Part shown: positions 1 to 35,331 of the stretch, one piece after another | Layout: every line of letters starts with the position of its first letter | Numbering within the stretch: the stretch's first letter is position 1 | Source of the DNA: a virus | Strand: one strand, 5' to 3' | Virus record (IMG/VR): IMGVR_UViG_3300036791_000055 | Span: 1-35,331 of that record | DNA length: 35,331 bases | Translations under genes and position numbers: made by a program | Notes under the pieces: model-generated | Seen by the model: only the letters and a program-made list of their open reading frames with translations | Databases searched by the model: none | Told to the model about the DNA's origin: nothing

Positions 1-1157
1 CAAATATAAACTGGAGTTGGACGATTAAAGTTGATATCGTGAGAGACTCCAATGCTGTCATTAACCGTTACTGTTATGCTGCCGAATGTATCAATACCAG
101 CAGCTTTCAATAGCCATATTTGTTCAGCAATGATCTGAGGATCGCCACCATAAGCAATCACCTCAATACTATGTGGCGGTCTACCATCACTATCTGCTAC
201 ATCATTTTCATTCTCATAGACTTGACAATTCAATATACCTGGAACATTCTGTAACAGGTTAGCACGTATGGCTTCAAGTGTAGCAGCGCCTAGTCTGAAG
301 ACACCTTTGTCATATCTTACTCTCAGTTCATCATCTGTCTCTAGATTGCGGCCTGATTGGCCAGGAACAATATTGTTAACATCAGTCCAATTGTTCATAG
401 TAGAAACAATTTGGGTTAGATTGCCAGCAGATACATCAACAGGCCCAAATACTTCAGCAGTGAAATTACCTGGAGAACCTATCACAGTAATTTGAATATT
501 GGTTGATAATTGTAGGGCAAACGGAATAGATTCAAGTCCATATATGCGAATGAAATTAGCATTCAGTTCTATTTCCAAACCACTAGACAATAACAATACA
601 GATAGGTTCTGAGCTATCAGAAGTGCGCTATCGCCAGCAACACAAGTATAGGAATACACAATTGTGCTGATTTGTATCCAGTATTGATTGCCTACAATAG
701 CATCATTCACCCCGACAGTAACATCAATTGCTTGTTGTCTAGAGATTGTAACGTCAGCATCCAACAAGAAACTATCCTGTGTGCTGCTATTGCGAATAAT
801 ACTCCCAGCAGGAATAGATGTAGTCTCAACTCCATAACAGACACACCAAGCTGCTGATCTCTGTGCAAATAATCTACGAACACCAGCAAACGATACAGCA
901 TGATCAAGATTAACGCCAGTGGCAGATATGGGATACATAGCATGATAGACCGCTTCTGCTAATTCCCAAAGTGTAGCTTCACGTTCTGCGAAGGTATCAA
1001 TGAATTGTCCTGTAATAGAATCAGGTCGTGTCTCGAAAGTAATTCCAAGAGTTGTGTTGAGAGTATTGATTATCATTTGCCTTATTTCAGGCAACCGCAT
1101 TCTGCTGAAGCCAGTGGGCAAAATTCCATATGCTGTTGGATTAATTAGGTCAGACAT
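1..1157 (-). CDS. Baseplate J-like protein, 3' end outside the window (partial)
   Basis: An uninterrupted reading frame runs from an ATG at 1157 off the left edge, giving about 385 visible residues. The N-terminus reads MSDLINPTAYGI, followed by a helical segment (REATLWELAEAVYHAMYP) and then ATGVNLDHAVSFAGVRR. This pattern is typical of the baseplate J / Mu gp47 / T4 gp6 family, which forms the wedge ring around the hub. The start overlaps the 3' end of the gp25-like gene by 8 bp, and the gp25-then-J order is standard in contractile tails. The family is 350-450 residues long, so most of the protein is visible. Function rests on family pattern plus position. Confidence 0.85.
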   Translation of the reverse strand, partial: MSDLINPTAYGILPTGFSRMRLPEIRQMIINTLNTTLGITFETRPDSITGQFIDTFAEREATLWELAEAVYHAMYPISATGVNLDHAVSFAGVRRLFAQRSAAWCVCYGVETTSIPAGSIIRNSSTQDSFLLDADVTISRQQAIDVTVGVNDAIVGNQYWIQISTIVYSYTCVAGDSALLIAQNLSVLLLSSGLEIELNANFIRIYGLESIPFALQLSTNIQITVIGSPGNFTAEVFGPVDVSAGNLTQIVSTMNNWTDVNNIVPGQSGRNLETDDELRVRYDKGVFRLGAATLEAIRANLLQNVPGILNCQVYENENDVADSDGRPPHSIEVIAYGGDPQIIAEQIWLLKAAGIDTFGSITVTVNDSIGVSHDINFNRPTPVYI

Positions 1158-1548
1158 TTATGTTCCTATTTACTTCCAATTGAAAGCTATCGCTTATAGG
1201 TCCAAGTTCTGTCTCCGCATCATATGTAATACGCAAAGTGCGCATCTTTCTATCCCAATCCATAGCAAACGCATCCACCCTAATAACATCAGGCACAGAA
1301 TTGATATGGCCACGAATGATAGATTCAACTGCGCTAAGGCGAGGGTTCTTAATGAGTATTTCCTCCAGATATGGGACTCCAAAGGTAATGTCAAGGAACC
1401 ATTCTCCCAGGAACGCCAGAAGATTGATCTTAATTTGCTGAGCAACTCTATCTGCGCCCTCAATAGAAAAGATGGAATACTTAACAGCATCAGATTTGCT
1501 GAATACAAGATCGTGGTCCAATCTATTCAATGCGAGATCATAGCTCAT
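1150..1548 (-). CDS. gp25-like baseplate wedge protein (W family)
   Basis: 132 residues from the ATG at 1548. The start MSYDLALNRLDHDLVF is like that of gp25/W proteins. The central EGADRVAQQIKINLLAFLGEWFLD, and the following GVPYLEEILIKNP, are the family's conserved core (helix then strand ahead of the EPR-like turn). T4 gp25 and P2 W link the inner baseplate to the sheath and seed sheath polymerisation. A longer TTG start at 1599 is possible, but it would overlap the preceding membrane-protein gene deeply; the ATG lies 4 nt after that gene's stop. The gene sits directly upstream of the J-like gene. Confidence 0.85.
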   Translation of the reverse strand: MSYDLALNRLDHDLVFSKSDAVKYSIFSIEGADRVAQQIKINLLAFLGEWFLDITFGVPYLEEILIKNPRLSAVESIIRGHINSVPDVIRVDAFAMDWDRKMRTLRITYDAETELGPISDSFQLEVNRNINV

Positions 1549-1552
1549 GATG

Positions 1553-1735
1553 CTACCAATATCCCCACCAACCGAGCCTAGGCCCACCAAGTAATCCAAA
1601 CAACAAGATAATAACGATCACAAAGAATATGATACCAATAGGACTGTATGGCTGATATGGAACAGGAGAGGTGCTATAGTGATAACCTCCACCAAATATG
1701 AGTAACAGAACAAGTATGATAAGTATGATCGTCAT
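1553..1735 (-). CDS. Small two-segment membrane protein (DUF3309-like)
   Basis: 60 residues. Residues 1-17 (IILIILVLLLIFGGG) and about 33-49 (IGIIFFVIVIILLFGLLGG) are hydrophobic, separated by a Tyr/Pro-rich turn (YHYSTSPVPYQPYSP), and the protein ends in WWGYW. The layout resembles small DUF3309-type membrane proteins. The ATG overlaps the stop of the upstream fibre gene (ATGA). Its place inside the baseplate operon could suggest a lysis-related role such as a holin or pinholin, but no sequence feature decides this. Function is unknown. Confidence 0.6.
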   Translation of the reverse strand: MTIILIILVLLLIFGGGYHYSTSPVPYQPYSPIGIIFFVIVIILLFGLLGGPRLGWWGYW

Positions 1736-2163
1736 GGCCTATTCCTTATCTGATCTTCCAGAGCGGCAATCCTCGCAGATAGATCATTTATTATTCCAAC
1801 AAAATCAAATTCTACTACAGCAGCAAACGATCCTGTGTTTGTATTTGGAGTAGTGTTCAATGGAACCCATTGGCTACTATTTGGATCTGAATACCACATA
1901 TAAGTCTGAGTGTTGACGCTATCAAACCACAAGGTTCCAACGACAGGAGATGAAGGTGCAGTATCACTAATCGTTATTGCTCTTTGATACGCTCCTGGCC
2001 CGCCAATCGCTAGTATTGTCGCTGCTGCTCCCGCAGTTCCACCCTTGCCATAGTATAGAGTATCATCACGCTCATTGTAACAAACCTCGGCATTAGCCAA
2101 AGCAGATGGCGGGCCAGCAGCACCAGCAGCAGCGCGTCTCTTGATGCGTAATACATCCGCCAA
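1732..2163 (-). CDS. Short tail fibre/tip protein, paralogue of the next gene's N-terminus
   Basis: 143 residues starting at a TTG inside TAATTG, the stop/start junction with the upstream fibre gene. The N-terminus MADVLRIKRRA followed by LANAEVCYNERDDTLYYGKG repeats the N-terminus of the larger fibre almost residue for residue, so both probably plug into the same baseplate site. The middle (SDTAPSSPVVGTLWFDSVNTQTYMWYSD) resembles a short receptor-side repeat common in phage fibres. The C-terminus (FDFVGIINDLSARIAALEDQIRN) is a predicted coiled coil. It may be a short fibre or an alternative tip; receptor unknown. Confidence 0.7.
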   Translation of the reverse strand: MADVLRIKRRAAAGAAGPPSALANAEVCYNERDDTLYYGKGGTAGAAATILAIGGPGAYQRAITISDTAPSSPVVGTLWFDSVNTQTYMWYSDPNSSQWVPLNTTPNTNTGSFAAVVEFDFVGIINDLSARIAALEDQIRNRP

Positions 2164-3330
2164 TTAAAACGTCCCACAATCCAAAGTTATGCCATCAATT
2201 GTTCCGCCAGTAATTGCTACAGCAGTAGCATTCTGCAAAGCCATTGATCCTAAGCCAGCAATATCAGCATTTGGTATAGTCGCACTAGCAGTAAATGCTG
2301 ATGTGCCATTACCTTTGACATATCCTGTAAGTGTTGCTGCCCCTGTGCCTCCCCATTGCACTCCCTGAACAGAACCTTGCCAAGTTCCAGTAGTGATAGT
2401 GCCCAATGTCGTAATAGTTGCTTGACCGACATAGGTGCTAGCAATATCAATAGTATCAACACCAACAGTTATACGATTGGCTGTTCCATTAGCATCAATA
2501 GTATTTCCAGTCTTAGTCAGGCCTTGCCCGGCATTAAGCTGTCCAGCACCACTGAATTGAACCCAAGTAACATTTGTGGTTCCTAAAGTGCCGCCTTGAT
2601 CAACTGTGCAAAGCCATCCAGTATCAGGATTTTGTGTTCCGCTCTCTACAAATACATAGGCGCTAATGAGTTCTGTCCAAGTATCAGCATCTGTAGCGCG
2701 CGGCCATCCGCCAGCAGCAACAGTATAGATACCATTGGCAGATGCTGTTGTTTGATCTTTGACCAATACTCGATCAAATGGAGCTAATGCTACTCCATCA
2801 ACGGTTTGTGTTCCTGATAGTGTAATGGTGGTAGTTGTTGCCACTCTTACAGATGCTTTGGCATCTAGTCCTTGAGCAGTAAGATCAACATATGCTTTAG
2901 TTGCTGCTTCTTGCGGATTTGTTGGATCCAATAGTCCAGTAATCTTGTGTGAGTTCCACGACACATCTACATTGGGAGGCTGGAATTGATCAAGTCTATT
3001 AGCAACAACTTGCGCCGCTGTTTGATAGCCAGAAGGATTACTAGCAGCGTAACGACTAGTGTCCGTTGGATGAACATGATCGAAACGAGACCAAAGTGTT
3101 CCAGTTCCAGGAACAGCAGAAGCGCCATTCATTAGTGGATTGGAACCAGATCCCATTCCAGATCCACCAATAGGCACTACAGTAGTGGCTGATCCTCCTG
3201 CGCCGCCTGTTCCTTCTCCATAGTAAAGGGTATGGTCAACTTCATTGTAGGCAATCTCCGCATTAGCCAAGCTTGCTGGCGCGCCAGGAGAACCTGTTGC
3301 TCTGCGCTTAATGCGAAGAATATCAGCCAT
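2164..3330 (-). CDS. Tail fibre protein
   Basis: 388 residues. The N-terminus (MADILRIKRRA ... ANAEIAYNEVDHTLYYGEG) is shared with the short fibre downstream. A fibre linker follows (FDHVHPTDTSRYAASNPSGY), then ATKAYVDLTAQGLDAKASVRVAT, a motif common in T4-type and other phage fibres, then a Gly/Thr-rich beta region ending TGGTIDGITLDCGTF. It probably binds the host surface. The ATG overlaps the stop of the spike gene (TAATG). The small size suggests a short fibre rather than a long jointed one. No chaperone or enzymatic domain was seen. Confidence 0.8.
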   Translation of the reverse strand: MADILRIKRRATGSPGAPASLANAEIAYNEVDHTLYYGEGTGGAGGSATTVVPIGGSGMGSGSNPLMNGASAVPGTGTLWSRFDHVHPTDTSRYAASNPSGYQTAAQVVANRLDQFQPPNVDVSWNSHKITGLLDPTNPQEAATKAYVDLTAQGLDAKASVRVATTTTITLSGTQTVDGVALAPFDRVLVKDQTTASANGIYTVAAGGWPRATDADTWTELISAYVFVESGTQNPDTGWLCTVDQGGTLGTTNVTWVQFSGAGQLNAGQGLTKTGNTIDANGTANRITVGVDTIDIASTYVGQATITTLGTITTGTWQGSVQGVQWGGTGAATLTGYVKGNGTSAFTASATIPNADIAGLGSMALQNATAVAITGGTIDGITLDCGTF

Positions 3331-4145
3331 TAGAAATTGCCTCCATCAAGTATATCTCCAGTAATGGCTAACACTCTAGTCCAAGCAGCGTCCATTCGAC
3401 CATATGCTAAATGATTTTGTGGGGCTTCACTTCCCCAACTATCTCCTGGCGGCCCCTGTGGGCCAGGTGGTCCTGCAGGTCCTGGTGGTCCTTGTGAGCC
3501 TCCACCACTAACCTTAGAGTCAACATAGGCTTTAGTTGATGCGTGTAATGGAGAAGATGGAGCGCGCGCTAGAGTTACATCAGAGTTGGCTACTTGAATG
3601 TTACCAAATGCACGAGGTTCTGCATCAGGCATAGTTGTAGTTGCAGCACTACCAATATTGCCAAGAGTTATGTTAGAGGCACCAACAGTAATAGCATCAT
3701 CTGGTGTTACTCTAATCTGAGTATTATTGAAGCGTAGGACAACGTCTTTAGGATCGGCGACCGTCCCCTTATAGGAGCATCCGGCTATACCGATGCTGTC
3801 CGAAAGATCGAATTGACGAGGGTCATCTGGAAATGCTAGATTGCCGTCTAACCAATTCTCTATTGAGCGTTGCTGAACAGCTAGCATTATTCCATCACCA
3901 GGCTGTAGAGGCATGGTGAATGAATTCTTGCCGCCATTAGAAGCAGGCCACAGTATTGGCACTTCAACTATTTGTGGTCCGTCTAACGGCGTATCATCGG
4001 GTAGCCTCTTGGGGATAGATACCTTCACAACCGCTCTATTTCGAGCAGCATCATATGACACAATAGTAGCAGGCAAATTTGTATTGACTTGAGCAAGCCT
4101 TTGCTCAATAGATTGATTGATTGCGTCAACTAATTCTTCATACAT
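3330..4145 (-). CDS. Gp138-type membrane-piercing spike with collagen-like segment
   Basis: 271 residues. Residues 1-150 fit the Gp138 N-terminal OB-fold family: LPATIVSYDAARNRAVVKVSI, IVEVPILWP, MPLQPGDGIMLAVQQRSIENWLDG. These proteins form the central spike tip under the hub. Residues 219-236 are Gly-X-Y collagen-like triplets (GPPGPAGPPGPQGPPG). A fibre motif (HASTKAYVDSK) precedes them, and the tail ITGDILDGGNF resembles the fibre's C-terminus. The spike therefore seems extended with fibre-type modules. Start and stop overlap its neighbours (TAATG), between hub and fibre, the expected place. Confidence 0.85.
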   Translation of the reverse strand: MYEELVDAINQSIEQRLAQVNTNLPATIVSYDAARNRAVVKVSIPKRLPDDTPLDGPQIVEVPILWPASNGGKNSFTMPLQPGDGIMLAVQQRSIENWLDGNLAFPDDPRQFDLSDSIGIAGCSYKGTVADPKDVVLRFNNTQIRVTPDDAITVGASNITLGNIGSAATTTMPDAEPRAFGNIQVANSDVTLARAPSSPLHASTKAYVDSKVSGGGSQGPPGPAGPPGPQGPPGDSWGSEAPQNHLAYGRMDAAWTRVLAITGDILDGGNF

Positions 4146-5137
4146 TAGTTTACTGCCATAAGGTCAGATGCTTCCAAGTCATCTTCTGGCGCGCCGCTGC
4201 GTGATGGAATACCACCCTTTGTTTTGGAGTCACCAGCAATAGGAGCGGCTGGATCGACAACCTTCATTTCTGATATCCAATCTCCCTCATGACTATCACC
4301 AGTGTGCTTAATCTCATGAACTCTGAACACTCCATCTACAAAACGACTAGTCAATTTGATTCGATCACCAGGATTAATCATAGGCATCAACAGTGACTTT
4401 ACTTGCCAGCCTTCATATTCCTTTTTGGCTTTTGCTTTCTTAGCCTTTGTTGATGTTACTCCTGTCAATACTGATCCACCACCAGCAGAGTGTCTTGCTT
4501 TGCGTATTCGTTCTGGACTATAGATTAATCCTGAGTCGAGAGCAAGTTCAATACCTTGTCGAGTTGTTACCATTCCTTGCTGTATGACTTGTAGATTACC
4601 ATTCTGAACAGACCATTCTAATCCTGTGCCTTGTGTTACTTTATCAAGCAGGCCAGAAGCAGGTCCGTGATAAGACAAGCCATTCTTCCATACTCTTTCT
4701 GGAGCATTACTCGGCAAAGTCAGCGGCAACCCCATCTGTTTGGATACATCCTTGAGCACGCTTGTTGACTTAATGTTGGTCGAATAGCCAACTGATATAG
4801 TTGTATCACGCATCTCTTGTGTGCCATCGCCAAGTTCAAATTCAGTAATGATATCTGCCTTATCAAATTTGGACCAAGCATACGTTACATTTCCTTTGAA
4901 CAGCATTAATGGTCCAGCATCTTCTGCATATCCTGCATACAAAACAATTCTGGTATCAGGCTTCTCAAGTTGGGCTCTTGTATCCTTCTTCAAGTTCCAT
5001 ACTTTGATTGTGCTTGTGTTTGGGTTCTTTTTGATTGTCTTTTGTATGTCAAACGAAATGTGCAAGTCTGTAATCTCAAGACCCTTGTCTTGACCCTTCG
5101 TTCCTACCAACAAACGATATACTCTATCAAACAACAC
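4145..5137 (-). CDS. Baseplate hub protein (Mu gp44 / T4 gp27-like)
   Basis: 330 residues. The N-terminus (GLEITDLHISFDIQKTIKKNPNTSTIKVWNL) is the conserved opening of the hub family in Pam3- and Bcep-like phages. The later stretch TRQGIELALDSGLIYSPERI and INPGDRIKLTSRFVDGVFRVHEIKHTGDSHEGDWISEM match the C-terminal hub domain. The trimeric hub joins tail tube to spike. The start is a GTG at 5137 with GGGAG about 10 nt upstream; it overlaps the plug gene by 11 bp. Confidence 0.85.
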   Translation of the reverse strand: MLFDRVYRLLVGTKGQDKGLEITDLHISFDIQKTIKKNPNTSTIKVWNLKKDTRAQLEKPDTRIVLYAGYAEDAGPLMLFKGNVTYAWSKFDKADIITEFELGDGTQEMRDTTISVGYSTNIKSTSVLKDVSKQMGLPLTLPSNAPERVWKNGLSYHGPASGLLDKVTQGTGLEWSVQNGNLQVIQQGMVTTRQGIELALDSGLIYSPERIRKARHSAGGGSVLTGVTSTKAKKAKAKKEYEGWQVKSLLMPMINPGDRIKLTSRFVDGVFRVHEIKHTGDSHEGDWISEMKVVDPAAPIAGDSKTKGGIPSRSGAPEDDLEASDLMAVN

Positions 5138-5498
5138 TTGGTGCTGTTCTCCCGTATGTCTCTATCATTCCAGCATCAATTATTTCTTGTTCAAATTGAT
5201 AACATAATTGAAATACTCCTGATGTAAAGCCATCTCTTGGTATTGGTCCACTTACATCATTAGCGCATAAGGCCCAGAGTTCTCCTGGTGGCATTTCTGC
5301 GTATCTGAATTGATACGTCAAGGGATAGTTTGGAACCAACGATATGCCATCGACAATAGAACTATAAGCGGAATTGCGGATGGCCATGGTCCAGTATTGA
5401 CCTGAATCATTCCAATCGAGCACAATGTAAAATAGAATGTCATCCAACGTTGCTTCTATTGCCTGGCTATTCCAATCTTGCACTTCCAATGTAATCAT
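5127..5498 (-). CDS. Baseplate plug protein (Pam3 gp18-like)
   Basis: 123 residues. Strands such as ITLEVQDWNSQAIEATLDDILFYIVLDWNDSGQYWTM and NYPLTYQFRYAEMPPGELWALC fit the Pam3 baseplate plug family, found between adaptor and hub in many contractile tails. GELWAL followed by PIPRDGFTSG is typical of the C-terminal half. The plug closes the tube end before injection. The start overlaps the upstream stop (TAATG). Assignment is from family pattern and gene order. Confidence 0.75.
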   Translation of the reverse strand: MITLEVQDWNSQAIEATLDDILFYIVLDWNDSGQYWTMAIRNSAYSSIVDGISLVPNYPLTYQFRYAEMPPGELWALCANDVSGPIPRDGFTSGVFQLCYQFEQEIIDAGMIETYGRTAPSVV

Positions 5499-6157
5499 TA
5501 GTGTGGACCTACAAGATGAGTTCCAAATTTAGCATCAGATGCTTTTGCACCTCTCAATGCTAGGCTTTCTTGTGGTTCTTGTGAACTATCTCCACTCTTG
5601 CCAGAACGTCTTTCAGTTTGTCCTGTTTTACCTTTACCATCATCTGCTGCTTTGTCTGGCGGTAGTTGTGATTCCTTTAGTGCTACCTTCTTGATCTTGC
5701 GCAGACTAGCATTTATGTCTAACCAATTGCCGCCTACATTGCCTGCTTGTCTATTGATGGACAGATTAGTAAAGGCCATGTCTTCATATTTGCCAAGTCC
5801 TGTATACACAGTAATTGGCTGACGAGCCTTATGCATTGTCCGCAATTGATCAATAGCATTAATCAATTTGGTGGATGTTGTCATTAGACTATCAAATGGA
5901 TTACCTGATCCAGTGAATCCACTCAATATCAAACCGAAACTTTTGCTAGCAGATATTGCTCCTGTGATTGTTAGTTCTTCATTGTTCTGAGTAATATGAT
6001 CTGTTACATCTTCATTACCATCCTCAATTGGATACTTTGTTACCTCAGAAGGCAACACAAGATTTTCTGTGACCATCACATCAAGATAGAGATAGCCAAG
6101 TTGACTTTGTTTAGTTTGATAGAACAACGAGAAAGGATTACCGATGCTACCGCTCAT
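5498..6157 (-). CDS. Baseplate/tail adaptor protein (Dit-like N-terminal domain)
   Basis: 219 residues. Residues 20-160 (LGYLYLDVMVTENL ... DVTDHITQNNEELTITGAIS ... RQPITVYTGLGKYEDMAFTNLSINRQ) match the Dit-like N-terminal domain found directly after the tape measure in many myophages. From about residue 170 the chain is charged, low-complexity and probably disordered (DKAADDGKGKTGQTERRSGKSG). It probably caps the tail tube at the baseplate and contacts the tape measure C-terminus. The ATG overlaps the tape measure stop (ATGA). Confidence 0.7.
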   Translation of the reverse strand: MSGSIGNPFSLFYQTKQSQLGYLYLDVMVTENLVLPSEVTKYPIEDGNEDVTDHITQNNEELTITGAISASKSFGLILSGFTGSGNPFDSLMTTSTKLINAIDQLRTMHKARQPITVYTGLGKYEDMAFTNLSINRQAGNVGGNWLDINASLRKIKKVALKESQLPPDKAADDGKGKTGQTERRSGKSGDSSQEPQESLALRGAKASDAKFGTHLVGPH

Positions 6158-7965
6158 TGTGTAGCCTTCTCAGATCGCGGTATAGCGTTCTGTATTTCTC
6201 TTGACACTGATCCCAAGAATTGATTGCCAACCTTACTCAACCCATCCATAATCTTACTTGCTAGTGTATTGCCGTCTGTATCTCCTGTTACGGTGATAGT
6301 ATTGTTTTGTGTCAATTGAGTATTGACATTATTTGTAGATGGTCCAGCAGCGCCAGGTTTATCCCAAGGCATCACTTGCGCGCCAGGAGCAGGAGCACTT
6401 ATTGGATTACCTTGGTCATCTCGTGGTATCATTGCTCCTTGCTGAAAGAATTTAACAATGCTGTCCCACAATCCTCCAGTAAGAGATGGAGTTTGCCCAG
6501 GATGAGCAGCATCCCATTCACGTCGTTTCTTTTCAGCATCTTCTATTTGTTTGTCTTGCGGAACTGAGTCTCCACTTACTTGACCAGCAGGACCAGCAAA
6601 CAATAGTGGTGCTAGTCTAGCAAACCACATAAGCAATCCGCCAATTTTACTACCACCAGGTTTACTTTCTCCTGGCGCTCCAGCCGCTCCAGGTTTGCCT
6701 CCACCCTCAATTGCTGATTTAGTGCTAATTGCAGCAGCTGCTATTCCAGCCAAATTCCATAGCAGCTTAGCAAAACTGATTGCATTCCAAGCAACAAATC
6801 CAGCAGTAATAGCAAGTATGATCTTTTGTGTTGAGTCGAGAGAGGTTGTTATTTCTGATATTGCTTTAACAATAGGGTTCTCCATGAAGGCTTTCTTCAT
6901 GTCCTCAAATGGACCGGCCCACGTTCCAATTAGAGATGGTTTGCCTTGGAACCAATACCACAAGTCTTGTATAGCAACAGCAACAGCAGCAACAGCGGCA
7001 GCTATAGCAATCCAAGGTAGCCATGCTGCCCAACTAACAATAGCAAGTCTAGCAGTTAGATAAATTTGACGAACAAGTAACGGCCCAAGAACAACGCCAA
7101 TAGCGATACTGACTAATTCAATAGCTTGTTTGAGACCACCCAATAGGGTGATCAAATTCTTAATCCAAGTAGATGCTGTGCTAAATACAAACCATATGAT
7201 TTTGCCTAGTGCTGAGAAGCCTCCACTAGCTTTCCATAGTTCAGCAGCAGCAGCAGCTAATTGATTCTTTATTCTAACAAATACAACACTAATTTTGACT
7301 GGCATTTTATCAAACTCAGCATTAAGCTGAGCATTGGGCTTTACTAGCCAATCAATAATAGTTTCGCCAGTTATCTTTCCTGACTTACCTAGCTCCATTA
7401 ATGCTTCGCGCGAGAGGCCAGAAGCCTGAACTAACTCACGAGATATGCCTGGTATATCTAGCAATACACCAATCTGTCTTGGACCGAAACGACCAAGACG
7501 CATACCGCGTTGCATAGCATTCAAGGCTTCGTGCATTTCCTCAGCGGATGCACGACCAACCCTCAGAGACTTGTATACATTCTCCGTTGCTGTGAGCAGT
7601 TCTTCTTGACTAACTTTTGAATCATGACTGTCATTCAGAAACTCTCTGAATGTGCTGGCGATCTCATTATACTCGACACCGAGTTTCTGTGCTGTGTTAA
7701 ATAGAGTGTCTGTTATTACTTGAACATCATCTGTGCTTCTTGCTACTTGCGCAATTTGAATATTAAGCCGCATCATTTCTTTGCCGGCATTGACTACTTC
7801 TTTGACATACTCTCCTATTTTGTCAATAGCAAAATAGAGCCCAAACATTTTGCCTGCTTCTAATACCAGGCCTTTAATATGCTCAACGCCCTTCTCATAT
7901 GCCTGTAGCCCAGACATATCTGCCTTGAAGTCTAGGACAGTAGTGAGTTCTCTAACAACAGCCAA
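6154..7965 (-). CDS. Tape measure protein
   Basis: 603 residues. The N-terminal third is amphipathic helix, with EYNEIASTFREFLNDS and LNAMQRGMRLGRFGPRQIGVLLDIPGISRELVQASGLS typical of phage tape measures. Hydrophobic segments follow at about 245-345 and 375-410, then a Gly/Pro-rich linker and a polar tail (NTQLTQNNTITVTGDTDGNTLASKI). At about 1.5 angstrom per residue it would set a tail near 90 nm. The start is a TTG at 7965 inside TAATTG, directly after the end of the frameshifted chaperone frame, with AGGAG 10 nt upstream. The next ATG would cut 16 conserved-looking residues. Confidence 0.88.
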   Translation of the reverse strand: MAVVRELTTVLDFKADMSGLQAYEKGVEHIKGLVLEAGKMFGLYFAIDKIGEYVKEVVNAGKEMMRLNIQIAQVARSTDDVQVITDTLFNTAQKLGVEYNEIASTFREFLNDSHDSKVSQEELLTATENVYKSLRVGRASAEEMHEALNAMQRGMRLGRFGPRQIGVLLDIPGISRELVQASGLSREALMELGKSGKITGETIIDWLVKPNAQLNAEFDKMPVKISVVFVRIKNQLAAAAAELWKASGGFSALGKIIWFVFSTASTWIKNLITLLGGLKQAIELVSIAIGVVLGPLLVRQIYLTARLAIVSWAAWLPWIAIAAAVAAVAVAIQDLWYWFQGKPSLIGTWAGPFEDMKKAFMENPIVKAISEITTSLDSTQKIILAITAGFVAWNAISFAKLLWNLAGIAAAAISTKSAIEGGGKPGAAGAPGESKPGGSKIGGLLMWFARLAPLLFAGPAGQVSGDSVPQDKQIEDAEKKRREWDAAHPGQTPSLTGGLWDSIVKFFQQGAMIPRDDQGNPISAPAPGAQVMPWDKPGAAGPSTNNVNTQLTQNNTITVTGDTDGNTLASKIMDGLSKVGNQFLGSVSREIQNAIPRSEKATQ

Positions 7966-8612
7966 TTAGGGATTACTCCTGACGCGCTGCATCTCTCTGT
8001 GTTCAACTGCACTCTTCAAGTCAAGCAAGGCATTGAGCTTTAGCAAATCAATGATGTCGACAACTCCACTCTTCACATCTGCCAGCGATACTATACCCTC
8101 CATTATTGGGCGCCAAATAAACATTTCTTCAACAAAATCTTCACGCAGAACACCTAGTGGATCGCCTCTGACGCCAGTTGGGCCTTCCCAATAAGGGTTC
8201 TGCCTCGCGTAAAAAGCTCTTCATAATTGACCTTCAATACTTCAAAGATCAATGCTACAACATCGAATATCGAACCATCTGTTGCTCTATTCAACAAATG
8301 CTCTTCGAGTTTAGCAGCTGGTTCTCCTTCAATAACAACAGAAATGAACTCAGGATTGAGCACCTTTCTAGTCAGCTCAATTAGAGAGTCACCATCCAAG
8401 TTGCGTGATATTTTGTCAATAGCTTCAGTCATATTCTTGTCTCTTACCTCTTGGGGTAAGCTGCGGTCATTAGCCTCCACGAATTGAGCGATCGGAGCCA
8501 GAAACTTTTTTTGTATGTCTCCCAGTATCTTCATAGACAAGAATACATCAAAGCGTCTGATGTAGAATTTAGTCCCATTATCTAGTTCAAATTCATGACG
8601 AGACGGCGGCAT
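7966..8612 (-). CDS. Tail assembly chaperone, long form by -1 frameshift (join 8612..8211, 8211..7966)
   Basis: After the short form's stop at 8154-8156, the -1 frame is open to a TAA at 7966-7968, directly ahead of the tape measure start. It reads YARQNPYWEGPTGVRGDPLG, then VLREDFVEEMFIWRPIMEGI and a charged helical tail. There is no start codon of its own and the -1 frame is closed by TGA just upstream, so ribosomes must shift between about 8220 and 8154. A run of five T on the coding strand (8215-8211), read CTT-TTT in frame 0, is the likely slip site. The product would be about 134 + 81 residues, like lambda gpG/gpGT. The exact slip position is inferred. Confidence 0.75.
8154..8612 (-). 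CDS. Tail assembly chaperone, short form
   Basis: 152 residues, between tail tube and tape measure, the classical place for the G protein. The beginning (RHEFELDNGTKFYIRRFDVFLSMKILGDIQ) and the helical middle (NMTEAIDKISRNLDGDSLIELTRKVL) fit phage tail assembly chaperones of the myovirus type. ATG at 8612 has GGAG 6 nt upstream. The 3' end carries a frameshift into the -1 frame, described separately. The protein is expected to coat the tape measure during assembly and to be absent from virions. Confidence 0.8.
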   Translation of the reverse strand: MPPSRHEFELDNGTKFYIRRFDVFLSMKILGDIQKKFLAPIAQFVEANDRSLPQEVRDKNMTEAIDKISRNLDGDSLIELTRKVLNPEFISVVIEGEPAAKLEEHLLNRATDGSIFDVVALIFEVLKVNYEELFTRGRTLIGKAQLASEAIH

Positions 8613-8632
8613 GAATACTCCATCTCAAAATG

Positions 8633-9073
8633 TTACGATGCAGGATTACCAGCTACATTGTATATGGATGGAGGCACTGTTTGTATTTGCCAAGCTCTCG
8701 TGGTAATCTCTTTCGAGAATTCAACATCAGCAGGCTTAACAACCCAAGCATTAGATGCAGCAAAGATTGTTTCGCCGCACAAATCTTGAACTAGAATAGG
8801 ACCAGCAAGACCACCACAAGTCAGCATATCAGCATCAAACATACCGGACAGAAAGAGGTTAGCCTCAGATGTCTGCTGTAGAGTAATTGTTACTGTGCAT
8901 CTGCGATCTGAATTAACAGCACGAGCGATCTCACCATCAGCGCCGACCTGTGTGGTGATACCGTCGTTGATCATAGTAATATTAACAAAGGTCCCATCAG
9001 CAAACCCGCTAATAGGAAAGCCATTAACAATAACAAGAACACGAGACGCATTATATGTATGCAGTCCAGCCAT
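8633..9073 (-). CDS. Tail tube protein (DUF3277 family)
   Basis: 146 residues. MAGLHTYNASRVLVIVNGFPISGFADGTFVNI, VGADGEIARAVNSDRRCTVTITLQQTSEANLFLS and FAASNAWVVKPADVEFSKEITTRAWQIQ are the typical signatures of DUF3277 tube proteins, including the alternating beta pattern. It polymerises inside the sheath. GGGAG lies 8 nt upstream of the ATG. The gene follows the sheath gene after only 3 nt, as expected. Confidence 0.9.
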   Translation of the reverse strand: MAGLHTYNASRVLVIVNGFPISGFADGTFVNITMINDGITTQVGADGEIARAVNSDRRCTVTITLQQTSEANLFLSGMFDADMLTCGGLAGPILVQDLCGETIFAASNAWVVKPADVEFSKEITTRAWQIQTVPPSIYNVAGNPAS

Positions 9074-9076
9074 CTT

Positions 9077-10192
9077 TTATGCTCCCAATGCCGCTGCTTG
9101 CCCAGACCGGCCAGCAGTAAAGGTTGATACAGTTGGGCTCGCAACAGGCAGATTTTCGTAAGTCAGCGTGCCCTGTATTTGGACTACATGAATTGCTCCA
9201 GCAATTCTAGCAGTGAACGTTACATCCTGTAACACTCGCGTTGCTTTCTGATTTGCCGAAATGGTTGCTGCCAGAGGAACAGTTACGACAAAGCTAGGAA
9301 TCATTTTGTTAGTAACTGGATCAACTTCAGGAGGTGCAATACCACCACGAGTTACACCTTGGTCCAAAGATTGAATAAGGCGAGAGCGAACCACAGCAAT
9401 CCCAGGATCAGTATAAGGGATGCGATTATCAACCATCTGTTGGAATATATTGACCTTAATAGTCTCACAAAGCCAGTCTCTGAACCGAATGACATCGATC
9501 CATTCTCCGCCAGCAACCTTTCCATTTTGTGTAATGGAGATGTTACGGAATGGCTCAAATGTATTACCATTGAGAGTAAATACTGCCTGTGCTGCAGTCT
9601 CACTCATCTTTAAGTAATCAACAGCTTGTAGTCTTTGATTAGCCCAAGTCTCCTGGCCAGGATATTTGGTGAAGCTCTTGGATGCTATAGCCACATCTGG
9701 GAAATCAGTAGCAGCATCAGCTACTGCCCACCATGCGGTTCTAAAATAATTGCCTGTCTGTAGATCAGTAGCGACAGAGCCTGCACTCCAATCATCAAGT
9801 GCAGTCAACTGAAGTTTCTCGTGAGCCTCGACCCAATCAGCAATCTGAATAATCTTAGTTGGATCATGAGTAACATCAACGATACCATACCAATCATTAT
9901 TCTCATCAGCAATAGCGATAAGATCATCAGTAGGATCAGCAATGTTAGTATTTCTGCCGATGTATACTTGATTGATGTGAGGTATCTCTGAAAATGCTAC
10001 AGATGCTGCTAGATAGAGCGGATCAGTAACAACAACTCCAAAATCTAACAGCTGATCAGGATCAGTAATAATCTCCACCATATTTGGAGATGTAAACTGG
10101 CCATACAGCAATAGATCAGAGAACGAAACACCAGTAATCCCTGCTGTTTGTAGAGATATAGAAACGTTGACGATACGATCAATATTTGCCAT
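9077..10192 (-). CDS. Tail sheath protein (DUF3383 family)
   Basis: 371 residues. The N-terminus MANIDRIVNVSISLQTAGITGVSFSDLLLYG is the hallmark of DUF3383 sheaths. DPLYLAASVAFSEIPHINQVYIGR and the C-terminal QKATRVLQDVTFTARIAGAIHVVQIQGTLTYE also fit. The protein forms the contractile outer tube. GGAG lies 7 nt upstream of the ATG. Length is at the short end for sheaths but normal for this family. It is followed directly by the tube gene. Confidence 0.93.
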   Translation of the reverse strand: MANIDRIVNVSISLQTAGITGVSFSDLLLYGQFTSPNMVEIITDPDQLLDFGVVVTDPLYLAASVAFSEIPHINQVYIGRNTNIADPTDDLIAIADENNDWYGIVDVTHDPTKIIQIADWVEAHEKLQLTALDDWSAGSVATDLQTGNYFRTAWWAVADAATDFPDVAIASKSFTKYPGQETWANQRLQAVDYLKMSETAAQAVFTLNGNTFEPFRNISITQNGKVAGGEWIDVIRFRDWLCETIKVNIFQQMVDNRIPYTDPGIAVVRSRLIQSLDQGVTRGGIAPPEVDPVTNKMIPSFVVTVPLAATISANQKATRVLQDVTFTARIAGAIHVVQIQGTLTYENLPVASPTVSTFTAGRSGQAAALGA

Positions 10193-10210
10193 CAGGCATC
10201 TCCATTTTGT

Positions 10211-10747
10211 TCAAGGAGGCGGAACATATTCAGGCGCTTCTATTTCTTCGTGACAGGTTACATCCGTTATGCTACCTGTATAGGTTCCATCAATAATGAC
10301 CTTCTGAATCAAGCCAACATCATCAGGTGTATTCTCTGTATAGAAGAATTCAAATTGATAGATTGCTCTGTCCTCGAATTGAGATTCATTCAGTAATGCA
10401 GGCAACCTTTGTAGCATAAGTCGTTGCCCAATAGAAACATCTAGCTCCCATTGCTTATCTAGACTAGCTGATGTAGCTAGTAACGCTGCGGCTTTACTTG
10501 CAAGAGCGTAGGAGTCCTGAGCACAATAGAATTGAATCTCAGCAGTCGCGCGTCGCCAACCAGAATTGACGGCCATACCAGTGTCATCAGGCGGTCCATA
10601 GTATTCATGACCAGGCATTATTACAGTGGTATAGTCAACAACGCAATAAGGCTTAGCAATGCGAGCAGCGTTCTGATAGGACCATATGATTTGGACATTG
10701 AGACTTGCCAGACTATAGTTGATCAATTCCCACAATGAAGTAATCAT
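10211..10747 (-). CDS. Neck/tail terminator protein (LIC_12616-like)
   Basis: 178 residues. MITSLWELINYSLASLNVQIIWSYQNAARIAKPYCVVDYTTV, an alpha-beta opening, and AEIQFYCAQDSYALASKAAALLATS fit the neck-terminator family that lies directly upstream of the sheath in Bcep- and Pam3-like phages. It caps the tube and joins the tail to the head completion ring. A Pro-rich end (EEIEAPEYVPPP) is probably disordered. The ATG overlaps the upstream stop (ATGA). Confidence 0.75.
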   Translation of the reverse strand: MITSLWELINYSLASLNVQIIWSYQNAARIAKPYCVVDYTTVIMPGHEYYGPPDDTGMAVNSGWRRATAEIQFYCAQDSYALASKAAALLATSASLDKQWELDVSIGQRLMLQRLPALLNESQFEDRAIYQFEFFYTENTPDDVGLIQKVIIDGTYTGSITDVTCHEEIEAPEYVPPP

Positions 10748-11157
10748 GGCGCGCCTTCAAGCGCATAGCCTTCTATCATTTCGCAAGCATAGTAACGATA
10801 GTGAGCTATGCGACTACCTATGGCGCGGCCTAATGATGTAAAGTCTCCTTCACCAAATATCAGATATGTTCTATTATCATATTCAATTAGATCACCTGGA
10901 TAGGATAGCTCACCTGAATTGATTGATTGACTTACAGGTTGTAGTCGAGTGTCTGTATAGATTTTGATATGACGGCCTGCACGACGGCCATATGGATTGG
11001 CTTCTATTAGCGCATTGTCTCTGGGGGATGGCATCTGTATAGTTGCCATCACGCTTATTACATTTCCCAAGTCATCATCAAGAACGTAGACACCCTCCAC
11101 CCATGTTCCCATATTCCTTTTGATTACATTATATTGTTTGCGAAATGATGTTGTCAT
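10744..11157 (-). CDS. Head closure / neck protein (putative)
   Basis: 137 residues, between a gp10-like minor protein and the tail terminator. The core ISVMATIQMPSPRDNALIEANPYGRRAGRHIKIYTDTRLQ ... GDLIEYDNRTYLIFGEGDFTSLG reads as a small beta-barrel of the head-closure type; the phrase giving oxidative-looking YGRRAGRHIKIYTD recurs in myophage neck proteins. The ATG overlaps the upstream stop (ATGA). The role is inferred mainly from position. Confidence 0.55.
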   Translation of the reverse strand: MTTSFRKQYNVIKRNMGTWVEGVYVLDDDLGNVISVMATIQMPSPRDNALIEANPYGRRAGRHIKIYTDTRLQPVSQSINSGELSYPGDLIEYDNRTYLIFGEGDFTSLGRAIGSRIAHYRYYACEMIEGYALEGAP

Positions 11158-11600
11158 TTTACTTCATACCGGACAGCACCAATCATACGTCCAGTATCAA
11201 TGAGTGGAGAGCTAGAACCTTTCTGCCTTATTGTTCCTGGAGCATTAGGCACAGCCCATTCTTTCGCATCACGAATTGTTTTTTGAACTTGTGCTTGATA
11301 CCACGCTCCCAGTCTAGCCAACGCTGTGTTGACGCTATACTTGAGATCAATTACTTGACCAACTATGTTCTGTGCTACAATAAGTGTTTGTTCCCTATAT
11401 CTATCAGCTGTAGTAGCCATGAATGGTCGGCTAGGTATTCTGCTAGTTCCAAATTCATTATACACAGCATAGTCAACAACAGACACCCCCTCAACAGTTT
11501 CGTTTCCCATGAGACCGATTTTGATTTGGCGTCCTTGAAATTGCTTGATGTTTATTTCGATTTGTCTCCATCCCATATCCTTGTCGATGACTTCTACCAT
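11154..11600 (-). CDS. HK97 gp10-like neck/minor tail protein
   Basis: 148 residues from the ATG at 11600. IKIGLMGNETVEGVSVVDYAVYNEFGTSRIPSRPFMATTADRYREQ is the conserved core of the HK97 gp10 / virion morphogenesis family (AxxNEFGTxxIPxRPFM), and the end SSPLIDTGRMIGAVRYEV is its usual C-terminal signature. It acts at the head-tail junction. The ATG overlaps the DUF4054 gene's stop by 7 bp (ATATGGTAG); a TTG at 11612 is an alternative start. Confidence 0.85.
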   Translation of the reverse strand: MVEVIDKDMGWRQIEINIKQFQGRQIKIGLMGNETVEGVSVVDYAVYNEFGTSRIPSRPFMATTADRYREQTLIVAQNIVGQVIDLKYSVNTALARLGAWYQAQVQKTIRDAKEWAVPNAPGTIRQKGSSSPLIDTGRMIGAVRYEVK

Positions 11601-12106
11601 ATCGGATACCAAACATTCATAGCCAATGGATTAATGTAGGCTGTCAGAGCGCCAGCAGACTTACAAGGGTCACCGAAACGAGTCAATATAGCACCAGCAC
11701 CACAACGTATGTAAAATCGGTTCCATGTATCCCAAGCATCAGATGGCGGTCGTTTCGACATACCTGATGTATTGCTGGTTTGACTAGTGGCATATGTTAC
11801 TGCTATATCACCTTCCTTCTCAGATGTGATAGGTCCAGCAACAGGCTGCTGAGAAGAGCCAGATGAAGTTTCATTGCGCAGCGAAACAAGATAAGCAGTA
11901 AAGGCTGCTTGAGCAAAATCTTGATCGCCAGAAGGTAGACACCACGGCCTAGCCTCTTCAGCCAGTGTGGCCAATTGCATAAGTATAACAGGGTCCACGT
12001 ATTGTGGACTTGACTCGTCAAAGAACTGGGGATAGAACAATTGTAGAATAACCTGAACATTTGTCCAATGCTCAGGCTCTGTCGGAGATGTTCTTGTCCC
12101 AGACAC
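11594..12106 (-). CDS. Head-tail adaptor protein (DUF4054 family)
   Basis: 170 residues starting at a GTG in TAGTG, the stop/start junction with the preceding small gene. QVILQLFYPQFFDESSPQYVDPVILMQLATLAEEARPWCL and FAQAAFTAYLVSLRNE fit DUF4054, an all-helical adaptor below the portal. The end SKRPPSDAWDTWNRFYIRCGAGAILTRFGD is also characteristic (SDPWDxWxRxYxRxG). Position after the capsid gene agrees. Confidence 0.8.
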   Translation of the reverse strand: MSGTRTSPTEPEHWTNVQVILQLFYPQFFDESSPQYVDPVILMQLATLAEEARPWCLPSGDQDFAQAAFTAYLVSLRNETSSGSSQQPVAGPITSEKEGDIAVTYATSQTSNTSGMSKRPPSDAWDTWNRFYIRCGAGAILTRFGDPCKSAGALTAYINPLAMNVWYPIW

Positions 12107-12306
12107 TAAATTAGTTTCTCCTGGCCCGCAATTTGCGCATCAGCAATAGTCAATATGGGCACGTTATGTTCAGTCTTGTATTCCATCAATACTTGAACGA
12201 CTGGATTGTCCAAGTATTCATCTTTCACTTCTGTTGGCACGCCAGGAGTAAGCATCACATCAATGATTGTGATTGCCCTTTCGCTGTTGTTGACTACTGT
12301 AGCCAT
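12106..12306 (-). CDS. Small unknown protein of the head operon
   Basis: 66 residues, not recognised. It reads as a mixed alpha/beta protein (ERAITIIDVMLTPGVPTEVKDEYLDNPVVQVLMEYK). The ATG overlaps the capsid stop (TAATG) and its own stop overlaps the GTG start of the DUF4054 gene, so it is translated as part of a coupled chain. A small gene between capsid and adaptor is usual in this phage group. One copy of the octamer repeat lies inside it, coding TPGV. Confidence 0.6.
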   Translation of the reverse strand: MATVVNNSERAITIIDVMLTPGVPTEVKDEYLDNPVVQVLMEYKTEHNVPILTIADAQIAGQEKLI

Positions 12307-13298
12307 TAGGTGGTAGCACCCATCAGCAGAGCAAGAGGATAATACACAGTAACACCGGCAGACCTAGTCATACAATCTATCACAATCTCAAGATTGCGAG
12401 CATCAGGCGGCAACTGAGAGAACGGCATAACAAACTCATGAGCAAGGTTCATAATGTCACGCTCATAGAGTAAAGCAACATCCTTACCTGCCTGTGCGCC
12501 CGTTCCTGCGCCAGTGCATTCCCAAATATGTTCAACAGTAACACCTGGGAAATTCTGAAGGAACATAGAGAGCGCAGTAACAGGAAGGCCAGCCGGACCA
12601 GTAACAAATTTGGAACTAGCAGCCACATAAGCCTTCGTCGCCAATTCATAGTAATTGGCTACATGAACGCCTAGGTTCTGCTGTAGATAAGCCGCCATTT
12701 GTGCGACCATGTTGGCATAGATTTGGTCGCCAGTCAGAGTAGACCAATCACCAGGATTGGGGAATACAAACTGCGGAATGTTAGGATGAGTAAACAATCC
12801 ATACAGTCCGAAGTCAATATCACCCTTGAGCTTGATGCTGGCGATCTTGAGATCCATTGCGCGCCTAGCCGCATCAGCCTTTCGAGTATCAAGACCAACA
12901 CCAGTGGCTCTACTGGCCCGCAACTCGTTTACATTGTAGCCATAACTATCACCAATAGTTCTTACACCAACAGACTTGGCATTACCCAAGATGTCAGCGC
13001 GCGGGAGATCATCAGCATAGTTGGCAATAACCTTAGCCATGCCAACCATATCAAACATACGAATGGTAATCGTTTCGACCCACTCTGGAACACTAGTGTC
13101 ATCAGGCACCAGTCGATCAGCGTTTATTCCTGGACGCAAACGATCGTATGTTTGCGATTTGACATAGTCAAGCTGACGAGCCAACCACAGGCCAGCTGCC
13201 GTGCCAGTAACAGCATCTTCACGAAAGTTTCGATCAACAAATTCCATGACTGGAGCCAAATCGGCTTCGTCATATTTCTCATGAGTATCAAAAGGCAT
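12306..13298 (-). CDS. Major capsid protein (DUF2184 family)
   Basis: 330 residues. VMEFVDRNFREDAVTGTAAGLWLARQLDYVKSQTYDRLRPGINADRLVP and GVRTIGDSYGYNVNELRASRATGVGLDTRKADAARRAMDLKI are typical of DUF2184 capsids (HK97 fold), as is the long GLFTHPNIPQFVFPNPGDW loop. The C-terminus HEFVMPFSQLPPDARNLEIVIDCMTRSAGVTVYYPLALLM matches the family's end. GGGGAA lies 8 nt upstream of the ATG. The cement and protease-scaffold genes precede it, as expected. Confidence 0.9.
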   Translation of the reverse strand: MPFDTHEKYDEADLAPVMEFVDRNFREDAVTGTAAGLWLARQLDYVKSQTYDRLRPGINADRLVPDDTSVPEWVETITIRMFDMVGMAKVIANYADDLPRADILGNAKSVGVRTIGDSYGYNVNELRASRATGVGLDTRKADAARRAMDLKIASIKLKGDIDFGLYGLFTHPNIPQFVFPNPGDWSTLTGDQIYANMVAQMAAYLQQNLGVHVANYYELATKAYVAASSKFVTGPAGLPVTALSMFLQNFPGVTVEHIWECTGAGTGAQAGKDVALLYERDIMNLAHEFVMPFSQLPPDARNLEIVIDCMTRSAGVTVYYPLALLMGATT

Positions 13299-13324
13299 TG
13301 CTGTATTCCCCTATGCGCTATTGG

Positions 13325-14014
13325 TCAAATCATCGGATAGTGTAGTTCAACCTCAGCAATATTGGTTGTTACGCCAGTAGTGTAATCATAGAACCCCTGC
13401 ATTACACCACGAAACGCAGCATGAGGAAGAGCAGTGCCAGCAGCAGCAAGAACAAATCCATTTGCTGGATTGAAGTTAACTTGAACACCTTCGCCAATAC
13501 CAGCACCAGCGCCGTCTACCTGACACCAGATGCGGCCACGAGTCATTACAGATACAGCCATGCTAATCTGGTATGCACCAAATATAGCGACTGTATGTTC
13601 ATGGACTGCTACACCAGCAACAGCGCCAGCACCGCCAGGAGAGACAACGAGAGCGCCAGTGCCGTTAGCACTAACACCTTTTGTTACCACTGAGCCGAAT
13701 GGACAAACAGCGCCAGCAGGCCAAGACTCAACAATGTCCTCTTCTGCCGTTGCCTTCATACCTGGGAAAGCAGGAGAGAAGAAAGTTGTTGCGCTATATG
13801 GCCCGTATACTTGCTGTTCAATTACAGGCGGATCACCAGCAGGCGGCTCACCAGCACGAGGCTGCTGATTTGGATCGCCATTGGGGCCAGGCGGCCGCTG
13901 CGCTGCATGTGCATCTTCAGGCATGTGTGCTGCTTGTGCCTGCGCTGCACGGGCATCAGCATGCTGCTGAGCTTGAGACTGACGACGCTCAGGATGTTCT
14001 TGAGTGCCACTCAT
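13325..14014 (-). CDS. Head decoration / structural cement protein
   Basis: 229 residues. Residues 1-65 are low-complexity, Ala/Gln/Pro-rich (ARAAQAQAAHMPEDAHAAQRPP) and probably disordered. From about 66 a beta-rich domain follows (YSATTFFSPAFPGMKATAEEDIVESWPAG, PFGSVVTKG, VAGVAVHEHTVAIFGAYQISMAVSVMTRGRIWCQVDG), similar to structural cement proteins of Bordetella phage BPP-1 type that pin capsomers together. The ATG at 14014 (8 nt after AAGGA) is preferred over the one at 14020, which sits too close to the Shine-Dalgarno. Confidence 0.72.
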   Translation of the reverse strand: MSGTQEHPERRQSQAQQHADARAAQAQAAHMPEDAHAAQRPPGPNGDPNQQPRAGEPPAGDPPVIEQQVYGPYSATTFFSPAFPGMKATAEEDIVESWPAGAVCPFGSVVTKGVSANGTGALVVSPGGAGAVAGVAVHEHTVAIFGAYQISMAVSVMTRGRIWCQVDGAGAGIGEGVQVNFNPANGFVLAAAGTALPHAAFRGVMQGFYDYTTGVTTNIAEVELHYPMI

Positions 14015-14037
14015 TTGCATATTCCTTTCAAGTAATG

Positions 14038-15120
14038 TTAGGCAGCAGTCTTATCGTCAACCTTTTCGCCACGCAAACGAGCGATCATCTTTGCTCTAGC
14101 AACAGAGGCAGCACTAACCATAGGCTCAGTATTATCTCCTGGCGCGGCCCTGTCAAATCTGGACAATTGATTTGTTACCTTCTTGGCCTTGTCCTTCTGA
14201 CCTTCCATAGTCAGATCGTAAGCAGAATCAATATAGTCTTCAGACTTACCATCCAACTTTAGTTCTGGACGTAACTTGCCCAGAACAGCAATCTTGATTT
14301 TCTGATCAGTATCGTCGTCATCAAACTTGACTTTCTGCTGCCGCGCAACATCTTCTAGGTCAAGCCTAACTCTAACAACAGCACGACCAATTTCTCTAGC
14401 AGTTCTGAGTTCTTTGTCAAAATTAGCAGCAGTGCTTTTGAGTGTATCCCTCTCAGCCTCCACAGCATCAAACCGCTTCTGTAGAGCAGCAATAGCCTCT
14501 TGGGCTTTTGTCAGCGCATTATTGACTTCAGGCGAGGCTTGATAGTCAATGCCATCGAGCCTTACATTAACAAGTTTCGTTTCGGACATATCTTTGTTCT
14601 CCAATTCAAAGGAACCATTGACGGCATCTGTAGAATCAAGTCTCAGTCTAGCATTGCCTGCTCTACCTTTCTTGACTACAGCGAGGTGGTTATAACGAAT
14701 GTTTCGTTGTATACAATCATATCGTTTGCCGTCTATTTCTCCTGGCGTCTCATCGATCTCACATTCATAGCCAAGAGACAATTCACGTTTGTCGCCAAGT
14801 CGAGATGGATTGTGAATGATAACATCAGCTATTACATCCTGTTCATTTTTAATACCAGGACTTGTAACGGTGCCAACAATACCACTAACATTTTTGCTAT
14901 TAACCAAACCACGATGAGAATCAGTAACAGGTATCCCAGCAGCACTAGCAAGACTCGTGTCCGCGAATACTTCAGAGTCAGGTCTGTATTCTCGTTTTGT
15001 CTTTCCATCAGCTGTGCGATACTCGAATATGCCTGCGCGCGTAATGATTGGACGATCACGTATCCATCCCTCTTTGGATACTTCCGCTTTCAATTCAATT
15101 ACATCATATCTAGTTGGCAT
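14038..15120 (-). CDS. Prohead protease-scaffold fusion (DUF2213)
   Basis: 360 residues. Residues 1-165 are the DUF2213 protease-like region: RPIITRAGIFEYRTADGKTKREYRPDSEVF, GIPVTDSHRGLVNSKNVSGIVG, KRELSLGYECEIDETPGE, and RNIRYNHLAVVKKGRAGNARLRLDS. The conserved H and S residues of the family are visible (TDSH; ELSLGYE). Residues about 180-360 form a long charged coiled coil (LTKAQEAIAALQKRFDAVEAERDTLK), a built-in scaffold. The start at 15120 has GGGAG 9 nt upstream. It probably shapes the procapsid and then cleaves itself. Confidence 0.85.
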   Translation of the reverse strand: MPTRYDVIELKAEVSKEGWIRDRPIITRAGIFEYRTADGKTKREYRPDSEVFADTSLASAAGIPVTDSHRGLVNSKNVSGIVGTVTSPGIKNEQDVIADVIIHNPSRLGDKRELSLGYECEIDETPGEIDGKRYDCIQRNIRYNHLAVVKKGRAGNARLRLDSTDAVNGSFELENKDMSETKLVNVRLDGIDYQASPEVNNALTKAQEAIAALQKRFDAVEAERDTLKSTAANFDKELRTAREIGRAVVRVRLDLEDVARQQKVKFDDDDTDQKIKIAVLGKLRPELKLDGKSEDYIDSAYDLTMEGQKDKAKKVTNQLSRFDRAAPGDNTEPMVSAASVARAKMIARLRGEKVDDKTAA

Positions 15121-15124
15121 GGCG

Positions 15125-15319
15125 CTAACTCCCAGACTTAAATAATGAACCATCTGGCCTCATTCGCCACCCATTAGCCTCCATTAATGCGGCTTCATCA
15201 TCGCCAATTTCACCATGCGTCCAAGCTGGATTGTAAGGAATTTCACGAGTTGATTGTTTGGCGCGCCGATGCTTCATAACCAAATAGTATTCATCATCAG
15301 TAAGAATCATTGTTGGCAT
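15125..15319 (-). CDS. Small unknown protein of the head operon
   Basis: 64 residues, not recognised. It reads MPTMILTDDEYYLVMKHRRAK and ends GWRMRPDGSLFKSGS. Charged helix followed by a short beta tail is all that can be seen. It begins 2 nt after the stop of the minor head protein and ends 4 nt before the protease-scaffold start, with a plausible GAGG upstream, so it is probably translated with them. Confidence 0.6.
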   Translation of the reverse strand: MPTMILTDDEYYLVMKHRRAKQSTREIPYNPAWTHGEIGDDEAALMEANGWRMRPDGSLFKSGS

Positions 15320-15321
15320 TA

Positions 15322-16179
15322 CTATGCTGCCTCTTCCATATCCATCAATGTAGCCTCAAACTCCATGGCTTCAGGTAATACAGGCTCTGCCCAACATCTA
15401 CATTGATAGTCTTCACCTGGGTGGTTACCGTCTGTCTCTGCTGGAGGATCAGCCCAGGAGAATGTTTGCCCATCCACAGCATCGTGAGTGTCTCTAACTC
15501 GTTCATCACCAACAGTGCGCCAGACATAACTCTCAACGCCAATATCTGTCTGCCGCTCTTGTGTAAGTTGACCATTCAACTTAGCCACTTGATCACGAGC
15601 GATCAAATCACATCTCGAATCAGTAACATCTAATCGGCTGTCAAATACATCCATTATATCATCAGACAAATCCTCTTGTGACTTGCCAGATGTCAGCGCC
15701 TCTACAGTCATGTCGCGAATTTGCTGCATTGTCTTATCAGGTATGTCTTTGATCAACTTCGCATTGTTACTTGCCCAATGCTTCATTAGATCATTGTATG
15801 CCTCTGGGTCCTCAGCAGTAGGGTTGACTCCATATTGTGAACGTATCAGTCTGCGCCATTCATCTTTATTGTATTGATTTACTTGCGGAGCAATAGGAAG
15901 CATACGCTTGATCGTTGCGTTAGTCGGACTCACCATATCATCAGCAATATTCTTCATTGCTGTATTGAGATCGTCTTGCCACGCGTCTTGCCTAATGTGT
16001 CCTCCTGCTGGATGAGACTTGTCAGTGATTTCAGACGTAACATTCTCAACAATAGGATGCAAGTAATGTTTGACTGCCTTTCTCATCTGATCATTCAGCC
16101 AACGCAAGTTGCGTCTATACTGATACTCCACTGTGGTGGGGTATTTCATAGGCACAATACGTTTGCGCTTTCTCGCCAT
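15322..16179 (-). CDS. Minor head protein, Mu F / SPP1 gp7 family
   Basis: 285 residues. The C-terminal third holds the family signature: RCDLIARDQVAKLNGQLTQERQTDIGVESYVWRT, then DERVRDTHDAVDGQTFSWADPP and HPGEDYQCRCWAEPVLP (GxxHPGxxxxCRC). Residues 1-45 are basic (ARKRKRIVPMKYPTT), and the middle is helical. Such proteins join the procapsid with the portal and are often injected with the DNA. The start overlaps the portal stop by one base, following the usual TerL-portal-F order. Confidence 0.9.
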   Translation of the reverse strand: MARKRKRIVPMKYPTTVEYQYRRNLRWLNDQMRKAVKHYLHPIVENVTSEITDKSHPAGGHIRQDAWQDDLNTAMKNIADDMVSPTNATIKRMLPIAPQVNQYNKDEWRRLIRSQYGVNPTAEDPEAYNDLMKHWASNNAKLIKDIPDKTMQQIRDMTVEALTSGKSQEDLSDDIMDVFDSRLDVTDSRCDLIARDQVAKLNGQLTQERQTDIGVESYVWRTVGDERVRDTHDAVDGQTFSWADPPAETDGNHPGEDYQCRCWAEPVLPEAMEFEATLMDMEEAA

Positions 16180-17627
16180 TACCTTCTAGGTGTTGGTGTG
16201 TTAGGTAGTGTGGTAGTATTTACTCCTGGCGCCACCTGTGTAGTATTTGTCGGAACATCCATTTGTGTAACATCTACATTAGCACTATAGTTCAACTCTT
16301 CAGGGAAGGTAGGCAGTGTCGGATCAAATTCATATTCCGCATACATTTCTTCTACAACAACTTGTCTAGCCTCTTCTGGCGTTATGATTTGATTCGTAAC
16401 CAGCGCCATCAACGTTTGTTCTCTGTAGTTATCAGCTTGCTGTTCAACTAATTCTTTGTCTGCTTCCTCTTTGGCAGTAGGCACCCACAACGAGTTGAAT
16501 GTAATCTCCCAGTCGTCAGGTATCTTACCATCCAGTGATTTCTGAAGCCACAGTATAGATGTGAGCTTTTCTAGTGGCGGTTTGGCTATGACTTGTTGTA
16601 TGTGAGCCACCATTACATAGTGTGACTCTAGATCACCAGCATTAGTCTGATTCAATCCTTTCGTTGATTTACCAAATAGCATGTTCTCTTGGAAGCCAGT
16701 CGAGGCTGCTAGTGCTGTCTGGTATTCTTGAATGAGTGCCTGGACTCCATCGATGCCAGGACTCAGCACGTTGTATGTATCATCCTTATCAACAATGATT
16801 GAGTTAAGATTGCTCCTAACTTGATCAATCATATTGATACGCTTTACAGCCAATCCTTCTGTGCCATGAGTAAAAGCATCAGCTAATCCAGTCATATTAT
16901 AGACAGCTTGCTGCTTACGCTCAAGTAACCTTTCAGACCAGTCCAAGGCTCTGTCATATCGGCCAATGTCCTTAGCACATGCTTCCAATACAGAACGGCC
17001 GGCCCATTGTAGTCTATTATAGCGCGCGATATTGGGAGGCAGCGGTTCACCAGCAACAGGTATCAATCTCGTTTCGTGTATCTCAAAGGATTGACTATGA
17101 GGCGGAACAACTACATAAAACTCTTGTTTGCCGAACGTATCAGGATCGCTTTGGTCTGTATAGAATTTCTCAGTGCCATTAATACAGGTGATGTCATACA
17201 CTCTAATCTCGTTGACAGTATCTAGGTTGTCGAGATTGAGTGGATCAGTAAAGTCACCACCGTCTTGTGCCACTAGTATAAGCGCGGCACCACCGTATAG
17301 ACGCGCCCATCTTACAGCATCAGCCATTCTAGTCATGACTGACAAGCGATCATACTCGCCAACCATTACTTCATCTTCATCGTTCTCTACTTCAACACCA
17401 CGCTGAAAAGCATCATCAGAAGGTTTGTCAACTATCTTTTGAGCTAGGCCATTGGTCAAGTATAGATTGGTCAACTCATAGATATTCCAACGTGATGCCC
17501 AGTAACGCGACAGTCCGCGTCCAAGCCAACCACTTGTTTGGAATGTTCCTGCTGTTCTGTCAAGACTGGGTATGCCCAATCCTGACATTAGGTTTGCGTA
17601 ACCATCCTGCCGTCTAGTTACACTCAT
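16179..17627 (-). CDS. Portal protein (DUF1073 type)
   Basis: 482 residues. The beginning (SGWLGRGLSRYWASRWNIYELTNLYLTNGLAQKIVDKPSDDAFQRGVEVEND) and DAVRWARLYGGAALILVAQDGGDFTDPL, then AASTGFQENMLFGKSTKGLNQTNAGDLESHYVMVAHIQ, are the typical pattern of DUF1073 portals. The dodecameric portal is the DNA gate and the terminase dock. A Thr/Pro-rich tail (about 455-482) is probably disordered. The ATG overlaps the TerL stop (ATGA). Length is typical. Confidence 0.9.
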   Translation of the reverse strand: MSVTRRQDGYANLMSGLGIPSLDRTAGTFQTSGWLGRGLSRYWASRWNIYELTNLYLTNGLAQKIVDKPSDDAFQRGVEVENDEDEVMVGEYDRLSVMTRMADAVRWARLYGGAALILVAQDGGDFTDPLNLDNLDTVNEIRVYDITCINGTEKFYTDQSDPDTFGKQEFYVVVPPHSQSFEIHETRLIPVAGEPLPPNIARYNRLQWAGRSVLEACAKDIGRYDRALDWSERLLERKQQAVYNMTGLADAFTHGTEGLAVKRINMIDQVRSNLNSIIVDKDDTYNVLSPGIDGVQALIQEYQTALAASTGFQENMLFGKSTKGLNQTNAGDLESHYVMVAHIQQVIAKPPLEKLTSILWLQKSLDGKIPDDWEITFNSLWVPTAKEEADKELVEQQADNYREQTLMALVTNQIITPEEARQVVVEEMYAEYEFDPTLPTFPEELNYSANVDVTQMDVPTNTTQVAPGVNTTTLPNTPTPRR

Positions 17628-19015
17628 GACGATAACGCCAAGAAACGTTCATAAGCAGAAGCGCCAGATATACACTCAAGAAAAGCGCCGCTACTGGCGT
17701 CAATGTAATCGTCGTGATCTCCTTCAGGAAACACAGCCATTTCTTTCAAGTAATCATTGACCCACGGACCCTCCACTATGTCAACATTGCCTGCTTGCCA
17801 TTGGGCAGATAATGGTTCTGCTCTCGTTGCTTTTGGTCCAGTCTCCCGCACAGACTTGACTTTGTATCCCGCCAGAAACGATATGAGGCTTGCTGATTGA
17901 TCCTTTCCTGCTTGACCAGGGTCTTGTGGTATTACAGTCGTTACATTCCTGTATTTGCTCCTGTCCTGTGATGCTGTAGCAGCCAGTATATCCCGCACTA
18001 CACTGGCGTTGCGCCGCACATTTATACCATCAGCAATAACGATGCGGCCGTTCTCCCTGCGGCCCATCAATATAGAGGCTGTAGCACTAGGTGATTGATT
18101 TGCTTCGCTAGGCTCTGTTGCTGCTAGGTCCCAACGTCGCACCCACATTCTTACATCTGTTGGCACTACTTGAATAATGTTGATCATTGTTTGTGGAAAG
18201 TAAGAACCAGCACTGGGTCTGATTTTCCAATTACCAAATAACAATCTCTCACGTTCAACGCGACCAAGTATACCAAGATTGGCTTTGTAGTCTGGATCTT
18301 GATTTGTTAGAATAACATTGTCTTCTAACGTTGCCGGAATAAAGGTGAATGACTTAGGCAGAGCGCCAGGGAAGGTATCAACAAGCTCCTGGCGCGTGTT
18401 TGCCCATATCATTCTATCATCAAAACGGACAAACCATCTTATTACACCGGAACGTTCTCTGATCGGATAACCAGTGTCTTGGTCAATCCACCAAGTAATC
18501 AAATCGGCAACCCAACTATCCGCGTCCGGGTTACACGTCGCGCGTATATACGGTCTAACGCCACACATAGAACGATTGCGAGACAACATATACCAAAATT
18601 GCTTCTCAGTGAAATGTGTTAGTTCATCGTAACCAATATATGGTATCTGCGAGCCTTGCCAATCAAGCACGTCGTGTTCATTGTGGAGATGACCGAATGT
18701 TATTGTGGCTTCACTAGGGAAGGTCCACATGCGAGGATTGAGCTTAGGTTGGCCATCAATCTGCATGTATATCTGAAAGCTTGTATCAAACAATCCACCC
18801 TCAGACGTAATTTGTATCGCTTCACGTCTGAATATTACAGCACCGAAATCAGCATTATCCAAATGGCGGCACGGTTCAAGTAACAAAGCATAGGTCTTGC
18901 CACCACCAGCAGCACCACCATAGATAGCGATGTCTGCTGATGTGGCTAGAAAATCCTCCTGAGGACCAGGCTGTGGCGCTAGTCTCCATTCAGACGGGCT
19001 TATGTAATCAAGCAT
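17624..19015 (-). CDS. terL: Terminase large subunit
   Basis: 463 residues. Residues 33-41 (GGAAGGGKT) are the Walker A loop; IPYIGYDELTHF (124-135) is Walker B with the catalytic Asp-Glu pair; TCNPD (160-164) is the coupling motif. The nuclease half shows RRWDLAATEPSE (Asp296), VIPQDPGQAG (363-370) and the closing acidic cluster GDHDDYIDA (432-440), the expected RNase H-like metal-binding set. The enzyme packages DNA at the portal. It overlaps TerS by 8 bp. One CGTATATACG palindrome lies inside the gene (18543-18552). Confidence 0.95.
   Translation of the reverse strand: MLDYISPSEWRLAPQPGPQEDFLATSADIAIYGGAAGGGKTYALLLEPCRHLDNADFGAVIFRREAIQITSEGGLFDTSFQIYMQIDGQPKLNPRMWTFPSEATITFGHLHNEHDVLDWQGSQIPYIGYDELTHFTEKQFWYMLSRNRSMCGVRPYIRATCNPDADSWVADLITWWIDQDTGYPIRERSGVIRWFVRFDDRMIWANTRQELVDTFPGALPKSFTFIPATLEDNVILTNQDPDYKANLGILGRVERERLLFGNWKIRPSAGSYFPQTMINIIQVVPTDVRMWVRRWDLAATEPSEANQSPSATASILMGRRENGRIVIADGINVRRNASVVRDILAATASQDRSKYRNVTTVIPQDPGQAGKDQSASLISFLAGYKVKSVRETGPKATRAEPLSAQWQAGNVDIVEGPWVNDYLKEMAVFPEGDHDDYIDASSGAFLECISGASAYERFLALSS
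18543..18552. repeat. CGTATATACG palindrome inside terL
   Basis: The only coding-region copy of the decamer palindrome seen; the other six are intergenic (19596, 23762, 23800, 26300, 30987, 31023). It may be chance or an additional binding site. Confidence 0.4.
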
Positions 19016-19331
19016 CTATTACTTTGGTCACTACAGTTGCACGATTGTTGTCAGGCAAATAGACTTGAACTCGTTTCTCCTCAGTATTGTTCGCTTCAGC
19101 AACATACACAGTCTGACGAGGCTTTCCAAATGCACGATTGAGAACCATGTCATACAACTTCAATCGTTCGCTGTAGGGAACAGCAGGATCAGCAAGCATA
19201 GTATCCATTTGGGCAAGTATAACAGGCACGCGCTGCCGGCACGCGACCATTAGTTCACGCAATGTATAGATGCGCTCCAATTCAGTATGAGGGTTGAAAC
19301 CATCAGGCACTTGAGTGGTATCCTTTAACAA
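19008..19331 (-). CDS. Terminase small subunit (putative)
   Basis: 107 residues directly before TerL and overlapping it by 8 bp. HTELERIYTLRELMVACRQRVPVILAQMDTMLADPAVPYSERLKLYDMVLNRAFGKPRQ is an all-helical core with the ending often seen in TerS-like proteins of this group (DPxxPxxxRxxAxxxLLdRGFGKP), followed by a beta-like tail. It would recognise the packaging site. Assignment relies on position and this helical pattern. Confidence 0.7.
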   Translation of the reverse strand: MLKDTTQVPDGFNPHTELERIYTLRELMVACRQRVPVILAQMDTMLADPAVPYSERLKLYDMVLNRAFGKPRQTVYVAEANNTEEKRVQVYLPDNNRATVVTKVIDA

Positions 19332-19479
19332 CCAAACCCATCATAGTATCAACAACGTTGTCTTCTGCTATACAGGCAGAACAAAGTTTTGTTTCTTCAT
19401 TAGAATATTTGTCAAATACTTTCCAGCATCTTCTACAATGCCATAATTCGACAGATGATGGCGTATACAATCTAGGCAT
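19303..19479 (-). CDS. Small zinc-ribbon protein
   Basis: 58 residues from the ATG at 19479, with GGAG 4-5 nt upstream. Two CxxC knuckles (CRRCWKVFDKYSNEETKLCSAC) can bind one zinc ion. It is the first gene after the 131-nt gap that holds a candidate late promoter, so it may lead the structural operon. A longer frame reaches up to 19677, but that part runs through the regulatory gap and reads like non-coding sequence. Its 3' end overlaps TerS by 29 bp. A DNA-binding or regulatory role is possible but not shown. Confidence 0.65.
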   Translation of the reverse strand: MPRLYTPSSVELWHCRRCWKVFDKYSNEETKLCSACIAEDNVVDTMMGLVVKGYHSSA

Positions 19480-19501
19480 ACGTCTCCGTCGCATTACGTA
19501 T

Positions 19502-19529
19502 TGTATAAGAAATGTAACGTATAAGTAAA
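19502..19529 (-). promoter_or_regulatory. Candidate promoter ahead of the structural operon
   Basis: On the minus strand TTTACT (19529-19524) and TATACA (19507-19502) are 16 nt apart, 4 of 6 matches each to sigma70 -35 and -10 boxes. They lie 23 nt before the zinc-ribbon start. The surrounding gap also holds the GTTTCGTAGGAAACGAAAC hairpin and a CGTATATACG palindrome. A phage-specific promoter is equally possible. Confidence 0.3.
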
Positions 19530-19572
19530 GGGGTGAAATCGTTTCTGAGCGGTAAATTTTTCGCGAGCTAGA

Positions 19573-19605
19573 TAGTTTCGTAGGAAACGAAACGACGTAT
19601 ATACG
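19573..19605. promoter_or_regulatory. Hairpin TAGTTTCGTAGGAAACGAAAC plus CGTATATACG palindrome, copy 1
   Basis: An inverted repeat GTTTCGT/ACGAAAC with a 5-nt loop (19573-19593) is followed directly by the palindrome CGTATATACG (19596-19605). The same 21-bp inverted repeat returns at 23772-23792, again next to these palindromes. No T-run follows on either strand, so an operator or processing site fits better than a terminator. It lies between the nuclease gene and the terminase/structural genes. Confidence 0.6.
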
Positions 19606-19610
19606 ATCGT

Positions 19611-20072
19611 CTATGAATGTGTTACTTGGGCTTTCACTCTCTTGGGCAAGCTTGGCTGAAACATATCTTTGAACCATTCTAGCACAACATTGTTATCGCT
19701 GGCTTGCAGCAATAACTGCTCAACCAATATAGATTTGTGTGGTATCTCTAACCATTGTTGCCATTGAACACAACGCAGTATAGCATAGCTGTCAAGTTCA
19801 CTTTCATAGTTAAGCAATCCAAGAAACAAGTAACAAAAGCCGCCTGCCTTTTGCCATTTAGCCAACCAGGCAGCTTGTTCCTTTTCCAGAGTGTTTACAA
19901 ATATTGTCTTTGATCCATATCTGATCGGAACGATTTTGAGTTCAAACCATATTATTCTACCGCCCACTTGGATGCCTCTATCTGGCCATCCCGCAGTGCG
20001 GTTGTTTGGTGTCCAAATCTGATACTCTCTAAAAATGTCTACAAAGCTCTTGGACAGCGTCTTTTCAAGCAT
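19611..20072 (-). CDS. VRR-NUC / PD-(D/E)XK-type nuclease
   Basis: 153 residues from the ATG at 20072 (AAGGA 6 nt upstream; a TTG at 20087 is an alternative). NNRTAGWPDRGIQVGGRIIWFELKI is the VRR-NUC signature: G-W-P-D, then E-x-K in the next strand. KTIFVNTLEKEQAAWLAKWQKAGGFCYLFLG matches the following helix-strand unit (QxxWL, AGG). Such small nucleases act on branched DNA in phage replication or recombination. It lies between the HNH gene and the late genes, on the same strand. Confidence 0.75.
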   Translation of the reverse strand: MLEKTLSKSFVDIFREYQIWTPNNRTAGWPDRGIQVGGRIIWFELKIVPIRYGSKTIFVNTLEKEQAAWLAKWQKAGGFCYLFLGLLNYESELDSYAILRCVQWQQWLEIPHKSILVEQLLLQASDNNVVLEWFKDMFQPSLPKRVKAQVTHS

Positions 20073-20133
20073 TGTTATTCCTTCCAAGTAATGAGTGGTA
20101 TTCTCCTGGCCCGCTATTCATACCTTTGTTACT

Positions 20134-20249
20134 ATAACCGTATAACCGATAACCGATTTTTCGAGTCTATTAGATACTAGAGAAAACAAAGCGATCCTGG
20201 GGTTTTTTCTTTGGGAATAGGTTACTCGGTTTTCAGTTAATACGGTTAT
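20134..20249. repeat. ATAACCG short repeats in a 218-nt intergenic gap
   Basis: The heptamer ATAACCG occurs at 20134-20140, 20142-20148 and 20149-20155, and in inverted form (CGGTTAT) at 20243-20249. CCGATAACCG and CGGTTATCGG can pair across about 90 nt. The gap 20073-20290 lies inside the replication gene block. The cluster may be a protein-binding site, an origin element or an RNA helix. Confidence 0.45.
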
Positions 20250-20290
20250 CGGAACAATCTCTTTCTAGTATTTACAACGACTTACAAACA

Positions 20291-20758
20291 TCATTTCGCG
20301 AACCTAACTAACTCATCAATGTGTTCAATCATGTGGCAAACTCTACACAATGGCCACAATGGATATGGTGGTGTAGCTTCAAATTCTGGTAACCAACCAA
20401 ATTGATATGTTCTATGATGAACATCAATAGCTTTTCGTTTCTTACACACAATACATCTATACTCCCAAAGATCCATTACAAAATCACGCAATTTTCTCCA
20501 TTGTTTCGTCTTCAAAAAATCAGTATAATTACCCATATAATATGGTGATATTATGTCATTGTGAGCAGCCATGATCAATTTGTTCTGATGAAATGGAACG
20601 AAATGAGAATTGTTCGGATTTGCGCAGCCACGTCTTATTAGCTCAGGATGTCGTATTCCAATATATGCGTCTAAATCAGCTACAGTCCAATCATCACCTT
20701 TTATTACAGTATAACGAAACTTTCCATCAATTCGTGTATATAGTTCAGGTCTCCACAT
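20291..20758 (-). CDS. HNH endonuclease
   Basis: 155 residues from the ATG at 20758, which has AAAGGA 7 nt upstream; an upstream in-frame start at about 20803 would overlap the helicase gene. The C-terminal domain shows CIVCKKRKAIDVHHRTYQFGW ... PLCRVCHMIEH: two CxxC zinc knuckles and the D-x-H-H catalytic core of the HNH family. The N-terminal half (NNSHFVPFHQNKL, MGNYTDFLKTKQWRKLRDFV) resembles the KxWxxxR leader before many HNH domains. It may be a free-standing homing nuclease or take part in replication or packaging. Confidence 0.85.
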   Translation of the reverse strand: MWRPELYTRIDGKFRYTVIKGDDWTVADLDAYIGIRHPELIRRGCANPNNSHFVPFHQNKLIMAAHNDIISPYYMGNYTDFLKTKQWRKLRDFVMDLWEYRCIVCKKRKAIDVHHRTYQFGWLPEFEATPPYPLWPLCRVCHMIEHIDELVRFAK

Positions 20759-20759
20759 A

Positions 20760-22319
20760 TCAATTTCCTTTCCAGAACCATACTTTGCGTATCTTGCCAT
20801 CAATCAATCTAGCTTTGTTATCATGACGACTAAAACCATACTTTACTAGAGCGGAACCAAATGCTCTAGATTTTCTCATCAACTCAGGCTTCATCATGTC
20901 CCATTCTCCCATAGCGTGTGTATAGATCAAGTCAAGATATGCTCCATTCTTTTTACACCAATCCAAATTGTTTGTATCTTTGAAGTAATCACATACCAAT
21001 TCATATTCATCAGAAGAGAATGTAACGTCACGAGAATTAGTTTGATCTTTCTGAATACCAAATTCATCTCGATTGAGAAAGCAACTCATTCCGCTCTTAT
21101 ACATCTTGATAGCTTGGGCAAATATACCAGGCAACTCTTTCTCCAAGCCTTCCAAATTCATGAATTGATTTTGTTCTAATTCCGATTTCAATATTATCGC
21201 ACGAGTATCGCCAGTAGTGTCTCTCAAGTATACATTCTCATTGGTTGTCAATATTATCACATTTCTCTTTGGATAACTCAACACATCGTTGGCTCTCATT
21301 CGTCTAAATGTTGAGTATACTTCAGTAACAACTCTCTTGAACAAATTGATAGATGCTCGATCCGTTCCGCCAAGCTCAGCAAACTCTACAACAGCCTTGT
21401 CGTATGTTTGCCTATAGAACTCAACTATATCATCTCGTGAAGATAACGATGCGCTTGTATACCAATGTTCAGGAACAAGCATTCGACAGAACCTAGTCTT
21501 GCCGATGTTCTGCTCTCCCTCAATAACAAAATAGTAACGTTGGTGACTACCTGGATCCAAGCAACGTTGAACGACAGACATAATAAGCACACGCGCCCAA
21601 GTGCAACTCCATTGTTCTTTAGGCGCACCAAGATATTTGATAGCAAAACAATTATCAATTGAGAAATGATCTACATTAGGATCAAATTCATCTTCATGAT
21701 TTAGCATCCAATGCTTATAGAAATCAACAGTATTATGTCTTGCTGTTTTCCATACAGCATCATTCAATTCAGAGAAATGAACCTCAGCTGGAAATACGTT
21801 TCGATTTAATACACACTTCAAATCAGTAGACATGAAGTCATTGAATTTGTAGTATTGATTGATATCATTAGGCAATCGTAATGGTTGATCATTTGTATCC
21901 CACATCATTTCTGTGAAGTAAGGATAAGCAGTCATTTGATCATAGACCATTTTTACACGGCGCGCGGCCAGGAGTATTTGATAGTAATTGTCTGGTGTAG
22001 GTAACGGTCCAGTCTTACTCAATGCTAGTTTCGAGAAATCAACATCGCTAAACTCTTCAAGTCTCGTTTTGCTCTTTTCTTGTGTCTTTCCATGAACATA
22101 TTTATCAATCAAGTCATCAATTGTTCCCTTTCGTTTCAATCCTCGAAACGTATCAGATATTCGACCCTTTACAGTTTCGTATTCAAATTGATCTGAAAAG
22201 TATAATTCAGCAAGATGATTTAACACCTCTTCATTGCCGAGCAAGTATTCATATTTAGCATCATATGATTCACGTTCATTGAGTTGGAATATTACTCTAG
22301 CGATTTCAGAATTGTCCAT
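20760..22319 (-). CDS. VapE-like P-loop ATPase, probable replicative helicase
   Basis: 519 residues. The ATPase core is in the second half: Walker A GEQNIGKT (268-275), Walker B AVVEFAEL (309-316), the segment YPKRNVIILTTNE (349-361), and TGDTRAIIL (369-377) with a likely Arg finger. This is the virulence-associated E family arrangement seen in phage and satellite replication proteins. The first 230 residues are helical and not recognised. The ATG overlaps the primase gene by 14 bp, so the two proteins probably work as primase and helicase. Confidence 0.88.
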   Translation of the reverse strand: MDNSEIARVIFQLNERESYDAKYEYLLGNEEVLNHLAELYFSDQFEYETVKGRISDTFRGLKRKGTIDDLIDKYVHGKTQEKSKTRLEEFSDVDFSKLALSKTGPLPTPDNYYQILLAARRVKMVYDQMTAYPYFTEMMWDTNDQPLRLPNDINQYYKFNDFMSTDLKCVLNRNVFPAEVHFSELNDAVWKTARHNTVDFYKHWMLNHEDEFDPNVDHFSIDNCFAIKYLGAPKEQWSCTWARVLIMSVVQRCLDPGSHQRYYFVIEGEQNIGKTRFCRMLVPEHWYTSASLSSRDDIVEFYRQTYDKAVVEFAELGGTDRASINLFKRVVTEVYSTFRRMRANDVLSYPKRNVIILTTNENVYLRDTTGDTRAIILKSELEQNQFMNLEGLEKELPGIFAQAIKMYKSGMSCFLNRDEFGIQKDQTNSRDVTFSSDEYELVCDYFKDTNNLDWCKKNGAYLDLIYTHAMGEWDMMKPELMRKSRAFGSALVKYGFSRHDNKARLIDGKIRKVWFWKGN

Positions 22320-23319
22320 GAGTCATTTCCCCTGTTGGCATTGCAGCTAGAGCATCCTTGAAGGCACCATTAATTGTTTTTCTATCATTATTAGCATTAC
22401 CTCGCCACCACATAAATGCAGCAGCAGCCAATTCATCTTTTGTTTCATCCTCATCAAGTAATCCATCAATACAATATTTCGCTATCCAAATAGTTTTTTT
22501 GTATAACCAATTGTGTCTATCTCCATCTTCAACATATTGCATTTCTCTAATGACTTTGTTTCTTGAAGCGATTGCTCCCTTTACTGTAGTTGGATGGTAT
22601 TCTTGACCATAATTATCAGTGATAACTTTGCGCACTTCACTATACATCCTAGCACCAGTAATCCATGTCCACAATCTACCAACACATGGATCAGCACAGC
22701 CACTAAACACAGGTCTAGCAGTGTATATCGGTTGTATAGGATGAAACAATGCTAGGTCAACTACATTCTTGTATTTCTCAAAATGTTTCTTGAGAGAAAT
22801 ACAATTCACCTTTACATGATTCCACAAAAATAGCCTGATACGAATACCAGGCTTTCTCAAGTATCCAGCACTAGGAATTGCTATTGCTTCGACATTGGGC
22901 AGGTCGAGCGCCAGGAGAACATCCTTAGCATCTCGTTTCAAATCACCACTACTAACACCAAAACCATCAATATCTAGAGCGAACCAATTTTGTTCTTGCT
23001 CAATAACAGTGGCGTCATCACCATGGAACAATCGTCTTTGTCGCGATCTAGAATCATCTTTGGCAACACCACGTATCAAACAACAATCTGGTTTGCCAAG
23101 TAACAATTTGACATAACCCAATAGGTCATGCAAATCAGCCACTTCTCTACTGAAGAATTTGTAGTAATAGGCATTGTCGTATGCCCGCTCACCAGTAGGA
23201 TATACAAACTTGGTGAGTTTCTTGCCATCAAGTGCACAAGCTATTGTTAGATTGTTACTTGGCCACTCGAAATCTTTACTAGCGTCGCCCGCGTTAGGGG
23301 CGTATATACTAGACGACAT
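22306..23319 (-). CDS. Primase-polymerase of the archaeo-eukaryotic type (putative)
   Basis: 337 residues from the ATG at 23319 with GGGAGGAAA upstream. NWFALDIDGF (111-120) provides the acidic D-x-D motif, IAIPSAGYLRKPGIRIRLFLW (146-166) sits where AEP enzymes have the catalytic SxH/R strand, and HPIQPIYTARPVF (193-205) resembles the strand after it. Helical segments follow (about 250-337). Pairing with the VapE-like gene is a common phage replication layout. The N-terminus contains a near-palindrome GCGTATATAC like the operator repeat, so the gene may be regulated. Confidence 0.72.
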   Translation of the reverse strand: MSSSIYAPNAGDASKDFEWPSNNLTIACALDGKKLTKFVYPTGERAYDNAYYYKFFSREVADLHDLLGYVKLLLGKPDCCLIRGVAKDDSRSRQRRLFHGDDATVIEQEQNWFALDIDGFGVSSGDLKRDAKDVLLALDLPNVEAIAIPSAGYLRKPGIRIRLFLWNHVKVNCISLKKHFEKYKNVVDLALFHPIQPIYTARPVFSGCADPCVGRLWTWITGARMYSEVRKVITDNYGQEYHPTTVKGAIASRNKVIREMQYVEDGDRHNWLYKKTIWIAKYCIDGLLDEDETKDELAAAAFMWWRGNANNDRKTINGAFKDALAAMPTGEMTHGQF

Positions 23320-23349
23320 CGCGTTTCCTCCCAACAGGATATGATGTCC

Positions 23350-23401
23350 GCTGCCTGATAGCAACTCAATACTCTCGTCAAGTATTGCGCTGTCAGGCAG
23401 C
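23350..23401. promoter_or_regulatory. Long hairpin upstream of the primase gene
   Basis: GCTGCCTGA (23350-23358) pairs with TCAGGCAGC (23393-23401), extended by TAGC/GCTG with one wobble. CAATACT (23367-23373) pairs with AGTATTG (23381-23387) around a 7-nt loop, giving about 20 bp in total. On the plus strand TTTTT follows at 23406-23410, so it would act as a terminator there; on the minus strand it would be a structured 5' leader of the replication operon. Confidence 0.55.
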
Positions 23402-23482
23402 GTTCTTTTTGTCAGGTAACGAAACGGAAATAGTAGCGCCCCTCGCGCGCCTAGTAAATAGCTGAATTTCTACCACACATAG

Positions 23483-23761
23483 ATGTTACGCTCTCAGAGC
23501 AATAATGTTACAGTAATTGATAGAGCAATATACTTGTGGGTGTTGTGCACCATTGAGTGGATGCATGAAAATAATGAGCCAATCAGTAACAATAACCTAG
23601 ACAGACTATTTGGGCATGAAACAAAGAGGCGTTTCAATTTCTATCGCGAAGTGGCAATGGAGTGGAAGGATTTGGGGCCAGGAGGATTAATTCTGACCCC
23701 AAAAGGTCAACGCATTGTCAATAATTGGAAGTCACATTTGTTACGTATCATGGATGTGTAA
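23483..23761 (+). CDS. Unknown protein, lone plus-strand gene
   Basis: 92 residues. Not recognised. The pattern VIDRAIYLWVLCTIEWMHENNEPISNNNLDRLF then GHETKRRFNFYREVAMEWKDLG and GGLILTPKGQRIVNNW suggests a small winged-helix-like fold, but this is only an impression. No Shine-Dalgarno is visible before the ATG; the message may be leaderless or start elsewhere. It is the only likely plus-strand gene left of 26 kb, bounded by the long hairpin on one side and two CGTATATACG palindromes on the other, which suits a regulator. Confidence 0.55.
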   Translation: MLRSQSNNVTVIDRAIYLWVLCTIEWMHENNEPISNNNLDRLFGHETKRRFNFYREVAMEWKDLGPGGLILTPKGQRIVNNWKSHLLRIMDV

Positions 23762-23809
23762 CGTATATACGTAGTTTCGTAGGAAACGAAACTAATATCC
23801 GTATATACG
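23761..23809. promoter_or_regulatory. Two CGTATATACG palindromes around hairpin copy 2
   Basis: ACGTATATACGT (23761-23772) is a perfect 12-bp palindrome. TAGTTTCGTAGGAAACGAAAC (23772-23792) follows, identical to the copy at 19573. A second CGTATATACG is at 23800-23809. The block fills the 67-nt gap between two convergent genes. Symmetry and repetition suggest binding by a dimeric protein. Confidence 0.6.
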
Positions 23810-23828
23810 CTATTCGCTGATCGTAATG

Positions 23829-24098
23829 TCAGACCAATACAATATTGTTCAAATGATCTATACAAGTATCAAGATCAGTGATGGCCAACTCGCACTGCTC
23901 AAGAGCATCGGCCAACTCTTGTTTCTCCTCAGTCTCACTTATGGCTTCTTCACTCTCGTCATCTTCATCATGATCTGCAATATCGGAATGAGCAACGCTC
24001 AAGGTGTTGGCCACTTCTTGTAATGCTGAGCGAACATCATTCAGGGATGTTGTAGCAGTCTCTATTGAAGCCAACACTAGTTCAGTATTCATTGCCAT
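23829..24098 (-). CDS. Small acidic helical protein
   Basis: 89 residues from the ATG at 24098 (GGAG 7 nt upstream). It is nearly all helix (LASIETATTSLNDVRSALQEVANTL) with a very acidic centre (DIADHDEDDESEEAISETEEKQ) and a second helix (LADALEQCELAITDLDTCIDHLNN). A coiled coil is likely. Function is unknown; acidity would suit a DNA mimic or chaperone, without proof. It follows the 24171-25109 gene after the hairpin at 24129-24160. Confidence 0.65.
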   Translation of the reverse strand: MAMNTELVLASIETATTSLNDVRSALQEVANTLSVAHSDIADHDEDDESEEAISETEEKQELADALEQCELAITDLDTCIDHLNNIVLV

Positions 24099-24128
24099 TA
24101 TTGCTCTCCATATTACACGCATGTTGGA

Positions 24129-24160
24129 GCGCCAGGAGAACAACACTATCCTCCTGGCGC
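24129..24160. repeat. Hairpin of two facing octamer repeats
   Basis: GCGCCAGGAG (24129-24138) and CTCCTGGCGC (24151-24160) form a perfect 10-bp stem with a 12-nt loop, lying between two minus-strand genes. No T-run follows, so intrinsic termination is uncertain. Similar pairs occur in the right block. Confidence 0.65.
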
Positions 24161-24170
24161 GCGCAACTAC

Positions 24171-25109
24171 TTATTGACCGTTACTACGCACGTTGTTGAT
24201 GGCCCAATATTTGCTATTGGTAGTGCCATCCTCGTTCAGTTCCTCTTCATTCTCGTGGTATAGAGAAATGAAGCCATGCATCAGGTCCCAATCGAAATGG
24301 TTTCGGCCTGGACCCCTGAAGCTAGAGCCTGACCCAGTTTGGACAGGAGTGTAGTTCTTGGTCTCCATGTATTCACGGTAAGTCATACCATCCTTGTATA
24401 GTTGCCAAGAATAGTAACCTTGTGTCCCCTGCTGACGTGGGTTCTCTTCAGTCATAACGCGCATACGCAAACCTACATACTTGGAGGTTGTGCGTCCACC
24501 AGCAGCGGTTGGCTTGCCAGCCTGAGTCGTGGCGTGCGACTGAGAAACGACTGGACCCTTGCTAGTCTGACGACCATACAAGTGCATAGCAATTTCTGTA
24601 AGCGTAACGCCTACAATTTGCTTTGTTTCTTCATCGCTGACCATCTTGACAAGACCGCGCTGTCCCATATTGCGGTCTGTGCCAGTCTGGAAGAAAGATT
24701 GTGCCAATATTTCTGGCATGCTCTCCAACGAAACAACATGCTCTGTTACTGATACATCCTCAGGGATGATACTCAGCAATATAGCAATTTGCTGCTTCTC
24801 TCTCTCAGACAGGCGCTTGGGGCCAGTAGCCGTCGATGCTCGTGCCACACGTGTCTTGGCTTCTGCTTCTTGTTCAGCAGCCAGTTCCTCCGCAGTCTTC
24901 ACTGTGGCGGGTGGATAGTCTTTGACTTCCGTTTGTGCTGCTGACTCTTGCCCATTGCCAGCTTCAGTCTCAACAACGGGCTGTTCTCCTGGCGCGTTAT
25001 CCGCATTGGGAGCGCCAGGAGGGAGGAACGTATTTTCAGGCACGTATGGCACTTGTGTATTTTGACCACTCACGTTTTGTCTCCTGTTACGTTTGGAACG
25101 TGGTGACAT
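24171..25109 (-). CDS. Unknown protein, possible structural or regulatory role
   Basis: 312 residues from the ATG at 25109, whose leader AGAATGGAATCAGATATG resembles the right-block start signal; ATGs at 25121 and 25166 are alternatives without a clear Shine-Dalgarno. The first 110 residues are Pro/Gln/Glu-rich and probably disordered (PRSKRNRRQNVSGQNTQ). A folded region follows (LSEREKQQIAILLSIIPEDVSVTEHVVSLESMPEILAQSFF), then YVGLRMRVMTEENPRQQGTQGYYSWQLYKDGMTYREYM. No family is recognised. It is the first minus-strand gene left of the large non-coding region. Confidence 0.6.
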   Translation of the reverse strand: MSPRSKRNRRQNVSGQNTQVPYVPENTFLPPGAPNADNAPGEQPVVETEAGNGQESAAQTEVKDYPPATVKTAEELAAEQEAEAKTRVARASTATGPKRLSEREKQQIAILLSIIPEDVSVTEHVVSLESMPEILAQSFFQTGTDRNMGQRGLVKMVSDEETKQIVGVTLTEIAMHLYGRQTSKGPVVSQSHATTQAGKPTAAGGRTTSKYVGLRMRVMTEENPRQQGTQGYYSWQLYKDGMTYREYMETKNYTPVQTGSGSSFRGPGRNHFDWDLMHGFISLYHENEEELNEDGTTNSKYWAINNVRSNGQ

Positions 25110-25570
25110 ATCTGATTCCATTCTTTTATTGTCAATGAACGTTGATGGCCCCACATCATTACGCATAGGGAAGATCCATCGTCTCTAGCCTAGACCGGAT
25201 CGTGCGGCCGGTCTAGTGACTTTAGCGACATGATTCGATCTGGGAATAATATGCCCATAGATACGTCAGTCAATAAGATCGTATATACCATGATTGGATG
25301 GGCCGCGCGCCAGGAGTATGAGATCAATCGTCGGCAGCCAGCCACCCAATAGGGCCGATCAGGGACTATAAGCCAGCTTATTATAGACAACCATATTGTA
25401 TCTAGGCGTGCACCGGTGGAAGCCATGATAACGTCTATCAGACTGATAGACCGAGGCAATCAAAACGGCCACCTAGATTACCAAATGTTAATCGTTTTCA
25501 GCCCATAACCTCATGAAATCATTGACAAGAACGTAACGGGAACATTGACAGAACAAACGCGAACGAAAAA
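25110..25570. other. Non-coding stretch left of the large RNA
   Basis: No convincing gene. A perfect 9-bp hairpin, CTAGACCGG (25190-25198) and CCGGTCTAG (25208-25216), would lie in the leader of the minus-strand gene. One octamer repeat is at 25309-25316 and a weak CGTATATAC variant at about 25279. Two ATTGACA elements, 23 nt apart (ttgaca at 25522-25527 and 25545-25550, each followed by AGAAC or GAAC), lie just before the large RNA and may be activator or -35 sites, but no TATAAT-like box follows. Confidence 0.5.
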
Positions 25571-26275
25571 TGGGGCACTAGGGTAGGCCTGCCCGGTAGC
25601 CGGGCACACCTCCTGCACATCCCTAGGCCCACTACGGGGCAGGCCGTCGGGCATCCCTAGACCGGCATGGCCGTCCTAGTTGGCTCAACCAGGGAACCGT
25701 CTAAAAATCGAGACTGGCCCCAAAAATGAGTTGTAGACCTAGGGGCACCGTTCGGCTAGACTACCCTTCGTCGGCGGGAAGACACCGCCGAGCCTATCGG
25801 TCTTTGAATAGTGAGAATCAGGTCATCTCGGGAGCTCAGGAGAGCGCGCACACTTAGCGCACTTCTAGAGCGCCCCTAGGGCCATCTGAACGCCATCCCC
25901 AGGGATAGGGCACCAGGTTAGGCTCTAGAGCCTCAGCGCCCATAGGAAACGCGCCTAGCAACGTTTCCGCCAGGGTCGCACGGGAAGCAGTAAGGGGAGT
26001 CAGCGACCAAAGCTGGCTCGCACGGGAATAGTAGGTGAAAGCTGAATGGATTTACCCGTTAGCTCAGACCGCGCCACTTGGGTCGCGCTCAGGCCGTTTT
26101 GACCAGGTCTTTCAGCACTCTTTGAAACGGTATATTACGAAAGCATAGACGAAAAGCCCAGAGCGGTAGTTTCAGCTTGTGGAGGTGTAATGACTTGTTT
26201 GATCCACCAGCCGGAACCGAATACCCTGGGAACTGATTAATCTGTGTGATTAGTATATATAGTGAATCAGGTCTA
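25571..26275 (+). ncRNA. Candidate large structured non-coding RNA (boundaries approximate)
   Basis: About 700 nt, much richer in G+C than the genes around it, without a credible reading frame, and full of helices. Pairs found by eye: TGGGGC/GCCCCA (25571/25717), TGCCCGG/CCGGGCA (25590/25600), GTCT/AGAC (25699/25711), AGACC/GGTCT (25735/25799) enclosing GGCT/AGCC and CGGCGG/CCGCCG, AGGCTC/GAGCCT (25920-25933), GGAAACG/CGTTTCC (25945/25962), AGTCAGC/GCTGGCT (25998/26012), CCGTTT/AAACGG (26094/26125), GTGGA/TCCAC (26179/26203), CTGATT/AATCAG (26233/26265). TCGCACGGGAA occurs twice (25976, 26018). Size, GC content and a phage setting recall the GOLLD and ROOL classes, but membership cannot be claimed by eye. 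The strand is inferred from the right-block direction. Confidence 0.6.
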
Positions 26276-26299
26276 ATCCTCTCAAGGCCAAATACCTTG

Positions 26300-26309
26300 C
26301 GTATATACG
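26300..26309. promoter_or_regulatory. CGTATATACG palindrome
   Basis: A perfect decamer palindrome followed by a partial second copy (ACATATACGT), between the large RNA and the first right-block gene. It is one of seven copies in the window and may be an operator for the rightward transcripts. Confidence 0.5.
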
Positions 26310-26372
26310 TTTACATATACGTCAGCAAAATGGTGAACTGAGAGGATATGTCCGTTGTTCCTTTCTAGGGGC

Positions 26373-26496
26373 AGCGGGCCAGGAGCGATCTTGGCCCGCT
26401 GTTTAATGCGGCCCACCACTAGCGATGTCGCTAGGGTGGCTGGTGGCAAGCCCAGAAAATCCAAACGCAGAGCCAACACCTAGAAAGGGTGCAATT
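26373..26496 (+). promoter_or_regulatory. Class 1 structured leader, copy A
   Basis: Hairpin AGCGGGCCA/TGGCCCGCT (26373-26400), then TAATGCGGCC, a helix CCACC-A-CTAGCG/CGCTAG-GGTGG, the small hairpin CTGG-TGGCAAGC-CCAG, then AAACGCAGAG and CTAGAAAGG before the ATG at 26497. The order and the CAAG loop match copies B, C, E and G. This copy has the extra helix between the prefix and the CAAG hairpin. Confidence 0.6.
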
Positions 26497-26946
26497 ATGC
26501 CTGCTACCAAGACTGTTGAAGTGTTCAATCCTTACTTCGTGTATGCGGTTCGCTGCACTGTTACGGGTTGGGTGTATGTGTCGGTGCGTAAGGTCAGTGA
26601 GAAGGCTTTCATGAGCCTTCTGAAGACTGGTGCGCGTGATCCTAACTTTGATCAGCCGATCCATCGTTCATTCCGTGAGCACGGTGCTGAGGCTCACACG
26701 ATTAAGCGGCTGGGCACTTACGAGGCCAAAGAGGATGCTCAGGAGCATCAGACGCGGCTGATCGAACAGAACGCCAAGCGGGGCATTGGTCTCAATGCTT
26801 CGCGTCCCAGCGCGTTTGCTTCTGAGGATTTCCAGTGGCTGTCTTACGCGGCAACTGCCGACGATAAGGCACCCGCCAAGAAGGCCAAGAAGGCCACCAA
26901 GAAGGCAGCCGCCAAGAAGGTTGCTGATGTGGCGGCTGCTGCCTGA
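26497..26946 (+). CDS. GIY-YIG-like protein with histone H1-like tail
   Basis: 149 residues. The start YFVYAVRCTVTGWVYVSVRKV (13-33) matches the first strands of the GIY-YIG fold, and PIHRSFREHGAEAHTIKRLGTYEAKEDAQEHQTRLIEQ (54-91) its helix with H-G and the late Glu (E83). The GIY and YIG tripeptides are degenerate (VYA, YVS), so nuclease activity is doubtful. Residues 123-149 are Lys/Ala repeats like histone H1 or bacterial DNA-coating tails. The ATG at 26497 follows the class 1 leader (AGAAAGGGTGCAATT). Codons are more GC-rich than in the left block. It probably binds DNA. Confidence 0.68.
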   Translation: MPATKTVEVFNPYFVYAVRCTVTGWVYVSVRKVSEKAFMSLLKTGARDPNFDQPIHRSFREHGAEAHTIKRLGTYEAKEDAQEHQTRLIEQNAKRGIGLNASRPSAFASEDFQWLSYAATADDKAPAKKAKKATKKAAAKKVADVAAAA

Positions 26947-26952
26947 CTAATT

Positions 26953-27067
26953 ACTCCTGGCGTAAGGGGATGCGCCAGGAGTGACTAATGTGACCGTTGC
27001 CTGGTCTCAAGCCCAGGATGAGAAACACAGAGAGGTCAACAATTGCACCTAGAAAGGATACAATATC
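26953..27067 (+). promoter_or_regulatory. Class 1 structured leader, copy B
   Basis: Facing octamers form a 10-bp hairpin (ACTCCTGGCG 26953-26962, CGCCAGGAGT 26973-26982). TAATGTGACC follows at 26986, then hairpin CCTGG-TCTCAAGC-CCAGG and GAAACACAGAGAGGTC, where GGTC can pair back to GACC. CTAGAAAGGATACAATATC leads to the ATG at 27068. Confidence 0.65.
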
Positions 27068-27280
27068 ATGTTTAATGTTTGGTCAATCGTTCAGGCTAAT
27101 GGCAAGACCTACATTGGTGTTCGCCAGAACCCAATTGCTGGTCAGGCTTCGCTTCGTGCTGCCTTTGATAATCAGGCCGATGCGATTGCCTATGCCAACA
27201 ACCTGATGTTGGATCTGCCTGCAACGCAGATTCAAAACACCAAGCCTCTTGATTACAGCGCCAAGCGTTTGGCGGCGTGA
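27068..27280 (+). CDS. Unknown small protein
   Basis: 70 residues. Not recognised as a family. The N-terminus VWSIVQANGKTYIGVRQNP resembles the first two strands of a GIY-YIG fold and the equivalent part of the preceding protein, but no catalytic helix follows; the rest is helix-rich (ASLRAAFDNQADAIAYANNLML). It may be a shortened relative of its neighbour. ATG follows AAAGGA at 9 nt. Confidence 0.6.
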   Translation: MFNVWSIVQANGKTYIGVRQNPIAGQASLRAAFDNQADAIAYANNLMLDLPATQIQNTKPLDYSAKRLAA

Positions 27281-27288
27281 TCATTCTA

Positions 27289-27392
27289 CTCCTGGCGCAG
27301 TATCGGGCGCCAGGAGAGACTAATGTGGCCATTGCCCGTCTCAAGCCGGGATTAGAAACACAGAGAGGTCAAATCTAGAAAGGAATGGAACA
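27289..27392 (+). promoter_or_regulatory. Class 1 structured leader, copy C
   Basis: Hairpin CTCCTGGCGC (27289-27298) / GCGCCAGGAG (27307-27316), then TAATGTGGCC at 27321, hairpin CCCG-TCTCAAGC-CGGG, GAAACACAGAGAGGTC, and AGAAAGGAATGGAACAATG. Compared with copy B the stem changed from CCTGG/CCAGG to CCCG/CGGG while the loop stayed identical, a compensatory change that supports an RNA structure. Confidence 0.68.
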
Positions 27393-27557
27393 ATGGAAAA
27401 AATCACACTTACGCAGTGGGAAATGGCAATGATTTCCTACGTTCTGCAACAGAGTCTCTCGCACAATAATGATTGGTCTCACGATACGCTAAAGCAAGTT
27501 GAATCGTTGGCCAATCGTTTTGAGAATGCTGAGAAGGTTGTTGTGGAGGTTAAGTGA
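27393..27557 (+). CDS. Unknown small helical protein
   Basis: 54 residues: begins MEKITLTQWEMAMISYVLQQ and ends ENAEKVVVEVK. It uses the strongest start signal of the block, AGAAAGGAATGGAACAATG. The TGA overlaps the next ATG (TGATG), so the two genes are translationally coupled. Predicted helical, function unknown. Confidence 0.65.
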   Translation: MEKITLTQWEMAMISYVLQQSLSHNNDWSHDTLKQVESLANRFENAEKVVVEVK

Positions 27558-27793
27558 TGGTCAAGTATAAGCCACAGCCGGTCAAGTTGATCGGCAAGCC
27601 ACCTGCTAAATGCCAAGGTTGTGAGACCAGGATCGTCGATGTCTTCAACGACATCAAGACTTGGAGCGGCTGGCGTTTTACTTGTGATGATTGCGTGCCC
27701 AAATACAGCATCGCCAAGACCGGCCACTACGGCACAGGCCTAGGCCAGCGTTGGGTGAAGCAAGGAAAGGATTGGATTAAACAGCAAGGCTAA
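27557..27793 (+). CDS. Small zinc-binding protein
   Basis: 78 residues. Two CxxC pairs, CQGC (about residues 19-22) and CDDC (about 43-46), make a treble-clef or ribbon-like zinc site; the flanks are basic (MVKYKPQPVKLIGKPP; GQRWVKQGKDWIKQQG). The ATG overlaps the previous stop; a GTG one codon earlier is less likely. It may bind nucleic acid. Function unknown. Confidence 0.68.
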   Translation: MVKYKPQPVKLIGKPPAKCQGCETRIVDVFNDIKTWSGWRFTCDDCVPKYSIAKTGHYGTGLGQRWVKQGKDWIKQQG

Positions 27794-27866
27794 CGGAATG
27801 GGCGCCAGGAGCGATCTTGGCAGCCTATTCCGCCAGCGGTTGCTGGGCTTAGAAAGGAATGGAACA
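27794..27866 (+). promoter_or_regulatory. Class 2 structured leader, copy D
   Basis: Stem 1: CGGAAT (27794-27799) with ATTCCG (27827-27832), continuing inward as GGC and GCCA against TGGC and GCC. Stem 2: CCAGC-GGTT-GCTGG (27833-27846). Then AGAAAGGAATGGAACAATG. Stem 2 differs in sequence from copies F, I and J but keeps its place and pairing. Confidence 0.65.
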
Positions 27867-28091
27867 ATGGCAAAGTTATCAGTATTCTGGACAGCTACTT
27901 GGCTATTGGTAGCTGTGCTAGACTATACATCAGCAGGTCATCTTGAAAAGATGGACTACATGTTCATCTTTATTGGTCTTTGTATTCTACCGTCACAGCT
28001 GTTCATGCGTGGCGGCAAGATGATGAAGACCGCAGCACTAGTCTGTGGGTTACTCCTGGCGTTGCTGCTCAAAGCTAGTGGATGGGTGTGA
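27867..28091 (+). CDS. Small membrane protein with three hydrophobic segments
   Basis: 74 residues from the ATG at 27867 with the conserved leader. Hydrophobic segments at about 5-21 (SVFWTATWLLVAVLDY), 31-46 (YMFIFIGLCILPSQLF) and 55-72 (TAALVCGLLLALLLKASG), joined by short loops with Lys residues. Size and layout would allow a holin, but the early-region setting also fits a host-envelope or superinfection protein. An octamer repeat codes part of the third segment. Confidence 0.68.
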   Translation: MAKLSVFWTATWLLVAVLDYTSAGHLEKMDYMFIFIGLCILPSQLFMRGGKMMKTAALVCGLLLALLLKASGWV

Positions 28092-28309
28092 TGTTTGTAT
28101 TCGTCAACAAAGATGTTGCTACTGAATACTATATTCACCATTTCGCAACCGAAGCATCAGCGATAGGCATACCGCCTGGTAAATGGCCGAATAAGTTGCT
28201 CACTGATTTGGGCAACAGCCTGCCATTTATACTACAGTGGGCCGGTCCCAACAGCGCCAAGTATCTACAAGATTGTGGTTGTATCGTCTTGACTGTATAC
28301 AATGACTAG
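28091..28309 (+). CDS. Unknown small protein
   Basis: 72 residues starting at the ATG that overlaps the preceding stop (TGATG); an ATG at 28082 in the same frame is possible. It reads MFVFVNKDVATEYYIHHFAT and ends CGCIVLTVYND. Mixed alpha/beta with one CGC motif; no family recognised. Coupled to the membrane protein before it. Confidence 0.6.
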   Translation: MFVFVNKDVATEYYIHHFATEASAIGIPPGKWPNKLLTDLGNSLPFILQWAGPNSAKYLQDCGCIVLTVYND

Positions 28310-28317
28310 CAGAGTGG

Positions 28318-28405
28318 GCCGGTAGCAATACCGGCTTAATGCGCCGATGCCTGGTCACAAGTCCAGGAAGCAAAAGCATAGTGGTTACTAGAAAGGAATG
28401 GAACA
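28318..28405 (+). promoter_or_regulatory. Class 1 structured leader, copy E
   Basis: The first hairpin here is not made of the octamer: GCCGGTA-GCAA-TACCGGC (28318-28335), with a GCAA tetraloop. TAATGCGCCG follows at 28337, then CCTGG-TCACAAGT-CCAGG and AGCAAAAGCATAG, then AGAAAGGAATGGAACAATG. It shows that hairpin sequence can be exchanged while the layout stays. Confidence 0.62.
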
Positions 28406-28636
28406 ATGGATAAACGCCAAAGACGATTCACCATCATCGTTACAAGTATGATGGTTGGATCGTTTCTCCTCATGGCATCGGCCTACGTCTATGCTGCCTT
28501 TGGAGAAACAACGATCCAGAGTCACAAGGATAGTCTTGGCTATACTCACACGACTGTCCGCAAGGATAATCATGAGCGCCAGACATGTCTGAGCAAGACT
28601 GACTCTCTTGGGTATACTAACACGAGGTGCTGGTGA
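28406..28636 (+). CDS. Secreted or membrane-anchored small protein
   Basis: 76 residues. After a basic start (MDKRQRR) one hydrophobic segment (FTIIVTSMMVGSFLLMASAYVYAAF, about 8-32) ends with small residues like a signal peptide (SAYVYA). The exported part carries an internal repeat, DSLGYTHT (about 42-49) and DSLGYTNT (about 66-73), and two Cys (CLSK, RCW) that could form a disulphide. It probably acts in the periplasm or outside the cell. Leader is the conserved AGAAAGGAATGGAACAATG. Function unknown. Confidence 0.66.
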   Translation: MDKRQRRFTIIVTSMMVGSFLLMASAYVYAAFGETTIQSHKDSLGYTHTTVRKDNHERQTCLSKTDSLGYTNTRCW

Positions 28637-28854
28637 TGGAGCCTGAAGAATTATACAATGTTATTACAAAATTGGCTCCTACTATTGTAGATATGATGAG
28701 AGTTGGCGGTGCCAACATTAGTGAGGCTTGCGTAATAGTTTCAGCAATCCTAGTCCAGATTACAGTAGAATGTTGGCCTGACAGCAATGTAGATCGTTAC
28801 AGAATGATTGATGATATTTGTGGACATGCTAAAATATCATTGTCATTGATGTAA
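28636..28854 (+). CDS. Unknown small helical protein
   Basis: 72 residues from the ATG that overlaps the preceding TGA (TGATG). It is mostly helical (EPEELYNVITKLAPTIVDMMRVGG, ISEACVIVSAILVQITVECW) and could be soluble or weakly membrane-bound. No family recognised. Probably made together with the exported protein before it. Confidence 0.6.
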   Translation: MEPEELYNVITKLAPTIVDMMRVGGANISEACVIVSAILVQITVECWPDSNVDRYRMIDDICGHAKISLSLM

Positions 28855-28865
28855 CGCAATCTTGA

Positions 28866-28945
28866 CGGAATGGGCGCCAGGAGAATACTTCTGGTCGCCT
28901 ATTCCGCCAACATTGTATAGTGTTGGAAACAGAAAGGATGGAACA
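28866..28945 (+). promoter_or_regulatory. Class 2 structured leader, copy F
   Basis: Stem 1: CGGAAT (28866-28871) and ATTCCG (28901-28906) around GGGCGCCAGGAG and CTGGTCGCC. Stem 2: CCAACA-TTGTATAG-TGTTGG (28907-28926). Then AGAAAGGATGGAACAATG, one base shorter than the other copies. The TCTTGACGG before stem 1 is shared with copies I and J. Confidence 0.66.
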
Positions 28946-29299
28946 ATGGAATCAACTCTTGTGTATCTCATCAATACAAAAGAGCGCAAGGTGGAAGCAC
29001 GTCGCATCCTATCAACACGAGACGTTCGCACTTTGATTGGTGGTGGTCTTGAGCTAGCATACTTTGACCATGTAACCAAAAATGCTCTCTATGTTGATGG
29101 TGACGGTATGCGCAACTCACCAACTACAGTCTTTGCTTTCGCGCTGAGACTTGACCAGTTCCTTTACGGAAATGGAGTTTGGGTGGGTCAAGAAATAGAG
29201 GATGAATCTGGCGATGGTTTCTACTATGCGCCGCCGGCAATCTCTCTGGAAGACCTGTGGCAACTTGTCCGTTTCCCCGATAGCGTCGGCCGTTTCTAG
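28946..29299 (+). CDS. DUF3846-like protein (putative)
   Basis: 117 residues from the ATG at 28946. VYLINTKERKVEARRILSTRDVRTLIGGGLELAYFDHVTKNALYVDGDGMRN, then FALRLDQFLYGNGVWVGQEI, and SLEDLWQLVRF follow the order of DUF3846 proteins (I-G-G, then a D-D/E-G turn, then GxxxVxG), which are common in phages and plasmids of unknown role. The assignment is by eye. It is a single-gene cassette, ended by the palindrome GATCGTTTAAACGATC right after its stop. Confidence 0.55.
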   Translation: MESTLVYLINTKERKVEARRILSTRDVRTLIGGGLELAYFDHVTKNALYVDGDGMRNSPTTVFAFALRLDQFLYGNGVWVGQEIEDESGDGFYYAPPAISLEDLWQLVRFPDSVGRF

Positions 29300-29482
29300 G
29301 ATCGTTTAAACGATCTAGAGCCGGTCTAGAGCCGGTCTAGAGCCGGTCTAGAAACACCTCTAGGACGGTCTAGGGCGCGTTTAACCCGGCTCTAGCTAGG
29401 GCGGTAGCCTACGATCCTAGACGGCCTAGGCGATCGTCCTAGGCCGTTCCGGTAACGCGAAAGAGAGGCAAGGAACGCACAG
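29300..29482. repeat. Non-coding block: 16-bp palindrome, 11-bp tandem repeats, hairpin
   Basis: GATCGTTTAAACGATC (29300-29315) is a perfect palindrome. GAGCCGGTCTA is repeated three times without a mismatch (29318-29328, 29329-29339, 29340-29350), a period close to one helical turn. ACGGCCTAGG (29421-29430) and CCTAGGCCGT (29438-29447) form a perfect 10-bp hairpin with loop CGATCGT. CTAG is unusually frequent here. No gene is seen. It may be an iteron cluster, an origin element or another structured RNA. Confidence 0.6.
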
Positions 29483-29578
29483 ATGAAATGGACTATCATA
29501 TCTGTGGCCAGTATAGCTGCGGCATATGCTATCGTCTTTTGGTTTATGTTCTGGATTGCCTACTTGATAATACACTAG
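29483..29578 (+). CDS. 31-residue single-span membrane peptide
   Basis: The frame MKWTIISVASIAAAYAIVFW continues with FMFWIAYLIIH and a TAG. It is one hydrophobic segment after a single Lys. AAGGA stands 8 nt before the ATG, a good Shine-Dalgarno. The peptide lies between the tandem-repeat block and a class 1 leader. Small phage membrane peptides include holin-like, superinfection and toxin-type proteins; which one cannot be told. Confidence 0.55.
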   Translation: MKWTIISVASIAAAYAIVFWFMFWIAYLIIH

Positions 29579-29582
29579 CATA

Positions 29583-29710
29583 CTCCTGGCGTGCGAGCGC
29601 CAGGAGAATAATGCGGCCTAGAACTGGCGAGAGTTTTGCGCTAGTATCTAGTCGGTTCCAAGCCCGAACAAACGCAGAGGATAAGTGCTTGAACCTAGAA
29701 AGGAAACAAA
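29583..29710 (+). promoter_or_regulatory. Class 1 structured leader, copy G
   Basis: Hairpin CTCCTGGCG/CGCCAGGAG (29583-29606, 6-nt loop), TAATGCGGCC at 29609, helices CTAGA/TCTAG and ACTGGCG/CGCTAGT, small hairpin CGG-TTCCAAGC-CCG, AAACGCAGAG, then CTAGAAAGGAAACAAA before the ATG at 29711. Like copy A, it carries an extra long helix between the prefix and the CAAG hairpin. Confidence 0.62.
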
Positions 29711-29962
29711 ATGGTATGGCGAAGGCCAGGTATCCTTGTATTGTCAGATAGACGACAAGGATTGATGAATGCTGCTGAACAGATCATCAAAGGAAATGGT
29801 TGTGTTGTGCAGATGTCTCTCAACTATGAACGGCAGGAGTCGTTTGTATTGAGAAAGGGTCGCACAGAAGTATCGCCATCCTTTCGCACTCTTACGCAGC
29901 TATGCGAATGGGTGGTCAAGAACCATGATGAGCTATTCAGGAGAGTAGAACAGTGCCAGTGA
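29711..29962 (+). CDS. Unknown small protein
   Basis: 83 residues. MVWRRPGILVLSDRRQGLMNAAEQIIKGNG then LRKGRTEVSPSFRTLTQLCEWVVKNHDELF: an alpha/beta protein with a basic surface. No family recognised. The leader is copy G. Its end overlaps the next gene's GTG start by 10 bp, so the two are coupled. Confidence 0.65.
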   Translation: MVWRRPGILVLSDRRQGLMNAAEQIIKGNGCVVQMSLNYERQESFVLRKGRTEVSPSFRTLTQLCEWVVKNHDELFRRVEQCQ

Positions 29963-30261
29963 TCAAGATCCAAGACAGCCCACAATACTCAAAGAAGTGG
30001 CAAGAACCTGATTCTGTGTTCTTGCATCGATCACAAATCAGCATCGGCACTGAACTAATCAACTATGGCCGAATCTATCACGGAACATTATGGAGAGTGG
30101 TAGAGATCAAGAACATATCGTCTGGAGGCAGAACCACAAGAGTCACCACAATAAAGCACACTCATGATATTGTGGTGTTGTGTCGCGTCGGCAGTAACGA
30201 AACGACACAATTGAACTTTAACTATCTGTCCTACAGCGCGATATGGAGGCTCAATGTCTAG
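29953..30261 (+). CDS. Unknown protein, beta-rich
   Basis: 102 residues from a GTG at 29953, with AGGAG 9 nt upstream inside the previous gene. The pattern GTELINYGRIYHGTLWRVVEIKNISSGGRTTRVTTIKHTHDIVVLCRVGS suggests a small beta-barrel. No family recognised. The gene overlaps both neighbours, so it is the middle of a three-gene cassette. Confidence 0.62.
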   Translation: MPVIKIQDSPQYSKKWQEPDSVFLHRSQISIGTELINYGRIYHGTLWRVVEIKNISSGGRTTRVTTIKHTHDIVVLCRVGSNETTQLNFNYLSYSAIWRLNV

Positions 30262-30442
30262 CAGACCTATTCCAACAAAGGATGAAATTTCATCCCTCAA
30301 GAATAGGCTAACAAGAGCAGAGAAACGAATCAAAGAACTTGAGCGATCTATGGAAGAACTCAAGCGGGAAATCATGCGCAAAGACTTTGATGAAATAGCA
30401 ACTATTAATCAACGAGTAAACAAGGCTGTTATTCAGGAGTAA
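30254..30442 (+). CDS. Small coiled-coil protein
   Basis: 62 residues. Residues 10-45 are a clear heptad coiled coil (ISSLKNRLTRAEKRIKELERSMEELKREIM). GGAGG precedes the ATG by 5 nt. It overlaps the previous gene by 8 bp. It may dimerise and serve as an adaptor or regulator; nothing more can be said. Confidence 0.66.
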   Translation: MSSRPIPTKDEISSLKNRLTRAEKRIKELERSMEELKREIMRKDFDEIATINQRVNKAVIQE

Positions 30443-30448
30443 CATTTG

Positions 30449-30521
30449 CGGCCAGGAGAATTGTTACGCTCCTGGCCGTGCTTTGCCCGATTAAGGGTGG
30501 TTACTAGAAAGGAATGGAACA
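30449..30521 (+). promoter_or_regulatory. Leader H with octamer hairpin
   Basis: CGGCCAGGAG (30449-30458) and CTCCTGGCCG (30469-30478) form a perfect 10-bp stem. A weak second hairpin CCC-GATTAA-GGG follows, then TGGTTACTAGAAAGG as in copy E and AATGGAACAATG. It belongs to neither class fully. Confidence 0.6.
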
Positions 30522-30725
30522 ATGGTCCGCACCACAGCAAGTTGGCGAGAAATACTTGCCAACAAAGGATCATACGCAATGGCTGAGCGTATCCTCCAAG
30601 ACATTGTTGGCTACAAAAGTAATAGCGCAGCTAGAATTGAGAGTGTTAATCAACTCAGCAATGCTATACTTGCCATCATTGAACTGACTAATGCGGAGGC
30701 TCGCAATGCCAGCAGGTCCAGGTAA
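30522..30725 (+). CDS. Unknown small helical protein
   Basis: 67 residues after the conserved AGAAAGGAATGGAACAATG. It is predicted as helical throughout (SWREILANKGSYAMAERILQDIVG, SVNQLSNAILAIIELTNAEARN). No family recognised. It overlaps the next gene by 20 bp. Confidence 0.62.
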   Translation: MVRTTASWREILANKGSYAMAERILQDIVGYKSNSAARIESVNQLSNAILAIIELTNAEARNASRSR

Positions 30726-30912
30726 GTATGATCAAGAATGCTCAGCTATACTTGGTCAAACTGAGGCCAGTCTAATATTGCTTCTTGTTATCCAAGGATA
30801 CAAAGGTAATGGCTTTAGCGTTACAGCAACTAACTGGGATCAAATATCTTATTTGCCAGAATTACTTAGGGATGCTGCTGATCAAATTGAATGTGACATA
30901 AATCAATCTTGA
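30706..30912 (+). CDS. Unknown small protein
   Basis: 68 residues from the ATG at 30706, which has GGAGG 6 nt upstream; an in-frame ATG at 30691 lacks one. It reads PGKYDQECSAILGQTEASLILLLVIQ and ends LLRDAADQIECDINQS. The LxxLLRxAAD(Q)IE ending recalls small phage proteins often found next to early genes. Its stop codon is supplied by the conserved TCTTGACGG of leader I. Confidence 0.62.
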   Translation: MPAGPGKYDQECSAILGQTEASLILLLVIQGYKGNGFSVTATNWDQISYLPELLRDAADQIECDINQS

Positions 30913-31080
30913 CGGAATGGGCGCCAGGAGAAACATTCTTCTGGCTGCCTATTCCGCCAACATTGTATAGTGTTGGCGTATACGATCGTATATACGACGC
31001 TATTCCCTAACGGGAATGACAACGTATATACGCCTATCTATACGATCGCCTATGAATGTGCTCTAGAAAGGAATGGAACA
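30913..31080 (+). promoter_or_regulatory. Class 2 structured leader, copy I, with palindromes
   Basis: Stem 1 CGGAAT/ATTCCG (30913 and 30951) and stem 2 CCAACA/TGTTGG (30957-30976) are as in copy F. Inserted after them: CGTATATACG at 30987-30996, hairpin ATTCCC-TAAC-GGGAAT (31002-31017), CGTATATACG again at 31023-31032, and TATACGATCGCCTATGAATG (31039), nearly identical to 19600-19619. It ends with AGAAAGGAATGGAACAATG. This is the most complex leader and probably carries a promoter with operators. Confidence 0.65.
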
Positions 31081-31656
31081 ATGGCAAAACAACACATAGA
31101 AATCACCTCTCAATTCAGTCGTCAACTGACGCCAGTAGAGGATCGCAAGTGCGGTTCATGTTATGCTTGTTGTGTTTGGCTTGGTATTGAAGAACTCAGG
31201 AAGCATACTGGGCAAACTTGCAAACATTTGTCTGGCGGATCAAATCCTGATCACAGATGTTCAATATATCCTGATCGTCCTAAAGCTTGTTCCGGCTATC
31301 TATGCTTGTGGCTGGCAGGCTTTGGTCCAGATGAAATGAGACCTTACGACAGCGGTATATTAATATCTGCGTATCCATCTCAGAGAGATGACAACAAGGT
31401 AACAATTACCATCAATGTATTTGACAAGAAGAAAGCTGAGCCCTACATCAATGATACCCTGGGTATGATTGTAGGCAAGGATGAGATTGATGAAGTAAGA
31501 TTGATCTACATCAAAGAGAAATCAGCAAGACTATTCAAGAACGGCAAGATTTGGGAGTGTAAACTCCTGCCGCCTGAAGGTTTCGAGTCACTAATGTTTG
31601 CTGCTTTCGATCCGCCTATTGGCACATACTATACAAGGGAGATTGAAGGTGAGTGA
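31081..31656 (+). CDS. YkgJ-type cysteine-cluster protein
   Basis: 191 residues. DRKCGSCYACCVWLGIEELRKHTGQTCKHLSGG followed by RCSIYPDRPKACSGYLCLWLAG matches the YkgJ family (CxxCxxCC ... C ... CxIYxxRPxxC), thought to bind metal, probably zinc or iron-sulphur. The remaining 110 residues form an alpha/beta region (DDNKVTITINVFDKKKAEPYIND). Phage copies have no known role. It is the only gene with CGTATATACG pairs in its leader, so it is probably specially regulated. Start 31081 follows the conserved leader. Confidence 0.82.
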   Translation: MAKQHIEITSQFSRQLTPVEDRKCGSCYACCVWLGIEELRKHTGQTCKHLSGGSNPDHRCSIYPDRPKACSGYLCLWLAGFGPDEMRPYDSGILISAYPSQRDDNKVTITINVFDKKKAEPYINDTLGMIVGKDEIDEVRLIYIKEKSARLFKNGKIWECKLLPPEGFESLMFAAFDPPIGTYYTREIEGE

Positions 31657-31960
31657 TAGATTTCCTGATGGCATTCCAAAACTGCCTGTTACGCAATGTC
31701 CAAATTGTGGTCACAAACTAGATGCTGCGAGCGTATTGAGGGCTGGTCCTATACCATTGCCGAAGCCTGGTGACTTTTCAGTATGCATCGGTTGTGCTAC
31801 AGCACTTACCTTTGGCGATCAACTACAATTACAAGTAATGTCAGAATCAGAACTAGCAGCATTAAAGCCACGAGAGCGTGCCAATATTAAAAAGGTTCAA
31901 GCGACTGTGAGAATAATTATGCTGCACAAATTTCTTGAAGGTGATTTCTTCCAGTCTTGA
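31649..31960 (+). CDS. Zinc-ribbon protein
   Basis: 103 residues from a GTG at 31649 (GGGAG 7 nt upstream), overlapping the YkgJ-type gene by 8 bp. CPNCGHKLDAAS and PKPGDFSVCIGCATALTFGD form a zinc ribbon of a type seen in small actinobacterial and phage proteins (CPxCG...PxPGDxSVCxxC). The helix LKPRERANIKKVQATVRIIML follows. Its stop codon lies in the TCTTGACGG of leader J. Function unknown. Confidence 0.72.
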   Translation: MSDRFPDGIPKLPVTQCPNCGHKLDAASVLRAGPIPLPKPGDFSVCIGCATALTFGDQLQLQVMSESELAALKPRERANIKKVQATVRIIMLHKFLEGDFFQS

Positions 31961-32051
31961 CGGAATGGGCGCCAGGAGAAACAATCCTTCTGGCCGCCTA
32001 TTCCGCCAATACTGTAACAAGTATTGGACAACTAGAAAGGAAATGGAACAA
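31961..32051 (+). promoter_or_regulatory. Class 2 structured leader, copy J
   Basis: Stem 1 CGGAAT/ATTCCG (31961 and 32000). Stem 2 CCAATACT-GTAACA-AGTATTGG (32006-32027), 8 bp, with both arms changed against copies F and I, a clear compensatory difference. Then CTAGAAAGGAAATGGAACAA before the ATG at 32052. Confidence 0.67.
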
Positions 32052-33077
32052 ATGGACAGAGAAACAAAGTGGGATGTCTTTGACGCAAAGATGGACAGCA
32101 TCAAGGTCGTCAATATTACACCTGCTCAGTTCCGTGAATTGGCTCTCAAACGTTACATCAGTTCAGGCGTCGGAACCAATCCATATCAAATGCCATCTAC
32201 AAGAGAATTGGACACTATATCCGACATGCTTGTTGAAGCAGTAACGGCCGGAAGGTTTATTGACTTCGGCGATTGGCCTAATGAATTCATCAAGAAACAA
32301 AGCACAAGAGCCAGTGACCTATACTATGAGGGTGCACTTGGCCATCCTTTCTCGACACCATGGGTATTCTATCATACGTGGAAGGATGAAGACATGATTG
32401 ATAAATTGGAGCTTGACCGGAATAATTCCACATCAATATACTTGGTCAATCCTTTACTCCATGATGGAAAGGCTGTTGCCTGTGACTTTGAAATCACAGC
32501 ATTGGAACCTTTCAGTGTTAGAGACGTTCCAATATTAGGTGTAGGCGATAGAGGCATATTGTTTGCCAGAATAGAACGGAACCCTGGAGCGGCCTATGTT
32601 TGTAACGTATCTCCAGTTCAATTTCGTTTCCCACAGGAATTTTGGGATGATTACGCAGTTAAAACAGGACTCAATACTGGTAGACAAGCTGCTATGCTTG
32701 CTGCTGCTGCCAACATAATTGAGCCTGCTATGACTGCAATGTTATTGATCAATACCAGAGGTATCCCAAAAGAAACAGTTGCTGCTTCTGATAAATTGAA
32801 TAGAGCACGTATCAAAAACGGTAAGTTACCAATACCACCTTACACAAAGGTCAAGACTGTAGACTATGTTGCCATCGCGATGCGCTCGCAGGCCAGGAGA
32901 GATCACCAAGGTGGTCATCACGCTAGTCCTGTTACGCATATCAGAATGGGACATTGGCGTAACTATAAGAGTGGCGAAAGGACGTTCATCAATGACACTC
33001 TAGTGAAGGCCACTCCAGAGATGCGTAATATGTTCAAGTCTAACCGAGCAGGCTATATGCTCAGAACTCAGGAGTAA
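32052..33077 (+). CDS. Unknown conserved-looking phage protein
   Basis: 341 residues from the ATG at 32052; an ATG at 32043 lies too close to the Shine-Dalgarno. Not recognised as a named family. Visible parts: an alpha/beta first half (NEFIKKQSTRASDLYYEGALGHPFSTPWVFYHTW), a helical segment TGLNTGRQAAMLAAAANIIEPAMTAMLLIN, and a basic C-terminus HHASPVTHIRMGHWRNYKSGERTFINDTLVK with a His-rich GHHxSP...GHWR pattern found at the end of several phage proteins of unknown role. It is the last gene with a repeated structured leader and the largest of the right block. Confidence 0.65.
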   Translation: MDRETKWDVFDAKMDSIKVVNITPAQFRELALKRYISSGVGTNPYQMPSTRELDTISDMLVEAVTAGRFIDFGDWPNEFIKKQSTRASDLYYEGALGHPFSTPWVFYHTWKDEDMIDKLELDRNNSTSIYLVNPLLHDGKAVACDFEITALEPFSVRDVPILGVGDRGILFARIERNPGAAYVCNVSPVQFRFPQEFWDDYAVKTGLNTGRQAAMLAAAANIIEPAMTAMLLINTRGIPKETVAASDKLNRARIKNGKLPIPPYTKVKTVDYVAIAMRSQARRDHQGGHHASPVTHIRMGHWRNYKSGERTFINDTLVKATPEMRNMFKSNRAGYMLRTQE

Positions 33078-33080
33078 CAA

Positions 33081-33242
33081 ATGGAACAACTGACGCAAGA
33101 TGAGATCATTCTCATTGTAACATCATTGACAGTTGCATTGAAGATGCTTGGTAAAGCAGCACCACCAGAAATGGAGCCATTGATCAACAAATTACTTGGT
33201 GCTGAGAAACGAGTGTATGTTGAAATAGTAGAGGAGGAATAA
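33081..33242 (+). CDS. Small unknown protein
   Basis: 53 residues: starts MEQLTQDEIILIVTSLTVAL, ends AEKRVYVEIVEEE. Helical, acidic at the end. The start signal is AGGAGTAACAAATG, where the TAA belongs to the preceding gene, so stop, Shine-Dalgarno and start are merged. Gene-level function unknown. Confidence 0.65.
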   Translation: MEQLTQDEIILIVTSLTVALKMLGKAAPPEMEPLINKLLGAEKRVYVEIVEEE

Positions 33243-33245
33243 CAA

Positions 33246-33419
33246 ATGCCTAATGTTTCTCTTTTTGAAAAACCAAGTATCCACCACAATAAATTTAGAG
33301 GGCAGCAAAAAGATGCGATAAAATCCTACAAAAGAGTTAGAGACAAAACGAGAATGACTAGAAAAGAAATGCTTGACAAAATGAAATTGAATGCTGAGAA
33401 ACGAGCAACGGTCAAGTAA
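33246..33419 (+). CDS. Small basic protein
   Basis: 57 residues. Starts MPNVSLFEKPSIHHNKFRGQ; the rest is a Lys/Arg-rich helix (KSYKRVRDKTRMTRKEMLDKMKLNAEKR), probably nucleic-acid binding. Start signal AGGAGGAATAACAAATG includes the previous gene's stop. Not recognised as a known family. Confidence 0.62.
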   Translation: MPNVSLFEKPSIHHNKFRGQQKDAIKSYKRVRDKTRMTRKEMLDKMKLNAEKRATVK

Positions 33420-33421
33420 AA

Positions 33422-33538
33422 ATCACCCTCTTTACTTAGGCGCGAAAATCGGCTAGACTTTCTCTTGGTGATAATCTGATACCTTGAATGGAGAATCAGC
33501 CTCCCCCAATAATGGTTCTCCATTCCTTTTTATCACCA
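33422..33538 (+). terminator. Terminator with possible alternative helices (attenuator-like)
   Basis: GAATGGAGAA (33486-33495) and TTCTCCATTC (33516-33525) form a 10-bp stem followed by TTTTT (33527-33531), a classical intrinsic terminator. TGGTGATAA (33466-33474) pairs with TTATCACCA (33530-33538), closing a larger helix that takes up part of the T-run. The same GGTGAT can also pair with ATCACC at 33422-33427. The helices compete, so read-through into 33561 could be switched. Confidence 0.65.
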
Positions 33539-33560
33539 TACAATAATGAAAGGATAACAA

Positions 33561-34061
33561 ATGTCAGACAGAATATCAGCAATAGTAAACAAAGCAGAAG
33601 AAATGAGAGATATTGAAAAGGAAATCAAACGACTCAAATCAGAACTAGAAAAACAAGAACTCAAACACAAAATAATATCGTCTGACGAATTACCTTCATT
33701 GATGGCCGAAATAAGTCTGAAGCAATTTGCTTTGGATGATGGCACACAAGTCAAAGTGATGCCTGTATTCGTCATCAGCAGTCCAAGTAAAGACAATATT
33801 GACCGAGTTGATGAGTGGCTGACTAGTCACGGCCATGGTGGTATGGTCAAGAAACATCTTGATATTCCATTGCCAAAATCAGAAGAGGACATTGAAGAAA
33901 TCACATCAGTGTTGTTTCTCAATGATATTGAATATGAACTCAAAAAGAGTATCCATTATCAAACACTCAACAAGTGGGGTCGTGAAATGGAAGAGGAAGG
34001 AATGGTAATACCAGAAGACATCTTCTCAATCTACCGCAGCACTAAGACAATCATTGAGTAG
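33561..34061 (+). CDS. Unknown phage protein with N-terminal coiled coil
   Basis: 166 residues. Residues 8-42 form a coiled coil (AEEMRDIEKEIKRLKSELEKQELKHK). The core LPSLMAEISLKQFALDDGTQVKVMPVFVIS and DEWLTSHGHGGMVKKHLDIPLPKSEED is a beta-alpha layout seen in hypothetical proteins of T7-like and other phages, near ssDNA-binding genes. The end repeats helices (YQTLNKWGREMEEEGMVIPEDIFSIY). GAAAGGATAACAA precedes the ATG. A DNA metabolism role is suggested by context only. Confidence 0.62.
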   Translation: MSDRISAIVNKAEEMRDIEKEIKRLKSELEKQELKHKIISSDELPSLMAEISLKQFALDDGTQVKVMPVFVISSPSKDNIDRVDEWLTSHGHGGMVKKHLDIPLPKSEEDIEEITSVLFLNDIEYELKKSIHYQTLNKWGREMEEEGMVIPEDIFSIYRSTKTIIE

Positions 34062-34071
34062 GAGAGTAACA

Positions 34072-34347
34072 ATGGATGATGAATGGTGGGATAAAAGACC
34101 TGATGATAAAATAGGAGCCAGATTTAATTGGGTTATAGACGAAAGAGAATTGGAATGGGTAAGAGATGATTACATCGAGACACCAGAAGGACTAGAACTT
34201 CTTTTGGTAAATCTTGAAGAAATGATTGAACAAATAAGAAAATTTGATCATACGGTTCCAAAACATATTGTTCAACTTGCCAATAGAACTTATCATGAAC
34301 TACAATACTACTACTTCAGAACTCAGTTCAACAAGGATGAGGAGTAA
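34072..34347 (+). CDS. Unknown acidic protein
   Basis: 91 residues from the ATG at 34072, preceded by AGGAGAGTAACA. It is acidic and helical: DDEWWDKRPDDKIGARFNWVIDERELEWV, TPEGLELLLVNLEEMIEQIRKFDH. No family recognised. Lies 10 nt after its neighbour and 4 nt before the next gene, so clearly in the same operon. Confidence 0.63.
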   Translation: MDDEWWDKRPDDKIGARFNWVIDERELEWVRDDYIETPEGLELLLVNLEEMIEQIRKFDHTVPKHIVQLANRTYHELQYYYFRTQFNKDEE

Positions 34348-34351
34348 CAAA

Positions 34352-35197
34352 ATGGCACGTCGTGTAATTCGTCAAGACAGTGCAAGTGAGAACCTTCCTG
34401 CGATCTTGACGCCAGCAGAAGAAAGACTCATCAAACTCGCAGAAAAGAACACAAAGTTTGAGAGCAATGAACTTGTCATACCTAGACTGAAGATTTTACA
34501 GCCACTCAATCCTGAAGTTCAAGAGGGTGAGAATCAATACGTTGCCGGCGCAAAAGCCGGAATGTTTTACAATACATCTTCAGGCAAGCTTACTCCTGGC
34601 CAGGAGGGGATGGCGTTTATCGTTATTGGCCATACACGTCAGACGATTGAGTGGGTGCCTAGGGAAGCAGGTGGCGGTCTAGTCAAGATATGGGGAATGG
34701 ATGAGGGTTGGAAACAACTCTGTGATCCAGCAGAACGCGACAAGTTTGTTCCAGTAACGAGAGAAGGACACACAATAGATAAGCAAAGATCATTCTTGAT
34801 CTTTGATGTGAACATCAATACTGGCGAGATTGATCCTAGCTTCTTCAATCTGAAAGGAACAGGTAACAGAGTAGCAAGTCAGTTGGCTACTATGATGTCG
34901 CAAACCAGAACAAAAATGAGCAATGGGCAAATCATTACTCCGCCATACTATTACTACATATACAAAATGACTTTGGATCGTATGACTAACAATAAAGGAA
35001 CATGGTGGTCTCCACGCATCGTCAAGTATACTGATGACAAAGGGTTCCATGTAAAGACTGAGTCATTGCCAAATGGTGAAAAAATATTCAATCAGGCTGA
35101 GACGATGCAAGAACATTTCCTGGAAGGTGGTGTTACTCAGGCCGACTATGGTGAGCAAGTAGATGATGACCTACAAGGTGACAAAGTAACATTCTGA
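34352..35197 (+). CDS. Putative ssDNA-binding or recombination-associated protein
   Basis: 281 residues from the ATG at 34352 (GAGGAGTAACAAA upstream). Segments: ESNELVIPRLKILQPLNPEVQEG, then GMFYNTSSGKLTPGQEGMAFIVIGHTRQTIEWVPREAGGG, then YYYYIYKMTLDRMTNNKGTWWSPRIVKYTDDKGFHV, a beta-rich region full of aromatic residues as in OB-fold DNA-binding proteins. The C-terminus is acidic and ends in an aromatic residue (EQVDDDLQGDKVTF), as in T7 gp2.5-type SSBs. This is inference; no family is certain. The palindrome CTCCTGGCCAGGAG (34593-34606) lies within the gene. Confidence 0.5.
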   Translation: MARRVIRQDSASENLPAILTPAEERLIKLAEKNTKFESNELVIPRLKILQPLNPEVQEGENQYVAGAKAGMFYNTSSGKLTPGQEGMAFIVIGHTRQTIEWVPREAGGGLVKIWGMDEGWKQLCDPAERDKFVPVTREGHTIDKQRSFLIFDVNINTGEIDPSFFNLKGTGNRVASQLATMMSQTRTKMSNGQIITPPYYYYIYKMTLDRMTNNKGTWWSPRIVKYTDDKGFHVKTESLPNGEKIFNQAETMQEHFLEGGVTQADYGEQVDDDLQGDKVTF

Positions 35198-35204
35198 TGA
35201 TGAA

Positions 35205-35228
35205 GGGTGCGGTGTAATAGCCGCACCC
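35205..35228 (+). terminator. Hairpin between genes
   Basis: GGGTGCGG (35205-35212) and CCGCACCC (35221-35228) form a perfect 8-bp GC-rich stem with loop TGTAATAG just after the SSB-like gene. The following bases are AATTCAATT, without a T-run, so it may lower transcription or protect the message rather than fully terminate. Confidence 0.5.
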
Positions 35229-35253
35229 AATTCAATTATGAAAGGTAAACAAA

Positions 35254-35331
35254 ATGTCAACGCCTATGAACTATACTGAATTTGCACAAGCTGTTTTTAA
35301 CAAACTGGAAAGTATGGAGAGAACAATCGCT
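35254..35331 (+). CDS. Start of an unknown gene, cut by the window edge
   Basis: 26 codons are visible, beginning MSTPMNYTEFAQAVFNKLES. GAAAGGTAAACAAA lies upstream, like other starts in this operon. The visible part is helical; the product cannot be named. Confidence 0.6.
   Translation, partial: MSTPMNYTEFAQAVFNKLESMERTIA

Follow-up and report, generated by a model that had tools for sequence, protein, structure and literature searches.

Between two divergent gene blocks of an uncultured phage lies a GC-rich stretch, positions 25571-26275, that a sequence-only reading had taken for a structured RNA of about 700 nt. Is there such an RNA, does it belong to a known family, and how could it work? 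The window, which is the whole stretch of DNA analysed, is a 35,331-base virus record (IMG/VR IMGVR_UViG_3300036791_000055). It encodes a contractile-tailed phage, with tail sheath, baseplate hub, tape measure, portal, head maturation protease and terminase, and two of its proteins resemble gp33 and gp34 of phage Pam3; no host assignment was obtained from terminase matches. To the left of the RNA region, head, tail and replication genes run mostly on the - strand, and a VapE/D5-like helicase-primase gene lies on this side. To the right, small early-type genes are encoded on the + strand, and the cumulative GC skew turns at the RNA region between the two blocks. The first early gene (26497-26946, + strand, 149 aa) matched no family and has a 48% identical relative in a second phage, L002. 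In L002, two additional ORFs of 255 and 169 aa (within 3564-4830), both absent from the window, separate the left-hand gene block from the RNA.

Extent and conserved structure

The stretch had been described as free of credible genes, and no ORF inside 25571-26275 reaches 60 aa. Its base composition, said to be unlike that of its neighbours, stands out on the left (GC 0.56 against 0.47 just left and 0.44 for the whole window), but the contrast with the right-hand neighbour (0.52) is modest. The many CTAG turns were confirmed: 10 were seen against 4.6±2.1 expected under a first-order Markov model, an approximately twofold enrichment, and the elements extracted from relatives carry 10-22. Both copies of the reported repeat TCGCACGGGAA are real (at 25976 and 26018), but the relatives have not kept the repeat, which therefore does not characterise the family. 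The + strand folds better than shuffled sequence (MFE -272.7 against -251±6.9; z -3.2), and its z value was negative in 10/10 homologues (-2.3 to -6.7). The - strand of 25571-26275 also folds better than its shuffles (z -2.9).

The element is present at the same place in eleven distinct phage genomes, namely the window, L002, L063, L061, L048, L049, L059, L054, L050, L067 and L070. The first early protein, used as query, returned one relative, L002, whose noncoding region is 80% identical to the window over 25475-25586 and 68% identical over 25813-26488. Further members came from searches with aligned neighbour proteins and from the pattern CCRTTGTTCCTTTCTAGG. An exact pattern search in IMG/VR gave 15 contigs, 14 of which carry the element, L072 being the non-carrier; a looser 15-base pattern yielded zero additional members in IMG/VR. 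A first 15-base core pattern, GAATGGATTTACCCG, was discarded, as L033 (the L002 contig) was the only real one among its 42 IMG/VR matches. No match to the region was obtained by blastn against 50,697 phage records, and a protein search of bacterial genomes found nothing; six pattern matches in bacterial genomes had neither twister nor Shine-Dalgarno (SD) context and were taken as chance. In L050, a match to the 5' part of the RNA (1212-1355) lies on the strand opposite to the rest, which may reflect an inversion or an assembly error.

A real element lies inside 25571-26275, but this span is too short. The whole element runs from about 25566 to 26488 and consists of an ~840-nt RNA followed by a twister ribozyme directly before the SD of the first early gene. 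Its best conserved part (26255-26488, including the twister) falls mostly outside the span first proposed. The multi-helix, CTAG-rich RNA core (25566-26350, + strand) is supported by covarying pairs, alignment shuffles and a held-out genome, L048.

RNAalifold predicted 177 pairs from a six-genome alignment, 78 of them with compensatory double changes. Ahead of the invariant segment described below, 142 predicted pairs make up 23 helices, and 89.5% of cells are paired. Changes on both sides were found in 70 of these 142 pairs, a count as high as this occurring in 0 of 500 shuffles, and slid controls gave 11-24. Compared with column-shuffled alignments of four, five and six genomes, z was -11.0, -14.5 and -17.6 on the + strand and -10.4, -13.5 and -10.7 on the - strand.

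Because the structure was derived from the same alignment as the pair counts, we ran two out-of-sample tests. When the four-genome structure was placed on held-out L048, both bases were new in 15 pairs, and 14 of these were standard pairs; slid controls ranged from 0/7 to 6/8. On L049 (11/17) and L067 (9/17) the result was weaker and not far from some of the slid controls, which the poorer alignment would lead one to expect. A six-phage covariance model, R1, based on a three-hairpin domain (25820-25972, + strand), matched held-out L067 (E 1.7e-7), L070 (8.5e-7) and L059 (1e-4) at the expected place. It had no match in nine unrelated loci and failed to find L054 and L050. Near the 3' end of the core (26276-26347, + strand), a covarying stem (26276-26283 with 26340-26347, 100% paired) surrounds an 11-bp hairpin (26296-26306 with 26315-26325, 89% paired), with five double-change pairs in each. 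For domain D, RNAalifold returned no structure from 11 diverse sequences because this alignment was too gappy, and the claims on the large RNA therefore rest on the six-sequence alignment. Homologues with conserved pairing and many compensatory changes were found, and together with the folding beyond shuffles they support the interpretation as a large structured RNA. We conclude that the case for a conserved structured RNA is about as strong as sequence data can make it.

Upstream of the RNA, a conserved block (25475-25565, + strand) carries GAAC repeats at 11/11/10-bp steps (AGAACGTAACGGGAAC...AGAACAAACGCGAACG); it shows 80% identity to L002 over 112 bp and was aligned in five phages. This block is probably promoter or operator DNA. 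A search of its + strand for a sigma-70-type promoter gave no match, and no promoter for the large RNA was identified.

The phased GAAC repeats would also suit an element that works as DNA, either a replication origin or regulatory DNA with palindromes that serve as protein sites or single-stranded DNA hairpins. The turn of the cumulative GC skew at the region, the helicase-primase gene to its left and the good folding of the reverse strand point the same way. Nevertheless, we consider such an element very improbable: compensatory changes extend across multibranch helices, the + strand folds better over the six genomes, the twister with its covarying pseudoknot is strand-specific and accompanied by an SD clamp (both described below), and the skew is also explained by divergent transcription. 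Among shared pairs, GU (23 cells) exceeds AC (15 cells), which weakly favours the + strand. Taken together, the twister, the SD clamp and the better folding support the + strand as the RNA strand.

The junction with the first early gene

The core of the large RNA is followed by the segment UCCRUUGUUCCUUUCUAGG (26351-26369, + strand), which is identical in 11 phages except for one purine. The final ten bases supply the 5' strand of a helix, P0, in which invariant CCUUUCUAGG is complementary to CCUAGAAAGG in the first early gene's SD region (CCTAGAAAGG, 26479-26488, + strand; complementary to 26360-26369). P0 is 97.3% paired over 11 phages and was present in the MFE fold of 5/5 modules tested (z -3.7 to -6.3); the SDs of L002, L063 and L059 deviate from the usual sequence at one position. 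Since eight of its ten pairs never vary, the support for P0 is conservation and geometry, not covariation. We regard this putative SD clamp as a structure supported by conservation.

A hairpin (26372-26401, + strand, inverted repeat I8) stands before the predicted cleavage site and would form the 3' end of a released RNA. In nine relatives a hairpin with another sequence occupies the equivalent position. L059 has no such hairpin, and there P0 directly adjoins the twister core and takes the place of P1.

Positions 26400-26478 (+ strand) gave a full-length match to the type-P1 twister model of Rfam (RF03160; 43.1 bits, E 7.6e-8 in the 1.4-kb region), which is below the curated gathering score of 67.2 bits. 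Independent Rfam scans placed a twister-P1 at this junction in L048, L050, L054 and L070 as well as in the window, and the syntenic copies score 35.9-44.5 bits, likewise under the gathering score; the copy of L002 was not found by Rfam scan at E≤0.1. In L002, L063 and L061, GACCC replaces GAGGG and the change is compensated in T1. The three pairs of the T1 pseudoknot are formed in 11/11 phages, and each of them is changed on both sides. Helix P2 is 100% and helix P4 82% paired over the 11 phages, and the whole module contains 23 doubly changed cells, compared with 6.2 in shuffles. With type-P1 twisters the segment thus shares the UAAUGC..GC core, P2, P4, the AAGCC loop and a covarying T1. In contrast to them, the anti-SD:SD helix P0 appears to stand in for P1, and an extra hairpin separates P0 from the core; several members have a short classical P1 or lack it. 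The assignment of 26400-26478 as a twister is well supported by structure, while the match is sub-threshold by score. The predicted cut near 26404/26405 was taken from known twister chemistry at the conserved U-A step, and we infer that the twister would cleave itself there.

Relation to known large RNAs

The sequence-only reading had left open whether the RNA is a member of GOLLD or ROOL or represents a new class. Scanning 25150-26520 against Rfam 15 by cmscan with E up to 10, we found no GOLLD, ROOL, OLE or HEARO; the sole results were twister-P1 and a chance miRNA match. Rfam scans of the relatives gave none of the four either. With no model match, membership in these families is not supported, and the new class is the option that remains.

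GOLLD is a structured noncoding RNA of phages, often >800 nt long and of unknown function (PMC12286853). The RNA described here shares its size class and its nature as a structured noncoding phage RNA, but differs from GOLLD in that a twister and SD clamp follow the RNA, that it stands at the head of early genes and that the window has no tRNA island. With ROOL it has in common that it is a large ornate phage RNA of many helices; its setting and its twister-bounded 3' end are different, and no Rfam match was found. The similar size, phage setting and ornate structure would also agree with a divergent GOLLD, ROOL, OLE or HEARO beyond the reach of the Rfam models. We find this hardly credible, as no model matched the region up to E=10 or any of the relatives, and ARAGORN detected no tRNA gene in the window, a record that may be incomplete. 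A tRNA island nearby is usual for GOLLD and ROOL, though not a strict rule. Homo-oligomeric assembly is a further trait of GOLLD, ROOL and OLE. To our knowledge, none of the four RNAs has been described as ending in a twister. In our reading, the RNA of this uncultured phage represents a family of large phage RNAs that is new and matches no catalogued one.

Bacteria and phages have few known RNAs that are as large and complex, and GOLLD and ROOL are still without a function. A family with a defined position at the head of the early transcript, with boxA-like sites, an SD gate and a 3' end probably made by a ribozyme, would open its role to direct tests.

Possible working and the early transcript

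TCTTTGA forms of boxA are known from rRNA leaders of phyla other than that of the gamma-proteobacteria. In the large RNA, TCTTTGA or close variants recur at two places that match among the relatives. Site 1 (TCTTTGAAT, 25801-25809, + strand) has an equal or near-equal sequence at the matching place, and site 2 (TCTTTGAAACG, 26119-26129, + strand) has a matching or variant site in 11/11 phages. The motif is one core base off GYTCTTTAANA, the boxA consensus of gamma-proteobacteria (PMC5725501). We infer that Nus factors may bind at these sites. As in boxA antitermination of rrn leaders and lambda nut, a boxA-like TCTTTGA lies in a long untranslated and structured transcript; here, however, two sites are located deep inside a new RNA, and no boxB or N-like protein was identified. 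Three features missed in the sequence-only reading, namely twister, SD clamp and boxA-like sites, are the most telling as to how the RNA might work.

We think it fairly probable that the stretch acts as an early leader: a large RNA of a new family that antitermination probably protects and that a built-in twister removes, this twister gating the first SD as well, before the RNA serves as an independent RNA or RNP. The ~840-nt RNA would be the 5' part of the early transcript, with transcription starting near 25565. The two boxA-like sites would probably recruit NusB/S10, and polymerase could then, as on rRNA operons, escape Rho while it transcribes almost 1 kb that is not translated. Pairing of CCUUUCUAGG with the SD CCUAGAAAGG would close a helix around the hairpin and the type-P1 twister. 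The twister cut would release the large RNA with its 3' hairpin and leave the early mRNA with a fresh 5' end, its SD presumably free to open. The released RNA may act as a separate RNA or RNP, and additional twisters would cleave the early transcript at gene boundaries further along.

The location upstream of the first early gene, the boxA-like sites and the SD clamp are also consistent with a leader that acts in cis only, that is, a long 5' UTR for antitermination and early-gene timing which the twister merely trims, resembling lambda nut or HK022 put but larger. This is possible, if rather unlikely. Known cis antitermination RNAs are far smaller, a conserved architecture of ~840 nt and 23 helices would seem to exceed the needs of a leader, and a ribozyme and 3' hairpin at the end of the RNA fit a released product.

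If the large RNA is released, as in the reading that we favour, it could also act in trans, although this extension seems unlikely to us. CCUUUCUAGG resembles the anti-SD tail of 16S rRNA and might pair with the CTAGAAAGG SDs of several early genes, setting their translation or decay. A self-cut ornate RNA would then be a master regulator of the early programme.

Further twisters were matched on the + strand of the window's early region. The second (type P1, 26982-27038; RF03160, 36.0 bits, E 8e-5) and the third (type P1, 27317-27371; RF03160, 39.0 bits, E 1.1e-5) each precede the next SD. The fourth is of type P5 and scores above the gathering score (28308-28366; RF02684, 54.9 bits, E 6.3e-9), and the fifth (type P1, 29605-29685; RF03160, 49.6 bits, E 1e-8) again stands before an SD. 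The early blocks of L070, L059, L054, L048 and L063 also gave Rfam matches to twister P1/P5 and hammerhead-III-like ribozymes, and the further twister and hammerhead-like matches lie mostly just before CTAGAAAGG SDs.

In prophages, hammerheads flank genes and cut polycistronic RNA in vitro, and the production of single-gene mRNAs has been proposed for these arrays (PMC3088659). Twisters and hammerheads are enriched near genes of Mu-like phages (PMC10085705). The phages studied here have in common with the prophage arrays that several self-cleaving ribozymes lie at gene boundaries of one phage transcript, and L070 and L059 likewise carry a hammerhead-like match. In contrast to those arrays, twisters P1 and P5 predominate among the ribozymes, and the first of them marks the boundary of a large structured RNA. 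Such processing would show several ribozyme classes as routine signals in the early transcripts of one phage lineage.

Ribozyme arrays at early-gene boundaries were observed in L070 (1868-4124), L054 (3842-7092) and L059 (3857-5445). In the window, a second noncoding stretch (29299-29485), even more CTAG-dense, lies upstream of the twister at 29605; blastn detected no homologue of it in ten relatives. Recurrent intergenic hairpins around GCGCCAGGAG...CTGGCGC, which match across phages, are found between early genes of the window (27793-27830, 28868-28910, 30912-30955 and 31961-32005) and of L002 (6455-6490 and 6975-7010).
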